This document shows, piece by piece, positions 1 through 64,000 of a DNA stretch of 64,000 nucleotides. The first letter of the stretch is position 1, and every line of letters starts with the position of its first letter. Made by a program: the position numbers and the translations under genes. Location: positions 124,001 through 188,000 of the forward strand of contig NZ_MVDI01000004.1 in assembly GCF_002939305.1 (NCBI RefSeq), read 5' to 3'. Source of the stretch: Chroococcidiopsis sp. TS-821 (GTDB lineage Bacteria > Cyanobacteriota > Cyanobacteriia > Cyanobacteriales > Chroococcidiopsidaceae). Below the pieces are notes generated by a model, which made no database searches, was not told the origin of the DNA, and saw nothing but the letters and a program-made list of their open reading frames with translations.

Positions 1-63
1 AGTCAATCCAGTCTATCACCCTGAATCACTGAGGTCAATGTAAGGAATACTAAGGAATAACGT

Positions 64-1056
64 ATGAAAACCATTTTGTTCAGGCGTGCTTCACTTGTAG
101 CAAGTCTTACAGCGGTAGGGATTGTTACTAGTGCAGTATCAGCTCAGGCTCAAGCCGTTAATTATGATGTGCAAACAACTGCAGATGCAAACAGCAATGT
201 TTCAACTTCAGCGTCTGCACTGGTAGGTGGAAATGCGCCTGGTACAGATGGCAATGGTTCCATCATGTTGAGTCAGGCTAACCTAGATAACCTAGGACCG
301 ACGCAAGGCGACATTGATGACCAAATTGAGTCAGCCCCACCAAATCCTTTAAATCAAACAACACCAAGCCCGGATGGCACGACCACGACGCCAGGCACTA
401 GTCCAAACCTCGTGCAACCTCAGCCAGCGCCAGGAGTGACACCAGACCCCACCTTCCCAGGACCAACACAAACACAGCCAGCGCCAGGAGTGACACCAGA
501 CCCCACCTTCCCAGGACCAACACAAACACAGCCAGCGCCAGGAGTGACACCAGACCCCACCTTCCCACAACCAACAACACCGCAACAAGTGCCCGATACC
601 GCACCTCCAGATACAACTGTAGAACCTGCAATTGTACCTGGTACAGCAACGCGTGGCGGTGCTAGCTACATTGGTGTTGGTGGCAATATTGGCTTCGGTG
701 GAGCTACCACTTTGAGTGAAGGTGCTTTTGCTGTCTATAGTAAGATTGGTTTGACTGAAACTTTCTCAATTAGACCAGCAGCATTCTTTGGAGATAACAC
801 TGTAATCGCTGTCCCGATTACTGCCGATTTTCCACCTGCCGAAACAGGAATAGCCGCAGCGCAACTTAACGTGGCTCCCTATATAGGTGCAGGAATTGCA
901 ATATCTACAGGTCAAGATAGCACGGCGGGTGCTTTGATTAGTGGTGGTGTTGACGTACCATTGACAGAACAGTTCACAGCAACTGCGGGTATCAACATTG
1001 GTTTTATTGACGATACCGAAGTTGGATTACTCATTGGAGTCGGCTACAACTTCTAA
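64..1056 (+). CDS. Exported outer-membrane beta-barrel-like protein with proline-rich tandem repeats
   Basis: The 330-residue product starts with a signal peptide (residues 1 to about 30, ending in an AQA-type cleavage site). A Thr/Pro/Gly-rich middle section (about 95-195) carries an 18-residue repeat from residue 120 on, roughly two and a half copies. The C-terminal part (about 198-330) alternates glycine-rich and hydrophobic stretches and ends in Tyr-Asn-Phe; a terminal aromatic residue preceded by beta-strand-like sequence is typical of outer-membrane barrels. ATG follows AAGGAATA-type sequence, a weak ribosome site. I infer export to the outer membrane or periplasm. No specific family or function is recognised. 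The Pro-rich part looks like a length-variable linker. Confidence 0.75.
   Translation: MKTILFRRASLVASLTAVGIVTSAVSAQAQAVNYDVQTTADANSNVSTSASALVGGNAPGTDGNGSIMLSQANLDNLGPTQGDIDDQIESAPPNPLNQTTPSPDGTTTTPGTSPNLVQPQPAPGVTPDPTFPGPTQTQPAPGVTPDPTFPGPTQTQPAPGVTPDPTFPQPTTPQQVPDTAPPDTTVEPAIVPGTATRGGASYIGVGGNIGFGGATTLSEGAFAVYSKIGLTETFSIRPAAFFGDNTVIAVPITADFPPAETGIAAAQLNVAPYIGAGIAISTGQDSTAGALISGGVDVPLTEQFTATAGINIGFIDDTEVGLLIGVGYNF
421..567 (+). repeat. 54-bp in-frame tandem repeat inside the exported protein gene
   Basis: Copy 1 (421-474) and copy 2 (475-528) are identical. A third, partial copy starts at 529 and matches for about 39 bases before diverging. The period is 54 bp, or 18 codons, so copy number can change without breaking the frame. 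Each unit encodes a Gln-Pro-Ala-Pro-Gly-Val-Thr-Pro-Asp-Pro stretch followed by Thr-Phe-Pro. Complete identity of two copies suggests recent expansion. Confidence 0.95.
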
Positions 1057-1070
1057 ACCCTCTTAGGTAG

Positions 1071-1112
1071 ATCCCTAAGTTGCCTTTAGCCGTGTTATAC
1101 GCGCTTAGGGAT
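1071..1112 (+). other. Inverted repeat downstream of the first gene
   Basis: ATCCCTAA at 1071-1078 is perfectly complementary to TTAGGGAT at 1105-1112, and partial matches extend on the outer side. It begins 14 bases after the stop codon of the first gene. No T-tract follows, so a role as an intrinsic terminator is uncertain; an RNA 3'-end stabiliser is possible. Confidence 0.5.
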
Positions 1113-1209
1113 TGCCTACTCAATTAATTGCGTCACTCAATGTTCATGTTGCTGTCACTCTACTGTCATATTTAGCTTTGACAATATTGACAAGATGAGG
1201 AAATCAGCT

Positions 1210-1629
1210 ATGAACAGGCATTTTCTAATTGGCTTGGCTATAGTAGCGTCAGTTTCCACATTAGGACTACCTACTATAGCGCGATCGCAAACCCGAATCG
1301 GCGATCTACAGCAACGTCCTCCTGGAATAACAATATCTGGTCGAGTGACAAGCGTTGTTGGCAACGACTTCATCCTAGAGGATGACTCAGGGCAGATCGT
1401 AGTCGATGCTGGACCGCGGTGGTGGCAGGAGATCGACGTTTCTCCAGGAGAACAAGTTACCGTCAACGGCGAACTAGGAAGAGGTGGTGAATTTGATGCT
1501 TTCTCGATTACGAGAGCCGACGGTACAGTTATTCAAATTCGCCCCGCACAAGGTCCGCCGCCTTGGGCTGGTGGTCCAAACCGCGCTCCTGGAGCAAGAA
1601 GTAGAGGCAATACTCCAGTGCAAAATTAG
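1210..1629 (+). CDS. Small secreted protein with OB-fold-like domain
   Basis: 139 residues from the ATG at 1210, chosen because GAGG at 1197-1200 lies nine bases upstream; an in-frame ATG at 1195 overlaps that ribosome site. Residues 1 to about 27 form a signal peptide. The mature part begins after a Pro-Pro-Gly motif and reads as short beta strands (ISGRVTSVVG, FILEDDSGQIVVDAG, VTVNGEL), a pattern seen in bacterial OB-fold (BOF-like, DUF5666-like) periplasmic proteins. The tail is rich in Pro, Gly and Arg. I infer a periplasmic protein that binds an unknown ligand. The family assignment is by pattern only. Confidence 0.7.
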   Translation: MNRHFLIGLAIVASVSTLGLPTIARSQTRIGDLQQRPPGITISGRVTSVVGNDFILEDDSGQIVVDAGPRWWQEIDVSPGEQVTVNGELGRGGEFDAFSITRADGTVIQIRPAQGPPPWAGGPNRAPGARSRGNTPVQN

Positions 1630-1707
1630 CCAGTGATAAATCTTTGGTGGTACTTATAGCAATCGGAACATACCAGGTAAGAGAAACCGCTTGGGACAAA
1701 ATTTATA

Positions 1708-3060
1708 GTGGAGCAACGGGAACACAGCTTACATCAAGAAAGACTAGCAAGTACTGCAACGGCACCTAAACCAGCACTAGCCTTTGGAGATGCGATCGCA
1801 ATTATCGTTGGTATCGTCATCGGTGCTGGAATTTTTGAAACACCTGCGCTGGTTGCTGCAAATAGCGGTAATGGGGTCGTTGCGCTCGGAGCTTGGGTTT
1901 TGGGAGGACTAATATCTTTACTTGGCGCACTATGCTATGGCGAGCTAGCAACAACCTATCCGCACACGGGTGGTAATTACTATTACTTGTTACGGGCATT
2001 TGGCAAACCTGTTGCTTTCTTATTCGCTTGGGCGCGCATGACAGTGATTCAAACTGGCTCGATTGCTTTGCTAGCATTTGTCTTTGGTGACTATGCTTCA
2101 CAGCTATTGCGTCTGGGAACTTATTCACCTTCAATTTATGCAGGGTTGGCGATCGCTCTATTAACTGGTTTGAATATAGTTGGCGTACAACAAGGCAAAG
2201 TGGCACAGAATTGGTTGACCGCCGCCAAGGTTTTAGGATTGTTACTTGTGGTAGCTGTTGGTTTAGCTGCAACGATTGAACCTCCGCAACCAGCGACGAT
2301 CTCTAGCGAAAGTAGTTTAGGACTAGTCATGATTTTTGTGTTGCTGTCATATGGTGGGTGGAACGAGGCGGCTTATATTTCTGCGGAGATCCGTAACGTC
2401 CGACGCAACATGGTACGATCGCTCGTATGGAGTCTGGGAATTATTACAGCAATTTATTTGCTCATTAACCTTGCATATCTGCGTGGTTTGGGTCTTGCTG
2501 GTACCGCCGGTTCACAAGCTGTTGCTGCCGATTTGATGCGCGGTGCCTTCGGAACGCCTGGGGCAGTGTTTATCAGTTTTCTGATCGCGATTTCTACTTT
2601 AGGTGCTACCAATGCCACCATTTTTACGGGTGCGCGTACGAATCATGCCTTGGGGCAAGATTTTGCTAGATTTGCCTTTCTCGGTCGTTGGCGAACAAGT
2701 AGTAATACTCCAGCAGCTGCTTTACTCGTCCAAGGAGCAATTTCCTTATTACTGGTGTTGTTTGGAACGCTAGCTCCGCGCAATGGCTTTGAGACGATGG
2801 TGGACTATACAGCGCCGATATTCTGGTTCTTTTTTTTACTCTCTGTTATGACTATCTTTGTCCTACGACAGCGCGAACCACATCTGCGTAGACCTTTCCA
2901 AGTGCCGTTTTATCCTGTCACCCCGCTCGTTTTTTGTATCATTTGTATCTATTTGCTTTACTCTAGCGTGACCTATACCGGAATTGGAGCGCTACTCGGT
3001 TTAGTTGTCGTTATATCGGGTATACCACTGTTGTTTTGGACTCGCCAGCAACAAACTTGA
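1708..3060 (+). CDS. APC superfamily amino acid permease
   Basis: A 450-residue polytopic membrane protein with about 12 hydrophobic segments. The first helix contains IVIGAGIFETPA, matching the Gly-rich GxGIF substrate-binding motif of the amino acid-polyamine-organocation superfamily; related motifs and charged cytoplasmic loops follow. It should catalyse proton- or antiport-coupled amino acid uptake across the cytoplasmic membrane; the substrate cannot be read from sequence. GTG start at 1708 lacks a clear Shine-Dalgarno. It stands alone, about 80 bases after the previous gene and about 107 before the next. Confidence 0.85.
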   Translation: MEQREHSLHQERLASTATAPKPALAFGDAIAIIVGIVIGAGIFETPALVAANSGNGVVALGAWVLGGLISLLGALCYGELATTYPHTGGNYYYLLRAFGKPVAFLFAWARMTVIQTGSIALLAFVFGDYASQLLRLGTYSPSIYAGLAIALLTGLNIVGVQQGKVAQNWLTAAKVLGLLLVVAVGLAATIEPPQPATISSESSLGLVMIFVLLSYGGWNEAAYISAEIRNVRRNMVRSLVWSLGIITAIYLLINLAYLRGLGLAGTAGSQAVAADLMRGAFGTPGAVFISFLIAISTLGATNATIFTGARTNHALGQDFARFAFLGRWRTSSNTPAAALLVQGAISLLLVLFGTLAPRNGFETMVDYTAPIFWFFFLLSVMTIFVLRQREPHLRRPFQVPFYPVTPLVFCIICIYLLYSSVTYTGIGALLGLVVVISGIPLLFWTRQQQT

Positions 3061-3167
3061 GCAAGTAGTACCAATTTTGGATTTTGAAACCGCTCGCGAA
3101 AAGATTGTTGAACGTTTGTACAGAGCAAACATCAATCCAATTGGTATCAAAAGGAGAAATTGAGTAT

Positions 3168-3830
3168 ATGCAGCAAACGATCAAAAGTTTATTAGTAGCA
3201 GGTATAGGGGCGGGTAGCTTACTCATTGCGGGGTGCGAGCAACAACGTCAATTTGAAGTAGAAGCACAACAACCAGCGCCCACAGTTCAAACGCAATCAC
3301 CTGCGCCTGCGACTGCGCCGACTCAACCGCAAGAACGCGCACCTGACGTACCTTATGTGCCGACTCCGCAAGAGGTCGTAGACCAAATGTTGCAGTTGGC
3401 AAATGTCACTAGCAACGATGTAGTGTACGATCTAGGAAGTGGTGACGGTAGAATTCCTATTACTGCTGTCCAAAAGTTTGGTGCAAGTAGGGCTTATGGA
3501 ATCGAAATTAATCCCGAACTTGTACAACGTGCCCGTCAAAATGCCGATACTGCCAACGTAAGCGATCGCGTCCAGTTTATCCAACAAGATCTATTTCAAA
3601 CAGATTTACAGGACGCTACTGTAGTCACGCTCTATCTGTTACCAGATATCAACATCAAGTTACGTCCCAAGTTACTACAAGAGTTAAGACCAGGCACTCG
3701 CATTGTCTCCCACGACTTTGATATGGGTGAGTGGCAACCAGACGAAGTCGTTCGCGTCCAAGGACCAAGTCGCCAACATACGCTTTACCTATGGACTGTA
3801 CCAGAAAATGTTCCCGCAAACTTGCAATAA
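3168..3830 (+). CDS. Lipoprotein with class I SAM-dependent methyltransferase domain
   Basis: 220 residues from the ATG at 3168, chosen because AAGGAG (3151-3156) precedes it and because this start gives a clean lipoprotein signal: hydrophobic residues 8-22 and the lipobox LIAGC with Cys23. A Gln/Pro/Ala-rich linker (about 24-65) leads to a Rossmann methyltransferase fold with motif I DLGSGDGR at 88-95 and an acidic strand end (IEIN) for the SAM ribose. The family resembles small cyanobacterial class I methyltransferases. What is odd is the location: a lipidated protein outside the cytoplasm would not normally meet SAM. Either it stays anchored facing the cytoplasm, or it is exported and does something else. 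Substrate unknown. Confidence 0.8.
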   Translation: MQQTIKSLLVAGIGAGSLLIAGCEQQRQFEVEAQQPAPTVQTQSPAPATAPTQPQERAPDVPYVPTPQEVVDQMLQLANVTSNDVVYDLGSGDGRIPITAVQKFGASRAYGIEINPELVQRARQNADTANVSDRVQFIQQDLFQTDLQDATVVTLYLLPDINIKLRPKLLQELRPGTRIVSHDFDMGEWQPDEVVRVQGPSRQHTLYLWTVPENVPANLQ

Positions 3831-3915
3831 CGGGAAGCAACTAGTGCGTAGTAATTGATGAAGGGCGATTAACAACTAGCTACTAACAACTTGAAGCAAC
3901 AATCAGGAGCATCTC

Positions 3916-4548
3916 ATGAAAACGAACAATCGTAAATCTACACTGAGAAAATTTGCTGGAATTTTAGGTGGAATCGCAATTCTCCCTGTATTAGCAGCGT
4001 GCGGTCCAGAAACTACGACAACACAGGTATCGCCAGCACCAGAAGCGACTCCGACAATTACTCCCGCACCAGGCGAAACACCTGCCGATCAAACAACTCC
4101 TACAACACCAACGACAGAAGCAACAGACTCTATCGTTAATGTTGCCAGCGGCGACCCTCGCTTTAGTACTTTAACCGAATTAGTGAATGCTGCGAATTTG
4201 ACCGAAACGCTTGAAGGTGAAGGACCTTTCACAGTCTTTGCACCAACCAACGAAGCGTTTGCTGGCTTGTCAGAATCAACGCGCCAGGAATTGCTACAAC
4301 CGGAAAATCGCGAAACGCTCAGAAGAATTTTGCAGTACCACGTAGTTCCCGGAGAAGTTACTTCAGATCAATTGCAGTCAGGAGAGGTAGCATCAGCAGA
4401 AGGTAGTCCCATTAACGTGCAAGTTGATGATGCTGCTGACCAAGTTAGAGTTAATGATGCGACAGTAACCGAACCCGACATTCAAGCAAGCAATGGCGTT
4501 ATTCATGCAATTGATAGCGTCATTCTTCCCCCAGGTCTTAACCTATAA
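3916..4548 (+). CDS. Fasciclin (FAS1) domain lipoprotein
   Basis: 210 residues. ATG follows AGGAG with normal spacing. Residues 10-28 are hydrophobic and end in a lipobox with Cys29 (VLAAC). A Thr/Pro/Glu-rich linker spans about 32-68. The FAS1 domain covers about 72-208, with the family signatures FTVFAPTNEAF, LRRILQYHVVPG and the closing NGVIHAIDSVILP. FAS1 domains mediate adhesion or protein-protein contacts at the cell surface. It follows another lipoprotein gene by 85 bases, and a terminator hairpin follows it. Confidence 0.92.
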   Translation: MKTNNRKSTLRKFAGILGGIAILPVLAACGPETTTTQVSPAPEATPTITPAPGETPADQTTPTTPTTEATDSIVNVASGDPRFSTLTELVNAANLTETLEGEGPFTVFAPTNEAFAGLSESTRQELLQPENRETLRRILQYHVVPGEVTSDQLQSGEVASAEGSPINVQVDDAADQVRVNDATVTEPDIQASNGVIHAIDSVILPPGLNL

Positions 4549-4561
4549 GTGACATAGTATG

Positions 4562-4599
4562 AGCGGTGTACTGCGGTGCGGTACACCCGCATTTTTTTT
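4562..4599 (+). terminator. Rho-independent terminator after the fasciclin gene
   Basis: A GC-rich hairpin (GCGGTGTAC pairing with GTACACCCGC, one bulged base) ends at 4590 and is followed by eight T residues at 4592-4599. It lies 14 bases after the stop codon at 4548 and before the SDR start at 4626. Confidence 0.88.
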
Positions 4600-4625
4600 A
4601 GCATTTTGATTAAAGGTTGACGCGT

Positions 4626-5435
4626 ATGCAAGGTCTTAAAGGAAAAAATGCTTTGGTGACTGGTGCAACTTCGGGTATCGGTCAAGCGATCGCAATTCGC
4701 CTCGCCCAAGAAGGAGTGAATGTCGCCATCAACTACCGCAAAAGCCCAGAGGATGCGGCAGAAACCGAAGAACAGATGATGCAGAAAGCTTGTGGTGATA
4801 TTGAAAATTGTGGCGTCAAATCACTACCCGTACAAGGTGATGTCTCTAAAGAAGAAGACATTATCCGCATGGTTAATACTGTTGTTGAACAACTTGGTAG
4901 TTTGGATATTCTTGTCAACAACGCTGGAATTCAAACAGAATGTCCATCACACGAAGTTGTAACAGATGATTTCGATAAGGTAATTTCAGTTAACCTACGC
5001 GGTGCTTATCTTTGCGCGCGCGAAACAATCAAGCACTTGCTAGCGCAAAATCGTCAAGGAGTTATTATTAATATCTCTAGCGTTCATGAGATTATTCCGC
5101 GACCAATGTATGTCAGCTACTCCATTAGTAAAGGCGGGATGGAAAATCTGACAAAAACTTTAGCTTTGGAGTATGCAGATCGCGGTATTCGTGTCAATGC
5201 TGTAGCACCTGGAGCAACAATTACTCCCATTAATGAAGCGTGGACAGACGACCCAGAAAAGAAAGCCGAAGTAGAAAGTCATATTCCGATGGGGCGTGCG
5301 GGAACTTCTGAAGAAATGGCAGCAGCAGTCGCTTTTTTGGCATCAAGTGAAGCTGCATATATTACCGGACAAACTCTATTTGTAGACGGCGGACTCACAC
5401 TTTATGCAGATTTTCGCGAAGCTTGGTCGGCATAA
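4626..5435 (+). CDS. Short-chain dehydrogenase/reductase (glucose 1-dehydrogenase-like)
   Basis: 269 residues from the ATG at 4626, with AAAGG just upstream; a TTG at 4617 is less likely. It has the classical SDR features in order: cofactor loop TGATSGIG at 12-19, NNAG around 100, the catalytic Ser in NISSVHE, and YSISK (Tyr-x-x-x-Lys) followed by a VNAVAPGA segment. The C-terminus (ITGQTLFVDGGLTLY) is typical of the family annotated as glucose 1-dehydrogenase. It should be a cytosolic NAD(P)-dependent oxidoreductase; the true substrate is not determinable. A terminator separates it from the gene upstream. Confidence 0.88.
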   Translation: MQGLKGKNALVTGATSGIGQAIAIRLAQEGVNVAINYRKSPEDAAETEEQMMQKACGDIENCGVKSLPVQGDVSKEEDIIRMVNTVVEQLGSLDILVNNAGIQTECPSHEVVTDDFDKVISVNLRGAYLCARETIKHLLAQNRQGVIINISSVHEIIPRPMYVSYSISKGGMENLTKTLALEYADRGIRVNAVAPGATITPINEAWTDDPEKKAEVESHIPMGRAGTSEEMAAAVAFLASSEAAYITGQTLFVDGGLTLYADFREAWSA

Positions 5436-5502
5436 AGGTAGATGCTAAAACCTCCGTACTTTTGGCAGGATTGGTAAAAACAATTACTGTGAGGAGGGAC
5501 AA

Positions 5503-5976
5503 ATGAATCGGTTCGCTGCGAAAACAACGCTTGTAGGAACTATTGCACTAAGTTCTTTAGGTTTTGTATTCGGATCTGTACTCAACATACCCCAAGCGAT
5601 CGCACAATCAACGCAACAATCCCCTGAAGTACAGCGGTTACTCAACACCAAACAATGTCCTGGCTGCAACCTTCGTGGTGCTAACCTGCGAAATGCCGAT
5701 TTAGAACAAGCAAACCTGAGCGGCGCTAATCTTCAAGGAGCCAATCTACAGAATGCTGACTTGGAAAAGGCTAATCTTCAAGGTGCTAACTTACAACAAG
5801 CAAACTTGAGCGATGCAGACTTACAAGAGGCAAACTTACAAAATGCAAACTTACGAAACGCTAACTTGCGAAGCGCCGATCTAGAAGATGCAAATCTGCA
5901 AGGAACGAACCTCGATGGAGCTAATTTGCAAGGAGCCGATTTAGAAGGAACTATTCGCGCTAATCAAAATCGGTAA
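5503..5976 (+). CDS. Exported pentapeptide-repeat protein
   Basis: 157 residues. GAGGAGGG lies just before ATG. Residues 1 to about 32 form a signal peptide (ending QAIAQS). After a conserved block with a Cys-Pro-Gly-Cys-Asn-Leu motif, residues about 58-150 are A(D/N)Lxx pentapeptides, which fold as a right-handed quadrilateral beta helix. Periplasmic or thylakoid-lumen location is inferred; several lumenal pentapeptide proteins are known in cyanobacteria. The next gene is a paralogue 56 bases downstream with the same CPGCNL block. The molecular role is unknown. Confidence 0.88.
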   Translation: MNRFAAKTTLVGTIALSSLGFVFGSVLNIPQAIAQSTQQSPEVQRLLNTKQCPGCNLRGANLRNADLEQANLSGANLQGANLQNADLEKANLQGANLQQANLSDADLQEANLQNANLRNANLRSADLEDANLQGTNLDGANLQGADLEGTIRANQNR

Positions 5977-6032
5977 TTTAATTGAGGCGCAGAATAACAG
6001 ATTGAATGAGCATGAGGAGGAATCAATAAGCT

Positions 6033-6608
6033 ATGAATAAATTAATTACAAGAACATCAATTCTTTGGGTGACAGCCTTAGGTCTTTTTGGCTGCAATAC
6101 TGGAACGTCAACGCAAGAGCCTCAAGCAGTTGCACAGCCTCCAACACAACCGGTAGAACAAGTAGCACCAACGCAACCAGTAGCACAAGCACCAACACAA
6201 TCTTCTGACGTACAACGGTTACTCAATACTAGACAATGTCCGGGATGTAACCTAAGTGGTGCAGATCTGCAAAGCGCCAACTTAGAAGACGCAAACTTAC
6301 AAGGCGCGAATCTTCAAGGTGCTAATCTCCAAAACGCTGACTTGGAAAGAGCAAATCTACGCGAGGCAAATCTACAGCAAGCTAACTTAAGAGATGCTGA
6401 CCTAGAACGAGCAGATTTACAAGCGGCAAATCTCTCTAATGCAAATCTTCAAAGCGCTGATTTAGAAGAGGCTAATCTCCAAAATGCCAATTTCCAGAAT
6501 GCTAACTTGCAAAATGCAGACTTGGAAGACGCTCGCGTACAAGGAGCTAACTTTGATGGGGCAAATCTCCAAGGTGCTGACCTAGAAGGAACGAATCTGA
6601 GAAGATAG
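6033..6608 (+). CDS. Pentapeptide-repeat lipoprotein, tandem paralogue
   Basis: 191 residues. GAGGAGG precedes the ATG by about 14 bases. Residues 8-20 are hydrophobic and end in the lipobox LFGC with Cys21, so unlike its upstream neighbour it is probably lipid-anchored. A Gln/Pro/Thr linker follows, then [19 protein letters not shown], nearly the same block as the preceding gene, and about 22 pentapeptide units to the end. The pair arose by tandem duplication, followed by divergence of the export signal. Function unknown. Confidence 0.87.
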
Positions 6609-6633
6609 AATAAGCATTCACGGAGCGACGCTG

Positions 6634-9321
6634 ATGACTCAAGAAGAAATCAGACTCGAAGAAGACCGAACGCGTAAAGCCTATTGGCGACGTTGGGGAC
6701 CTTATTTGAGCGAACGTCAATGGGGAACAGTGCGGGAAGATTACAGCGCGACTGGTTCAGCTTGGGATTATTTTCCTCACGATCATGCTCGCTCCCGTGC
6801 TTATCGCTGGGGAGAAGATGGCATTGCCGGAATTTCGGATAATCACCAGCGCTTGTGTTTTGCGATCGCGCTTTGGAATGGTGTCGATCCAATTCTTAAA
6901 GAACGTATTTTCGGCTTGACGGGACCTGAAGGCAATCACGGCGAGGATGTTAAAGAGTATTACTTTTATCTTGACAACACGCCCTCTCATGCTTATATGA
7001 AGTGTTTGTACAAGTATCCGCAGCAAGCCTTTCCCTATGCTGAATTAGTTCAAGAAAACCAGCGTCGTGGCTATCACGACCCAGAGTTTGAATTACTCGA
7101 TACAGGAATCTTTGATGGCGATCGCTACTTTGATGTCTTCGTCGAATATGCCAAGAACTCCGACGAAGATATCTTAATTAAAATCAAAGTTATTAATCGC
7201 AGTTCCGAAGAAAAAACACTACACTTACTTCCAACATTATGGTTTCGGAATACCTGGTCGTGGGAAGAAAATAGCCAAAAACCTCTTTTAAAGGAACTTA
7301 AATCAAACACATTTAGCATCGTTGAAGCTGCACATCCAACATTAGGTGAAAGATGGCTGTATTGCGAAGCAGCTACAGAACTTTTATTTACGGAAAACGA
7401 AACTAATTACGAAAGATTATTTGGCGAACCTAATAAATCACCTTATGTAAAAGATAGTATCAATGATTACGTTGTTCGTGGTAAGAAAGAAGCGGTTAAC
7501 CCCGATCGAGTAGGAACAAAAGTTTCTCCTTACTATGTATTAAGTATCGGTGCAGGACAAGAAAAAGTTGTTTGCTTAAGACTTTGCAATACATCAAATT
7601 TAACCGCGCCTTTTGGAGAAGAATTTGAGCAAATTTTTGCAACACGTCAACACGAAGCTGACGAGTTCTATCAACGTATTTCTCCTAACGTTAGCGACCC
7701 TGACGCGCAAAGCGTACAGCGTCAAGCCTTTGCTGGCTTACTTTGGACAAAGCAGTTTTATCATTACGTCATTGAAGATTGGTTAAACGGCGATCCGACT
7801 CAGCCTACACCACAGCGAACGTACAAACGCAATCAAGAATGGATTCATCTATTTAATGACGACATTCTTTCGATGCCTGATAAATGGGAATTTCCTTGGT
7901 TTGCCGCTTGGGATTTAGCTTTTCATGTTATACCGCTAGCGATGATCGATCCTGATTTTGCTAAGCGTCAAATGGATCGTCTAACTCGCGAATGGTATCT
8001 ACATCCTAACGGACAAATGCCTGCGTATGAATGGCATTTTAGCGATGTTAATCCTCCTGTTCACGCTTGGGGAACTTGGCGCGTCTACCAAATTGAAAAA
8101 CAAATGTATGGACGTGCAGATAAAGACTTTCTCGAACGCGTATTTCAGAAATTACTTTTGAATTTTACTTGGTGGGTAAATCGTAAAGATGAAGAAGGCA
8201 ATAATGTCTTTCAAGGTGGCTTTTTGGGTTTAGATAATATTGGAGTTTTTGACCGAAGTTCGCAACTACCCACAGGAGGATATCTCGACCAATCGGATGG
8301 TACGAGTTGGATGGGGATGTATTGTTTAAATATGTTGGCGATCGCGCTTGAATTAGCCAAAGATAATCCCCCTTATGAAGATATTGCCAGTAAGTTTTTT
8401 GAACACTTTCTTTACATTGCTGATGCGATGAATCACATCGGCGGTACTGATGTCCACTTATGGGACGATAATGATAATTTCTACTACGATGTTTTACACT
8501 TTCCCCATAATGAGCGAGTTCATCTCAAAGTTCGTTCGATGGTTGGGCTGGTACCACTTTTTGGCGTAGAAGTTCTAGAACAAGCAACCTTAGATGCTTT
8601 TCCTGGTTTTAAGAAACGATTTGAGTGGTTTATTAATAATCGCTCGAATTTAACTAGGAACATTGCTTGCATGGAAGCAGAAGGTGTAGGAGAAAGACGA
8701 TTACTTGCAATTGTTAATCAGAATAAGTTACGATTAATTCTCCAAAAAATGTTAGATGAAACTGAATTTTTGAGCGATTATGGTGTTCGCTCGCTTTCTA
8801 AGTTTCATGCAAAAAATCCCTACATTTTTGATGCGGGAAATGCGCAGTATCGCGTAGATTATGAGCCAGCAGAGTCTACAAGTGGAATGTTTGGCGGAAA
8901 TTCCAATTGGCGCGGTCCTGTGTGGTTTCCGATGAATTTCCTAATTATTGAATCGCTGCAAAAGTATCATAACTATTTAGGCGATGAGTTCACCGTAGAG
9001 TGTCCTACAGGATCAGGTAGATACATGAACCTAGAAGAAGTAGCTACCGAGTTATCACAGCGATTAATGCGGATATTTCTACGTTCAGGACAGCGTAGAC
9101 CTGTGTTTGGCGGAATCGAGAAGTTCCAAAACGACCCGCATTGGCAAAATTGGATTTTATTCCATGAATATTTTAATGGCAATGATGGCGCAGGACTAGG
9201 AGCAAATCATCAAACAGGTTGGACAGGTTTAGTCGCTGACTTGATTCATCAAGCATATCAGCACGCACCTTCTGAAACTGAGCGATGGCAAAAATCCTTA
9301 AAAGCAAGAGTGATTGATTAA
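6634..9321 (+). CDS. GH63/MGH1-like glycoside hydrolase (glucosidase family)
   Basis: 895 residues, no signal peptide, so probably cytosolic. GGAG stands eight bases before ATG. The N-terminal part contains [22 protein letters not shown] and later RWGEDG, and the C-terminal half is an (alpha/alpha)6-barrel-like region with [22 protein letters not shown] and [12 protein letters not shown]. This arrangement matches large bacterial proteins annotated as MGH1-like glycoside hydrolase or glucosidase, related to GH63. Expected reaction: hydrolysis of an alpha-glycosidic bond, possibly of glucosylglycerate or a similar compatible solute; the substrate is inference. It precedes egtC by 60 bases. Confidence 0.85.
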
Positions 9322-9381
9322 TCCCTAGACAACCCGTGCTTACAATAGTGAAGCATTGTTACAACTAACACAGCTTTACTT

Positions 9382-10170
9382 ATGTGCCGTTTGCTTGCTT
9401 ATCTAGGTTCATCGATTTTACTTGACCGCATATTAACTAAGCCAGAACACTCATTGATTGTGCAAAGTTATCAGCCGCGCGAGATGAATTCGGGACTACT
9501 CAATGCTGACGGATTCGGAATTGGTTGGTATCACGCACAAAAGGAAACGAATCCGTTTACATACAAAAATGTACTGCCAATCTGGAACGACACGAATCTT
9601 TCGAGTTTGGGACGCTATATCGAATCAGGATGCATCTTAGGGACGGTACGCAGTGCAACAGCAGGTCAAGCGGTAGATCTCAGTAATTGTCAACCTTTTG
9701 ATTATCAGCAGTTATTGTGCATTCATAACGGTCGAATCGAAAATTTTCGCGAGACACTCGCTAGACCATTACGCGATCGCTTAAGTGATGTGGCGTATAA
9801 ATCAATTAAAGGTAGCACCGACTCCGAACACTTTTTCGCATTGGTGATTGAAGAATTACACAAAAACCCTAGTGCTACACTCACACAAGCACTGCAAAAT
9901 GCTTTACTTACACTAGATCAATTAACGAAATTGTATAACATTACCGCATCCGCCAACATGGTTATCAGTGACGGACAGCAGCTAGTTGCTTCGCGGTTTG
10001 CGACTAACACGCAAACACCTTCACTTTATTGGCTACGCGACGATCCAACGTATCCAGAGTCAGTCATCATTGCTTCAGAACCTTTGTTTGCGGGTGATTG
10101 GAATCCTGTTCCTGAGCAAAGTCTTCTCACGGTAGGCAAAGACTTGAATGTTCAGATAGCTCAACTATAG
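9382..10170 (+). CDS. egtC: Ergothioneine biosynthesis glutamine amidotransferase-like EgtC
   Basis: 262 residues starting Met-Cys-Arg-Leu-Leu, so Cys2 becomes the N-terminal nucleophile of a class II amidotransferase fold after Met removal. Supporting motifs are ADGFGIGWY, GTVRSATAG and the HNGRIENF loop. In actinobacteria EgtC removes the glutamyl group from gamma-glutamyl-hercynylcysteine sulfoxide. Its place immediately upstream of egtB (42-base gap), with egtD following, supports the ergothioneine assignment over other family members. Its presence suggests a gamma-glutamylcysteine route. Confidence 0.87.
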   Translation: MCRLLAYLGSSILLDRILTKPEHSLIVQSYQPREMNSGLLNADGFGIGWYHAQKETNPFTYKNVLPIWNDTNLSSLGRYIESGCILGTVRSATAGQAVDLSNCQPFDYQQLLCIHNGRIENFRETLARPLRDRLSDVAYKSIKGSTDSEHFFALVIEELHKNPSATLTQALQNALLTLDQLTKLYNITASANMVISDGQQLVASRFATNTQTPSLYWLRDDPTYPESVIIASEPLFAGDWNPVPEQSLLTVGKDLNVQIAQL

Positions 10171-10212
10171 AAGCCAAAACCTAAAACTTAATTCTTCCCT
10201 ACTCTAAAAAAA

Positions 10213-11448
10213 ATGTCTCGTCGAGTAGCTCAACCCAATATCTTAGACCAACAGCGACAACAGCTAAAACACGCGTTACAACAATGTCGTCACAGTACCC
10301 TCGCATTATTCCAAGCAATCGATTACGATACATTCTGCCGTCAGGCGCATCCCGAATTTAGCCCTGTAGGTTGGCATTTGGGTCATATTGCGTATACCGA
10401 AGCTTTGTGGATACTCGAACACTGCGCGAAAAGACCCCGTCTGTTTCCTGAGTTTGGTCGCTTATTTATCGCCGATGGTTTACCAAAAGCCGAACGCCAG
10501 AATTTACCGACACTCGCACAAGTTCAACACTACCTCGATACTGTGCGATCGCAAGTTCTGGAATACTTAGAAATTGCAGACCTCGACCAGCAAGAACGTC
10601 TCTGGCGTTGGCTCATTCAGCACGAAAGTCAGCACAGTGAAACGATCGCCTTCGTCTTAGAATTGCTAAAAGTTCAATCAGGCTATAGCGTTCAGGATGT
10701 ACCCAGTGCGCCACCTTCAGAAATGATTGAAATTCCCGCAGGCTACTGCGAACTGGGAAACGATTCAGTTGATGCAATGGATAATGAGCGTCCGGTGCAT
10801 CGCGTTTATTTAGATACTTACTGGATCGACCGTTATCCTACTACGTGCGGACAGTACCAGGAATTTATCAACGCTGGCGGCTATCAAAATTCCCAATGGT
10901 GGTCAGAGGCTGGTTGGCAATGGTTGCAACAAGCGCAAGTAACACACCCACTTTACTGGCAAAATGTCACTGCTGATTCTCCAGTATATGGCGTAAGTTG
11001 GTATGAAGCCGAAGCGTATGCGCGATTTGTCGGTAAGCGGCTACCAACCGAAGCTGAATGGGAAAAAGCTGCTAGTTGGGATGCTACGCACGAATGTCGC
11101 CGTACTTATCCTTGGGGAGATACTATACTAGGAGCTCAAAAATGTAATTACAACTGTGCTGTGGGAAGAACAACACCCGTCGATACTTATCCTAATGGGC
11201 AAAGTCCTTATGGTTGCTACGATATGCTAGGAAATGTTTGGGAGTGGACTGCATCGCTATTTCAGGGTTATCCAGGTTTTACACATTACCCTTACATCGG
11301 CTATTCCCAAGTTTATTTCGACGCGCAACATTATGTCCTACGCGGTGGTAGCTGGGCAACTCGTCCTTGGGCTTTACGCTGTAGCTTTCGCAACTGGTAT
11401 CATCCGCACATCCGGCAAATCTTCGCAGGCTTTCGTTGTGCTAAGTGA
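10213..11448 (+). CDS. egtB: Ergothioneine biosynthesis sulfoxide synthase EgtB
   Basis: 411 residues. The N-terminal DinB-like domain carries the iron ligands: His55 or His58 in WHLGHIA, then His137 and His141 in QHESQHSE (H-x3-H-x-E). The C-terminal part (about 170-410) is a formylglycine-generating-enzyme-like fold with PTEAEWEKAA, YDMLGNVWEWT and VLRGGSW. EgtB is a mononuclear non-haem iron enzyme that couples hercynine to a thiol (gamma-glutamylcysteine or cysteine) with oxygen, giving the sulfoxide. It sits between egtC and egtD on the same strand; the 287-base gap to egtD may hold a separate promoter. Confidence 0.93.
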   Translation: MSRRVAQPNILDQQRQQLKHALQQCRHSTLALFQAIDYDTFCRQAHPEFSPVGWHLGHIAYTEALWILEHCAKRPRLFPEFGRLFIADGLPKAERQNLPTLAQVQHYLDTVRSQVLEYLEIADLDQQERLWRWLIQHESQHSETIAFVLELLKVQSGYSVQDVPSAPPSEMIEIPAGYCELGNDSVDAMDNERPVHRVYLDTYWIDRYPTTCGQYQEFINAGGYQNSQWWSEAGWQWLQQAQVTHPLYWQNVTADSPVYGVSWYEAEAYARFVGKRLPTEAEWEKAASWDATHECRRTYPWGDTILGAQKCNYNCAVGRTTPVDTYPNGQSPYGCYDMLGNVWEWTASLFQGYPGFTHYPYIGYSQVYFDAQHYVLRGGSWATRPWALRCSFRNWYHPHIRQIFAGFRCAK

Positions 11449-11735
11449 TGGTGTTTCGCTTTAATTGACGACATACAAATGGGTAGCAGAGGTGCAGAAA
11501 AGAAATTATAGTATGTGTTTTTTCGGGCATAAGCAAGAGTTATTCCAGATTTGGTTCCCATAAGCTTGAAACATCTAGCTCAAGCGTGATTTTATAGGCA
11601 ATAGCTTTATGATTTACTCACTAAATATGACTCATGAGTTTTGAGGCGAATCGCGATCGCCTAAGTGCAGTAAACTAAACGTTGCTGCTTTTTTATGCCT
11701 ACGCAATTTATCCCGCCTTGGCAAACGGAGGTTTA

Positions 11736-12761
11736 ATGTCCTTATCCAAAGCTGCAAGCAATACGTTAGAATTTACACCTCGACGCTTGCAGATCGAGTA
11801 TTTGATTGACTCTACCGCACAAGCGAAGACAATTGACGGCAATGACGTCATTCAAGGCTTAACTCAACATCCCAAGTCACTTCCAGCACGATACTTTTAC
11901 GACGATCGAGGTTCTCAACTGTTTGAGCAAATTTGCACGTTACCAGAGTATTATCTCACGCGCACAGAAACCGCGATCTTGCAAGAATATGCATCAGAAA
12001 TTGCTCAGATTACTGGGGCTTGCGAACTTGTAGAACTTGGTAGTGGAAGTTCGACAAAAACGCGTATTCTCTTGGATGCTTACAAACAACTCGGCTACCC
12101 TTTACACTACCTACCCATTGATGTCAGTGCTGGTATTTTAGAAAGCAGTGCAAAACAACTATTAGCTGATTATCCATCGTTGCAAGTCCACGCGCTCGTT
12201 AGTACCTATGAATTAGCGCTAGAAAAGCTAATTCCTACACAACTTGCTAGCCGGATGATTTGTTTTATCGGTAGCACCTTAGGAAATCTTACTCCCAATG
12301 AGTGCAATACCTTTTTCGCGCAGGTTACTGCTGCATTGCAGCCTGGGGAATATTTTTTATTAGGAGTAGACTTACAAAAGCCAAAAGAAATCCTCGAAGC
12401 CGCTTATAACGATCGCCAAGGTGTCACAGCGGCTTTTAATTTAAATATGCTACAACACCTCAACGCGCGCTTTGGTGGCGATTTTGACTTACAGCAGTTT
12501 GAACATTGGGCATTCTACAACGAAACTCAGCATCAAATTGAAATGCATTTACGCAGTCGGCGATCACAAACTGTTTGTTTACGCGCTTTAGATCTCGCGG
12601 TCGAATTTGCTACTGATGAAACCATCCTTACGGAAATTTCGCGTAAATTTAATCTCAATACCATTCAACAAGAACTTGCCCAGCAAAACCTAAAACCAGT
12701 TCAAGCCTGGACAGATCCAAAACAATGGTTTGGCTTGATCCTGTGTCAATTGCAAGCTTAA
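11736..12761 (+). CDS. egtD: L-histidine N(alpha)-methyltransferase EgtD
   Basis: 341 residues from the ATG at 11736, preceded by GGAGG at 11727-11731; an in-frame start at 11682 would add 18 residues without homology. Motif I ELGSGSSTKTRILLDA and the later CFIGSTLGNLTP and FLLGVDLQKP blocks are characteristic of EgtD, which methylates histidine three times with SAM to hercynine, the EgtB substrate. Enzymes from the egtC-egtB-egtD set convert histidine to the sulfoxide intermediate; no egtE-like lyase or egtA is in the window. The gene ends 10 bases from a convergent gene. Confidence 0.93.
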   Translation: MSLSKAASNTLEFTPRRLQIEYLIDSTAQAKTIDGNDVIQGLTQHPKSLPARYFYDDRGSQLFEQICTLPEYYLTRTETAILQEYASEIAQITGACELVELGSGSSTKTRILLDAYKQLGYPLHYLPIDVSAGILESSAKQLLADYPSLQVHALVSTYELALEKLIPTQLASRMICFIGSTLGNLTPNECNTFFAQVTAALQPGEYFLLGVDLQKPKEILEAAYNDRQGVTAAFNLNMLQHLNARFGGDFDLQQFEHWAFYNETQHQIEMHLRSRRSQTVCLRALDLAVEFATDETILTEISRKFNLNTIQQELAQQNLKPVQAWTDPKQWFGLILCQLQA

Positions 12762-12771
12762 GCGAACCTCA

Positions 12772-13374
12772 TCAACAAATCGGACGGTTCCCAGGATTGA
12801 CTGCATGAATATAATCGCTACCTGCGATCGGTAATCCCCGATTGTAGGCAGCAGCTTCGGGCTGTCCCCAACCTAGTTGTAACACGATTTCAAGAAAGTC
12901 TGCCTTTTCCCACTTGCAAAGATTTGCCCATTCCATGCGTTGAGCAATTTTATCTACTGTTACTGGCGTTACTAGTCGATAATCTTTACCGTTATTGATA
13001 CTTTTGTAGATATCCATCCCCACAGTAACTTTATGCCAAAAATGGACAATCCTCGTTTTTGCCTGTTTTAAAGTCTCTAAATCTTCAGGTAACGCAATCA
13101 ATTGAGAATCTACTTCTGGATAGTCAATGCTACTGCCTTTAACAGTCAGCCGACGCCAAACAATCCCTGATACATTGTGTTCTCTTTGGTAACAATGAAC
13201 CGCTGCTTTAAAATCTTGGTAAGCGTCAAACTTTTGTATCCCGTCACTCTTGATGAACCTATCGATAATTGGATTACCAGAGGCGGTAGCAGCAATTTTG
13301 AGTCGCTCACCCTTGAGACAAGCCTGGCGCTCGTCTGCTAAAATCTGTATCAGCTCTTCGGTAGTGTATGCCAT
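12772..13374 (-). CDS. Hypothetical protein
   Basis: 200 residues on the minus strand, with normal amino-acid composition and no signal peptide or membrane segment. The sequence has a mixed alpha/beta look (charged N-terminal helix, later aromatic residues such as IVHFWHKVTVGMD and WGQPEAAAYNRG). I do not recognise the family. Coding status is supported by length, cyanobacterial codon use and its clean placement convergent to egtD (10-base gap). Confidence 0.65.
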   Translation of the reverse strand: MAYTTEELIQILADERQACLKGERLKIAATASGNPIIDRFIKSDGIQKFDAYQDFKAAVHCYQREHNVSGIVWRRLTVKGSSIDYPEVDSQLIALPEDLETLKQAKTRIVHFWHKVTVGMDIYKSINNGKDYRLVTPVTVDKIAQRMEWANLCKWEKADFLEIVLQLGWGQPEAAAYNRGLPIAGSDYIHAVNPGNRPIC

Positions 13375-13449
13375 TGTCCCTAATGAGTGGATACGCAGTT
13401 TCTAATTGCATCTTAAGATCTAAGCGCCAGATTTGTTCTGTCTCGATAG

Positions 13450-14034
13450 TTACTCAGCTAGTTCAGAACTAAATTCATTGATCGGACGACGTTTTAACTC
13501 TACTGATTCAGATCGCGGTAGTAGATCAAAGAGATCTCTAAAAATATCGTCAACTTTCTCGAAGGGTACTTGTCCTGTTTCATTCAGCACAACATCCCCC
13601 GACTGATTAAATACAACAAGTTGCGGCACAACTCCTGAGTAGTAATAGCCTGGTTCAGTAGGTGCGTATGTTTCTTTCAATCCAATAGTGTCTACACTGA
13701 CTGGAATGAAATCTACCACACGTCCGTAAAAAGCTTGCAAGCGTGTAACTACTGGAGCGTATTGCTTACAGTCGCTGCTGTCATCTATATAAAAAATGAG
13801 TAAAGTAGGCTTATCGCGCTTCAATGATTCTTCTAGCTTTACTTTGGGTGGCACAAGTGAGGCATTTCCACCATACAAAATAAATACATTGCCCTCAAAA
13901 CTATCGTCGCTAATGCCAGCGAAGGCTATTGGTGTCACTAGCGTATATTGGCAACCCAGAATGAGCAGGCAAACGACAACAAAACGCCGCCAAGAGCAGA
14001 GCATTTTGTACCAAAGGTTTAATAAAAACTTCAT
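13450..14034 (-). CDS. Thioredoxin-fold exported protein, probable photosystem I accumulation factor family
   Basis: 194 residues. Residues about 12-38 are hydrophobic and end in AFAG, a signal peptide or membrane anchor. The mature domain begins with SDDSFEGNVF, followed by LLIFYIDDSSDCKQYAPVV, a thioredoxin-like strand-helix unit with a single Cys in place of CxxC, and a later cis-Pro-like YYYSGVVPQLVVF. It resembles the cyanobacterial and plastid proteins annotated as thylakoid membrane photosystem I accumulation factor. A thylakoid-lumen location and assembly role are inferred from that family. It sits 75 bases after (on the minus strand, before) the hypothetical gene. Confidence 0.68.
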   Translation of the reverse strand: MKFLLNLWYKMLCSWRRFVVVCLLILGCQYTLVTPIAFAGISDDSFEGNVFILYGGNASLVPPKVKLEESLKRDKPTLLIFYIDDSSDCKQYAPVVTRLQAFYGRVVDFIPVSVDTIGLKETYAPTEPGYYYSGVVPQLVVFNQSGDVVLNETGQVPFEKVDDIFRDLFDLLPRSESVELKRRPINEFSSELAE

Positions 14035-14326
14035 TGAAACAACTGAAGTTAAACTATTTTAGAACTTTAATATTTTAGTCTAGATCGGTAAGAACTAAAC
14101 TAAAAGTGCCACGTAAGTATTTTAACTTATTGTATTACCTGTGCTACTAAACCTTAACTTCTCTAACAGAATTTAGTCGTTAATCTGAAATTAAAAACTT
14201 GTGGAGTTACCTATCGCTAGTTGCTTTTCTTAGCCTAATCTTTATGTTTAATATGATTTATGTTTTTTGTTTAATTAGCAGAAATGCACTACAATTAATT
14301 ATATAATTTGCAGTCATTTTAGTTTG

Positions 14327-14617
14327 ATGAAAAGTTTCCAATCCATATTAATTTTATTAACAATAGTGACTTTTTCCGAAACTGTTTTAGCTCTTCCTGA
14401 AACTCAAAATACGTATTCGTCAGCTATAGAAAAGAAAGAATCCATTGTTGATACTCCTATATGCTATATGCGTACAGCAAATGGTGGTGTCTTAGATCTT
14501 AGTAAACTGTGTGAGGCAAAATCGGAAAATACTGGGCGTATACCAGTACGACGGACAATTAATGTCTACAACTATACTAGAACAAATAAGTTTGACCGCG
14601 AGTTATACGGAGATTAA
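14327..14617 (+). CDS. Small secreted hypothetical protein
   Basis: 96 residues from ATG 14327. A signal peptide (MKSFQSILILLT to about residue 22, ending VLALP) precedes a short mature part with two cysteines in ICYMRTANGGVLDLSKLCE, which could form a disulfide. That Cys...Leu-Cys pattern recurs in small exported cyanobacterial proteins that I have seen without a function. The rest is polar. The gene lies in an AT-rich stretch and has no obvious ribosome site, so I am moderately sure it is expressed. Confidence 0.55.
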   Translation: MKSFQSILILLTIVTFSETVLALPETQNTYSSAIEKKESIVDTPICYMRTANGGVLDLSKLCEAKSENTGRIPVRRTINVYNYTRTNKFDRELYGD

Positions 14618-14685
14618 GATATTAATAATTATAAAATTGATAAGTAAGGTAGAAGCAAAATGTCTACCTTGACTTACTTAATTAT

Positions 14686-15414
14686 TTAGTAATGTTTCAT
14701 TAAGTTTATTGCCCTCAGGCGACCTAAAATATTGCCTTGTTCGGTATAGAGTTGAATTGCTATTTGATAATCTTTTAATGTGGCTTGGCGGTTTTTGAGT
14801 TTAGCGTAAACTTGGGCACGGTTGAAATATGCTTCAGCACGTCCAGGGTTAGTTTCAATTGCTTTATTTAAATCCTCTAGCGCTTTTTGCATATTTCCTA
14901 GTTGGAAATAAACAGCGCCTCGATCGCTGTAACCAAATGCATCTTCTGGATAAAGCTTGATTGCTTGGGTATAATCAGCGATCGCTCCTTGATAATCGCC
15001 TAAAGCAACTCTTGCATCTCCTCGGCTATTGTAGATATGAGCGAAATTTGGATTACCTTGCAAAGCTAAAGTATAGTCTTCAACGGCTCCTTGATAATCT
15101 CCTATTTTCTGACGCGCATCACCTCGATAAATGTATGCCATGTCATGGTTGGAATTTAATTGTAATGCTTGAGTAAAAGCTTGAGTAGCCGCTTGATAAC
15201 TTTGTTGGTGTAGTTTTTCTAACCCTTGATTTACAAAGCGCTCAGCACTGATTTCTTTTGACGTCAATGCTCTTGCTTCGGTGGGAAGCATTGGCGATGC
15301 ATGGTGTTGATGCTCAGGTGAAGCAGCTGCAAAATCAGCATCACTCAGAATTCCTATCCCTACAAATAGATTGATGACTACTAACGTAGTTATTATTTTA
15401 GACAAGAAGTGCAT
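14686..15414 (-). CDS. Exported tetratricopeptide-repeat protein
   Basis: 242 residues from the ATG at 15414, chosen because the hydrophobic stretch right after it makes a signal peptide (ending near FAAAS); in-frame starts at 15459 and 15504 would bury that segment. No ribosome site decides between them. About five 34-residue TPR units fill the C-terminal half, with hallmarks such as AYIYRGDARQKIGDYQGAVEDY and AFGYSDRGAVYFQLGN. TPR arrays mediate protein-protein interactions. Location is periplasmic or lumenal by inference. A His-rich patch (EHQHHAS) sits after the signal region. Confidence 0.82.
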   Translation of the reverse strand: MHFLSKIITTLVVINLFVGIGILSDADFAAASPEHQHHASPMLPTEARALTSKEISAERFVNQGLEKLHQQSYQAATQAFTQALQLNSNHDMAYIYRGDARQKIGDYQGAVEDYTLALQGNPNFAHIYNSRGDARVALGDYQGAIADYTQAIKLYPEDAFGYSDRGAVYFQLGNMQKALEDLNKAIETNPGRAEAYFNRAQVYAKLKNRQATLKDYQIAIQLYTEQGNILGRLRAINLMKHY

Positions 15415-15888
15415 AGTTGTAGTTTGTGATTTGAGTTTTTCTAAGTTAGGAACAATCATTGCTTCATGAATGTCATATTTAAGTAAATAGGTAATAAGGC
15501 TCACAACATCAAAGTCACTGATTATTAAAAATTAGCTTCGATGTCATTTTCATCACCTATATACTTGATATGAAAAGGTGTAACTTTTAATTATGCCCAT
15601 ATACAGATCAATGCATCGCTAAGGTTTATCAGCCTTATTAGCAAAAGGTCAATACAAAAAGATACTGCACGATGAAGCGCTAGTGTTAGTTCAAAAGACT
15701 TCTTGCAAAAGTAATTAAACTGTAACTGTCATGTTAAGCCTTGCGAAATTCTTTGTTACATTACATTCCGCTAGGAATAACTTTCATAATTTTCAACTTT
15801 TGCAAGTCTTCTAATATACTACTGAAAATTAATGATTTTTCTGGTCAGTTCTGAAGATTGTGAAAAATGAGAATTAGAGCAACACTCG
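15415..15888 (+). other. Non-coding spacer
   Basis: This stretch separates the TPR gene and the multicopper oxidase, both on the minus strand; it should hold the TPR gene's promoter and the 3' end of the oxidase transcript. It is AT-rich. I see no further gene. The 5' part overlaps alternative longer starts of the TPR gene (to 15504). Confidence 0.6.
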
Positions 15889-17406
15889 CTATAAAGGAGG
15901 TGCAGGAAGTGGTTTTGGTCGCGCTGTAGCAATAGGATCTTGACCAATATTTCCGCTTTGTGAAGCTTGAGCATTTTGCAACACTTCAAACTGACTCATC
16001 ATGTCATGATCTTCGTGAACTGTGTTATGGCAGTGCTGCATATATTTACCTGTATTAGGACCAAATTTCCCAATTACCCTAATTGATTCATTTTCGCCAA
16101 CATAAAAAACATCCTTCCAACCAACTTCGTACGAAAATGGCGCTCTACCATTGCGGTCAAGAATTTGACAGTCGATCAAATGTAGATGGATCGGATGGAA
16201 CCAACCACCAGAATTATTATACAAGCGCCAAATTTCGATGTCTCCAAACTGCGGGGCACCATCAACTCGGTTGACGTCCCAGACTTTACCATTAATTACC
16301 CATAGACCATTGGTACGTTCATACCTAAATTCCCTAGTTCGGACAGCTTGAGAAGCTAGCAAGGGAGTAAAAGCGCGTAGCTGACTGGGTACCGAACTAT
16401 CATCAGGCGCATCGCGTACGACATCAAAACGCATAATTTCGTTGGTTCTACCAGAATACTCATCATTATTCTTCGGGTTTGTGTTTCTCAAGATAATCTG
16501 CGTACCAATAGGATACTTAGAAAAATCAATCACAAACTCGTATCGTTCTCCACTAGCAAAACGGAAATTTTTTACTGCTACGGGTGCTGGCTTGAGTCCC
16601 GCATCAGTACCAATCATGAGAAAAGAGTCGCCTGTGCTGAGTGATAGTTGATAAGAACGCGAAATAGAGCCATTCAAAGCACGGAAGCGGTATTTACGTC
16701 TTGCTACTTCCATCCGCGGCCAAGGCACACCATTGACTACAATAACGTCACCAAACTGACTTTTTTCTCCCTGATCGTCAAAAATCAAGCTGCCGTTAGT
16801 GGCAAATTGCTTATCTTGGATAATTAACGGTACATCGTACTCGCCTTTGGGTAAGGGTAAATCAAGTTCTGTTTGATCTTGCACAATATACATTCCTGCT
16901 AACCCCATGTAAACGTTACGGGCGGTAGCATGAATAGCGTGGTCGTGATACCAGAGGGTGGCAGCACGATTATTAGGATAATAGTAATCTTTGTAATACC
17001 CAGGAAAGGTAAGATCTTCGGCATAGCCGTCATATTGCGGCAAAGACGCCATGCCGTGTAAATGCGTAGAAGTTGGTACGCCTAAACTATTGTTGATAAA
17101 GCGAACAACGGATTGTCGCCCTGCCCGTTGAATAATGGTTGGTCCAGGTGTAATTCCGTTATAACCCCAAATCTCGGTTGATTTGCCAGGTAGTATTTCA
17201 ACCTGAGCTTTACGCATAGTAATTTCGTAATAATCGGTCTGCGCGTCGCTACGCACCGGTTGAAGTACAGGTGGTCTGCGAAAAGGTAGTGTGAATTTAT
17301 TTACAGCAGTCTGAGCGTAGCTTATGCGCTCTAAACCTGTAGGTAGCAGCAAAGCCCCTCCCGCAAATGCTCCTAATTGCAATGCTTTTCGCCTTGTTAT
17401 TTTCAT
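15889..17406 (-). CDS. Tat-exported multicopper oxidase (bilirubin oxidase/CotA-like)
   Basis: 505 residues from ATG 17406; the start at 17439 adds 11 residues before the signal. The leader has a twin-arginine motif (TRRKALQLGAF) and hydrophobic segment, as expected for a folded copper protein. The four copper-binding blocks are visible: THLHG, WYHDHAIH, HPIHLHLID and HCHNTVHEDHDM. The last has the HCH-x3-H-x4-M spacing, so the type 1 copper has a Met axial ligand. It should oxidise phenols, bilirubin-like compounds or metals with reduction of oxygen to water. Physiological substrate unknown. It is a lone gene flanked by long AT-rich spacers. Confidence 0.9.
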   Translation of the reverse strand: MKITRRKALQLGAFAGGALLLPTGLERISYAQTAVNKFTLPFRRPPVLQPVRSDAQTDYYEITMRKAQVEILPGKSTEIWGYNGITPGPTIIQRAGRQSVVRFINNSLGVPTSTHLHGMASLPQYDGYAEDLTFPGYYKDYYYPNNRAATLWYHDHAIHATARNVYMGLAGMYIVQDQTELDLPLPKGEYDVPLIIQDKQFATNGSLIFDDQGEKSQFGDVIVVNGVPWPRMEVARRKYRFRALNGSISRSYQLSLSTGDSFLMIGTDAGLKPAPVAVKNFRFASGERYEFVIDFSKYPIGTQIILRNTNPKNNDEYSGRTNEIMRFDVVRDAPDDSSVPSQLRAFTPLLASQAVRTREFRYERTNGLWVINGKVWDVNRVDGAPQFGDIEIWRLYNNSGGWFHPIHLHLIDCQILDRNGRAPFSYEVGWKDVFYVGENESIRVIGKFGPNTGKYMQHCHNTVHEDHDMMSQFEVLQNAQASQSGNIGQDPIATARPKPLPAPPL

Positions 17407-18403
17407 TGTTCCTCTTTTGACAGACACCACTACTTGCAAATCTCATAGGCAAATCCACCTATGAACTTTTGTTAACCCTGCTTTATCTACGATGACGGGT
17501 TTGGTATCACAGTGATGTCAAAGTTATGTATAAGTTGTGTGTAAAATTGGCAAAACTTAATTATTTAGAAAAATTTTTACGCTACGCAGAAATATTAACC
17601 AAGCTTGTATAAATGGTTTATATATACAAAAGAAATAAACAGCTTGTAGCTAGCTGGTTTAGTAGAATTTTTCATATATTTATGATTTTTTATTTAGTTT
17701 TAGTAAGACAATAATGTAGTTTATTGTATAAAAACAAGCTTGTACGACGATGTTACTGACAAAAACGCAATGTTGCCAACCAAAGGTTTATGCAAAGATA
17801 TTTCGTGATTTATTCAAGAAGCTAGATAATAATTAGTCTTATAGTTCAAAGCAATACATAGAGAAAACTCGTAATTAATATGTAGCAAATCATATACAAA
17901 GGTATGAGATCAGAAAGAGCTTTATAAGTAACTTTAAAAAAGAAGTAGTACTGCGGCGATCGCCTAGCTCTAGCTCGACACAAAAATAGCAATTTTAATT
18001 CTTAATATCCATGCCTTGGTAAAGCTAAATTCTATGAATGTCCGGTCTTGTAAACATATCTGGACATGAAAGTTAAGTATCCTGAGAGATTATGAAGTTA
18101 TGTTAAAGAAGTCCTAATGAACTTTGGTAGAAACTAGGTTAACTAGCGATCGTAGAAATATTTCTATCCCCTGCCCTTGGGGTGCTAGAATCTTCATAGT
18201 GTGTACTTCATCTATTGATGAAAGCAAGGATCAACCCTTTAACTCAAAGTTCACACAGCAAAAAAACGCTAGTAATTAACTCCTCATTAGAAAATATAGA
18301 ACCTACTAGCTCTAGAAATGTTGTCTTTCTGAGGTTGTCTAGTAGGTTGGCGTTGCGAAAACTTATCCGCACATTGCGTTATAAATTAATAATTTGATGT
18401 ACT
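17407..18403 (+). other. Long AT-rich non-coding stretch with an inverted repeat
   Basis: About 1 kb without a convincing gene. A 60-codon ORF at 18215-18397 lacks a recognisable domain. ATGTCCGG (18038-18045) and CTGGACAT (18060-18067) form an inverted repeat with one mismatch and a 14-base spacer. CCCC and GGGG around 18170-18181 make a short GC hairpin. Promoter signals of the oxidase gene should lie at its left end. Confidence 0.55.
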
Positions 18404-18841
18404 TTAATCTTGTGGCAAAATATAATTCAACTGAGGTAAGCTGCTACTAAATTGAGTGCAGTTATTAGCAACAGCTGATTTAATTGCCACATCGGCAAAT
18501 CGTCCAACGCCTTCTGAACCTAATTTAGCGATCGCCTCTGTAGGAAACATCGTCTTACTATCAGCTACTACACCAGCTTTAACAGTTTCGTAAGTTTTTC
18601 CCAATTGGAAGTCTTTGCAGGTTGTGTTAGATAGAGCTATGAGTCTACCAGTAGGAGCAAAGGAGATAAAATGATAATGCTTATTTCCAGGTCCTTCTCG
18701 AATCCAATCAGATTCTCTGGCTAATTGGCTGAGATAATTCTGAAATGGTATTGGGTATTGGGTATCATCTGCTCGTGCTATTAGATGGAAAGGCAGTACA
18801 AAAGTGGCTCCCAATACTACTCCTACGAACTTTTTCAACAT
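18404..18841 (-). CDS. Secreted hypothetical protein
   Basis: 145 residues with a signal peptide (MLKKFVGVVLGATFVLPFHLIARA, cleavage after ARA). The mature part of about 120 residues contains two Cys (FNTTCKDF-like and VANNCTQF contexts) that could pair. No family is recognised. Length, codon use and the clear signal peptide make it a likely gene. Isolated between long spacers. Confidence 0.65.
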   Translation of the reverse strand: MLKKFVGVVLGATFVLPFHLIARADDTQYPIPFQNYLSQLARESDWIREGPGNKHYHFISFAPTGRLIALSNTTCKDFQLGKTYETVKAGVVADSKTMFPTEAIAKLGSEGVGRFADVAIKSAVANNCTQFSSSLPQLNYILPQD

Positions 18842-19234
18842 AGATTACTTGTGCCCTGTGATATTCAAAATTAAACTGAATAGTGCTCTCGTATAGAAAA
18901 CTCCATACATTCTTTGCTGTCATAACAGACACTTCTTTAATGTGTGCTTAGAAGCACAATTAATGACTGAATACCTAACTATAGACGCAGTATTGAAAGC
19001 GAACTTGCTGTAAACCGCAAAAGGTGACGTTTCGCTTTGCCTCACTTTGCATCATCTATGTCATGGTCTTCTTGAATTATAGTAGGCAGCGCGTCGTCAT
19101 GAGGGCACTTTTAGTATGAGATAGTGCAGAGTTATGTATAAGTTTCGACTAATGTGTCAAGGTTCCAAATTTAAGAGCGTCTTGGCACAAACATACAGTG
19201 CGGTTATGCTGGAAGTTGGTTTTCTAATTGCAGA
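18842..19234 (+). other. Non-coding spacer between divergent genes
   Basis: About 390 bases between the minus-strand secreted protein and the plus-strand hydrolase. It must contain both promoters. I find no RNA gene, conserved motif or strong hairpin here. Confidence 0.5.
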
Positions 19235-20254
19235 ATGTCGGACTACTCAAACATTACCACAGCGATCGTTAGAGAAACGAGAGCGCGTGAAAAAGCTTTA
19301 GTGTTGATGAACGACAAATGCCGATCGCGGTTTTTGTTGCAAGCCCAGCGTACTACCAAGGTTTGTTTATTCTTTCATGGATTTACGGCAACGCCTGAAC
19401 AGTTCATGCCGATTGGCGAAGCTTTTTTCCAAGCTGGCTACAATGTTGTGATTCCTTTATTGCCAGGACATGGAATTGCGGGAGATTGGGATGGAGACAA
19501 CCCGCCACCGCTACCAGAAGAACAACGAGTTTATCAAGAATTTGGTTTGTACTGGTTAGAACAAGTGCAAGCTTTGGGCGAACAAGTCGTGATTGGGGGA
19601 TTATCCGGCGGTAGTACTCTAGCGGCTTGGTTAGCTTTGGAACGTCCGCACAGCATTCACCGCGCTTTGCTGTTTGCGCCGTATTTGAGTAACAGTAATC
19701 TTCTTGTTGACTTCATCGTCAAAATACTGCCGATTTACTTTCAATGGCGCACTGAAGAAGGGGCGATTAGTTACGGCTACGATGGCTTTGTGATGCCTGC
19801 ATTGCGCGTGTTTATGGACATGGGGCAAGATATTCTCGAACGTGTCAAAACAAGCATTGCCGCAGCACCCTGCTTTATTATTGGCAGCGATAGCGATCGC
19901 GCGGTTGATGAAAATGAAAATCAAGAATTGTACGAGTCTCTCGTCAAGCTGCAACCCAAATGCTGGTACTACTCGTTTGATAAAGTGTTTGATATTCCCC
20001 ACAACATGATGACCAAAGCTGAGGGAAACGAATATCAAGACTTGGTAATTGCCGTTGCCAAAGCTTATGTAGATAGCGATGTTACCTGGAAAGAAGTTGA
20101 AGAAATTGCTTACCAAATGCTCTTTCAAGGAAAAACTTGTGACGCTATAGTGCAAGAGTTGGGTTTAACTTCGCGCGTTGCACCCGATTTGCAAATACTC
20201 ATTTCCCTACTCGATAAATCTACAATTGTTGCTAAACATCATTCTGAATCATGA
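19235..20254 (+). CDS. Alpha/beta hydrolase (carboxylesterase/lipase-like)
   Basis: 339 residues, no signal peptide. Oxyanion-side motif FFHGFTATPEQF at about 47-58, LPGHG at 76-80, and the nucleophile elbow GGLSGGS with Ser124. FIIGSDSDRAVD and a His near residue 270 (IPHNMM) fit the Asp and His of the triad. A C-terminal extension of about 60 residues ends in a helical segment. It should hydrolyse esters or amides in the cytosol; substrate unknown. The 3' end overlaps the convergent RND permease gene by six bases. Confidence 0.83.
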   Translation: MSDYSNITTAIVRETRAREKALVLMNDKCRSRFLLQAQRTTKVCLFFHGFTATPEQFMPIGEAFFQAGYNVVIPLLPGHGIAGDWDGDNPPPLPEEQRVYQEFGLYWLEQVQALGEQVVIGGLSGGSTLAAWLALERPHSIHRALLFAPYLSNSNLLVDFIVKILPIYFQWRTEEGAISYGYDGFVMPALRVFMDMGQDILERVKTSIAAAPCFIIGSDSDRAVDENENQELYESLVKLQPKCWYYSFDKVFDIPHNMMTKAEGNEYQDLVIAVAKAYVDSDVTWKEVEEIAYQMLFQGKTCDAIVQELGLTSRVAPDLQILISLLDKSTIVAKHHSES

Positions 20255-23200
20255 TGAAAACATTTTACTCAGCTTGTCTCCTAAGCTCTGCAATCTAATT
20301 TCATGCAAAATTACATAAAAGCAGGGAATGATAAATAGCGTTAGCAGCGTTGCTAAAGATAATCCCGAAAAGACAACAACTCCTAAAGGTTGAAGAAATT
20401 CTGACCCCTCACCGATGCCTAAAGCTAAGGGAAACATCCCTAACACCGTTGTGATTGTCGTCATCAAAATTGGACGTAAGCGCTGTGGTGCAGCTTTGAG
20501 GATGGCACTTTTACGGTCAATTTGTTCGCGATCGCGAATTTGATTCGCCAGTTCCACCATAATGATCGCATTATTGACAACAATGCCTACAAGTAATACG
20601 GCACCCACAAGAACAGTCGCGCCGATCGCAGTTCCAGTAATATAAAGCCCAAAAATCCCTCCCGCTAATGCTAGAGGTACAGTGAACATAATTACCAAAG
20701 GATCGATTAAGGAGTTGTACTGTACTGCCATGACAACAAACACTAAAAACGCCGCTAATCCACCTAGAATTTGTAGCGATCGCTGTAGTTGCTGATTCGT
20801 CTCGGCAACCGAACTTGGTAAAATACTAACGCCTGGTGGTAAATCGATATTTTCCAGAACGGTATCAACCTCGGCTAAAGCATCTCCTAAACTTGCACCT
20901 TCGTTTAAATTACCTGCAATAATAAAGACTTGGCGTTGATTGATGCGTTGAATCTCGCCAGGCGCTTGCCCTTCGCGAATACTTGCAATGTCAAATAAGC
21001 GAATTTGGCGATTACTATTGACAAATAGCGGTAAACGTGCAAGTTGCGATTGATTTTGGATATCAGCTTGATTGAGTTGGACGCGGACATCGACTAAGCG
21101 ATCGCCCCGTTGCAATTGAGTCGGAACTGAACCTTCAACCGCAGTCTGAATTGTTTGCCCAATATCTTGCGTTGTCAAACCGAAACTCGCGACGCGTTCC
21201 CAGTCAGGAACAATCTGAAGTTCGGGTTGTCTCGCGTCTGCATTAGGGCGGAAACTGGCTAATGTTGCTTGCCGATCCAACGCTTGCAAGATTTGTTGTC
21301 CTGCTTGGCGGAGATTTTGTTCGCTATCACCTTGAACAATCACGTCAATTTCTGCACCGCGCACCGGAGAATTACTCAAGATTAACCCCCGCACTTGCCC
21401 AGGACTTAAGCGCAAGCGAATACCAGCTAAGTTAAGGCGATTAAACTCTTGATTAACGCGATCGACAAACGCTTCGACGTTGCTACCAGGTTTTAAAGTA
21501 ATCGTACTCGAACTGCGCAATGGGTTTTCTGTGGTGTTGCTACCAAAGAGAAAGCCACCCGCCGTCGAAAAAACATACTCAGTTTCCGGTTGCTCTAAGA
21601 GAATATCATCAACCGCGTCCATCACTTTTCGGTTGTTTTCGATGACAGTTCCAGGGGGAAATTGCGCAAACAAAGTTGCTTGTCCGGTACTAATACGGGG
21701 AAGGATTTCTTGGGAAATCTGCCCAACTAAGAGAAAACTGCCACCACCTAAAACTAAAAATGCGATCGCAACGACGAGTAAGCGATACCGCAGGATCTTC
21801 ATCAAAAAGTTGCGATATCCTTGCGTCGCCGCATCAAATCGCCGATTAAACGCTTGCAATATCCACAATCTACCAACTCGACTTGACCAACGAATTGCGA
21901 GTAATCGCGATGTCACCATTGGCACGAATGTGATGGCAATCAAAATTGACGCTGCAACCGCAAAGCTAATCGTCAGAATTAATTCACTAAATAATAACGA
22001 GAAAAAACCACCAATCAGTAGAAACGGTAAAACGGCAACTAAGTTCGTACTTGTTGATGCAACTAACGCAGATTCGACTTCTTGACTGCTATGAATCGAC
22101 TGCGAAATCAATTGCTGCGAATTCATGCGCGTTTTTGCATCTTTACCAGGAGTCATTCCCGCGCCTTCGGCAATATTTTCTAGCATCACAATCGAGTTAT
22201 CGACGACGATGCCTACGCCTAAGGCAAGTCCACCCAAACTAAATACATTAAGCGATAAACCAAATAACCCCATCAAAATAATTGCCGCCAACGCCGCTAG
22301 TGGAATGGCACAAACGATGATGATTGTTTGACGCAGCGAACCGAGAAACAAAAGCACTGCGATCGCAGCGAGTGCTGCCCCAATTAAACCCGCAGTTGCT
22401 ACGTTAGCAATCGAGTTACTAATAAACTGCGATTCATCTAGTGTTGCCGTCAATACCATGTCTTCTGGAATCACGCCGGATCTGCTGAGTTCTTCAATGC
22501 GTTGCTTGACTCCATTGACAACGCTAATTGTATTCGCATCAGGTTGCTTTTGAATACTTAACTTTACGGCAGGCTGTTTGTTGAGGTTAACAAACACGCG
22601 TTGATCTTGTGTGCCATCAACAACTTCAGCAAAGTCGCGCAGGTAAACACGGCGAGAAGGAAGCGTCGCACCATCTTCAGTGTTCTGTGCGGTACTTCCA
22701 GCTACCTCAAACGAGATGTTACGAATTTCGTCGGCGCTTTGAAACCGCCCGATTGTCCGCGTCAGCGGTTCGCCATTTTCTCCGCGAATGCGTCCTCCTG
22801 AAATATCTTGGTTACGGGCTTGCAGTTCATTGAGTACTGTCGTTAAACCAACGCCTAATGCTTGTAGGCGATTGAGATCGATATTGACTTGAACTTCTTC
22901 TTCAACACCGCCTGCAACATCAACCGAGGCAACGCCAGGAACGACGGTCAATTCGCGCGCTAATTCTTCGTCAGCAAACACGCGTAAATCGACTCCTTGG
23001 AGTGCAGGGGATGTCAGTGCAACTTCATATACAGGTAATTGCGAAGGGTCAACTTTAAATAATCTTGGTTCTTCGACTGTAGAGGGTAATTGTCCGCGAC
23101 CGCGATTGAGTGCTGCTGTTGCGTCGTTCAACGCTTGGTCAATGTTTCCCCCTGGTTGGAAATACAAATCTAAACTGACTTGTCCTTCGCGCGTTTGCGA

Positions 23201-23467
23201 ATAAACTTGCACAACGCCTTCGGTTGTGGATAACGCTTCTTCTAAAGGTCTTGTTACTTCATCAATTGCGACTTCTGGGGAAATCCCAGGGGCATTGATC
23301 CGAACGCCAATGCGAGGATAGGTAATAGATGGCAACAGATCGACTGGCAGCGAGGAGAGAAAATATATTCCCATGACTATGACTGCAAGCGTCAGCATCA
23401 GCGTGCCGATATGCCGTCGAATTGCGATCGCACTCACACTCAATCCTGATGCTTTGCCCTGTTGCAT
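20249..23467 (-). CDS. RND-family efflux permease
   Basis: 1072 residues from the ATG at 23467, with GGAG at 23477-23480; a TTG start at 23476 is less likely. The protein has the duplicated RND plan: a hydrophobic helix near the N-terminus (TLMLTLAVIVMGIYFL), two large periplasmic domains, and two blocks of membrane helices, with the VLVGAVLLVGIVVNNAIIM signature in the second block. It would export drugs, lipophiles or metals driven by protons, together with the adaptor encoded just upstream and an outer-membrane channel (not in the window). Substrate cannot be predicted. Confidence 0.92.
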   Translation of the reverse strand: MQQGKASGLSVSAIAIRRHIGTLMLTLAVIVMGIYFLSSLPVDLLPSITYPRIGVRINAPGISPEVAIDEVTRPLEEALSTTEGVVQVYSQTREGQVSLDLYFQPGGNIDQALNDATAALNRGRGQLPSTVEEPRLFKVDPSQLPVYEVALTSPALQGVDLRVFADEELARELTVVPGVASVDVAGGVEEEVQVNIDLNRLQALGVGLTTVLNELQARNQDISGGRIRGENGEPLTRTIGRFQSADEIRNISFEVAGSTAQNTEDGATLPSRRVYLRDFAEVVDGTQDQRVFVNLNKQPAVKLSIQKQPDANTISVVNGVKQRIEELSRSGVIPEDMVLTATLDESQFISNSIANVATAGLIGAALAAIAVLLFLGSLRQTIIIVCAIPLAALAAIILMGLFGLSLNVFSLGGLALGVGIVVDNSIVMLENIAEGAGMTPGKDAKTRMNSQQLISQSIHSSQEVESALVASTSTNLVAVLPFLLIGGFFSLLFSELILTISFAVAASILIAITFVPMVTSRLLAIRWSSRVGRLWILQAFNRRFDAATQGYRNFLMKILRYRLLVVAIAFLVLGGGSFLLVGQISQEILPRISTGQATLFAQFPPGTVIENNRKVMDAVDDILLEQPETEYVFSTAGGFLFGSNTTENPLRSSSTITLKPGSNVEAFVDRVNQEFNRLNLAGIRLRLSPGQVRGLILSNSPVRGAEIDVIVQGDSEQNLRQAGQQILQALDRQATLASFRPNADARQPELQIVPDWERVASFGLTTQDIGQTIQTAVEGSVPTQLQRGDRLVDVRVQLNQADIQNQSQLARLPLFVNSNRQIRLFDIASIREGQAPGEIQRINQRQVFIIAGNLNEGASLGDALAEVDTVLENIDLPPGVSILPSSVAETNQQLQRSLQILGGLAAFLVFVVMAVQYNSLIDPLVIMFTVPLALAGGIFGLYITGTAIGATVLVGAVLLVGIVVNNAIIMVELANQIRDREQIDRKSAILKAAPQRLRPILMTTITTVLGMFPLALGIGEGSEFLQPLGVVVFSGLSLATLLTLFIIPCFYVILHEIRLQSLGDKLSKMFSS

Positions 23468-23472
23468 GGTTA

Positions 23473-24768
23473 TCAACTCCCTTGCTGTGACTCTGAAAGA
23501 ATCGAAAAGCGCACTGTTGCGCCATCCGTTAATGCCCCACCGCTACGCGCGACAAATCGCTCGCCTGGTTGCAAACCTGATAAAATTTCGACTTGACCGT
23601 TCGCACTTTGTCCTAGTGTTACCTGACGTGCAGTGACAGTGCCTTCACTCGCTGCGGTTTCATTGACAACATAGATTGTGCTTTCCTGTTGCTGAGGCGA
23701 TCCTTGGGTGGGTGGCAATGCAGTTTGAGGTACAATAACGCGCTGTGTTTCCTCACTAGCAAACTGTACCCGTGCCAAAAGTCCGCTACCAATTTGTCCG
23801 TTACTATTCGGAATCACAACTTGAACCGGAATTAAACGCGCGGTTCGATCGGCTGCGGGAGAAATCCGACTTACTTGCCCCTCAAAAACTTCATCAGGAA
23901 ACGCATCTAATCGAACTGACACCGTTTGTCCTTGGCGAATTCTGGCAAGTTCCAATTCTGAAATTTCGACGTTGACTTGAATGCGGCTAAAGTCACCAAT
24001 CCGCACAATTTCCGTATTAGGCTGTACTAAATTCCCCACTTCTGTGAGCCGTTGCATGACTCTACCAGCAATTGGTGCGGTCAGTCGAGCGTAAGATTGT
24101 TGCCTTTTTGCTTGGGCGACGACGGCTTCTTGGGCGGTGACTTGGCTTTGTGCCGCTGCTTGTGCTTGTTGTTCGGTGCGGACTTGTTCTTGTGCCGCAC
24201 GTAATATTTGTGCAGCCGTTTGGGCTTCAGTTCGTGCTTGTTCGGCTTGTTGTGCGGGGACGGCGCCTTCTTGCAAAAGACGTTCCTGTCGTGCTAAATC
24301 TGCTTGTGCTTGTTGTAATTCTAAACGCGATCGCTCGACTTGTGCTTGCGCATTACTAACTTGATTTTGAGCGCGTGCCACGGCGGCGCGTAAGCTGGCA
24401 AGTTCGGCTTCTGCTTGGTTAACGGCACTCACTAACAACGCATCGTCTAGCCGTGCTAAAGTTTGTCCTTGGCGTACTGTATCGCCGACATCAACTCCAA
24501 TACTCAATACTTGCCCTGTGACTTGCGATCGCAACGAGACTTCGCGTGCTGGCGCAGTTGTACCTGTATACTCTGGTTGTTCTGTTAAGCTACCTGTCCG
24601 CGCAATGGCAACATCAACTGGTGTTATTTGCTGATTTGCACGTGACTGACCTTGTTGAGCGCTTGCTTCAGATTCACTGGGTAACGAATTACACGCTGTC
24701 AAGGCAACAGTGAAACTTAAACTGAACAACAACTTTGAAATTCGGATGTCTTTAAACACTAAAAGCAC
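23473..24768 (-). CDS. RND efflux periplasmic adaptor (membrane fusion) lipoprotein
   Basis: 431 residues, GTG start. Residues about 10-25 are hydrophobic with a lipobox (LTAC, Cys26). The order is typical for the HlyD/AcrA class: beta-barrel entry, lipoyl half-motif (GQVLSIGVDVGDTVRQGQTLARLD), a long Ala/Gln/Glu-rich alpha hairpin of about 100 residues, the second lipoyl half (LTAPIAGRV), beta-barrel and membrane-proximal domain. It links the permease to the outer-membrane channel. The stop codon lies five bases before the permease ATG, so the two genes are almost certainly one transcript. Confidence 0.92.
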   Translation of the reverse strand: MLLVFKDIRISKLLFSLSFTVALTACNSLPSESEASAQQGQSRANQQITPVDVAIARTGSLTEQPEYTGTTAPAREVSLRSQVTGQVLSIGVDVGDTVRQGQTLARLDDALLVSAVNQAEAELASLRAAVARAQNQVSNAQAQVERSRLELQQAQADLARQERLLQEGAVPAQQAEQARTEAQTAAQILRAAQEQVRTEQQAQAAAQSQVTAQEAVVAQAKRQQSYARLTAPIAGRVMQRLTEVGNLVQPNTEIVRIGDFSRIQVNVEISELELARIRQGQTVSVRLDAFPDEVFEGQVSRISPAADRTARLIPVQVVIPNSNGQIGSGLLARVQFASEETQRVIVPQTALPPTQGSPQQQESTIYVVNETAASEGTVTARQVTLGQSANGQVEILSGLQPGERFVARSGGALTDGATVRFSILSESQQGS

Positions 24769-24924
24769 CGCCTGTTGTTCTATTTTGATTGATAGCTAAT
24801 TTAAGTTTGGTAGCGGCAGTCATTACGTTAATTCGTTAGCTGACGGTTAGAAAAGTAACACAGCGCTTTGTAAAGAAAAGCTTTGTATCTTTTGTATTTT
24901 GCCCTTTCCATATCTTTACTAAAG

Positions 24925-24934
24925 TATTTAAATA
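24925..24934. promoter_or_regulatory. Palindrome in the adaptor-PadR divergent promoter region
   Basis: TATTTAAATA is a perfect 10-base palindrome in the 270-base AT-rich spacer between the divergent adaptor and padR genes. PadR regulators commonly bind AT-rich palindromes near their own promoter, so this is a plausible operator; in AT-rich DNA such short palindromes also occur by chance. Confidence 0.3.
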
Positions 24935-25038
24935 TTGCTAATAATTAATTTGGTTCTGTTCTAAGTCTGAAGATATATAAATTTTTGTTATTTCAATTTA
25001 GTACAGTCTTTCAATCTATCAGTTTGACATAAAAAAGA

Positions 25039-25572
25039 ATGCTTGAGTTAGCGACCCTAGGTATATTGCAAAGCAAACCACTGCACGGTTATCGACTAAA
25101 ACAGCAGCTAGAGCAGTTTATGAGTGGCTGCATCAGTGTGAATTATGGTGCAATTTACCCTTTGTTGAGGCGCTTAGAAGAACGCGGTGATATCACCACT
25201 CTCATCCAAGAAGCTGGTGAAGCAGGACCAAGTCGCAAGATATATAGCATCACTTCCCAAGGGGAAATCGCCTTTCGCCGCAAAATGCTAGAACACCCCC
25301 ACGAAAGCTGGGTAAATGCGCGATCGCGCTTTATTATCAAGTATTTCTTTTTCAGCCATCTCGAACCTGCAGAACGTATCAAACTGCTCGAACACCGCAT
25401 TATGGTATGTCGTCTGCGCTTGGAAACTCTGGAAGTTCAACCGATACCCAGTGACGATTTTTATGAAATCGCAGTATGGCATAGATTTATTGCGGTGATC
25501 AAAGAAGAATTAGAGTGGCTGAATGAACGATTAGCGCTTGAACTCCGCCAAGAATTAGAGTCTCGCAACTAA
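25039..25572 (+). CDS. PadR family transcriptional regulator
   Basis: 177 residues. The N-terminal winged helix (about 1-85) has the PadR features: ATLGILQSKPLHGYRLKQQL, NYGAIYPLLRRLEERG as recognition helix, and ITSQGEIAFR wing; a C-terminal helical region (about 90-177) supports dimerisation. It is divergent from the RND adaptor-permease pair, and that layout is typical of PadR regulators that control efflux genes. Repression of the efflux pair is inferred. Confidence 0.88.
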   Translation: MLELATLGILQSKPLHGYRLKQQLEQFMSGCISVNYGAIYPLLRRLEERGDITTLIQEAGEAGPSRKIYSITSQGEIAFRRKMLEHPHESWVNARSRFIIKYFFFSHLEPAERIKLLEHRIMVCRLRLETLEVQPIPSDDFYEIAVWHRFIAVIKEELEWLNERLALELRQELESRN

Positions 25573-25764
25573 TCAATATCTTTCCCGCGCTGAACCTTAA
25601 TATGTTTTAATATTCCGTAATAAATCAACATATTGACTGAGCATTAAACATGAATCAGTCGTCACAATAGAAGTGCAAGAAAGCGTTCGGCGCAGCTAGG
25701 CGCTGCAGTCTCCTTCGCTGCACAGTACAACACACGGTCATCACAGGTGAACGAGGAAGCGGGA

Positions 25765-26061
25765 ATGCCTAATATCAAATTTGAGAAAGAAAATCGTGAA
25801 GTCGTTGCTGCTGATGGTGCTAATCTTCGGCTTAAAGCGATGGAAAATGGCATCGATATCTACAAGCTTTACGGCAAAATGATGAATTGTGGTGGCTATG
25901 GTCAATGCGGCACTTGCATAGTTGAGATTACTCAAGGCATGGAAAACTTGTCACCACGCACAGAAGTCGAAAATCGCAAACTCAAGAAAAAGCCAAAAAA
26001 CTACCGTCTTGCTTGCCAAGTATTAGTCAATGGTCCCGTCAGCGTAGTTACTAAGCCTTAG
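25765..26061 (+). CDS. 2Fe-2S ferredoxin-like protein
   Basis: 98 residues from ATG 25765; GAGGAAG lies just upstream, while an in-frame GTG at 25747 is less likely. Four cysteines: three in [11 protein letters not shown] (C-x5-C-x2-C) and a fourth in RLACQV 33 residues later. Plant-type ferredoxins have C-x4-C-x2-C, so this spacing is nearer the adrenodoxin type. The Lys-rich segment [12 protein letters not shown] may be the interaction face. It carries one electron in the cytosol; the partner is unknown. psbM follows by 97 bases on the same strand. Confidence 0.85.
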
Positions 26062-26158
26062 TCAGTTAGAAAATCAAGAAAAAGTTCCTCTTCTCTGACA
26101 GCAACGATGATGTTATTCTAAGAATGTTAGCTCACGATCTGCGAGAGGCTTTCTTTCG

Positions 26159-26275
26159 ATGCAAGTTAATGACTTAGGGTTCGTAGCGAGCATCTTGTTC
26201 GTCTTAGTCCCAGCTGTGTTCTTGATAGTTCTGTATATTCAGACTGCTAGCCGCGAAGGTCGCAACGATTCATAA
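26159..26275 (+). CDS. psbM: Photosystem II protein M
   Basis: A 38-residue protein, too short for usual ORF cut-offs. The N-terminus [14 protein letters not shown] and the hydrophobic helix to LYIQTASRE match PsbM, a single-helix subunit at the dimer interface of the photosystem II core in the thylakoid membrane. The C-terminus runs slightly longer than minimal PsbM sequences (GRNDS). A strong terminator follows 18 bases after the stop. It could share a transcript with the ferredoxin gene or have its own promoter. Confidence 0.96.
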
Positions 26276-26292
26276 AAATATATCCTAGAACG

Positions 26293-26320
26293 AAAACCCC
26301 CGCCTCTGGCAGGGGTTTTT
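26293..26320 (+). terminator. Intrinsic terminator after psbM
   Basis: AAAACCCCCGCC and GGCAGGGGTTTT pair with one mismatch around a three-base loop, and the right arm runs straight into TTTTT at 26316-26320. It could act in both directions: it also lies at the end of the convergent universal stress protein gene (stop at 26350). Confidence 0.9.
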
Positions 26321-26349
26321 GCTAGTAAGACCGCTAATTTAGTCAAACA

Positions 26350-27195
26350 CTAGCCTACAGTTCTTGCTAATAGCACCGGGCAATTGGCATTCACGCGGAC
26401 ATAATCGGACAATGAAGAACCCAAAAGCCGATCCAAGTCAACAAAACTTTTCGCAATCGAAGGACGGCGATCCGGAGAACCAAGCATTAACAAATCAACA
26501 TTGTTTTCCTCTGCGATGCGGCAAATTTCTTCACCAGGTTTACCAGTGGTAGAAATCGCGCGGGGTTGTACGCCTTGTTTTTTCGCTTCGGCGATCGCTT
26601 CGGCTAAAACAGGATCTTTTTCGCCTGGCATATTTGTACTCGATTGATTGCTTGCGCCTTTGTTGACGTGGGCTAAAATCAGCTGCCCGCCTTTAATATC
26701 TCGCAACAAAAATAGTGCTAACCGCAAACACTGTTTCGCTGCGTCTGAACCATCGATCGCTACCATGATCCGATTAATCTTTTTGACATAGATATCATCC
26801 TTGACCAATAACATCGGTCGCGAGGACAGTTGAAATACGTACTGACTGACGGAATTAGACAAAATTGACTGCAAGCGTTTAAGACCGCGCGAACCCATAA
26901 TAATCAGATCCGCATCAATTTCCTCTGCTACTTGGCAAACAACATCTTTAGGATCGCCTTGCCGAAGAATAGCTGAAACCTTTGTTGGGTCTAATTGCAA
27001 CGACTGAATTGCTGTAGCTAGTACCTTACCTCCTTCTTCCCACTTCGATGTCATCGTCTCGGCACTAACTTGAGGAGACACAACATGCAAGACGGTGACA
27101 GCTGCCTTTTGAATTGATGGCAAATCCATTAATGCTTTGAGCATTTCCTCCGAATGACCAGTCCCAGAGTCAGCTAACAAAATTTTTTCTAACAT
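26350..27195 (-). CDS. Tandem universal stress protein (two UspA domains)
   Basis: 281 residues from ATG 27195; GAGG lies about eight bases upstream of it, whereas the start at 27231 adds 12 unrelated residues. Domain 1 (about 1-135) begins EKILLADSGTGHS, domain 2 (about 140-281) begins NRIMVAIDGSDAA. Each has the C-terminal nucleotide-loop type GSRGLKRLQSILSNSVS and GSPDRRPSIAKS; the first fits the G-x2-G-x9-G(S/T) ATP-binding pattern loosely, the second less well. Fused Usp pairs respond to general stress in cyanobacteria; precise role unknown. Confidence 0.88.
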   Translation of the reverse strand: MLEKILLADSGTGHSEEMLKALMDLPSIQKAAVTVLHVVSPQVSAETMTSKWEEGGKVLATAIQSLQLDPTKVSAILRQGDPKDVVCQVAEEIDADLIIMGSRGLKRLQSILSNSVSQYVFQLSSRPMLLVKDDIYVKKINRIMVAIDGSDAAKQCLRLALFLLRDIKGGQLILAHVNKGASNQSSTNMPGEKDPVLAEAIAEAKKQGVQPRAISTTGKPGEEICRIAEENNVDLLMLGSPDRRPSIAKSFVDLDRLLGSSLSDYVRVNANCPVLLARTVG

Positions 27196-28025
27196 CGGGT
27201 CGCCTCTTTTCAATAACTTCAGCAAAGTCACACTTTGCCCTGAGTCAAAACTATGATTTTTATGAATTAATTACATTCTACAATTTCGTTAAAAAGTTGA
27301 ATTGCTTTGTCTTTAAATTGAAGATTAAATAATATTTAATCAACTTCAAACATTTGTTAATAAAGTGCCCAATTGCCAGGAGCATTAGCGCTTGTCTCGC
27401 GGACTGCGATCGCAGATTCTTTTCTGCAGGCGAAATTCATTGAACTTCGCTTGACAATTAACTTTTAATTGAGAACTTACAAATAAGTCACCACTAACTC
27501 GAGACACAATTTTGACTTACAAATATTACAAAAGTTTATTGAGTTTCGTATAAAATCTGAGGAAGAAGCTATCAGATATGAAAAGTACTATGCATAGCAT
27601 ATTTATTCTTTATGTAACTAACTAATTAAGCTTGTCGATGAGTTGAGCCTAATAAAAACTTATTTTATGTTTTTAGCGGTAAAGTTATGGTATGGTACAA
27701 AAACTAATACAAGGCAAATGAGTCAAAGCTTAACAGGCTCGACATGAATTATATGGTCAGCTTATATATGCGAAATCGGCTTAGCCTGTAAAACATTGCT
27801 TCAAGCTCTGGATGTTCGCGCAAAATCTGCATCAGTTTTCGCGAAAATCGCTATTAATTTTATTAACTCGGACTTAATCAAGCATTAAACAGTGTTAAAC
27901 TTATAATTACTACAGTATACCTCCTCCACAGGTGTCAATAGGCTGTCTCATTGCATATAGTAGTGTAGTGAGCACGCGCAAATAATTCTTTTATCTACAA
28001 AAAGGTGTGAGGATAAGAGGTAAAA
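27196..28025 (+). other. Long 5' region of the porin gene
   Basis: About 830 bases with no convincing ORF between the divergently oriented Usp gene and the porin gene. TTTTCGCGAAAA at 27836-27847 is a perfect 12-base palindrome, with a related TTCGCGCAAAAT stretch at 27815-27826. GTGTGAGGATAAGAGG precedes the porin ATG. The length suggests a long leader or several upstream control sites; no named regulator motif is recognised. Confidence 0.5.
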
Positions 28026-29960
28026 ATGTCAAATATCTTGTGGAAATCCCTACTGCTTAGCCCTGCAGTTCTAGGAGCAACTCTAGTTGTATCCTCTACA
28101 GCGCTTGCAGTTGAACAGCCAGAATCAGCTGAACTCATTCAGCAAGATGCCGCTCAAGCTCCAGCAGCAGATTACGTAGTTGCAACCGTAGAAAGCAATC
28201 TTTTACAGCCGAATAATACAGTAAGAGCTATTCAACCACAAGCAGTAGCAGAACCTGTAGTGCAAGAGCCGACAGTATCAACGCCAGCTACCCCAGCAAC
28301 ACCGATAACTGTGGCGCAGGCAACAACTACACCTGCTACTGTTCCTGCCGCACCATCTGTTGAATCGTTAGACGAACTCAATCGCTACAGCAACGAAGGT
28401 AGAGGCAATGTTAACTCAGTGGCGCAAGTCACTTCAGTTTCCCAACTATCTGACGTTCAACCAACTGACTGGGCATTCCAAGCATTGCAATCGCTCGTAG
28501 AACGCTACGGAGTTATTGCAGGTTATCCGGATGGAACTTATCGCGGTAACCGTGCAATGACGCGTTTTGAGTTTGCCGCTGGTTTGAATGCAGCTTTAGA
28601 CCGAGTCAACGAACTGATTGCTGCTGGTACAGCCGATATGGTTCGTCGGGAAGACTTAGCAACGCTTCAGCGTTTGCAAGAAGAGTTTGCAGCGGAACTT
28701 GCAACACTGCGCGGTCGGGTAGATGCTTTAGAAGCACAAACAGCCGAACTCGAAGCAAATCAATTTTCGACAACAACTAAATTAGTCGGTGAAGTAGTTG
28801 CTGCGATTAGCGATACGTTTGGCGACGACGTAGACGACAACACCGTATTTCAAAACCGTGTTCGGTTAGACTTCCAAAGCAGCTTTGGTGGTTCAGATAT
28901 TTTACACACGCGCTTGTCAGCAGGAAATGCCCAGCTATTTAGCTTTAGTGCTTTTAATGGACCTGCTCCAAACGCAACTTTCGAAGGTCAACAAACTTTC
29001 AACATAGCACCAAACTTTGAAAACAGTGTCGCCGTTGACTGGCTAGCTTACGACTTCCCGCTGTTTGGGCAAGCCAGAGGTTATTTAGCAGCTACTGGTG
29101 GCATCCACAGTGATTACGCAGCAACTGCAAATCCGTATTTCGAAGATTACGACGGCGGTAGAGGTGCGCTATCTACGTTCGCGCAACAAAACCCAATCTA
29201 CCGAATCGGTGGTGGTGCTGGTGGCGGTTTAACCTTAGCATTTGGCGGTGGCGGCGTTCTCAGACCAAGTTCTTTAACCGTAGGTTACTTAGCCGATAAT
29301 GCTAGCGATCCTGGTTTGAGTGCAGGTATTGGTAACGGTGACTACGCAGCCTTAGCTCAGTTGAACTTCAACTTAGGCGATCGCGTTGCGTTAGCAGCAA
29401 CGTACGTTCACGGTTATCACACCACAGGTAACGGCATTTTTGATATTGGTGGTTCGTTTGGCAATCAATCAGCAGGTCCAGTCGTTGGTACAACCCAAGC
29501 AAACTTGGTTGATATCAGTGGTGATGGCTTCGTTGACGGCGTGCCAGGTTTAGCAGTTGGTCCTACAGTTACCAACTCCTATGGTGTATCCGCTGCATTC
29601 CGCTTGACTGACAGAATATCCATCAGCGGGTTTGGTACCTACACTAACGCTATACTCTTAGGGCGCGGTGGTGCTGATATCTGGACATTTGGTGGTGGAG
29701 TTGCTTTTCCAGACTTGGGTAGAGAAGGTAACCTCTTAGGTATCTTTGCAGGTGTAGAACCTACGTTGAGAGGAGTAGATGCTCCAGGCGTTGCAGGTTT
29801 CAGCCGTGATTATGGATTACACGTTGAAGGTTTCTACAGGTATCAACTTACGGATAACGTTTCAATTACACCAGGCGTAATCTGGTTAAGTTCTCCAGGT
29901 CAGAACAACGATAACTCAGACGTGATTATTGGAACACTACGGACAACCTTCAATTTCTAA
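28026..29960 (+). CDS. SLH-domain outer-membrane porin (iron uptake porin family)
   Basis: 644 residues. A signal peptide covers about 1-28. A Pro/Ala/Val/Gln-rich segment leads to the block LDELNRYSNEG near 117-128, then one S-layer-homology domain (about 140-200: WAFQALQSLVERYGVIAGYPDGTYRG, MTRFEFAAGLN). A short coiled coil (about 210-245) precedes the OprB-type beta barrel, which ends in Asn-Phe. This is the standard plan of cyanobacterial porins. SLH binds the peptidoglycan polysaccharide, anchoring the barrel. Iron or small inorganic solute passage is inferred from the family name. A terminator follows. Confidence 0.93.
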   Translation: MSNILWKSLLLSPAVLGATLVVSSTALAVEQPESAELIQQDAAQAPAADYVVATVESNLLQPNNTVRAIQPQAVAEPVVQEPTVSTPATPATPITVAQATTTPATVPAAPSVESLDELNRYSNEGRGNVNSVAQVTSVSQLSDVQPTDWAFQALQSLVERYGVIAGYPDGTYRGNRAMTRFEFAAGLNAALDRVNELIAAGTADMVRREDLATLQRLQEEFAAELATLRGRVDALEAQTAELEANQFSTTTKLVGEVVAAISDTFGDDVDDNTVFQNRVRLDFQSSFGGSDILHTRLSAGNAQLFSFSAFNGPAPNATFEGQQTFNIAPNFENSVAVDWLAYDFPLFGQARGYLAATGGIHSDYAATANPYFEDYDGGRGALSTFAQQNPIYRIGGGAGGGLTLAFGGGGVLRPSSLTVGYLADNASDPGLSAGIGNGDYAALAQLNFNLGDRVALAATYVHGYHTTGNGIFDIGGSFGNQSAGPVVGTTQANLVDISGDGFVDGVPGLAVGPTVTNSYGVSAAFRLTDRISISGFGTYTNAILLGRGGADIWTFGGGVAFPDLGREGNLLGIFAGVEPTLRGVDAPGVAGFSRDYGLHVEGFYRYQLTDNVSITPGVIWLSSPGQNNDNSDVIIGTLRTTFNF

Positions 29961-29999
29961 GCAGTGAATTAGTGAACTTTCACAATTCAAAGAAATAGT

Positions 30000-30023
30000 A
30001 ACCCGCTGCTCGCGGGTTTTTTT
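30000..30023 (+). terminator. Intrinsic terminator after the porin gene
   Basis: AACCCGC pairs perfectly with GCGGGTT around a five-base loop, and a run of seven T follows. It lies about 40 bases after the porin stop codon. Confidence 0.92.
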
Positions 30024-30125
30024 ATCGTCAATTATTTAAAGTCACTAAACCCCAGTCAAGAACCGGAGTATACTAAAAGAAGAGCAGATCAAAAGCTTAA
30101 TAAACTATCGCGTTTAAATTAGCCT

Positions 30126-30563
30126 GTGGAACTCTCGTGTAAGACTGAATATGCGCTGCTTGCGCTCTTAGAACTAGCCACTAACTACGAAATTGGCGAA
30201 CCCTTGCAAATTCGGCAAATTGCTGCCCAACAGCACATCCCAGATCGCTATTTAGAACAACTATTAGCGACATTAAGGCGTGGAGGTTTAGTAAAGAGCC
30301 AACGCGGGGCAAAAGGTGGTTATGTCCTAGCACGAGAGCCTTGGAAAATTACCCTACTCGATGTCATTTGCTGCTTGGAAGGTCTAGAAACGACTGCTTG
30401 TGAAGATGAAGCTCAACCAAAAACCGTAGAAAGCGCAGTTGTTCAAGAAGTGTGGCAAGAATCGCGTCAAGCTGCTAACTCGGTTCTGCAAAAATATACA
30501 CTGCAAAATCTTTGCGAACAACGAGCAGCAAGAAAGCAATTGAATATTATGTATTACATTTAG
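30126..30563 (+). CDS. Rrf2 family transcriptional regulator
   Basis: 145 residues, GTG start. The winged helix begins with CKTEYALLALLELA and contains IRQIAAQQHIPDRYLEQLLATLRRGGLVKSQRGAKGGY, the Rrf2 signature. Cysteines sit at 5, 82, 83, 92 and near the C-terminus; the spacing is not the canonical IscR C-x5-C-x7-C, so an Fe-S cluster is not certain. It lies 138 bases upstream of cysK, and control of cysteine synthesis is an attractive inference, since CymR of Bacillus is an Rrf2 protein that works with CysK. Confidence 0.88.
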   Translation: MELSCKTEYALLALLELATNYEIGEPLQIRQIAAQQHIPDRYLEQLLATLRRGGLVKSQRGAKGGYVLAREPWKITLLDVICCLEGLETTACEDEAQPKTVESAVVQEVWQESRQAANSVLQKYTLQNLCEQRAARKQLNIMYYI

Positions 30564-30701
30564 AGCGATTCAGAAATTTTGAGTTTCTCGGAAGTTTTGA
30601 GTGAAAACTTCTTTTATTCAAAAGCAGCAGTAAGTAGCGATCGCAATTTTTCTAATTTTTTAGATTGTTTCTTCTAGATTCCTCTTAATTAAACTAAAAC
30701 T

Positions 30702-31664
30702 ATGCGAATTGCCAACAATATTACAGAACTAATCGGTCGCACGCCTTTAGTACAACTCAATCGCATTCCTCAAGCGGAAGGATGTGTAGCGCGGATAGTG
30801 GTGAAGCTAGAAAGCATGAATCCATCTGCCTCGGTTAAGGATCGCATCGGCTTTAGCATGATTCAAGCCGCAGAAAAGGAGAAACTCATTCATCCTGGAA
30901 AGACAGTTTTAGTTGAACCCACATCAGGCAATACAGGAATTGCCTTAGCAATGGCCGCGGCGGCAAAGGGATATCGATTAATTTTAACGATGCCCGAAAC
31001 AATGAGTGCCGAACGAAGAGCGATGCTGCGCGCCTATGGTGCAGAACTCGAACTGACACCAGGAATTGAAGGGATGAGTGGAGCAATTCGACGCGCGCAA
31101 ATGATTGTAGATAATACACCGCACGCTTATATGCTGCAACAATTCCGCAACCCGGCGAATGCACAAATTCATCGCGAAACCACCGCCGAAGAACTTTGGC
31201 AAGATACCGATGGGCAAATTGACTTGATGGTGGCAGGTGTCGGTACTGGCGGCACAATTACAGGTGTAGCGGAAGTCATTAAAGCACGCAAGCCCAGTTT
31301 TAAGGCGATCGCCGTTGAACCAGCAAATAGCCCTGTTCTCTCAGGCGGCAAACCAGGACCACATAAAATTCAAGGTATTGGTGCAGGATTTATCCCGCAA
31401 GTATTGCGCGTAGACATGATTGACGAAGTTATTACAGTAACGGATGACGAAGCGATCGCCTACGGACGTCGTTTAGCGCGCGAAGAAGGGCTACTTTCAG
31501 GAATTTCTAGCGGTGCAGCTTTATGTGCCGCAATTCGGGTAGGACAGCGCTCAGAAAACAAAGGAAAATTGATTGTGATGATTCAGCCTAGCTTTGGCGA
31601 GCGCTACTTAAGTACTCCGTTATTCCAAGATTTGGAGCCCAAAGTCCCCATTAATATGAATTAA
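30702..31664 (+). CDS. cysK: Cysteine synthase A
   Basis: 320 residues of the fold-type II PLP family. Lys46 in SASVKDR is the Schiff-base lysine; TSGNTGIA binds the substrate carboxylate and GTGGTITG the PLP phosphate. Length and the C-terminal SGISSGAAL motif fit O-acetylserine sulfhydrylase, which makes L-cysteine from O-acetylserine and sulfide. The Rrf2 regulator upstream and the J-domain gene 16 bases downstream share its strand. Confidence 0.93.
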
Positions 31665-31680
31665 CGCTACAGTAGGTGTC

Positions 31681-32379
31681 ATGGCATCGAATCACTACGA
31701 CACTCTTGACGTTAATGCAGCAGCAAGCCAAGCGGAAATCAAGCAAGCCTATCGCCGCTTGGTAAAAAAATTTCATCCTGACAGTCATCAGGACACTGCC
31801 GATCACGAGCAAATTATTCGCATTAACGAAGCATACGAAGTCTTAGGAGATGTTCAAAAACGGCAATCTTATGACGAACAACTCTTAAGACAACAAGCAA
31901 CCGAACAAAGTCGCGAACGACAACAGCGTACCGCAGCAGTACAAAATCAATACCGTACCTCGCGGCAAACGGGAAGAGATGCTGACGAAGAATTAGCAAG
32001 ATGGCTGCATCAAGTTTATCAACCTGTGAATCGTTTGATTTGCCAAATTCTTAACTCGTTGGAAGAACAAATCGAAAATTTGGCAGCAGATCCTTTTGAT
32101 GATGAGTTACTAGGAGATTTTGAAGATTATCTGCAAAGCTGCCGCGACTGGCTGAAACAAGCGCAAGTAGCGTTTCGCTCGTTGCCGAATCCTCCTAGTG
32201 TTGCAGGAGCCGCCGCCCATTTGTACTATTGTCTCAACCAAGTAGGCGATGGCATTGAAGAGTTGAGTTACTTTCCACTCAATTATGACGATCGCTATTT
32301 ACACATGGGTCAAGAGTTATTCCGGATTGCGGCTGGATTGCATTGCGAAGCGCAAGAATCACTAGAGGCGATCGCTTAA
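31681..32379 (+). CDS. J-domain protein
   Basis: 232 residues. Residues about 5-65 form the J domain with His32-Pro33-Asp34 and the helix IKQAYRRLVKKFH, sufficient to stimulate a DnaK ATPase. The rest lacks the Gly/Phe region and zinc fingers, and instead has a charged linker (about 75-105) and a helical domain, so it is a specialised co-chaperone with an unknown client. It starts 16 bases after cysK and overlaps the convergent gene by four bases at the end. Confidence 0.9.
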   Translation: MASNHYDTLDVNAAASQAEIKQAYRRLVKKFHPDSHQDTADHEQIIRINEAYEVLGDVQKRQSYDEQLLRQQATEQSRERQQRTAAVQNQYRTSRQTGRDADEELARWLHQVYQPVNRLICQILNSLEEQIENLAADPFDDELLGDFEDYLQSCRDWLKQAQVAFRSLPNPPSVAGAAAHLYYCLNQVGDGIEELSYFPLNYDDRYLHMGQELFRIAAGLHCEAQESLEAIA

Positions 32380-33179
32380 TCAACATAAAGACGTTCTTGA
32401 CCATATTGTTGGGCTTTTTGCAACAAAACTGACAGTTCGGCGTCTGGCATCATCGTAGAAGGTGGAGCTATAGCTTGTCGCAAAAGATACCACGGTAAGC
32501 CAACGGACTCGCGTAAAGCTACGTAAGCTTTTTGCGGCAAACTCCACTCATCTGATAGATCGCTTGTACGCGGAATAACCGTAAATCCATAAGCCCGAAA
32601 CTCAATCAGCGATCGCCACATATGCGGAGAATCGGTAACTAATAAAATTCGTTGGACGTTTTGCTGCTGTAGAATTGCTGCTGAAAAAATCGCGTTTTCT
32701 TTCGTTGTCAACGAACAGTTTTCGCCATCAATAACATTTCTGGGGACACCTTGGTCAATCAATAACTCAATAATCGGTAAAGCATCGCCTCGACCACTGA
32801 CAAAAATCACTGGTGCTCTTGCAGCTTGCCACAGTTGAGTTGCTACCCTAGCTCGTTCCATTCTTAAGGCTCTGCCTCGACCTAAAATGACGATGGCATC
32901 GACAGAAGTTCCAGGATCGGCAGGCAGAAATAGTCCTTTGACAACAACAGTAGACAGCAAGCCAACTGCAATCAAGCTAAACACGAGCGTAGCTACAGCA
33001 GGAAGCATCCATTTTTGATTGCGCCGCCACTTACGAGTAATGAACCAAAGGCTAACAACAGCAGCAATAAGAATTGCCAGAAAGAGCAAAATCGGCGATC
33101 GCAACTGCTGCCAACCAAACTCGATGGGAAACTGTGTAAACTCACGCGGACAGAAACGAGAATCAAACATCGATTGCAT
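32376..33179 (-). CDS. YdcF/SanA-like DUF218 membrane protein
   Basis: 267 residues. Two hydrophobic segments near the N-terminus (about 28-50 and 60-84), then a DUF218 domain of about 160 residues with VDAIVILGRGRALRMERAR, VIFVSGRGDA, CSLTTKENAIFSA and ILLVTDSPHMWRS, the last matching the T-D-x-x-H block of the family. DUF218 proteins act in the cell envelope of other bacteria (SanA, ElyC-like). It is probably anchored by the two helices with the domain outside the membrane. Confidence 0.82.
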   Translation of the reverse strand: MQSMFDSRFCPREFTQFPIEFGWQQLRSPILLFLAILIAAVVSLWFITRKWRRNQKWMLPAVATLVFSLIAVGLLSTVVVKGLFLPADPGTSVDAIVILGRGRALRMERARVATQLWQAARAPVIFVSGRGDALPIIELLIDQGVPRNVIDGENCSLTTKENAIFSAAILQQQNVQRILLVTDSPHMWRSLIEFRAYGFTVIPRTSDLSDEWSLPQKAYVALRESVGLPWYLLRQAIAPPSTMMPDAELSVLLQKAQQYGQERLYVD

Positions 33180-33274
33180 TTATAACTCAGCTTTAGGTGC
33201 AATGCACGCGCTAATTAGTTTATGCTGATAGCAGGATTATTCAAAAAACTTTACATTCAACAACTCGTGTACTC

Positions 33275-34144
33275 ATGCAATGCATTGTCAATCGTCGCGC
33301 GCAGTTTTCAGCGAGTCATCGGTATTGGTTACCCGAATTAAGTGAAGCTGAAAATAAACAGCGTTTTGGACTTTGCGCGCGAGCACCAGGACACGGACAC
33401 AACTATGTATTATACGTTTCCCTCAGCGGTGAACTCGATGAATATGGCATGGTACAAAATTTGTCCGAAGTCAAAAAAGTAATTAAGCGAGAAGTGACCA
33501 GCCAACTCGATTTTTCGCACCTTAACGATGTTTGGACAGAATTTCAACAAACACTACCTACTACCGAAAACATTGCCAGAGTCATTTGGCATCGGCTAGC
33601 ACCATACTTACCTTTAGTCCGCATTCAACTCTTTGAACATCCAGAACTTTGGGCAGAATATCAAGGAAACGGCATGGAAGCTTACTTAACACTTAGCACG
33701 CACTTCAGCGCAGCGCATCGGCTAGCACGTCCCGATCTCAGCTACGAAGAAAACTTGGAGATTTATGGCAAATGCGCGCGTCCCAATGGTCACGGACACA
33801 ACTATCATTTAGAAGTCACGGTTAAAGGCGATATTGACCGGCGCACCGGAATGCTCGTTGATTTAGGGGCATTGCAACAAATCGTCGAGGATTTAGTTGT
33901 TGAACCACTGGATCATACTTTTCTAAATAAAGATATTGCCTACTTTGCCGAAGTCGTCCCCACCGCAGAAAATATCGCAGTATACATCAGTAATATTTTG
34001 CGATCGCCTATCCAAGAGCTAGGAGCCACATTACATAAAGTTAAGCTCATCGAAAGTCCCAACAATTCTTGTGAAATTTACTGCGATCGAACTGTTCAAG
34101 AAGTCACAGGTCACAGGTCAGAGGTCAGAGAACTGGTACATTAA
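33275..34144 (+). CDS. Duplicated-domain 6-pyruvoyl-tetrahydropterin/6-carboxytetrahydropterin synthase (QueD-like)
   Basis: 289 residues made of two copies of the PTPS fold (about 1-130 and 135-285), where ordinary QueD is about 120. Copy 1 has His15, Cys34, His40 and His42 (CARAPGHGH); copy 2 has His148, Cys167, His173 and His175 (CARPNGHGH), so both keep the zinc and catalytic-Cys layout. Copy 2 has the Asp213-His214 pair of the active site, but copy 1 has Asp79-Phe80 instead. QueD turns 7,8-dihydroneopterin triphosphate into carboxy-tetrahydropterin for the deazaguanine path; queE is in the same window. A tetrahydropterin-synthase role is an alternative. Confidence 0.85.
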   Translation: MQCIVNRRAQFSASHRYWLPELSEAENKQRFGLCARAPGHGHNYVLYVSLSGELDEYGMVQNLSEVKKVIKREVTSQLDFSHLNDVWTEFQQTLPTTENIARVIWHRLAPYLPLVRIQLFEHPELWAEYQGNGMEAYLTLSTHFSAAHRLARPDLSYEENLEIYGKCARPNGHGHNYHLEVTVKGDIDRRTGMLVDLGALQQIVEDLVVEPLDHTFLNKDIAYFAEVVPTAENIAVYISNILRSPIQELGATLHKVKLIESPNNSCEIYCDRTVQEVTGHRSEVRELVH

Positions 34145-34222
34145 TGCGGCAAAAATGAGATTTTGCTTTCTCTAATCCTAAGTTAGAACGCGACTAATTC
34201 TAGTAAACCGTCCTCCAACCTA

Positions 34223-34258
34223 CCCCCTAAATCCCCCACACAGTGGGGATCTAAGGGG
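34223..34258. repeat. Intergenic palindromic repeat
   Basis: CCCCTAAATCCCCCAC and GTGGGGATCTAAGGGG form an imperfect hairpin, located between two convergent genes. The C-rich/G-rich pairing resembles a dispersed repeat family seen between genes in many cyanobacteria; a related, more decayed copy seems to lie near 42230-42305. It might end transcription from both sides, though no T-tract is present. Confidence 0.65.
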
Positions 34259-34266
34259 CGAAAATA

Positions 34267-35184
34267 CTACTCAACCGCTACCTGCGCTGTGATAGTACGA
34301 TGGCGGGGAGTATTAGGCGCGATCGCAATATTGTGAAAGCCCGCAACTTTCAAAGCGGCTTCAATATCCAAAGTGAAATATTCATCCAAATACGGCTCGG
34401 TACTTTTTAGTAACGTCAAGATATAAGGAGGCATCTTAGCGTAAATTTCTGAGTGCGGATTCATATCCATAATGGCTAAATAGCCCCCAGGACGAAGTAA
34501 ACGTCGAACTTCCTGGAAAATTTGCTGTGTCGCTGATTGTGGTAGCTCATGACACACAAGAAAGATCGAAACTAAATCAAACGATGCTGACGGCAATCCG
34601 GTGGATTCAGCCAGCGCGTGTATCCAGTTGATTTGTGCGTGGCGTTGTTGCGCGCGGTAATGGGCAACAGCAAGAAAATAGGGTGATAAATCTAAACCAC
34701 TAATTGCTGCGTGTGGATAGACTTCTTGTAAGGCAAACGTACTCATCCCAACACTACAGCCAATATCCAGGATATCGCGGGGCTGTACAACCCTGTTTTT
34801 GAGAATGTCGTGATACGACGCGCGGAGTCGAGCATCACCCTCTGCACCTGCATCTGCCCAAATTCCTGCATGCACCGCACGGGCAGCAACTTCAACTTCT
34901 AATGCCGCATCCCAGCTTAAATTTCCTTGCTCGTAGGCATGAAACGAACAGCAATAATAATCGGGATATTGCAAATGCGGATTTTTGACTTGCGCAAGTT
35001 GAGCCTCCCAATCAAGCTGTTTGAGTTCTTGTACTTGCTTTGTCCAAGGAACACCTATTCTTTCTGCACGTTTAATCATCATTTGCCGTGCTTGATGCTT
35101 AGCTAAATTTGCTAGCGGCTTAATTGCAAGCACTCGATTAACTAAACGAGATGCTATTTCTGGCGCAGTCTTTGCAGCTGTCAT
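34267..35184 (-). CDS. Class I SAM-dependent methyltransferase
   Basis: 305 residues. After a helical N-terminal domain (about 1-125), a Rossmann methyltransferase domain has motif I ILDIGCSVGMSTFAL at about 143-157, an acidic SGLDLSP at the end of strand 2, and LLRPGGYLAIMDMNP near 235. The substrate is not evident; small-molecule methylation is more likely than protein or RNA methylation given the domain plan. Lies convergent with the QueD-like gene. Confidence 0.82.
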   Translation of the reverse strand: MTAAKTAPEIASRLVNRVLAIKPLANLAKHQARQMMIKRAERIGVPWTKQVQELKQLDWEAQLAQVKNPHLQYPDYYCCSFHAYEQGNLSWDAALEVEVAARAVHAGIWADAGAEGDARLRASYHDILKNRVVQPRDILDIGCSVGMSTFALQEVYPHAAISGLDLSPYFLAVAHYRAQQRHAQINWIHALAESTGLPSASFDLVSIFLVCHELPQSATQQIFQEVRRLLRPGGYLAIMDMNPHSEIYAKMPPYILTLLKSTEPYLDEYFTLDIEAALKVAGFHNIAIAPNTPRHRTITAQVAVE

Positions 35185-35415
35185 ACGTAATACTAAAAAT
35201 CTTATATCTTCTTTAGCTTATTATCGGGCTTTGCGGTGATAATTCTGAAGTACCACGCAGGGCAAGGAGTTACCGCCATTTAGTTTTTCGTTTCAACCTC
35301 AAACACGCAATCGCGATTGAAACTGCGGCTAATCTATGACTACGTCTTCTAGAAGCGCTACCCTAAAAAACAAGCTACAGCGATCGCTTTCAGTATTCGA
35401 GGACAAGCAGAATAG

Positions 35416-38016
35416 ATGTCACAGTTCTACTTTGATACAGATAATAGCCGCCACAGAGCCTTTGAATTACCAGGGGCAAAACCCCACTACAACCCAGATC
35501 GTCCTGGACAAGTCGAGCATATTTTTTTAGATCTCAATCTAGATATTCCTAGTAAGAGTTATCAGGGAACTTGTGTTATCCAGCTTAAACCGATCCGTAA
35601 TGGCATCGAAAGGTTGACGTTGGACGCTGTGAACCTCAATATTCATTCGGTACATGCTGACGATACGCCGCAAGCATTTGAATATGATGGTTCGCAATTG
35701 CATATTCAACTGGCGTCACCGACTGCTGTTGGTGAAGTCATAAAGATAGCGATCGCCTACTCTGCGGAAAAACCCCAACGCGGGATTTATTTTATAACTC
35801 CCGACCAATACTATCCTCATAAACCAACGCAAGTTTGGACGCAGGGAGAAGATGAAGACTCGCGTTTCTGGTTTCCTTGCTTTGACTACCCTGGACAACT
35901 ATCAACATCTGAGATTCGCGTCCGCGTTCCTAAACCATACATGGCAATTTCCAACGGAACGCTCATCAATACAACTGAAGACGGTGATGCCAAAATTTAC
36001 CACTGGTTACAAGAGCAAGTCCATCCTACTTACCTTATGACACTCGCAGTAGGAGACTTTGCTGAAATTCAAGACGAATGGCAGGGTAAACCTGTCACCT
36101 ACTACGTTGAAAAAGGACGCGAAGCAGACGCACGGCGCAGTATGGGCAAAACACCCCGCATGATTGAATTTTTTAGCGAGAAGTATGGTTATCTTTACCC
36201 TTATCCAAAGTACGCACAAGTTTGTGTAGATGACTTTATTTTTGGGGGAATGGAAAACACCTCTACAACTTTACTAACAGATCGCTGCTTACTTGACGAA
36301 CGCGCTGCACTCGACAACCGGAACACCGAAAGCTTAGTCGCGCACGAACTAGCGCATCAATGGTTTGGCGATCTTGTTGTGATTAAGCATTGGTCTCATG
36401 CTTGGATTAAGGAAGGTATGGCTTCTTACTCAGAGGTCATGTGGACAGAACACGAGTATGGGGCTGAAGAAGCCGCTTATTATCGTTTACTCGAAGCGCG
36501 AAGTTACTTAGCCGAAGATAGCAGTCGTTATCGTCGCCCGATTGTCACGCACGTTTACCGCGAAGCGATTGAATTATACGATCGCCACCTCTACGAAAAA
36601 GGTTCGTGTGTCTATCACATGATTCGTGCTGAATTGGGAGAAGAGTTATTCTGGCAAGCAATTCATACATTCGTTCAGGATAATGCCCATAAAACAGTAG
36701 AAACTGTTGATTTACTACGGGCAATTGAAAAAGCTACAGGAAGAAATTTACTATTTCTCTTTGACCAATACGTTTATCGTGGCGGACATCCTGATTTTAA
36801 AGTTGCTTACACTTGGGATGGAGATAGCAAATTAGCTAAAGTTACCGTGACGCAAACTCAAGCCAAAGAGGCTTCCAACGGTATTAGCAGTGATTTGTTT
36901 GACTTGAAAATTCCGATCGCGTTTGGCTATACCTACGATGCAGAATCTGCTCCTCAATTGAAAACCTTTTCGGTGAGGGTAAGCGAAAAAGAACAGAGTT
37001 TCTATTTCCCCTTAGAGGAAAAACCGCAGTTTGTCAGTTTTGATGTCGGGAATAACTACTTAAAAACAGTCACTTTAGAGTATCCCCTTCCAGAGTTGAA
37101 AGCACAATTAAAACTCGATCCTGACCCAATTTCGCGTATCTATGCAGCGGAAGCTTTGGCGAAAAAAGGTGGACTAGAAGCTGTGAAAGCCCTGTCGCAA
37201 GCTTTAAAACAAGACTCCTTCTGGGGAGTCCGCGCCGAAGTTGCCAAACAACTCGCCCAAGTTAAACTCGATCAAGCCTTTGATGGTTTAGTCGCAGGTT
37301 TAGAAGACGATTGTCCTTTAGTTCGCCGTGCAGTGGTAGAAGCCCTCGCTGATATTAAGACACACCAAAGTTACAAAGCAGTCAAACCCTTCGTAGAAAA
37401 CGGCGATCCTAGCTACTACGTTGAAGCATCAGCAATGAAGGCAATTGGCACGATTGCAGGTGGCACAATCGATACAAAGCCCAAAGAAGAAAAAGTCGTA
37501 AAACTGCTCAAATCAGTTTTAGAACAAAGAGCGGGCTGGAACGAGGTTGTGCGTTCAGGGGCGATCGCAGGTTTGAGTCAAATGAAAACTGCTGAAACAG
37601 CCCTCGACCTCATCTTAGAATACACCAAACTAGGCGTACCGCAAGCCCTACGACTCAGCGCCATTCGCTCCCTCGGTACAATTTCCACAGGGCTGAATCC
37701 TGTCAATCTCGAACGCGTTTTGCAGCAACTCGCAGAACTCTCCCGCGAGTCGTTTTTCCTAACTCAAGTCGCGGTTGTCAGCGCCCTCGGGCAAATGGAA
37801 ACTTCTAAAGCAATTGGAATTCTACAATCTTTGGCAAATCAAACTCCTGATGGACGAGTGCGGCGCATGGCGGAAGAGGCGGTATCGCGAGTGCAATCTG
37901 CGGTTGGTTCGGATCAAAGCGTGAAGCAATTACGTGAAGAAGTTGATGCGCTTAAGCAACAAAATCAAGAACTCAGAAGTCGTCTAGAGAATTTGGAGGC
38001 TAAATCTTCACACTAA
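35416..38016 (+). CDS. M1 family aminopeptidase with C-terminal HEAT repeats
   Basis: 866 residues. Zinc site His310-Glu311-x-x-His314 with Glu333 (HEXXH-x18-E) and the substrate-binding GGMEN loop upstream. After the catalytic domain come a beta-sandwich and, from about 565 to 830, alpha-helical HEAT-like repeats (for example DDCPLVRRAVVEALADI), where classical PepN has a differently shaped helical domain. The last 30 residues are a predicted coiled coil (EEVDALKQQNQELRSRLENL). It removes N-terminal residues from peptides in the cytosol. A terminator-like hairpin follows. Confidence 0.9.
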   Translation: MSQFYFDTDNSRHRAFELPGAKPHYNPDRPGQVEHIFLDLNLDIPSKSYQGTCVIQLKPIRNGIERLTLDAVNLNIHSVHADDTPQAFEYDGSQLHIQLASPTAVGEVIKIAIAYSAEKPQRGIYFITPDQYYPHKPTQVWTQGEDEDSRFWFPCFDYPGQLSTSEIRVRVPKPYMAISNGTLINTTEDGDAKIYHWLQEQVHPTYLMTLAVGDFAEIQDEWQGKPVTYYVEKGREADARRSMGKTPRMIEFFSEKYGYLYPYPKYAQVCVDDFIFGGMENTSTTLLTDRCLLDERAALDNRNTESLVAHELAHQWFGDLVVIKHWSHAWIKEGMASYSEVMWTEHEYGAEEAAYYRLLEARSYLAEDSSRYRRPIVTHVYREAIELYDRHLYEKGSCVYHMIRAELGEELFWQAIHTFVQDNAHKTVETVDLLRAIEKATGRNLLFLFDQYVYRGGHPDFKVAYTWDGDSKLAKVTVTQTQAKEASNGISSDLFDLKIPIAFGYTYDAESAPQLKTFSVRVSEKEQSFYFPLEEKPQFVSFDVGNNYLKTVTLEYPLPELKAQLKLDPDPISRIYAAEALAKKGGLEAVKALSQALKQDSFWGVRAEVAKQLAQVKLDQAFDGLVAGLEDDCPLVRRAVVEALADIKTHQSYKAVKPFVENGDPSYYVEASAMKAIGTIAGGTIDTKPKEEKVVKLLKSVLEQRAGWNEVVRSGAIAGLSQMKTAETALDLILEYTKLGVPQALRLSAIRSLGTISTGLNPVNLERVLQQLAELSRESFFLTQVAVVSALGQMETSKAIGILQSLANQTPDGRVRRMAEEAVSRVQSAVGSDQSVKQLREEVDALKQQNQELRSRLENLEAKSSH

Positions 38017-38386
38017 TCTTACGGATAAGCGGTTGGGAAAGCTGATAGCAAAATACAATAGAACTTGTTTTGTTCTCTCAGCTTTCCTTTAGAAATTTGC
38101 TTGATAGCAAAATGCTGTCGCGCCTCTACCTACTAGACTCTTTCTGCGGAAAGAAATTTGTAATTTTTCTTATTATTTATTTGTAGTTTTATATACTATA
38201 GTTAAGAAAAAGATAAAGTTTGACCGTAAGTCTCAAAATTAAATTGCTAGCAGGCTGACCGGAAATCTTTATCTACAAACTGATTGATCTAAGTACAGAC
38301 TAACAAGTCGTGCCAGCATCTGCAGTAACGAGTGTTACTAAAGGTTGCAGATATCAGTGATTCCAGTATGAGAGGCAATTAAAGGC
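38017..38386 (+). other. Spacer with terminator-like hairpin and upstream region of the kinase gene
   Basis: Holds a hairpin at 38036-38087 (listed separately) and about 300 bases of AT-rich sequence before the ABC1-type gene. TGATAGCAAAAT occurs at 38043-38054 and again at 38102-38113. No ORF with coding features is visible. Confidence 0.5.
38036..38087 (+). terminator. Putative terminator hairpin after the aminopeptidase gene
   Basis: GGAAAGCTGA (38036-38045) and TCAGCTTTCC (38078-38087) pair perfectly over ten bases and are followed by TTT. The large loop holds an inner pair AGAAC/GTTCT. It starts 20 bases after the stop codon. The T-tract is short, so termination is probable but not certain. 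Confidence 0.6.
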
Positions 38387-40099
38387 GTGGGTCAGTATCA
38401 ACTTGCTCAGAATAACCGCCATTACGATCCGGAAGCGATCGCGCGTTACTATCGCTACCGTCCTTGGTTAGTATTGTGGCGGGCTTGTACGATTGTTTGG
38501 TATTTTGCTGGGTTTATCTTGGGTTTGTATTGGGATAAGTGGCAAAATCGCGAAGAACAAAACAAGTTTAAACGAGCAGCGCAGTTACGGCGAATTCTGA
38601 CTCGCCTAGGACCAACATTCATCAAAGTTGGTCAAGCGCTTTCTACTAGACCTGACCTGATTCGCAAAGATTTTCTCGACGAATTAACTAAACTACAAGA
38701 CCAACTACCGCCTTTTGATAACGCGATCGCGTTTCAAATTATTGAAACTGAACTAAATCGCTCGGTTCAAGAGATATATAGCGAAATTTCACTAGATCCA
38801 GTTGCTGCAGCGAGTCTTGGTCAAGTGTATCGGGCGCGGTTGCATAGTGGTGAAGAAGTTGCCGTGAAGGTACAGCGCCCAAATTTGCGCCCTGTACTGA
38901 CCCTCGACCTGTACTTGATGCGGTGGGCAGCAGGGTGGATATCGCCTTGGCTACCGCTGAATCTCGGTCACGATCTCAAAATGATTGTAGACGAGTTCGG
39001 CACTAAGTTGTTTGAAGAAATTGACTATCTCAATGAAGCGCGCAACGCCGAAAAGTTTGCGACAAATTTCCGTAACGACCTCCGCGTTAAAGTTCCCGCA
39101 ATTTATTGGCGCTTTACTGCGACTCGCGTCTTAACGCTTGAATGGATTAACGGCTTCAAACTCACAGATATACAAAGTATTCGCGAAGCGGGCTTAGATA
39201 CGAATGAATTAATTGAAATCGGTGTCACAGCAGGGTTGCAGCAGCTATTAGAGCACGGTTTCTTTCATGCCGATCCCCATCCAGGAAATTTGTTTGCGAT
39301 GCCTGATGGTCGGATAGCATACATCGACTTTGGCATGATGGATCAGCTCAGTGAATTGATGAAAGAAACTTTAGTTGACGCGATCGTGCATCTTGTCAAC
39401 AAAGACTATAACGAGTTAGCTGCTGATTTTGTCAAACTCGGATTTTTAACTCCAGACACGAATATTTGCCCAATTGTCCCGGCGCTAGAAGCCGTACTTG
39501 GCGAAGCGATCGGTCAAAGCGTTGGGGACTTTAACTTCAAATCAATCACTGATTCGTTTTCAGAGTTGATGTATGATTACCCCTTCCGCGTTCCCGCACA
39601 ATTTGCCTTAATTATTCGTTCTTTGGTAACGCAAGAAGGAATTGCGTTGAGTCTGAACCCGAACTTTAAGATTGTTGAAGTATCGTATCCTTATGTGGCA
39701 CGACGATTATTGACAGGAGAAACACCTCAACTGCGACGCAGACTACTCAATGTATTGTTCAAAGATGGTAAGTTTCAGTGGGAACGACTAGAAAACTTAA
39801 TTGTCATCGCCCAAGCTGACAAAAGTTTTGACTTATTACCAACCGCGCAATTAGGTTTGCAGTACCTTCTATCAGAAGAAGGTAAGTTTTTACGACAGCA
39901 ACTTTTACTAGCTTTAACCGAAGACGATCGCCTGCATACCGCAGAAGTTCAACGAATTTGGAATCTCGTCAAAGGTGAGTTAAAGCCAAATCGCCTCTTA
40001 ACTGTCGCGTTAGATGCTTTAACCGAGATTTCAAAAGAGCGCAAAGCAGCAATTTTACCGATTGTTAATTCCTTTGCAATTTTCCCTAAACAGCACTAA
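38387..40099 (+). CDS. ABC1/AarF/UbiB-family atypical kinase
   Basis: 570 residues, GTG start. Contains the family-defining KxGQ motif (TFIKVGQALSTRPDL), the Ala-rich nucleotide loop AAASLGQVYRA, the VK of VAVKVQRP, and the catalytic HADPHPGNLF followed by the DFG-type YIDFGM. A hydrophobic segment near 30-48 suggests membrane association. UbiB-type proteins support prenylquinone synthesis or homeostasis and in cyanobacteria probably plastoquinone or tocopherol-related lipids; the exact role is inferred. A small membrane-protein gene follows by 17 bases. Confidence 0.92.
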   Translation: MGQYQLAQNNRHYDPEAIARYYRYRPWLVLWRACTIVWYFAGFILGLYWDKWQNREEQNKFKRAAQLRRILTRLGPTFIKVGQALSTRPDLIRKDFLDELTKLQDQLPPFDNAIAFQIIETELNRSVQEIYSEISLDPVAAASLGQVYRARLHSGEEVAVKVQRPNLRPVLTLDLYLMRWAAGWISPWLPLNLGHDLKMIVDEFGTKLFEEIDYLNEARNAEKFATNFRNDLRVKVPAIYWRFTATRVLTLEWINGFKLTDIQSIREAGLDTNELIEIGVTAGLQQLLEHGFFHADPHPGNLFAMPDGRIAYIDFGMMDQLSELMKETLVDAIVHLVNKDYNELAADFVKLGFLTPDTNICPIVPALEAVLGEAIGQSVGDFNFKSITDSFSELMYDYPFRVPAQFALIIRSLVTQEGIALSLNPNFKIVEVSYPYVARRLLTGETPQLRRRLLNVLFKDGKFQWERLENLIVIAQADKSFDLLPTAQLGLQYLLSEEGKFLRQQLLLALTEDDRLHTAEVQRIWNLVKGELKPNRLLTVALDALTEISKERKAAILPIVNSFAIFPKQH

Positions 40100-40116
40100 T
40101 AAACTCGGAGTTATTC

Positions 40117-40488
40117 ATGTACTATTTGCCAGAGCCACCATACTTTTTAATGATTGCAGGTTTTTTAGTATCGCTAACTTCAGGTTCGGCGTTTGGGGCA
40201 AGTTTAAAGCAAATTGTGCAAAATTGGTCGAGCGATCGCATTAGTAGTATGAGTTCGCAATTGCCCACTGTGTCGTTAGTTGTCCCCTTTGTAGGTATGA
40301 CTATCGGCGTGTACTTATTTCTGTCTGCGGGTTTAGAAGTCTTTGGTTTTCCAGGCTTAATTGCTTATGTTGTTGCACTACCGCTGACTTTATTTCTCGG
40401 TATACTCATTTGGCGACAGCTGGGTAGTATGTTGACACTAGCGGAAAAAGAAGGCTTTGCAGCAATCGATATAGATAGTTGGCGTTAA
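40117..40488 (+). CDS. Conserved small membrane protein
   Basis: 123 residues with about three hydrophobic segments (around 8-27, 50-68, 75-103). No family name comes to mind. It follows the ABC1-type kinase gene by 17 bases on the same strand, so the two are probably cotranscribed. CGGAG precedes the ATG. Coding use and membrane pattern support a real gene; function unknown. Confidence 0.75.
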   Translation: MYYLPEPPYFLMIAGFLVSLTSGSAFGASLKQIVQNWSSDRISSMSSQLPTVSLVVPFVGMTIGVYLFLSAGLEVFGFPGLIAYVVALPLTLFLGILIWRQLGSMLTLAEKEGFAAIDIDSWR

Positions 40489-40529
40489 GTTAAGTAGAAG
40501 AGCAGGCAAGCAGGCAACACAAAGAATTT

Positions 40530-41885
40530 TTAACTCAGATGTTGGCTTAACTCTTGACGCAGGCGGTAGAGAATTGTATTGGGTTCGACTTGCGCCAAAA
40601 TTTCTTCAATAACAGTACTCGTTCCGAGTTGTCCCCAAGTACAGCCGCGTTCTAAGTAGACTTGGGCAGCGCGTCCGACGATGTAAGAGCCATAACCAGC
40701 AATACTACCTTGGGCGATCGCCGTACCAAAATAAGCAGTTAAGTTGCCAGGATTTTCACCGCTAGCAACTGCTGCAGTACTTTTACCCAAACCCAGAAAT
40801 ATCCCGGTTCCAAGTTCAGCTAAGAGTAAACCGCCAGAACTTAGTACAATTCTGTGCAAAAGCTTCGCAGCTTCATAGCCTGTCATTGGTAAACCGTACA
40901 CGCGTGCCAAAGAGCGAATTAAAACCAAATCAGCAACAACGCCACCGAGTAAATCGAGAAACGCAATTGGATTGAGTGCGACTGCTAGCGCTTTGTACTT
41001 GGTAAACTGCCAGATTAAATCTTCAGCTTCCTGCTGACGCAATTCTATTGTTTTATGCGCAATTTTTGCTGTTGCTTCGCGGGCTTGTACCAACGCATTC
41101 AAAGCTAAAAGCGATCGCCCTTCGCGATTGAGAATCCTCAAAATTGCCAGCTTCAGTTCAGCAATCTGTGGTGGTGGCGTCTCTAATTCGTAGGTGACAT
41201 TGCCATCAGCCCATTCGACACGCACTTCCATCGGTGCGGGTTCGGCTGCTACCATAACAATCTCATCAGGAGACACCATTTCATTCTGCGTTGCAGCAAG
41301 TTGCCGCAAATTGTTGTAGATTGCCTGGCGATCGGTGTCAGGATACAAATCTATTTTGTTGAAAACTAATATTAGGGGTTTTTGCGCTTGCCGCAACTCA
41401 CACAAGGCTTGATATTCCGTCCGCGTAATATCACCAGCGACAACAAACAAAATCAGATCAGCTTGACGCGCGACATCCCGCGCCATTTGAGCGCGTATGT
41501 GTCCTTCGATTTCGTCTAAGCCAGGCGTATCAATCAACTCTACTTGGACTTTACCTTTTTCACTCGGAGTCCACCGCACCGAACGCGGGTATTGCGTAAC
41601 ACCATGAAGCGGTCCAGTTTGGAGAATTTTCTCTCCTATCAATGCATTCAACACCGCTGACTTACCGCGGCTCACTAAACCAAACGCCGCGATGCGCACC
41701 ACATTGGAATCAAGTTTGTTGAGTGCTGCGTTGAGAATCTCAATTTCCGGTTTAACTAATCCTGGAAGATCGCGACTTGAAGGCTTTCGCCCTCCCGAGC
41801 GCATTAGATGCGAATACCACGACAGCGCTTGCCGCAAGCTTGCTTTAGCACGGTTTAAATGAGACTCTTGTTGACTAGTACGCAC
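40530..41885 (-). CDS. GTP-binding protein with C-terminal DUF697 membrane domain
   Basis: 451 residues. The GTPase domain (about 55-215) has P-loop GLVSRGKSAVLN, G3 DTPGLDE and G4 NKID. The C-terminal half carries hydrophobic helices typical of DUF697 (EAAKLLHRIVLSSGGLLLAELGTG). Such Era-like DUF697 proteins associate with membranes in bacteria and plastids, with no firmly established role. A second member, different in sequence, lies about 500 bases away in the same direction. Confidence 0.88.
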   Translation of the reverse strand: MRTSQQESHLNRAKASLRQALSWYSHLMRSGGRKPSSRDLPGLVKPEIEILNAALNKLDSNVVRIAAFGLVSRGKSAVLNALIGEKILQTGPLHGVTQYPRSVRWTPSEKGKVQVELIDTPGLDEIEGHIRAQMARDVARQADLILFVVAGDITRTEYQALCELRQAQKPLILVFNKIDLYPDTDRQAIYNNLRQLAATQNEMVSPDEIVMVAAEPAPMEVRVEWADGNVTYELETPPPQIAELKLAILRILNREGRSLLALNALVQAREATAKIAHKTIELRQQEAEDLIWQFTKYKALAVALNPIAFLDLLGGVVADLVLIRSLARVYGLPMTGYEAAKLLHRIVLSSGGLLLAELGTGIFLGLGKSTAAVASGENPGNLTAYFGTAIAQGSIAGYGSYIVGRAAQVYLERGCTWGQLGTSTVIEEILAQVEPNTILYRLRQELSQHLS

Positions 41886-42402
41886 TATAAGAACGAAACC
41901 TACAAATTGATTCTTAACAAAAATGACTTGGTTGTGCTGTTTCTATCGTAAGCTGATTTAACTATTTTGACTGGTACTAGGTTAAATTAACCTCAGTTTT
42001 ATTTAAAAGGATAAATCTCTGCCTTAAGCAAAAAGATTTTGTTGCACTCATTCCAAGATGAACTGAAGTCTCGTATTGAATTTTACAATTCAATTGGTGT
42101 TGCTGAACAAGAGTAAGAGCTTCTCCTCTACAGTTGAAAAAAGAAAAAAGGGGGAGAGAAAACCAAAGCTTTCAAATTCCCCCTATATGGCTACTGTGTA
42201 CGCGCAAGCGATCTAAATCAGTCAAGTCTCTAGCAAACCGCCCCTTAGTTCCAATTCTAGGAAAATTAAGCTGTTCAAAGTTTCCCAAACATCGGGGATC
42301 GAACCAAAGTCTATCTGATATATGAATACACCGTAGCCATCTATGAGAGATTGCTCCTCCAATACTTAACGATTCATACATTGATTTCGCAATGCTACTA
42401 AC
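41886..42402 (+). other. Intergenic stretch between the two GTPase genes
   Basis: About 520 bases without a convincing gene. ATTGAATT (42075-42082) and AATTCAAT (42087-42094) make a perfect hairpin with a four-base loop. The part from about 42225 to 42305 looks like a decayed copy of a C-rich/G-rich palindromic repeat. Short ORFs on both strands (42134-42381) overlap this repeat and are discounted. Confidence 0.55.
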
Positions 42403-43848
42403 CTATGATTCAGCAAGTTGCGGTTGCGATCGTTGTGGTAATAAACGCTCAACGCCCTGCTTAACAAAGCTTTGTAGGAAAGCCACCTGCTGGTTTTGCT
42501 GGAATACTCTTTGTAAGGTTTGGCTCAACTTGTCTAAATTGAGCTTCTCAGAGTCAATTGCAACTTCCTGTGCTTGGAAATATTCGACTAAACTCAAACC
42601 TGCTAACCGCGTGAGATATGCAGCACTGATGCCTTGGACTGCTCCGCCGGCTACAAAGGTGACTGCATTACTTTTTAACACTGTGCTTACAGCTTTTGTC
42701 GAAAGTTCAACTAAACCCAACTTCACCATCAAACTTCCCATCGTGCCAGCGACAGTTTGGGCTTGTTGAAGCGAGAATTTCTGCTGATAAATCGCACCCA
42801 ATTCGGTGACGAGTTGAGCATTGATGGCAGCAGTTGCGAGGAGATCGAGCGCGGGTATGGGATTGGCAAACGCCGCCGCCGCTGCAATCCATTGATATTG
42901 TTCGATAATTGGAATTGCGCGATCGCGTCTAACCTGATTGAGTAATGTTTTCGCTTCAGCTTTTAGCGTTAAGGCTTGCCGTTGTGTTGTTGCCCAAATA
43001 AGTTGTTGTCTTTCTTGTGTCGCAATTGTCACTAGGCGATCGCGCAGTTGTTCAATGATGGGTGCGCGTTGTTCTCGCCATTCTTGGATCGTACCATCTG
43101 CTGCGTGTTGACGTACTTTAACGTCACCCAAAGATGCGGCGATCGCGATGATATCTTCAACTTTAAGTAGCGCATGCATCCGCTGTTGCAGGGCGTGTAA
43201 TACGACGGCGCGTTCTTCCGTAATGTGTTGATCTTGCTTATTAAACACAAGTAGAGTGCGTTGTCGATTAACGGCAATTAACTGCTGCAAAGTTTGAAAT
43301 TCTGTCTCTGTAAGATCGCCATTTGTTACAAATAACACTAAGTCAGCAGCATTGGCTTGTGCGAGTGCCGTTGTTTCCGCTTGGCGATCGCGATCGGTAC
43401 TTGTAAATAATGCAGGTGTGTCTTGGAAACTTAGTTTCTGTCCAAATGACAGCTGGTGCAACACATCGACAAGGGTTGTTTTACCAACAGCTTTACCACC
43501 AACGACGGCTACGCGTAGTTCTTGGCGTTCAATTTCGCTGTTAAGTTGAACAAGTTGTTGGCGCAGCTGCGCGGGTTCTTCAGCTTCTGCGGCTAAGCAT
43601 TCAATCACGCTTGCTGCTTGCGCGATCGCTTTTTCCACAGTTTCTCGCGTGACGGGTGAGTTATCGACAACTTGTTGTTTTGGCGTTTTTTGTCGGAATA
43701 ACCACAAAGTTCCACCCACTGCGATCGCGCCTATGATGCCATACTCACCTAATTGCACAATAGAGTGGTGCCAGCTTTGTAATATCCACAAAGAGAAGGA
43801 TAAGCCTACTCCACCCACTAAAATTGGTCGCCGCAACTGAACAGCCAT
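42403..43848 (-). CDS. Second GTP-binding protein with DUF697-type domain
   Basis: 481 residues from the ATG at 43848; the frame stays open upstream to 44040 but that part has no homology and enters the neighbouring pseudogene region. Two hydrophobic stretches near the N-terminus (about 6-22 and 32-48) probably anchor it. GTPase motifs: P-loop GGKAVGKTTLV, G3-like DTPALF and G4 NKQD. The C-terminal hydrophobic region includes IPALDLLATAAINAQLV and resembles that of the adjacent family member. Role unknown. Confidence 0.85.
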   Translation of the reverse strand: MAVQLRRPILVGGVGLSFSLWILQSWHHSIVQLGEYGIIGAIAVGGTLWLFRQKTPKQQVVDNSPVTRETVEKAIAQAASVIECLAAEAEEPAQLRQQLVQLNSEIERQELRVAVVGGKAVGKTTLVDVLHQLSFGQKLSFQDTPALFTSTDRDRQAETTALAQANAADLVLFVTNGDLTETEFQTLQQLIAVNRQRTLLVFNKQDQHITEERAVVLHALQQRMHALLKVEDIIAIAASLGDVKVRQHAADGTIQEWREQRAPIIEQLRDRLVTIATQERQQLIWATTQRQALTLKAEAKTLLNQVRRDRAIPIIEQYQWIAAAAAFANPIPALDLLATAAINAQLVTELGAIYQQKFSLQQAQTVAGTMGSLMVKLGLVELSTKAVSTVLKSNAVTFVAGGAVQGISAAYLTRLAGLSLVEYFQAQEVAIDSEKLNLDKLSQTLQRVFQQNQQVAFLQSFVKQGVERLLPQRSQPQLAES

Positions 43849-43930
43849 GATTAAATGCGAATAACTTGTAATCCCTTCTATTCCAGCATAGAACAAAATT
43901 TTATGAAAGCAATTAGCGATCCTAGGAGGA

Positions 43931-44638
43931 TTGACGTTCGATTTACAGAACAAAGTTATTTTAGTGACAGGAAGAGCGCGTGGAATTGACGCGCAAGCTG
44001 GAGCGTACGCAATTTTACATACAATCGGCAGCCTCAGCACAAGCGCTTGCCAAAGAAATCGGTGACGATCGCTGTTACTTAGTACAAACCGAGCTTGCTG
44101 TTCTCAATGCTAGTCAAACTTTATGGCAAAAAGCGATCGCCTGGCGCGGACAAATTGATGTGTTGGTAAACAACGCGGGAATTATTCAAGCAGCTTGTAT
44201 CGATGACGAGCTTCATCTGTAAAGTAGCGCATGGCAGACGACTGTACAAGTTAACTTAATTGCGGTTGCCGATTTGTGTGTGGAATAATTATCAATATTG
44301 CTAGTCGTGCAGCCTTTCGCGGTGACGCTCCAGACTATATTCACTGCGCTGCATCCAAAGGCGGTGCGATCGCTTTAACCCGCAGTATCGCGCGGGGATT
44401 TGCTGCTGATAACATTCTTGCTTTTGCAATTGCGTCTGATGCTGTTAAAACCGAGAAGGCAGACACATTTATTCAAGAGTACGGCGAAGCGGCTGTTACT
44501 CGCGACATTTCCTTGGGGAAAATTGCTCCACCATAAGACGTGGCTAATGTTATTGCTTTTTTAGCTTCTGGGTTAGCCTTCCACGCGACTGGGACAACAA
44601 TTGATACCAATGGAGCATTTTATATGCACTCATCCTAA
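43931..44638 (+). pseudogene. Decayed short-chain dehydrogenase/reductase gene
   Basis: Remnants of an SDR in order but in different frames: KVILVTGRARGI (cofactor loop with Gly changes) in frame from 43952, then SAASAQALAKEIG and VLVNNAGIIQ in another frame up to a stop at 44220-44222, then IINIASRAAFRGD and CAASKGGAIALTRSIARG from about 44282, a stop at 44534-44536, and finally the SDR-typical VIAFLASG...GTTIDTNGAFY in the same frame to 44638. At least two frameshifts and one internal stop, and the catalytic Tyr of YxxxK is Cys in CAASK. It cannot encode a functional enzyme. Confidence 0.88.
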
Positions 44639-44672
44639 AATAAAACCTCGCAATCGTCTAAAGATTACGAGG
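44637..44672 (-). terminator. Intrinsic terminator of the initiator tRNA gene
   Basis: On the minus strand, CCTCGTAATC and GATTGCGAGG pair (one G-T wobble) around a seven-base loop and are followed by TTTTATTTT. It lies 14 bases after the tRNA 3' end. Confidence 0.88.
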
Positions 44673-44686
44673 AATCATTCTTGATT

Positions 44687-44763
<77 letters not shown>

Positions 44764-44803
44764 TCAACTTATCTAATATAACTTATTATGCTAATTTTAG
44801 CAA

Positions 44804-45757
44804 CTACAGCATAGACAACTCTCCAATCACTTCGAGGCGCTTATATTTCCCTAGTGTCATAAACCTTTCTGCAAGCGTTTCGGCAACACTCGGACTAATC
44901 CAACCCATTTGCTGTAGTAGATAGATTGCAACCGCGTGTTTAGCCCGCTTGGCTCCATCCATAACTTTGATCGCTAACCCCATACCTTCACCAATGCGAC
45001 CAATACACTGAATGCCTTCTGCACCTGCTTTGCTCACCAATTCTCCTTGCGTTAACCGCATCAATTCGGTATCAAATTCGCCCTCCCCTGCCACCATTGT
45101 TGGATGATGCGTCATAGCACGCACAATGCGTTCCATATCTAAGTTATTGCCTGAGGACAGCTGCGCGTACAACGACGCAATTTGTCCCATTTGCATCAAA
45201 TAAGTCGGGGCACCGCAATCATCATGCGCGCAAATAAATTCTTCAGCTGGCATCCGCAGCAATTCGGCAATTTTCCCAAAAATCAGTTGCTGTACAGGGT
45301 GGTTGCGTTGCAAATAATTATTCAACGACCAACGCCGTTGCTGACACACAGCTAGCATTCCGGCGTGTTTCCCTGAGCAGTTGTACTGCAATGGACTGCG
45401 TTTGCCTTCAGGAATTGGACACTGTAGAACTGAAGGATCGATATCCGCACGCCACAGAATATTAAATACTTGACGTACTTGCTCAATTGTGCCTTTATGC
45501 GAACTACAGATGATGGCTAAATCGCGGTCTGTTAAGTTATAGCGTTCGAGTGTCCCTGTCGTGGTAACACCTAATGCTTGAAACGGCTTGAGTGCCGAAC
45601 GGATAAATGTGGCAGTTTCAGCGTTTCCAGCAACAGACAAAATGCGCCCTCGGTCGTCACATACAACAGCCTGGACTAAATGTCTCGATTCAATAATACC
45701 TTCGCGCAGTAACCTTACTTCGAGTTCTGCGGCTTGAGTTCGTTTTCCCCTTGTCAT
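44804..45757 (-). CDS. L-asparaginase II (AnsA, Rhizobium etli type)
   Basis: 317 residues, ATG start. Matches the asparaginase_II family rather than the classical bacterial enzyme: block YNCSGKHAGMLA, FICAHDDCGAP with its paired Cys, HHPTMVAGEGEFDTELM, and an N-terminal part RSALKPFQALGV. It hydrolyses L-asparagine to aspartate and ammonia. No signal peptide. The next gene on this strand (CGLD27) ends 62 bases before its start. Confidence 0.88.
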   Translation of the reverse strand: MTRGKRTQAAELEVRLLREGIIESRHLVQAVVCDDRGRILSVAGNAETATFIRSALKPFQALGVTTTGTLERYNLTDRDLAIICSSHKGTIEQVRQVFNILWRADIDPSVLQCPIPEGKRSPLQYNCSGKHAGMLAVCQQRRWSLNNYLQRNHPVQQLIFGKIAELLRMPAEEFICAHDDCGAPTYLMQMGQIASLYAQLSSGNNLDMERIVRAMTHHPTMVAGEGEFDTELMRLTQGELVSKAGAEGIQCIGRIGEGMGLAIKVMDGAKRAKHAVAIYLLQQMGWISPSVAETLAERFMTLGKYKRLEVIGELSML

Positions 45758-45818
45758 GGGTAAACTCTATCATTTAGCGGGACGTAAGAGTTGATTTTAG
45801 ATTGGAAAACTACGTAAA

Positions 45819-46319
45819 TTACAGAAAATACCAAATTAATTCACCTAATAGTAGAAGTAAGGCAACAACTCCCAGCGTTTGTTGTAGCCGTTGGATAATT
45901 GGTTTGATTTCGTAACTCACAATCAAGCGATCGCGCGCAAGAACTTCTTGCGGTTTTGTCCAAGTTTGTCCGTCATACCAACCGGACTCTTCATAAAAAA
46001 TTGTCGGGCTTGCGAGGCGGTTGCTAACGTAAGACCATCCTAAATACCAGCGCACGACTGTAAATATTACGCCAATGCTGGCTAATCCTGCACCACAGAG
46101 CATAAATTGTAAAATATGCTTTTGCGGAGAAAAACTTGCCGCGGCAACTGGTCCTGCAACGATCCAGGACAATCCCCACACCCAAGCTAGCTTAGTAATA
46201 TACTGACGCCATTCTAAATTGCAAGTACTATAGTAGTTTGATGCTTTAAGTGCTTCGTATTCGTTGAGTGGCTGTTGTTCTACAGGGACTGGACAATCCG
46301 ACACTGAAAAATCCATCAT
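45819..46319 (-). CDS. CGLD27/Ycf36-like membrane protein (DUF1230)
   Basis: 166 residues from ATG 46319; a longer frame from 46364 would overlap rsfS by 41 bases, so I take the downstream start. Features: CPVPVEQQPLNEYEALKAS, a hydrophobic segment near 47-66, another near 78-98, and YEESGWYDGQTW; it is hydrophobic again at the C-terminus. This resembles the conserved green-lineage CGLD27/Ycf36 family. Function not established; a thylakoid or plasma-membrane location is inferred. Its ATG lies five bases after the rsfS stop, suggesting cotranscription. Confidence 0.83.
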   Translation of the reverse strand: MMDFSVSDCPVPVEQQPLNEYEALKASNYYSTCNLEWRQYITKLAWVWGLSWIVAGPVAAASFSPQKHILQFMLCGAGLASIGVIFTVVRWYLGWSYVSNRLASPTIFYEESGWYDGQTWTKPQEVLARDRLIVSYEIKPIIQRLQQTLGVVALLLLLGELIWYFL

Positions 46320-46323
46320 GGTG

Positions 46324-46767
46324 CTAAGCCCCATCGGCAGTGGTAAACTCGACTCGCTCTGCATGACCCCAAAACGCTTCTAAATTATAAAATTCGCGTT
46401 CTTTAGGCATCATCACGTGAACTATCACATCGCCGTAGTCTTGTAACACCCAAGTTGCATCTACTTTGCCTTCGGTGCGTAGCGGTTGCCGTTGCCACTC
46501 TTGTTCGATTTGATCGACAATTGCTTGGGCGATCGCGCGGACTTGGACGTGCGAGTATCCTGTTGCAATGACAAAATAATCTGCCATGTATGATACATCT
46601 GCAACTCGCAACACAACAATGTCGCCTGCTTTACGATCCGAAGCTGCTTGGGCAGCAGTAAGGGCTAACTCCTTACTAATATCGCTCTCTGCTTGTGCTG
46701 ACTTGACTGCACTTGCTGCCGTAGATCTAGACTGCGATTGTGAATTTACTGGCGAATATTCTGTCAT
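46324..46767 (-). CDS. rsfS: Ribosome silencing factor RsfS
   Basis: 147 residues; TGAGGTG precedes the ATG. Residues about 30-140 form the RsfS/Iojap domain: AAQAASDRKAGDIVVLRVADVSYMADYFVIATG, WVLQDYGDVIVHVM and EFYNLEAFW. RsfS binds large-subunit protein L14 and blocks subunit joining when nutrients are low. An Ala/Ser/Gln-rich N-terminal extension is present. It lies downstream of yqeK, the usual order in bacteria, and upstream of the CGLD27 gene. Confidence 0.93.
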   Translation of the reverse strand: MTEYSPVNSQSQSRSTAASAVKSAQAESDISKELALTAAQAASDRKAGDIVVLRVADVSYMADYFVIATGYSHVQVRAIAQAIVDQIEQEWQRQPLRTEGKVDATWVLQDYGDVIVHVMMPKEREFYNLEAFWGHAERVEFTTADGA

Positions 46768-46869
46768 TACACCTCAGGAAAAATTATTAATTTTTATTAA
46801 ACATTCTTTAAAGATGGCTGGCTATGGGGACTGCTGGGGTTTTCTTGCATACTAACAAAAAACGACAGC

Positions 46870-47502
46870 TCATGCAGTTTTATCCGTGACTTGCTGCGAA
46901 TTTTTTACTTTTTGCAAAAACCAGTTACGCGTTGCAACTGTTCGAGGATGAATTAACCGATGATTTGCGATTAATAACTGCAACGAGTAGTCACATGTTA
47001 GCCAAACCGCGCGTTCGAGATTGTGATAGCTTGCTTTGCGCAATTCTTCTAACTCTGGAGTTTCTCCGCGCCCTGGTTCTAAGCTATCTGCTAAAAAGAT
47101 AATGCAGCTTAGTGCATTCATTCCTGGTTTGCCTAAAGTATGGTTAGCAATTGCTAAACACACGTCTTCATCGTTTATGCTAAAAGTTTCTCTGGCAATC
47201 AGTGCCCCAACATCCGCGTGCAATAAGTGAGGATTCGCTTGACTCACAGGATCGATCTCTATTCCTGCTGCTTGTGCCATTGTCAAGAGTTTTTGCGGTT
47301 TAAAATACTTTGCTAAGTCGTGCATCAACGCAGCTTTCGCAGCTTTTTCGACATCAACTTGATGATGCTGTGCCAAGGCGATCGCCATTTGTTCGACTCG
47401 AAGAATGTGTTGAATGCGCGATTGCGGTACGTTTTCTGCTAGCCAAGCTAGAACGCGATCGCGTTCAGTAAAATTTAACTCTAAAGTTTGGTCGGGAAGC
47501 AC
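46870..47502 (-). CDS. yqeK: YqeK-type HD-domain Ap4A hydrolase
   Basis: 210 residues, GTG start. HD-domain metal ligands are visible: His near residue 27 (RIQHILRVE), HDLAKYF and HADVGALIARE, then AIANHTLG. These match YqeK, a symmetrical bis(5'-nucleosyl)-tetraphosphatase that hydrolyses Ap4A to two ADP. Its neighbour rsfS, with a 102-base gap, is a common partner. The N-terminal residues LPDQTLELNFTERD are unremarkable. Confidence 0.88.
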   Translation of the reverse strand: MLPDQTLELNFTERDRVLAWLAENVPQSRIQHILRVEQMAIALAQHHQVDVEKAAKAALMHDLAKYFKPQKLLTMAQAAGIEIDPVSQANPHLLHADVGALIARETFSINDEDVCLAIANHTLGKPGMNALSCIIFLADSLEPGRGETPELEELRKASYHNLERAVWLTCDYSLQLLIANHRLIHPRTVATRNWFLQKVKNSQQVTDKTA

Positions 47503-47612
47503 AATAAGACGACTGAGGATGATTCCACCACCTTATTGTAACGAAGTGTTAGAAATGAATTAAGAATCTTTGTTTGATAATCAGCTACTTTGACCGCGAC
47601 TGCAATCAGCTG

Positions 47613-48440
47613 ATGGCTTCTTTGACATTATCTAGCCAAATGTCTGTAATTACTACTGCTGAAACTACAACCGCACGACTTATTGAGGTTTTTTCTGCGA
47701 TTCAAGGAGAGGGACTCAATGTCGGAACCCGGCAAATTTTCATTCGTTTTGCTTTGTGTGACTTGCGCTGTCACTTTTGTGATAGCGCGCATACGTGGAG
47801 CGTACCGCGTACTTATCGCGTTGAGCGATCGCCGGGGTTGCGCGATTTTGAAACCTACGATAATCCAGTTGCGCTCGATTTGCTCTTACAGTGGGTGCAG
47901 CGACTCAATACACCTGGGTTACATGACAGTATTAGCTTGACGGGCGGCGAGCCTTTGCTGCATAGTGCCTTTTTAGTGCAGTTTCTACCGCAGGTGCAAA
48001 AAAGCACAGGATTGCCAATTTACTTAGAAAGCGGCGGACATCGCCCGCAGCAGCTAGCGATGGTGTTACCACATCTGAATTCGGTAGGCATGGATTTCAA
48101 GCTACCAAGCGTCAGTGGCGAAAATTATTGGCAAGAACACGCAGAATTTTTGCAGCGTTGCTACAAGTCGGATGTAGAGGTATTTATTAAAGTCATTGTC
48201 TCAGCCGCGACTGATGTTGCTGAACTGCATCGGGCTGCGGAATTAGTCGCAGCTGTTGACCCCGAAATTGTCTTATTCCTCCAACCGGTGACGCCATTGG
48301 CATCTACTCAACAGCATAGCCAAACAGATTTTGCAGCTCCAACTCCCGCACAGGTTTTAACTTGGCAAGCTGAAATGAAGCGATTGCTCAAGCACGTGCG
48401 CGTCGTTCCACAAACGCACAAAATGCTCAATCAGTTATAA
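47613..48440 (+). CDS. queE: 7-carboxy-7-deazaguanine synthase
   Basis: About 275 residues from ATG 47613; in-frame TTG at 47574 and ATG at 47640 are alternatives and no ribosome site decides. It carries the QueE variant of the radical SAM motif, with three cysteines in CDLRCHFCDSAHTW (C-x3-C-x2-C), preceded by EVFSAIQGEGLNVG and followed by LTGGEPLLH. QueE contracts the ring of 6-carboxy-tetrahydropterin to 7-carboxy-7-deazaguanine, the step after QueD. A QueD-like gene is at 33 kb. Confidence 0.92.
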   Translation: MASLTLSSQMSVITTAETTTARLIEVFSAIQGEGLNVGTRQIFIRFALCDLRCHFCDSAHTWSVPRTYRVERSPGLRDFETYDNPVALDLLLQWVQRLNTPGLHDSISLTGGEPLLHSAFLVQFLPQVQKSTGLPIYLESGGHRPQQLAMVLPHLNSVGMDFKLPSVSGENYWQEHAEFLQRCYKSDVEVFIKVIVSAATDVAELHRAAELVAAVDPEIVLFLQPVTPLASTQQHSQTDFAAPTPAQVLTWQAEMKRLLKHVRVVPQTHKMLNQL

Positions 48441-48447
48441 ACATTAT

Positions 48448-49098
48448 TTAATCGCCGTAAACGACTCCTTGTGAGGCTTTTGTCCGAGCCTTAGCTTTGT
48501 TTGCACTGCGTTTGAGGGCTTGTAGTCTTGATTCATATTTTGCTCGTTGGCGCTTGCTGGGGGATTGTTCAATCAATGTTTTCAGCGCGCTGCCTAGGCT
48601 CTTGTAGGCGTTGGGAAGAGTGTAGTTGAAGCGAGTTGCCAGCGCGATCGCTTTTTCATCGGCTTCGATTGCTTCTTGTAGTTGCTTTTGCCCATTATTT
48701 TTGACGTATAGTCTATAACCAGAGACACCACACAGTCCAAGTGCTAATAGCAGCAACAATCCATCTTGCACCCACAGTTCGCCTACTGCACCACCTAAAC
48801 CAATCGCCAAGGCTGCCATTTCCCATCCATCTTTAGGAATGGTATCGTTCTGAATGCGGGCAACTTCATGCCAAAATAGCAGATTGCGCTGATCAATTGC
48901 TAGTTGATCCCACTTGACTAGATCGATCAGAATTTCTACTTGGTCTCTGCCTATTTCTTCTGTGGTAATCAGTGGAGGGTTAACTTCAGTTGTCCCTTCT
49001 ACACTAACCCAGCTTTGCAATTCGGGTGGAAGTAAGTTTCTTAAGCGGCGCAGTTCGCTCATTTCTGCTTTAGCAGAGGTTGTTGCGTAGGATGTCAT
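48448..49098 (-). CDS. DUF3318 domain protein
   Basis: 216 residues, with a helical N-terminal part, a hydrophobic pair of segments (about 99-128: AIGLGGAVGELWVQDGLLLLLALGLCG interrupted by charged residues) and a basic Ala/Lys/Arg-rich C-terminal tail. It contains the block LLFWHEVARIQ. It matches the cyanobacterial DUF3318 family; no function is known. Ends eight bases from the convergent queE stop. Confidence 0.8.
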   Translation of the reverse strand: MTSYATTSAKAEMSELRRLRNLLPPELQSWVSVEGTTEVNPPLITTEEIGRDQVEILIDLVKWDQLAIDQRNLLFWHEVARIQNDTIPKDGWEMAALAIGLGGAVGELWVQDGLLLLLALGLCGVSGYRLYVKNNGQKQLQEAIEADEKAIALATRFNYTLPNAYKSLGSALKTLIEQSPSKRQRAKYESRLQALKRSANKAKARTKASQGVVYGD

Positions 49099-49390
49099 AG
49101 ACTCGGTGTTATTGCAAATTACAAGTAAAGCTACTATCTCTCATATTGAAGTATACCGTGTCCTTTTATAGTAGCAAGATAATCAATGTGACGGCACGTA
49201 GCTTGCATATACCTAAATTCATAATTCAGGACTTTGCGTAGCAGTAACAAGCGCGCACTACGCACGCGACTGCAAAAGCAGACAGGGTTTTACCGGTAAC
49301 ATTCATTCGCTAAACTCTTTATGAACGAAAAATCGTGCCACACCAGTGCAAGATATGAGTAGAAGTCAAACTGGCAAAAGGCGAAACGCG

Positions 49391-50254
49391 ATGGCAATAT
49401 CGATTGCACACTTAGGTCCCACAGGTACTTATGCAGAACAAGCAGCTTTAGCTTATCTTCGTCAGCTGAAGCACGAAGAACAAACGAGGTTATATCCTTA
49501 TCCGAGTATTGCTCAAACTTTAAAAGCTGTGGCACGAGGTAAAGCAGATGTTGCCGTTGTTCCTGTTGAAAATTCAATTGAAGGTAGTGTTACTGTTACT
49601 CTAGATACGCTTTGGCAGCTCGACCAATTACAAATTCAACTTGCATTAGTTTTACCAATTACTCATGCTTTACTTTCGCACGCGCCAAGTTTAGAAGCTA
49701 TTGATATAGTCTACTCGCACCCGCAAGCGCTAGCGCAGTGTCAAGGATGGTTAGAGCAGTTTTTACCTGATGTTGAGTTAATTTCAGCTAATTCTACAAC
49801 CGAGGCGTTGCAGCATCTCAAACCCGAAAGTAGTGCTGGCGCGATATCTTCGTTACGTGCCGCCCAAATTTACAACGTGCCGGTTCTGGCGCGTGCGATC
49901 AACGATTATCCCGACAACTGCACGCGGTTTTGGGTAGTAGGTCAGCGTTGTGCAAGTTATGAAGTATCGGCTGTAGAATACACTCACACGTCACTTGCAT
50001 TTAGTTTGCCTGCTAATGTCCCAGGAGCCTTAGTTAAACCTCTGCAAATTTTCGCTGAGCGTAGCATTAATCTTAGCCGTATTGAATCGCGCCCAACGAA
50101 GCGATCGCTTGGTGAATATCTTTTCTTTCTTGATTTAGAAGCCGATGCTAATTCACCGTTAGTACAATCTGCGATCGCCGAGCTTTCTACCTTTACAGAA
50201 ATTCTCAAGCTCTTTGGTAGCTACAACGTGGTAGAGGTAAAAAGTGATTTTTAG
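49391..50254 (+). CDS. pheA: Prephenate dehydratase
   Basis: 287 residues from ATG 49391; in-frame GTG 49346 and ATG 49355 upstream add residues unlike the family. The catalytic domain has HLGPTGTYAEQAAL, the Thr-rich VPVENSIEGSVTVTLD and NCTRFWVVG; an ACT domain follows (about 205-280) with the Phe-binding SRIESRPTKRSLGEYLFFLD. It makes phenylpyruvate from prephenate and should be feedback-inhibited by phenylalanine through the ACT domain. No chorismate mutase domain is fused. The 3' end overlaps the convergent Lon-N gene by four bases. Confidence 0.93.
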   Translation: MAISIAHLGPTGTYAEQAALAYLRQLKHEEQTRLYPYPSIAQTLKAVARGKADVAVVPVENSIEGSVTVTLDTLWQLDQLQIQLALVLPITHALLSHAPSLEAIDIVYSHPQALAQCQGWLEQFLPDVELISANSTTEALQHLKPESSAGAISSLRAAQIYNVPVLARAINDYPDNCTRFWVVGQRCASYEVSAVEYTHTSLAFSLPANVPGALVKPLQIFAERSINLSRIESRPTKRSLGEYLFFLDLEADANSPLVQSAIAELSTFTEILKLFGSYNVVEVKSDF

Positions 50255-50892
50255 TTGAACGTGTCTTTAAGTACGGTACGCGCTGCTAAATGATTGCGAG
50301 TAGAGGTTAATATCTCTGCTTCTCGTTCTAAGCGCGCCGCAGTGTCTTGCATTTCGAGTAAGTTTTGTTGCTCGGCAGCAACGCCATAAAGATTACTTGC
50401 GACCCAGTAAGATAGTTCTGTTGGTAAATCAGGGATATCTTTTGGCAGTTCAATATTTTGTTCGGTTAGCTTCGCTGAGAGACGCACAACATCGTGGAGG
50501 AGTTGTTCTACTTCTTGTGCTAACGGCTTGAGATCTCTTTGGGGTGGATGATCCTCAATCCACTCAACTAACCCGACTTTGTAAGGCTTTTCTCGAACGT
50601 ATTCTAAAACGCGAAAGCGTTGCTGTCCCAAGGTTAAAATGTTCATGCGGTCATCGGGTAGCCGCTGGTACTGAATAACTTCGGCACAACAGCCTACTGT
50701 CGCGGGTTGATTTTGCACTGGATCCCACAACAGTACACCAAATCGGCGATCGCTCTCAAGAATCGTGTTCATCATGATCCGGTAGCGAAATTCAAAGATA
50801 TGTAGAGGTAGAGGTCTACCGGGGAAGAGAACCACTTCAGGTAAAGGAAATAGGGACAGTTCTCGAACCGCAATTTTAGAAGAGGATGCCAT
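50251..50892 (-). CDS. Lon N-terminal substrate-binding domain protein
   Basis: 213 residues. The whole protein matches the Lon N-terminal (LON/PUA-like) domain without the ATPase and protease parts: ELSLFPLPEVVLFPGRPLPLHIFEFRYR, FGVLLWDP, and LGQQRFRVLEY. Stand-alone LON-domain proteins occur widely in cyanobacteria and are thought to bind protein substrates. It lies downstream of rpsJ on the same strand, with a 166-base spacer that holds a palindromic repeat. Confidence 0.88.
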   Translation of the reverse strand: MASSSKIAVRELSLFPLPEVVLFPGRPLPLHIFEFRYRIMMNTILESDRRFGVLLWDPVQNQPATVGCCAEVIQYQRLPDDRMNILTLGQQRFRVLEYVREKPYKVGLVEWIEDHPPQRDLKPLAQEVEQLLHDVVRLSAKLTEQNIELPKDIPDLPTELSYWVASNLYGVAAEQQNLLEMQDTAARLEREAEILTSTRNHLAARTVLKDTFN

Positions 50893-50985
50893 GTTCGCTC
50901 AGTAAAAACGGTAACTGCGCAATATATACCTACTTTAACCTATTTGTTAAGCAAAATTATTAATCAAGGACATTAATTGGTAGTG

Positions 50986-51020
50986 GGTAATTGGTAATGT
51001 CGATTTCATAACCAATTACC
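50986..51020. repeat. Palindromic intergenic repeat (GGTAATTGGT family)
   Basis: Arms at 50986-50999 and 51007-51020 are complementary at 13 of 14 positions around a seven-base loop. It is a GGTAATTGGT-type element that recurs, at least in fragments, elsewhere in the window (for example near 57340). It sits between rpsJ and the Lon-N gene. Confidence 0.75.
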
Positions 51021-51058
51021 AACTTCTCCGTGCTACTTAATGCTCAATTTAATCTTTG

Positions 51059-51376
51059 TTAAAGTTTCACTTCGATATCGACACCGGAGGGAAGATCGAG
51101 TTTCATCAAAGCATCAATGGTTTTGGAGGAGGGTTGATAGATATCAATAATACGGCGGTGAGTTCTAGTTTCAAAGTGTTCGCGCGAGTCTTTATCAACG
51201 TGTGGAGAGCGCAGAACGCAATAAATTCTTTTCTTAGTTGGTAAAGGAATTGGACCGATAGCTGTGGCGTTCGTCCGATTTGCAGTATCTACGATTTTTT
51301 CACATGAAGTATCTAGTAGGCGGCGATCGAAAGCCTGCAAGCGAATTCGAATCTTTTGCTGTTGAAGAGTTGCCAT
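51059..51376 (-). CDS. rpsJ: 30S ribosomal protein S10
   Basis: 105 residues from ATG 51376; the longer frame to 51436 adds residues not found in S10. Contains [22 protein letters not shown] and the conserved [30 protein letters not shown]10 is in the 30S head and also acts as NusE. It is the last gene of the str cluster here, 108 bases after tuf; in many bacteria rpsJ opens the S10 operon. Confidence 0.96.
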
Positions 51377-51484
51377 TTTCTTTAGTTTTCCTGGTTCAGT
51401 TTTAACAATGTTGACATTAAAAGAGCAGAAAAGCATTTTACCGTATGAGTGTGCCTTCCTGCTCTTAACTTATTTACAGAGGTA

Positions 51485-52714
51485 CTATTTCAAGATTTTA
51501 GAAACAACACCTGCACCAATGGTTCGACCGCCTTCGCGAATCGCAAAGCGCATTCCTTGCTCAATCGCAATCGGGCTAATCAGTTCTACGGTCATTTTCA
51601 CGCGATCGCCTGGCATTACCATTTCTGCTGCACTACCATCATCCGAGGTAAAAGCTTTGATAGTGCCAGTTACATCGGTTGTTCGCACGTAGAACTGCGG
51701 ACGATAACCAGCAAAGAACGGAGTTTTTCGACCGCCTTCTTTGTCTGTCAGAACATACACTTCAGACTCAAACTCAGTGTGAGGTGTAATACTACCAGGT
51801 TTAGCTAGTACCATGCCCCGTTCTACTTCTTCTTTCTTCAATCCTCGAAGTAGAACACCGACGTTATCTCCAGCCATACCTTCGTCCAAGGTTTTCTGGA
51901 ACATTTCTACACCGGTCACTGTGGTGCTACGAGTATTTTTGATACCCACTAACTCCACGGTTTCGCCTACTTTGATCTTGCCGCGCTCGATTCTACCAGT
52001 AGCTACAGTACCGCGACCAGAGATCGAGAATACGTCTTCTACCGCCATCAAGAAGGGTTTATCTACATCGCGCTCTGGTGTAGGGATGTAAGAATCGACT
52101 GCATCCATTAACTCATAGATTTTATCAACCCATTCGTTATCGCCTCTTTGCGTCGCAGGATTGCTTGTCATTGCTTCGAGCGCTAACAAGGCACTACCAG
52201 CAACGATAGGAATATCATCACCGGGGAAGTCGTATGAGCTCAGTAGTTCGCGAACTTCCAGTTCTACAAGTTCTAGAAGTTCTTCATCATCTACCATGTC
52301 TTTCTTGTTTAAGAAGACAACGATATTTGGAACCCCTACTTGTTTTGCTAACAAAATATGTTCGCGGGTTTGAGGCATTGGACCGTCCGCCGCAGACACA
52401 ACAAGGATTGCTCCGTCCATTTGTGCTGCACCGGTAATCATGTTTTTCACATAGTCTGCGTGTCCTGGACAGTCTACGTGAGCATAATGCCGCTTTTCCG
52501 TCTCGTACTCTACGTGCGCTGTATTAATTGTGATACCGCGTGCCTTTTCTTCAGGAGCAGCATCAATATCATCATACTTGCGAGCTTTCGCCTGACCCAA
52601 AGCAGCTAGGGTCATAGTGATTGCTGCTGTTAGCGTGGTTTTGCCGTGGTCAACGTGACCAATCGTACCGATGTTAACGTGGGGTTTAGTTCTTTCAAAC
52701 TTTGCGCGTGCCAT
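51485..52714 (-). CDS. tuf: Elongation factor Tu
   Basis: 409 residues. P-loop [10 protein letters not shown], switch region [29 protein letters not shown], and NKKD, followed by beta-barrel domains 2 and 3 to the C-terminal [12 protein letters not shown]. It delivers aminoacyl-tRNA to the ribosomal A site. A purine-rich AAGGAA lies upstream. The gene follows fusA by 22 bases. The length is usual for cyanobacterial EF-Tu, slightly longer than that of proteobacteria. Confidence 0.99.
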
Positions 52715-52736
52715 GAATGATCGGTTCCTTTTTTAG

Positions 52737-54812
52737 TTATGCGTTCCCTTTACTTTTAGCGATAATTGCTTCAGCCACGTTGCGAGGTACTTCCTCGTAG
52801 TTACTAAACTCCATTGTGAAGATACCCCGACCTTGGGTTTTCGAGCGAATATCTGTAGCATAGCCGAACATTTCTGCTAATGGAACTTTAGCAGTCACTT
52901 TCGCAATGCCTTGCTCAGATCCCATGCCTTCAATTTGACCGCGACGGGAGTTGAGGTCTCCCATAACGTCTCCTAGGAAGTTTTCCGGGACTTCTACCTC
53001 TACTTTCATCATAGGTTCTAACAGCACGGGTGAAGCTTTCATAACAGCTTCTTTCATCGCCATTGAACCAGCGATTTTAAACGCCATTTCCGACGAGTCA
53101 ACTTCGTGGTAAGAACCATCTACCAAAGTCGCTTTGACATCAATAACTGGATATCCAGCTAAGACACCTGATTCACAGGTTTCTTTCATCCCTTGTTCTA
53201 CAGGCGGAATGTATTCTTTAGGTACAGCACCACCTACAATCTTAGAGACGAACTCAAACCCTGTTCCTGGTTCACCTGGTTCCAGCTCGACAACAACATG
53301 ACCGTATTGACCTTTACCGCCACTTTGACGGATAAATTTGCCTTCGGCTTTCACAGGTTTACGCACAGTTTCGCGATAGGCTACTTGCGGCGCACCTACG
53401 TTTGCTTCTACCTTGAATTCTCGTAACATGCGGTCTACAAGGATTTCTAGGTGCAACTCTCCCATGCCTGAAATAACCGTTTGATTCGTTTCCGGGTCGA
53501 CGCTGACGCGGAAGGTTGGATCTTCTTCTGACAAGGATTGTAGTGCTTTCGATAGCTTATCCATGTCTTGCTTGGTTTTTGGTTCGACCGCTACCGAGAT
53601 TACTGGCTCTGGAATATATAGAGACTCTAAGATAACTGGAGCATTTTCATCGCAAAGCGTGTCACCTGTAAAGGTATCCTTAAGTCCTAGCGCTGCTCCT
53701 AAATCTCCGGCACGCAGTTCGTCCACGTCAGTTCGCTCGTCAGCTTTCAATACCACCAGGCGCGATACCCGCTCTTTCTTACCCTTCGTGGAGTTCATGA
53801 CGTAGCTACCTTTCTTAAGAACTCCAGAGTAAACGCGGATAAAGGTCAGACGTCCGTAGGGATCGGCCATAATTTTGAAAGCCAAAGCCGAGAAAGGTTC
53901 GTCATCACTTGCTCGACGTTCAACGGTTTCGCCCGATGGTAGCGTACCTTGAATTGCTGGTACGTCAATTGGTGCTGGCAAATAATCGACAACTGCGTCA
54001 AGTAGTAGTTGGACGCCTTTATTTTTAAAAGCCGAACCACACAGTACCGGTACAATAGTCCCTGCAATTGTTCCCTGACGTAAGCCTTGACGAATTTCTG
54101 CTTCGGTGAGTTCTTCCCCTTCTAGATACTTTTCGATTAATGCTTCGTCAGTTTCTGCGACGGCTTCAATCAGCTTCATGCGGTACTCGGCTGCTGCTTC
54201 CTGCATCTCCGCAGGAATCTCGGTTTCTTGGATATCTGTTCCTTTATCGTTTGTGTAAATAAAGGCGCGCATCCGCACAAGGTCTACAAGTCCCTGAAAC
54301 GTATCTTCGCTACCGATTGGCAGTTGTATGGGTACAGCATTGGCACGTAAGCGATCGCGGATTTGGTTATAAACTTTGTAAAAGTTTGCCCCAGTTCGAT
54401 CCATTTTGTTGATGAAGGCAATTCTCGGAACTTTATACCGGTCTGCCTGTCTCCATACCGTTTCTGACTGGGGTTGTACTCCACCAACCGAGCAGAACAC
54501 GGCGATTACGCCGTCTAATACTCGCATTGAACGCTCTACTTCAATTGTGAAGTCTACGTGCCCAGGAGTATCAATAATGTTAATTTGGTGATCTTTCCAG
54601 CTTGTTGTAATCGCAGCTGCGGTAATCGTAATTCCACGTTCCCGCTCTTGCTCCATCCAGTCAGTGACTGCTGTTCCTTCGTGAACTTCACCAATTTTGT
54701 GAACAATACCGGAATAAAAGAGAATTCGCTCTGTTGTTGTTGTTTTGCCCGCATCAATGTGGGCCGCAATCCCGATATTGCGTACTTTTTCCAGCGGGAC
54801 TGTACGTGCCAC
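52737..54812 (-). CDS. fusA: Elongation factor G
   Basis: 691 residues. P-loop [14 protein letters not shown], switch [20 protein letters not shown] and NKMD; domain II and domains III-V continue to the C-terminal [16 protein letters not shown]. It catalyses ribosomal translocation. Order rpsL-rpsG-fusA-tuf is the conserved str operon, and the gene starts 116 bases after rpsG. Confidence 0.99.
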
Positions 54813-54928
54813 AGTTACCTCCTTAAGTTGTGTTGCCGCAGGTATCTTTAATATTACTATCTGTTAAGATTCTATACGTTTAGGGGAACCCGCTCTATGT
54901 TTGTGCTGATTTCCCCTCTAGTATCAAT

Positions 54929-55399
54929 CTAGTATCGATAGTGAGCAAACGCTTTGTTTGCTTCTGCCATACGATGAGTTTCTTCTCGCTTACGAATGGC
55001 ACTTCCTGTCTCGTTTGCCGCGTCCATTAATTCACTAGCAAGTTTGCTTGCCATCGAGCGACCCGAACGTTGTCTTGCGTACTGAATCAACCAGCGGAGT
55101 GCTAACGTCGTTCCTCGATCTGCACGTACTTCCATTGGTACTTGGTATGTTGCACCTCCAACACGACGGGCTTTTACTTCGACTAGCGGAGTTGCATTAC
55201 GTACCGCTCTTTCAAAAGTTTCGATAGGATCGCCCCCAGTTCGTTCTTCAATAGTTTTCATAGCATCATAGATGATTCTTGCAGCTAGCGATTTCTTACC
55301 ATTACGCATCACCCGCCGCATCATCATACTAATGAGGCGACTGTTATATACTGAATCTGGGGGAACTGGACGTTTTTGAATAACAGTACGACGAGACAT
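54929..55399 (-). CDS. rpsG: 30S ribosomal protein S7
   Basis: 156 residues beginning [20 protein letters not shown]; conserved [49 protein letters not shown]-type sequence is present throughout (read in pieces). S7 binds 16S rRNA in the head domain. Second gene of the str operon. In E. coli it represses the operon translationally; whether it does here is not visible. Confidence 0.98.
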
Positions 55400-55579
55400 A
55401 CGTAAGCCTTTAAATTAAACTACTGGGCAACAACGACATAATTTCTATAGAGCGGTCTCCTGCTGTGTCACTTTTGGCACAGCTCTAAACGCGACTAGCC
55501 ATCATTCTAGTCTTTAAGCTGAATATGTTAATTTTGCAAGCTGTCTATCGAACACGCCTTCACTTAATATAATGAAGCG

Positions 55580-55653
55580 CAGGCATTACCTTTGCCACTT
55601 TAACATTTTATTTAAGAATTGTAGCAAGCGTGAGATCTGCTACAGTTTTTTTT
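55580..55653 (+). ncRNA. Candidate small RNA opposing the str operon
   Basis: The 265-base rpsL-rpsG spacer carries a clear plus-strand intrinsic terminator and, about 50 bases before it, TATAAT at 55568-55573 as a possible -10 element. A transcript from near 55580 to the T-tract would be about 74 bases and lie opposite the operon mRNA. No good -35 is seen at normal spacing. The terminator is the solid part; the RNA itself is inference. Confidence 0.35.
55620..55653 (+). terminator. Plus-strand intrinsic terminator in the rpsL-rpsG spacer
   Basis: TGTAGCA (55620-55626) pairs with TGCTACA (55638-55644), and the stem can extend three more pairs outward; eight T follow at 55646-55653. It points away from the direction of the str operon, and no plus-strand gene lies just upstream. 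Confidence 0.75.
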
Positions 55654-55664
55654 GGCAAACTGTG

Positions 55665-56036
55665 TTACTTGGGACGCTTTGTACCATACTTGGAGCGACC
55701 TTGTTTGCGGTCTTTAACTCCGGCAGTGTCTAAAGTTCCTCGAATAATGTGGTATCGCACTCCAGGTAAGTCTTTGACACGACCGCCACGAATCATGACG
55801 ACCGAGTGTTCTTGTAAATTGTGACCAATTCCAGGAATGTATGCTGTGACTTCAAATCCAGAGGTTAAGCGTACCCTAGCTACCTTACGCAGGGCAGAGT
55901 TCGGCTTCTTGGGTGTTGTGGTATACACGCGCGTGCAGACACCTCTACGCTGTGGGCATTCCTTCAGCGCTGGTGATTTTGTTTTCTTACTTGTGAGTTG
56001 ACGTTCGCTACGAATGAGTTGCTGTATAGTTGGCAT
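55665..56036 (-). CDS. rpsL: 30S ribosomal protein S12
   Basis: 123 residues with the invariant [18 protein letters not shown] loop and [31 protein letters not shown] in the second half. It monitors codon-anticodon pairing at the decoding centre. Lys in KKPN is the wild-type residue linked to streptomycin sensitivity. First gene of the str cluster; the promoter should be in 56037-56226. Confidence 0.98.
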
Positions 56037-56226
56037 GGGTTACAGCACGTAATTTTGCTTACTGCTCTTAGTTTTAACAAATCCTGAGTATAACAAACTC
56101 ATGCGTAGCGTGTCAAATTAGTAGTAGCAAAGGGCAGAGGTCAGAGAATACAGTTGAGATTTGTTGCCCAAGGGTTGAATTACGGAATGCGTTGATGTTT
56201 CTTGCTTGATAGTTGCTTATCAATCG

Positions 56227-56577
56227 CTACTCTTGCGAAGTAGAGGATTCTGATGCCACAGAAAAGGAGTTACCACAGCTACAAGTTGCGATCGCTTGCG
56301 GATTATGAAAGCGAAAACCTCCGCCCATCAAATCTTCCGAATAATCAAGGAGGAGGTCACGAACATAATTAACACTTTGCGCATCGACAACGACCGTAAT
56401 TCCGCTACAGTTATAAACGCGATCGCTTGAGGTAATGCCGGTATCAAACTCCATGTTATACAGCAAGTTAGAGCAACCGCCAGTGCACACTTTTAGCCGC
56501 AAAAAGACGTTTCGATCTTGCTGCTTCGAGCGCAGGCGTTGGATTTCCTTAGCTGCAGATGTACTGAGACGAACCAT
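56227..56577 (-). CDS. A-type iron-sulfur assembly protein (IscA/HesB family)
   Basis: 116 residues from ATG 56577 (frame open to 56634). Cysteines at 31, 35, 99 and 101; Cys35 with the C-terminal Cys99-Ser-Cys101 is the three-cysteine A-type pattern. The fold part VFLRLKVCTGGCSNLLYNM and DLMGGGFRFHNP fit the family. It should store or deliver Fe-S clusters or iron; which client it serves is not evident. Lies upstream of the str cluster on the same strand. Confidence 0.9.
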   Translation of the reverse strand: MVRLSTSAAKEIQRLRSKQQDRNVFLRLKVCTGGCSNLLYNMEFDTGITSSDRVYNCSGITVVVDAQSVNYVRDLLLDYSEDLMGGGFRFHNPQAIATCSCGNSFSVASESSTSQE

Positions 56578-56707
56578 GAATGCATTGTAGAGTAGGGAAT
56601 GAACTCGTGCCTTGACTGAGCTAGCTAGACACAAAAGTTAATTTATAACGTTTTATTAGTTTTCCTACTATGCATCTTAACTGTATTTTTTTCCCTACTC
56701 TTAATTT

Positions 56708-57127
56708 TTACTTGGTGCGAGAGTAGTCGTCTTGGAAGCGGACTATATCGTCTTCTCCCAAGTACTCGCCATTTTGGACTTCAATAATGATCAGGGGAAT
56801 TACACCAGGATTTTCTAAGCGGTGGTTTGTACACTGGGGGACATAGGTAGATTGATTATTTGTCAGTAGAATTTCAGCATCGCCACAAGTTACTTTTGCT
56901 GTCCCTGAAACAACTATCCAATGTTCGCTGCGGTGATGATGCATTTGTAGGCTCAGACGATGCCCTGGCTTAACTTCTATTCGCTTAATTTTGTAGCCGC
57001 GTCCTTCTTCGAGAACTGTAAAAGATCCCCATGGTCTGAGTTCAGTAGCTGCAACGCCTTTGTGACCTACAGATGGCGGTAAAGGCAGTGTTGTAGGCTC
57101 TTGGGTAGTTTCTTGAGCCTGGACCAT
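56708..57127 (-). CDS. Cupin (mannose-6-phosphate isomerase type)
   Basis: 139 residues from ATG 57127, with AAGGAG about eight bases upstream. A single cupin barrel: RPWGSFTVLEEGRGYKIKRIEV, PGHRLSLQMHHHRSEHWIVVSGTA (metal-binding His cluster with Glu) and STYVPQCTNHRLENPG. This matches the C-terminal mannose-6-phosphate isomerase domain of bifunctional type II enzymes, here stand-alone. It probably interconverts mannose- and fructose-6-phosphate for polysaccharide precursors. Confidence 0.88.
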   Translation of the reverse strand: MVQAQETTQEPTTLPLPPSVGHKGVAATELRPWGSFTVLEEGRGYKIKRIEVKPGHRLSLQMHHHRSEHWIVVSGTAKVTCGDAEILLTNNQSTYVPQCTNHRLENPGVIPLIIIEVQNGEYLGEDDIVRFQDDYSRTK

Positions 57128-57395
57128 ACACTTTTCTCCTTGTAACAAAACGACTTATAGCAATACAGAAAGCTGATTTGGCGCTTAAGATACCCAAACT
57201 TTGGCAAATATAGCTCAAGATAGCAAACACCTGCTAGCAACTGACACTACAAAATGCACTTGTTTCATATGTTTATAACAACTCTTCATGAGTTGTGCGA
57301 TATGTTTAAGCAATCTTTAACTTCAGCCGAAATTCAGGTTTGGTAATTGGGAGTTAGTCAATGGTCAGCATAAGAAATTTTTATTCTCTAATACT

Positions 57396-59294
57396 TTAGG
57401 TGTGCGGTTCGAGAAAAATTGCCAATCCGTTGTGGATGCGGGCGGCGGTACGGGGAGAGCGATCGAGTAGCTGTCCTCCTAGGAATAGACTAGTTGAGCT
57501 ACCACCATCGAGATTTAAAGCATCAACACAGCCTAGATGTTGCATGATTTGGGCAATTTCTGTCAAGCTTGGACCTACGCCATTCGCACGGTTGTGGACA
57601 GCAGCAATAAGAAGATTGCCTGTTGGCGTTACGCCGATCGCACTGCGCGCGGCTTTTTGACGGCTAAAAGCTTCACTAAAGCCTTCAGCTTGCGCGTTTA
57701 ACACAATTTGACGATTTTGTAATAGAAGCGGTCCACCTCCTAAGATATGGGGGTAACTGGCAAAGTCAGCTGGATTCGTAGCATTTTCGATGCGGATGAT
57801 AGTGCCTACAGGTAGTAAGCTAGCAACTTGCGGACTTGCCCGTAGCGCGAGTAAGAAGCCGTTAGCAGGAATTGGAAATGAGGTTTCACCTGCAACACCG
57901 CCAGGGATTTGCCCAGTGATTTGATTATTCTGCACAACGACGATAATTTCGTTGTCAATAAGAGGTGTGTAGGTAGCGCCCCAAGTGTTTGTATAGTGGG
58001 CAATACCAGGCTGAACATAGCCACTATTAAAAGTAACAACCGGCAAACGCTGTCCGGAAGAGGTAATAATCGTTTCTTGAAGTTGTAGCCGTCCGAATCT
58101 AAACTTACCAGCGTCATTCCAAGCGATCGCGCCTCGGTTGAGAATGGGACCAGATAGCCATTGTCCGTCACGTCGAATTGCTCCCAAGGGTAGCTGATTT
58201 TTGCGATTAAAAAAACCGCCGTTAATTGCTGCAGCGGCGTTTAATTGTTGCGCAATTGTCAGAATGGGTGCTGTCCCAGTCAGCGAGCTTGTCGTGCTAG
58301 AAATTGGTTTGAGTGCGAGTCCTGTTGTGCGCGGATTGACTTCGAGTAAAACGACAGGAAAGCGCGAATCGCCTAATGTGACAAATTGCTGTCGCCAACG
58401 CACGCCAGGTGCCCACTGTATATCGCGTTCTACCATCGCATCCGGTCGTAAATCGATAACTAACCGGTTGGGATTAGGTAAAGTACTCGGGCGCGGGGAT
58501 AAGCCAGCAGGAACACTCAGGCGAATTGTTGTTAAGTTGGGTGCGCTTTCGAGTTGAAGAACTGAAGTTTGTTTTTTGTCTTGAGCGCTGGCGAGTTGTT
58601 CAGCTAAAGTAGGTTGGAAGCGTTCAACTAGCGATCGCTCAGGTGTTGCATCAATCGTAATTAACCATTCTTGATTAGGCGGTTGGTCGTCATCATCTGT
58701 TGGTGTTGGCGATTTTGGTTGCACAGGAATTGGTTGTGAGGTCACTTGCCAGAAGGCTGGGCGATCCAAATCAATGACAAGGCGATCGCCCCATGCTTGT
58801 TTACCTTGACGAATATTTTTGATCGTTGCAGGGGGTGTACTGATGTGTAACGTATTGCCATTCGTTTGAATTTGCCAGCCCAACTTTGTCGCTAATTGCG
58901 TAATGTCGAGATAGCGATAACTGTTGTGATGCCAAGCATCTAGTGTAAATGCTGAGGTTGTTGGTTCAGAAAACCATTGCACGGATTGCTTGGTGACATC
59001 TTTCGTATTCAATAACTCTATGCCCAGTAGCTGCATCAGCCCAGCATCGCTAATCGCTGTTGCCATTCCGGCTTTAGTCGGCTGCTGCCACTGACTCCAA
59101 GCGCCTGGTAGCGTGCGATGATTGAGTGCAATTTGCGTACCTGTAGCGAGTAAACGCCGTGCAGACTTTTGACTTGTTAGTATCGGTGTGGCAGCAGACT
59201 TGGAAAATGGCGACGACTGCTGCGCGTTACTATTAATAGTTGTTGTTAGCCACAATGCCATTGTCAAGAGCGAAACTAAGACACTGCGCGGCAT
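57396..59294 (-). CDS. Exported phosphodiester glycosidase (NAGPA-domain) protein
   Basis: 632 residues from ATG 59294, where a signal peptide begins; the frame continues upstream to GTG 59477, but that part has no exported character. The N-terminal half (about 50-290) contains a copper-amine-oxidase-N-like or AMIN-like region (RLVIDLDRPAFWQV). The C-terminal half (about 330-630) is the NAGPA fold: AAAINGGFFNRKNQLPLGAIRRDG, a middle block IENATNPADF, and HLGCVDALNLDGGSSTSLFL near the end. The domain cleaves GlcNAc-phosphodiester in the mammalian family; in cyanobacteria the envelope substrate is unknown. Confidence 0.82.
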   Translation of the reverse strand: MPRSVLVSLLTMALWLTTTINSNAQQSSPFSKSAATPILTSQKSARRLLATGTQIALNHRTLPGAWSQWQQPTKAGMATAISDAGLMQLLGIELLNTKDVTKQSVQWFSEPTTSAFTLDAWHHNSYRYLDITQLATKLGWQIQTNGNTLHISTPPATIKNIRQGKQAWGDRLVIDLDRPAFWQVTSQPIPVQPKSPTPTDDDDQPPNQEWLITIDATPERSLVERFQPTLAEQLASAQDKKQTSVLQLESAPNLTTIRLSVPAGLSPRPSTLPNPNRLVIDLRPDAMVERDIQWAPGVRWRQQFVTLGDSRFPVVLLEVNPRTTGLALKPISSTTSSLTGTAPILTIAQQLNAAAAINGGFFNRKNQLPLGAIRRDGQWLSGPILNRGAIAWNDAGKFRFGRLQLQETIITSSGQRLPVVTFNSGYVQPGIAHYTNTWGATYTPLIDNEIIVVVQNNQITGQIPGGVAGETSFPIPANGFLLALRASPQVASLLPVGTIIRIENATNPADFASYPHILGGGPLLLQNRQIVLNAQAEGFSEAFSRQKAARSAIGVTPTGNLLIAAVHNRANGVGPSLTEIAQIMQHLGCVDALNLDGGSSTSLFLGGQLLDRSPRTAARIHNGLAIFLEPHT

Positions 59295-60142
59295 CAGCAA
59301 CGCACGAGTTCGGAGTATAGTCGATTCTAAGGAAAAACGCGATCGCGCACTACACCAGCAGCGAATGCCACAAACTGGTTGATAAAAGCTGCTTTGATAC
59401 TTCAGGCTTGACACCACAGGTATCTGATTGGCGCGCCAGGTCTTTTGCTGAGTTTGTTTAATTTCCTCGCTATTCACTCCTAACTCCTAAATATTAAAAA
59501 TTACTGACTTCTATTTCGAGCCTTAACGTCATAATGTATAGAAGTAGCTTAATCGAGTCGGCACAAAATCAGTGACATCCAGGTTTTGCTTAGTGCTTGA
59601 GTGTACTATGAAGCTTGACTTTAAAATTAGGCATTGCGTTAGCAACCTGATGGTTAAATGCTTAGTGGTACTAGCTCCGCAGGTGCAGTAAATTTTTATT
59701 GCACTCAGGAATTGTCAATGCTGAGCGTTTGAGCGTAACCTTACTCTGTTACTTTATGATAAGGATCGAGAAACATCACATAATTTCGGTTGTTTGTCAA
59801 TAGACTGCGCAAAAAGAAAATTAAACTTGAGCGGGCAATCCTATCGTAGGAATTGCTGAAATATAACAAAATCATCAGTTTAAGACACGCAGCCAAACAC
59901 TAGAGTTCCACAATTAAGAACGGATTACGAAATCGGTTGTAGATGAGATTGCCAGCACTGATCGGAAAAGGTTTAATTTTAAAACGCCAACAAAAAGTGT
60001 TGAGCGCGAGTCAAATAATTTTAAATAATTTTTATTAACGCGACTTGTCTTGTCTCGTCAGCCTCGATTCTGTAGTTATATACTGCAGAATTCATCGCAG
60101 TCAACTTTGAGTAAAACCCCTTTGCAGAATCCTAACTAATCT
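59295..60142 (+). other. Long upstream region of glutamate synthase
   Basis: About 660 bases before the gltS start are free of a gene (59478-60142); 59295-59477 is the alternative N-terminal extension of the glycosidase. GTGCAGTAAA (59683-59692) and TTTATTGCAC (59695-59704) make a 10-base inverted repeat with one wobble pair. GGAGTTAGGAGT-type short repeats lie beside the glycosidase start. The region is large enough for nitrogen control sites; I find no good NtcA site. Confidence 0.5.
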
Positions 60143-63100
60143 ATGAATAACCAGCAGATAAATCAAAATCCACTGAACATTACGAATCAAAAGGCAGATT
60201 GTCCTTCGGATAGCACTTATGCGGGACCGCGCTGGTTGGTAGAAGAAAGAGACGCCTGCGGCGTGGGGTTTATTGCGCAGCGTGAAAATCGAGCGAGTCA
60301 CGAAATTGTGGAAAAAGCGCTAGCAGCGCTTGCTTGCTTGGAGCACCGAGGTGGCTGTAGTGCCGATCGAGATTCAGGAGACGGCGCAGGGGTAATGACT
60401 GCGATTCCTTGGAAATTGCTGAGTCAGTGGCTGCAACAGCAAGGAAAACAGCTACCGCCAACCGAAAATTGTGCGGTAGGGATGCTATTTTTACCGCAAG
60501 AAGAGGCGATCGCAAGTGTTGTCCGACAGACGGTAGAGCGCGTATTAGCACAAGAAAACCTGACCGTATTAGGCTGGCGCGTTGTCCCAGTTAAACCACA
60601 GTTATTAGGAATTCAAGCACGAGAAAATCAACCGCAAATTGAACAAGTCATCGTTGCTAGCACTGATAAAACAGGTGATGCGCTCGAACGCCAACTGTAT
60701 ATCACGCGGAAAAAGATTGGTAAAGCGTTAGAAGCAACGGGCGAGATCGAAGACGCTGAGAACTTTTATATTTGCTCATTTTCGAGTCGCACGATTGTTT
60801 ATAAAGGAATGGTGCGCTCGGCAGTGTTGGGTGAATTTTATACTGATTTAAAAAATTCAGATTATCAAAGTGCGTTCGCGGTTTATCACCGTCGTTTCAG
60901 TACAAACACGATGCCGAAATGGCCGTTGGCGCAACCGATGCGGCTATTAGGACACAACGGAGAAATTAACACATTACTGGGAAATATTAACTGGATGATG
61001 GCACGTGAAGCCGACTTGACGCATCCAGTTTGGGAAGATCGCTTCGAGCTCCTCAAGCCAATCGTCCATGTTGATAATAGCGACTCGGCAACGTTAGATA
61101 ATGTCTTGGAATTATTGGTTCGCTCTGGTCGAAGTCCGCTCGAGGCATTAATGATTATGGTGCCAGAGGCGTATTTAAATCAGCCAGACTTAGAAAACTA
61201 CCCCGAAATTATTGACTTTTACGAATACTACAGCGGCATTCAAGAACCCTGGGATGGACCTGCGCTACTTGTGTTTAGCGATGGCAAAAAAGTTGGGGCA
61301 ACGCTTGACCGCAATGGTTTGCGACCAGCACGCTACAGTATTACGCAAGATGGTTACATTGTGGTTGCTTCCGAAGCGGGAGTTGTGGACTTACCTGAAG
61401 CCGAGATTGTTGAAAAAGGTAGACTCGGTCCAGGACAGACGATCGCTGTCGATTTGGAAAGTCACGAAGTTTTGAAAAACTGGGAGATCAAACAGCGGAT
61501 TGCGCGAGCAAAGCCTTATGGAGAGTGGCTGAAAAAGTACCGCGTTGAACTTGGCAACACTGATACATTACATCTAGATACACAAGCAGCAAGTGGCGGC
61601 GAGGAAGATACAACGCAAAATCTCTCCTCACCTCCTTTACCGCAAACACTCAATCCAAAAACGGCATTACTGCGAAATCAAATTGCCTTCGGTTACACCA
61701 CAGAAGACGTGGAAATGGTGATTCAACCGATGGCAAGTGAAGGAAAAGAGCCGACATTCTGCATGGGAGATGATATTCCCCTCGCAGTACTATCCGAACG
61801 CCCGCATTTGCTGTACGACTACTTCAAGCAGCGATTTGCACAGGTAACAAATCCACCGATCGATCCGTTGCGCGAAAGCTTGGTAATGTCGCTGAAAATG
61901 GAACTCGGCGAACGCGGAAATTTATTAGAGGCAAAACCAGAATACGCAAAACGCCTGAAACTCGATTCTCCCGTGTTGCAGGCAGGAGATTTAGCTGCGA
62001 TTAAACAATCAGGTTTTACGTGTGCCACATTGTCTACGCTGTTTGAAATTGCGAAAGGTCCTCAAGGTTTAGAAGTCGCGGTGAGAAATTTGTGCGCTCA
62101 GGCAGCAGCAGCGGTAAAAGACGGCAATACAATTCTGATCTTGAGCGATCGCACCCATCCCCTCTCGGAAGAGTTTAGCTATATTCCACCTCTACTCGCC
62201 GTTGGTGCCGTTCACCATCACCTAATTCGGGAAGGACTGCGGATGAAAGCTTCGTTGGTGGTAGATACCGCGCAGTGCTGGAGTACGCATCATTTCGCGT
62301 GCTTGATTGGTTATGGTGCTAGCGCCGTGTGTCCGTATCTTGCCTTAGAAACGGTACAAAGTTGGTGGTCCGATCCGAAAACACAGCAGTTTATGGAACG
62401 CGGAAAAATCGCCGCGATTACGCTCGATCAAGCGCTCAACAACTATCGCAAGGCAGTAGAAGCGGGCATTCTCAAGATTCTCTCAAAGATGGGAATTTCC
62501 TTACTCACAAGTTACCAAGGAGCGCAAATTTTTGAAGCAATTGGCATTGCGCAGGACTTGTTAGAACTTGGATTCCGCGGGACAACTTCGCGCTTGGGAG
62601 GGTTGAGTACTTGCGAATTAGCACAAGAAGTTTTGTCGTTCCATCAACGTGCTTTCCCCGAATTAACCGTTAAAAAGTTAGAAAACTTTGGGTTTATTCA
62701 GTATCGCCCTGGCGGTGAGTATCACATGAATAGCCCAGAATTGGCAAAAGCACTGCATAAAGCGATCGCCGATCGAAACAATTACGACCACTACGAAGTT
62801 TATCGCCAACTATTAGAACACCGACCAGTAACTGCGCTGCGCGATTTACTCGACTTTAATTCAGACCGCGCGCCCATTGCTAAAGAGGAAGTCGAACCGA
62901 TTACCGAAATTGTCAAGCGCTTTTGTACTGGTGGCATGTCCTTAGGGGCGCTATCGCGCGAAGCCCATGAAACACTGGCGATCGCGATGAACCGCATTGG
63001 TGGTAAATCAAATTCGGGCGAAGGTGGTGAAGATCCAATCCGCTACCAAGTCCTCAATGATGTCGATGCGCAAGGACATTCGCCGTTGCTACCGCATTTG

Positions 63101-64000
63101 AAAGGTTTGAAAAATGGCGATACGGCATCTTCAGCAATCAAGCAAGTTGCTTCAGGACGTTTTGGCGTCACGCCTGAATACTTGATGAACGCCAAGCAAA
63201 TTGAAATCAAAATTGCGCAGGGCGCTAAACCAGGCGAAGGCGGACAACTACCAGGAAAAAAAGTCAGCCCCTATATTGCCATGCTGCGGCGATCTAAACC
63301 AGGAGTGACACTCATTTCGCCACCGCCACATCATGATATTTACTCGATCGAAGACTTAGCGCAGTTAATTTTTGACTTGCATCAAATTAATCCAAAAGCC
63401 CAAGTATCGGTGAAGTTAGTCGCCGAAGTGGGTATCGGGACAGTTGCTGCGGGTGTTGCCAAGGCAAATGCGGATATTATTCAAATTTCAGGACACGATG
63501 GCGGAACAGGTGCATCGCCACTATCTTCAATTAAGCACGCGGGTGGACCTTGGGAATTGGGATTAACCGAAGTGCACCGCGTGTTGATGGACAATAAATT
63601 ACGCGATCGCGTCATCTTACGCGTTGATGGCGGCTTTAAGAGTGGCTGGGATGTCCTTATGGGTGCGCTTATGGGTGCAGAAGAGTTTGGCTTCGGCTCG
63701 ATCGCGATGATTGCCGAAGGCTGCATTATGGCGCGCATTTGTCACACAAACAATTGCCCTGTGGGAGTTGCGAGCCAAAAAGAAGAACTGCGACAGCGCT
63801 TTCCTGGTATGGCAGAACACGTCGTCAATTTCTTTTACTTTATTGCAGAGGAAGTCCGCGGACTCTTAGCAAAACTCGGCTATCGCTCGCTAAGTGAAAT
63901 TGTCGGGCGTGCTGATTTGCTCAAACTGCGCGAAGGCGTGCGACTGACAAAAACACAAGCACTCAACCTCGATTGCATCATGCAGTTGCCTGATACGCGA
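60143..64000 (+). CDS. Glutamate synthase large chain, probably ferredoxin-dependent (5' part)
   Basis: The first 1286 codons, open to the window end; the complete protein is about 1,540 residues. The propeptide ends before Cys39 ([11 protein letters not shown]), which becomes the catalytic N-terminal Cys of the class II amidotransferase domain (about 39-440). Central domain and FMN-binding synthase domain follow, with [25 protein letters not shown] and, near the end, the three-cysteine CHTNNCPVG block with a Cys six residues earlier for the 3Fe-4S cluster. It makes two glutamates from glutamine and 2-oxoglutarate. The missing C-terminus prevents a firm choice between ferredoxin and NADPH types. 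Confidence 0.95.

Follow-up and report, generated by a model that had tools for sequence, protein, structure and literature searches.

Between rpsL and rpsG of Chroococcidiopsis sp. TS-821 lies a perfect stem followed by eight T, which has the form of an intrinsic terminator but points against the operon in which it sits. The question raised by this locus is which strand the hairpin serves. It could end transcripts that run toward rpsL from the rpsG side, it could close a small antisense RNA, or it could be part of the operon mRNA.

The minus strand of the window (the whole stretch of 64,000 nucleotides that was analyzed) encodes a cyanobacterial str operon, with the rpsL, rpsG, fusA, tufA, and rpsJ frames in this order. 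These gene names are a reading of the translated open reading frames, made without a family search. The spacer between rpsL and rpsG is 265 bp long. The two genes and the features from which the question arises are as follows.

55665-56036, minus strand: rpsL, from the translated open reading frame
54929-55399, minus strand: rpsG, from the translated open reading frame
55620-55644, read on the minus (mRNA) strand: hairpin 1, on the plus strand TGTAGCA-N11-TGCTACA, with seven perfect pairs
55646-55653, plus strand: run of eight T after the stem and one G, which is an A-rich linker in the mRNA
55568-55573, plus strand: TATAAT, in the loop (55565-55575) of a second hairpin, absent from all five relatives

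An earlier note on this DNA had described a stem of seven pairs with eight T in the spacer, facing against the operon, and a TATAAT about 50 bases upstream of it on the plus strand. Both observations are confirmed, with the stem and T run at 55620-55653 and 46 nt between the TATAAT and the stem. Because all of the operon frames are on the minus strand, the stem and T run are oriented against the operon. In the mRNA, the first pair of hairpin 1 follows the rpsL stop codon after 20 nt. The seven-pair stem contains three G-C pairs and is moderately G+C-rich. When a perfect stem of seven pairs with at least three G-C pairs, a loop of 3-12, and at least seven T of eight is sought on both strands, the window contains a single case, whereas 30 dinucleotide shuffles averaged 0.13. 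Shuffling of the spacer alone gave such a combination in 2 of 2000 trials, which places it above chance. The segment 55610-55660 folds with -12.8 kcal/mol (z -2.32; 5 of 200 shuffles were equally good).

A promoter scan of 54000-57500 listed two candidates that bear on the transcription of the spacer.

56087-56116, minus strand: likely rpsL promoter, TTGACA-18-TATACT, 11 of 12 consensus matches
55504-55531, minus strand: possible rpsG promoter, TTAACA-16-TAGAAT, 10 of 12 consensus matches

The first of these is a strong candidate, with a TG preceding its -10 element. By eye, it is kept with small changes in all six genomes compared (TTGACA with TATACT, or TACACT in L005). Because this likely promoter is conserved in 6/6 genomes, the spacer should be transcribed within the operon. 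The rpsG candidate sits downstream of the spacer structure in the same genus; by eye, it reads TTAATA..TAGAAT in two genomes of that genus and cannot be made out clearly in the sister genus. Over 55400-55455 (minus strand), the six genomes strongly conserve the final part of the rpsG leader as ATGTCGTTGTTGCCCA..AAAGGCTTACGT-ATG, whereas on average the 90 nt preceding rpsG are unstructured. The GAAGGCTTACGTATG portion of this leader is also found in L008 and L014, which belong to other genera.

Conservation and folding of the spacer

A search for the region in 40 genomes, that of TS-821 included, matched 38; loci were taken from 30 of these, and the other eight were left out. Six spacers were aligned, three from the same genus (TS-821 included) and three from the sister genus. 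The following elements were delimited.

55599-55647, minus strand: conserved block comprising hairpin 1, its loop, and its 3' flank, 44 of 49 columns invariant in six genomes
55593-55605, minus strand: middle short stem, TGTTA..TGGCA in the mRNA sense, a weak element of five pairs, 30/30 cells paired
55555-55585, minus strand: hairpin 2, with covarying pairs and seven wobble cells on the mRNA strand vs one on the other

In the rest of the spacer, 90 of 216 columns are invariant in the same six genomes. Measured on four of the nine cross-genus pairs, identity between the genera is 92-96% in the block; the remainder of the spacer reaches 61-70%, and the four-fold sites of rpsL and rpsG 49-64%. 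Conservation continues for about 20 nt beyond hairpin 1, downstream in the mRNA sense and on the opposite side from the T run. All eight pairs of hairpin 1 are formed in the six genomes (48/48 cells).

The arms of the inverted repeat are invariant over seven pairs in the six genomes, as would be expected if a regulator protein bound the palindrome in the DNA. This explanation is highly improbable: the loop is conserved to the same degree as the two arms, about 440 bp separate the site from the likely rpsL promoter upstream of it, and with up to three mismatches allowed the genome contains the hairpin only once. The single copy also led to the rejection of a dispersed repeat.

A covariance model of the region, searched at E 0.1 against 291 genomes of the order, recovered only its six source genomes; the filters were the stricter ones used for many genomes. 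Among 46 loci, the same model found the six source genomes and a weak match at the same place in L008, of a further genus (E 0.0025). It also gave three more matches with E from 0.47 to 5.9, two of which were the opposite strand of the same element. Alignments to which L008 was added (A2 and A3) were left out of all counts. At the curated Rfam thresholds the spacer had no match, and the only one in the window was a tRNA elsewhere; five Rfam matches in the spacer region were each far below the cut-off. In L010, L011, and L013, which belong to another genus, AATCTCAGCCTTACTAC was seen by eye in place of the AATCTCACGCTTGCTAC of the relatives of TS-821, and a different 5' arm pairs with it, as if the arms had been shifted by compensatory change.

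A hairpin and T run in a single genome do not alone tell the functional strand. In hairpin 2, four pairs, one of them the outermost, have changed on both sides, giving six double-change cells. This number was reached by 1 of 500 shuffles, and controls with slid partners gave 0-3. The covariation involves few events, and four double-change pairs appeared in 48 of 500 shuffles and further pair types in 213 of 500. Across these six related genomes, hairpin 2 thus keeps its pairing on the mRNA strand by compensatory change, with modest support. In the middle stem, the alternation of U-G and U-A fits the minus strand only (seven wobble cells vs none), a count that is biased because this stem was predicted on the mRNA strand. 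The variable core pair of hairpin 1 is G-U on the mRNA strand in TS-821 and A-U in the others, and an outer pair varies in the opposite way. Because hairpin 1 is nearly invariant, it says little about the strand.

Alignment-based folding of the spacer moderately favors the mRNA strand, whereas single-sequence folding does not. For the six genomes, the predicted consensus fold has a z of -7.6 with a covariation bonus on the mRNA strand and -4.9 with a slight covariation penalty on the opposite strand; neither fold was equaled by any of 200 column shuffles. Three other small alignments from the family gave z values of -7.0 on the mRNA strand vs -6.3 on the other (g6, five genomes, with a covariation penalty on both strands), -4.9 vs -1.4 (g2, three genomes), and -2.9 vs 0.5 (g4, two genomes, with an equal covariation term on both). 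Of 37 loci folded as single sequences, 21 had the lower z of the first 90 nt after rpsL on the mRNA strand; the 16 with the lower z on the opposite strand include L001-L004, four of the six genomes that bear the element.

Readings of the plus strand

The earlier note had also suggested that the TATAAT and the T run might define a short RNA antisense to the rpsG leader. Such an RNA, of about 70 nt, would run from the TATAAT near 55568 to the T run. The TATAAT and the terminator-like end are in the right order and at the right distance, and in L003 a plus-strand TATACT is found at a different place, 85 nt ahead of the hairpin's 3' arm. However, the promoter scan of 54000-57500 did not list the TATAAT at 55568, so that it is without a -35 element of the required quality. 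On the plus strand, the window contains the hexamer six times, and 202 of 2000 shuffled spacers contain it, which is not above chance. It is missing from the plus strand of the spacer in the five closest relatives, and in TS-821 it forms part of the loop of hairpin 2, whose pairs covary on the other strand. An Rfam L20 leader match at this place on the plus strand was rejected, its score of 23.6 bits being far below the cut-off of 58.7 (E 0.017). The TATAAT was rejected as a promoter because of its absence from all five relatives and its frequency in shuffled spacers. A small RNA driven by it is unlikely, and the full reading, with a transcript from the TATAAT to the T run, has very little probability. 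The earlier note had named conservation in related genomes as one check on hairpin and promoter; the hairpin is kept in 6/6 genomes of two genera and the TATAAT in none of the five relatives.

The other suggestion, that the hairpin blocks antisense reading into rpsL, fared better. It would make the hairpin an antisense-facing intrinsic terminator, which stops plus-strand transcripts from the rpsG side before they reach rpsL. The sequence form of such a terminator is present on the plus strand (seven pairs, three G-C pairs, and eight T after one base), and its occurrence above chance is in favor of this function. The tail contains eight T of nine in TS-821 and seven of nine in the five relatives, so that the perfect stem is joined to a T-rich tail throughout the two genera; by comparison, 9-mers with seven or eight T number 33 of 1636 on the plus strand of the six spacers. 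Among the other family members with a hairpin after rpsL, the tail has at most six T of nine in 12/12. Because it is found in 6/6 genomes of the two genera vs 0/12 other family members, the T-rich antisense tail is a real feature of the two genera. In addition, the predicted energy of hairpin 1 is -7.4 kcal/mol sense and -6.6 kcal/mol antisense in TS-821, compared with -7.7 and -9.6 kcal/mol, respectively, in the other five genomes. The antisense hairpin is the more stable one in five of the six genomes, which also keep the T-rich tail, and this counts against an element of the mRNA. Likewise, four of the six genomes have their lower single-sequence z on the plus strand, which fits a terminator there.

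Several observations oppose this terminator. None of the plus-strand open reading frames of at least 80 aa between 50255 and 59477 is gene-like when read by eye, and because of this there is no obvious transcript to stop. The T run and the 20 conserved nt flank the hairpin on opposite sides, the mRNA strand is indicated by hairpin 2 and by the alignments, and the 12 other family members lack the tail. The idea that the hairpin blocks antisense reading survives as a minority reading, for which the T-rich tail is the main evidence, and an antisense-facing terminator is on balance unlikely, though well ahead of the small RNA.

Structure after rpsL in other cyanobacteria

The hairpin after rpsL is a wider feature than the T-rich antisense tail, which within the family is confined to two genera. 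From 80 further loci, only L044-L059 were used (16 loci, assigned to the cyanobacteria by title or by neighbors in the list); L060-L123, among them four Gastranaerophilales, were left out. Several of the loci are from near-identical sister species and are not independent. In L026 and L028 the rpsG start was set on a non-start codon, and L028 was kept in the folds, tail counts, and small alignments. Folds of 90 nt were made for 37 of 46 loci, the other nine having spacers that were too short. The first 90 nt after rpsL are on average better folded than their shuffles, with a mean z of -2.26 on the mRNA strand and -1.71 on the other. The corresponding means are -0.21 and -0.53 for the last 90 nt before rpsG, which show no such excess, and -0.98 and -0.63 for a control, the 90 nt after rpsG (44 loci). 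In L044 and L045, a long near-perfect hairpin on CGATTAATCG starts at the second or fourth base past the rpsL stop codon, and both loci also have strong structure downstream of rpsG (z -4.9 and -4.1). The spacers of L053-L059, loci whose titles mostly name Synechococcus or Prochlorococcus, measure only 16-71 nt, which is too short for such a structure.

An ordinary terminator of rpsL was considered on the sense strand and rejected. Automatic choice of hairpins in 36 folded loci, with six sense and six antisense tails unscorable, gave a U tail (at least six of eight) in 0/30 on the mRNA strand and 2/30 on the other. The count was repeated on hand-chosen stems because the automatic choice sometimes missed hairpin 1. 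These stems were picked from the folds of 18 of 19 family genomes (G018 had no match), and the sense-side tail had at most five T of nine in 18/18. Because there is no U tail on the sense side, the hairpin is not an ordinary rpsL terminator.

Proposed function and comparison with known systems

Taken together, the most likely function is that of an mRNA structure that either sets a boundary between rpsL and rpsG-fusA-tufA or regulates the one relative to the others. In its specific form, which is put forward tentatively and at somewhat less than an even chance, hairpin 1 belongs, as one arm, to a structured stretch of the str operon mRNA between the two genes, after the rpsL stop, and this stretch acts as a boundary. 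What the comparison shows is the sequence conservation, the pairing, a covariation in hairpin 2 in agreement with the mRNA strand, and the absence of a sense U tail. The structured stretch would be transcribed on the minus strand with the operon, directly after the rpsL stop codon, and would take on its boundary role after transcription. It might protect the rpsL mRNA against 3'-5' decay at its 3' end or define that end; alternatively, it might guide cleavage between rpsL and rpsG. In either case, the level of rpsL could be kept different from that of rpsG-fusA-tufA. Because the loop and flank are conserved in two genera, their sequence suggests that a protein or another RNA may recognize them as well. 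Besides the antisense stability of hairpin 1, the recognizable sequence in only 6 of 291 genomes of the order speaks against an mRNA element.

A more elaborate proposal, which we regard as rather improbable, is that of a two-genus conserved RNA element, without an Rfam match, within a sequence-diverse set of structures after rpsL. It would set the ratio of S12 to S7, EF-G, and EF-Tu by means of a ligand other than a simple 16S mimic, with its A-rich 5' side doubling as an antisense terminator.

The locus bears on how cyanobacteria, which are without Rho, end their transcripts and balance the genes of ribosomal-protein operons. A conserved structure after rpsL without a sense U tail offers a defined site at which transcript ending and gene balance can be tested. 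The literature search found no transcript data for the TS-821 rpsL-rpsG spacer, and rps12, rpsL, and rpsG are all unnamed in the main text of PMC3219970. In S. elongatus, only 22% of transcription units are reported to end with canonical intrinsic terminator features, and strong upstream structure accompanies only 75 of the 163 defined 3' ends that have no U tract (PMC13289151); the latter figure speaks against a boundary structure in the mRNA.

Autogenous control by S7 is suggested by analogy with the best-known precedent. In the E. coli str operon, S7 is described as binding the rpsL-rpsG spacer and repressing rpsG and the genes behind it (PMC10931766). If S7 (or S12) bound the spacer structure of TS-821, it could repress rpsG and the following genes in the same way. 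The resemblance is in the same spacer of the same operon and in structured mRNA between rpsL and rpsG, and both the position and the structure on the mRNA strand fit. However, the structure here adjoins the rpsL stop, with about 155 nt between the end of its conserved part and the rpsG start codon. In addition, PMC10931766 describes the E. coli structure as not obviously conserved in other species. Likeness to the S7 region of the genomes' own 16S rRNA was not above shuffles for the first 130 nt in 6/6 genomes, with 103 to 506 of 1000 shuffles aligning locally as well. For the last 80 nt, the number was 15 of 1000 in G007 and 54 to 934 of 1000 in the other five. Spacer and 16S rRNA shared four to eight 8-mers per genome, with about six expected. 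The sequence comparison did not support mimicry of 16S rRNA for S7, 11 of the 12 alignments being unremarkable and one low (15/1000), and autogenous control of this kind appears doubtful. In Anacystis nidulans, a similar case in the spacer, said to be structured, is credited to Meng et al. 1989 in PMC10931766. The two have in common a cyanobacterial str operon with a spacer described as structured; no sequence-level 16S likeness was found in TS-821.

With regard to termination and stability, the plus-strand hairpin and U-rich tail resemble an intrinsic (Rho-independent) terminator, but they point against the operon, have no known plus-strand transcript, and keep the tail in only two genera within the family. 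The REP-like hairpins that stabilize 3' ends, as described in PMC13289151, share with this element the position after a coding region and the lack of a sense U tail. REP elements are repeated, whereas the element here is single copy and its loop is conserved in sequence. Overall, the spacer feature, which lacks an Rfam match at the thresholds, is a narrow new example of the known structured spacers of ribosomal-protein operons.
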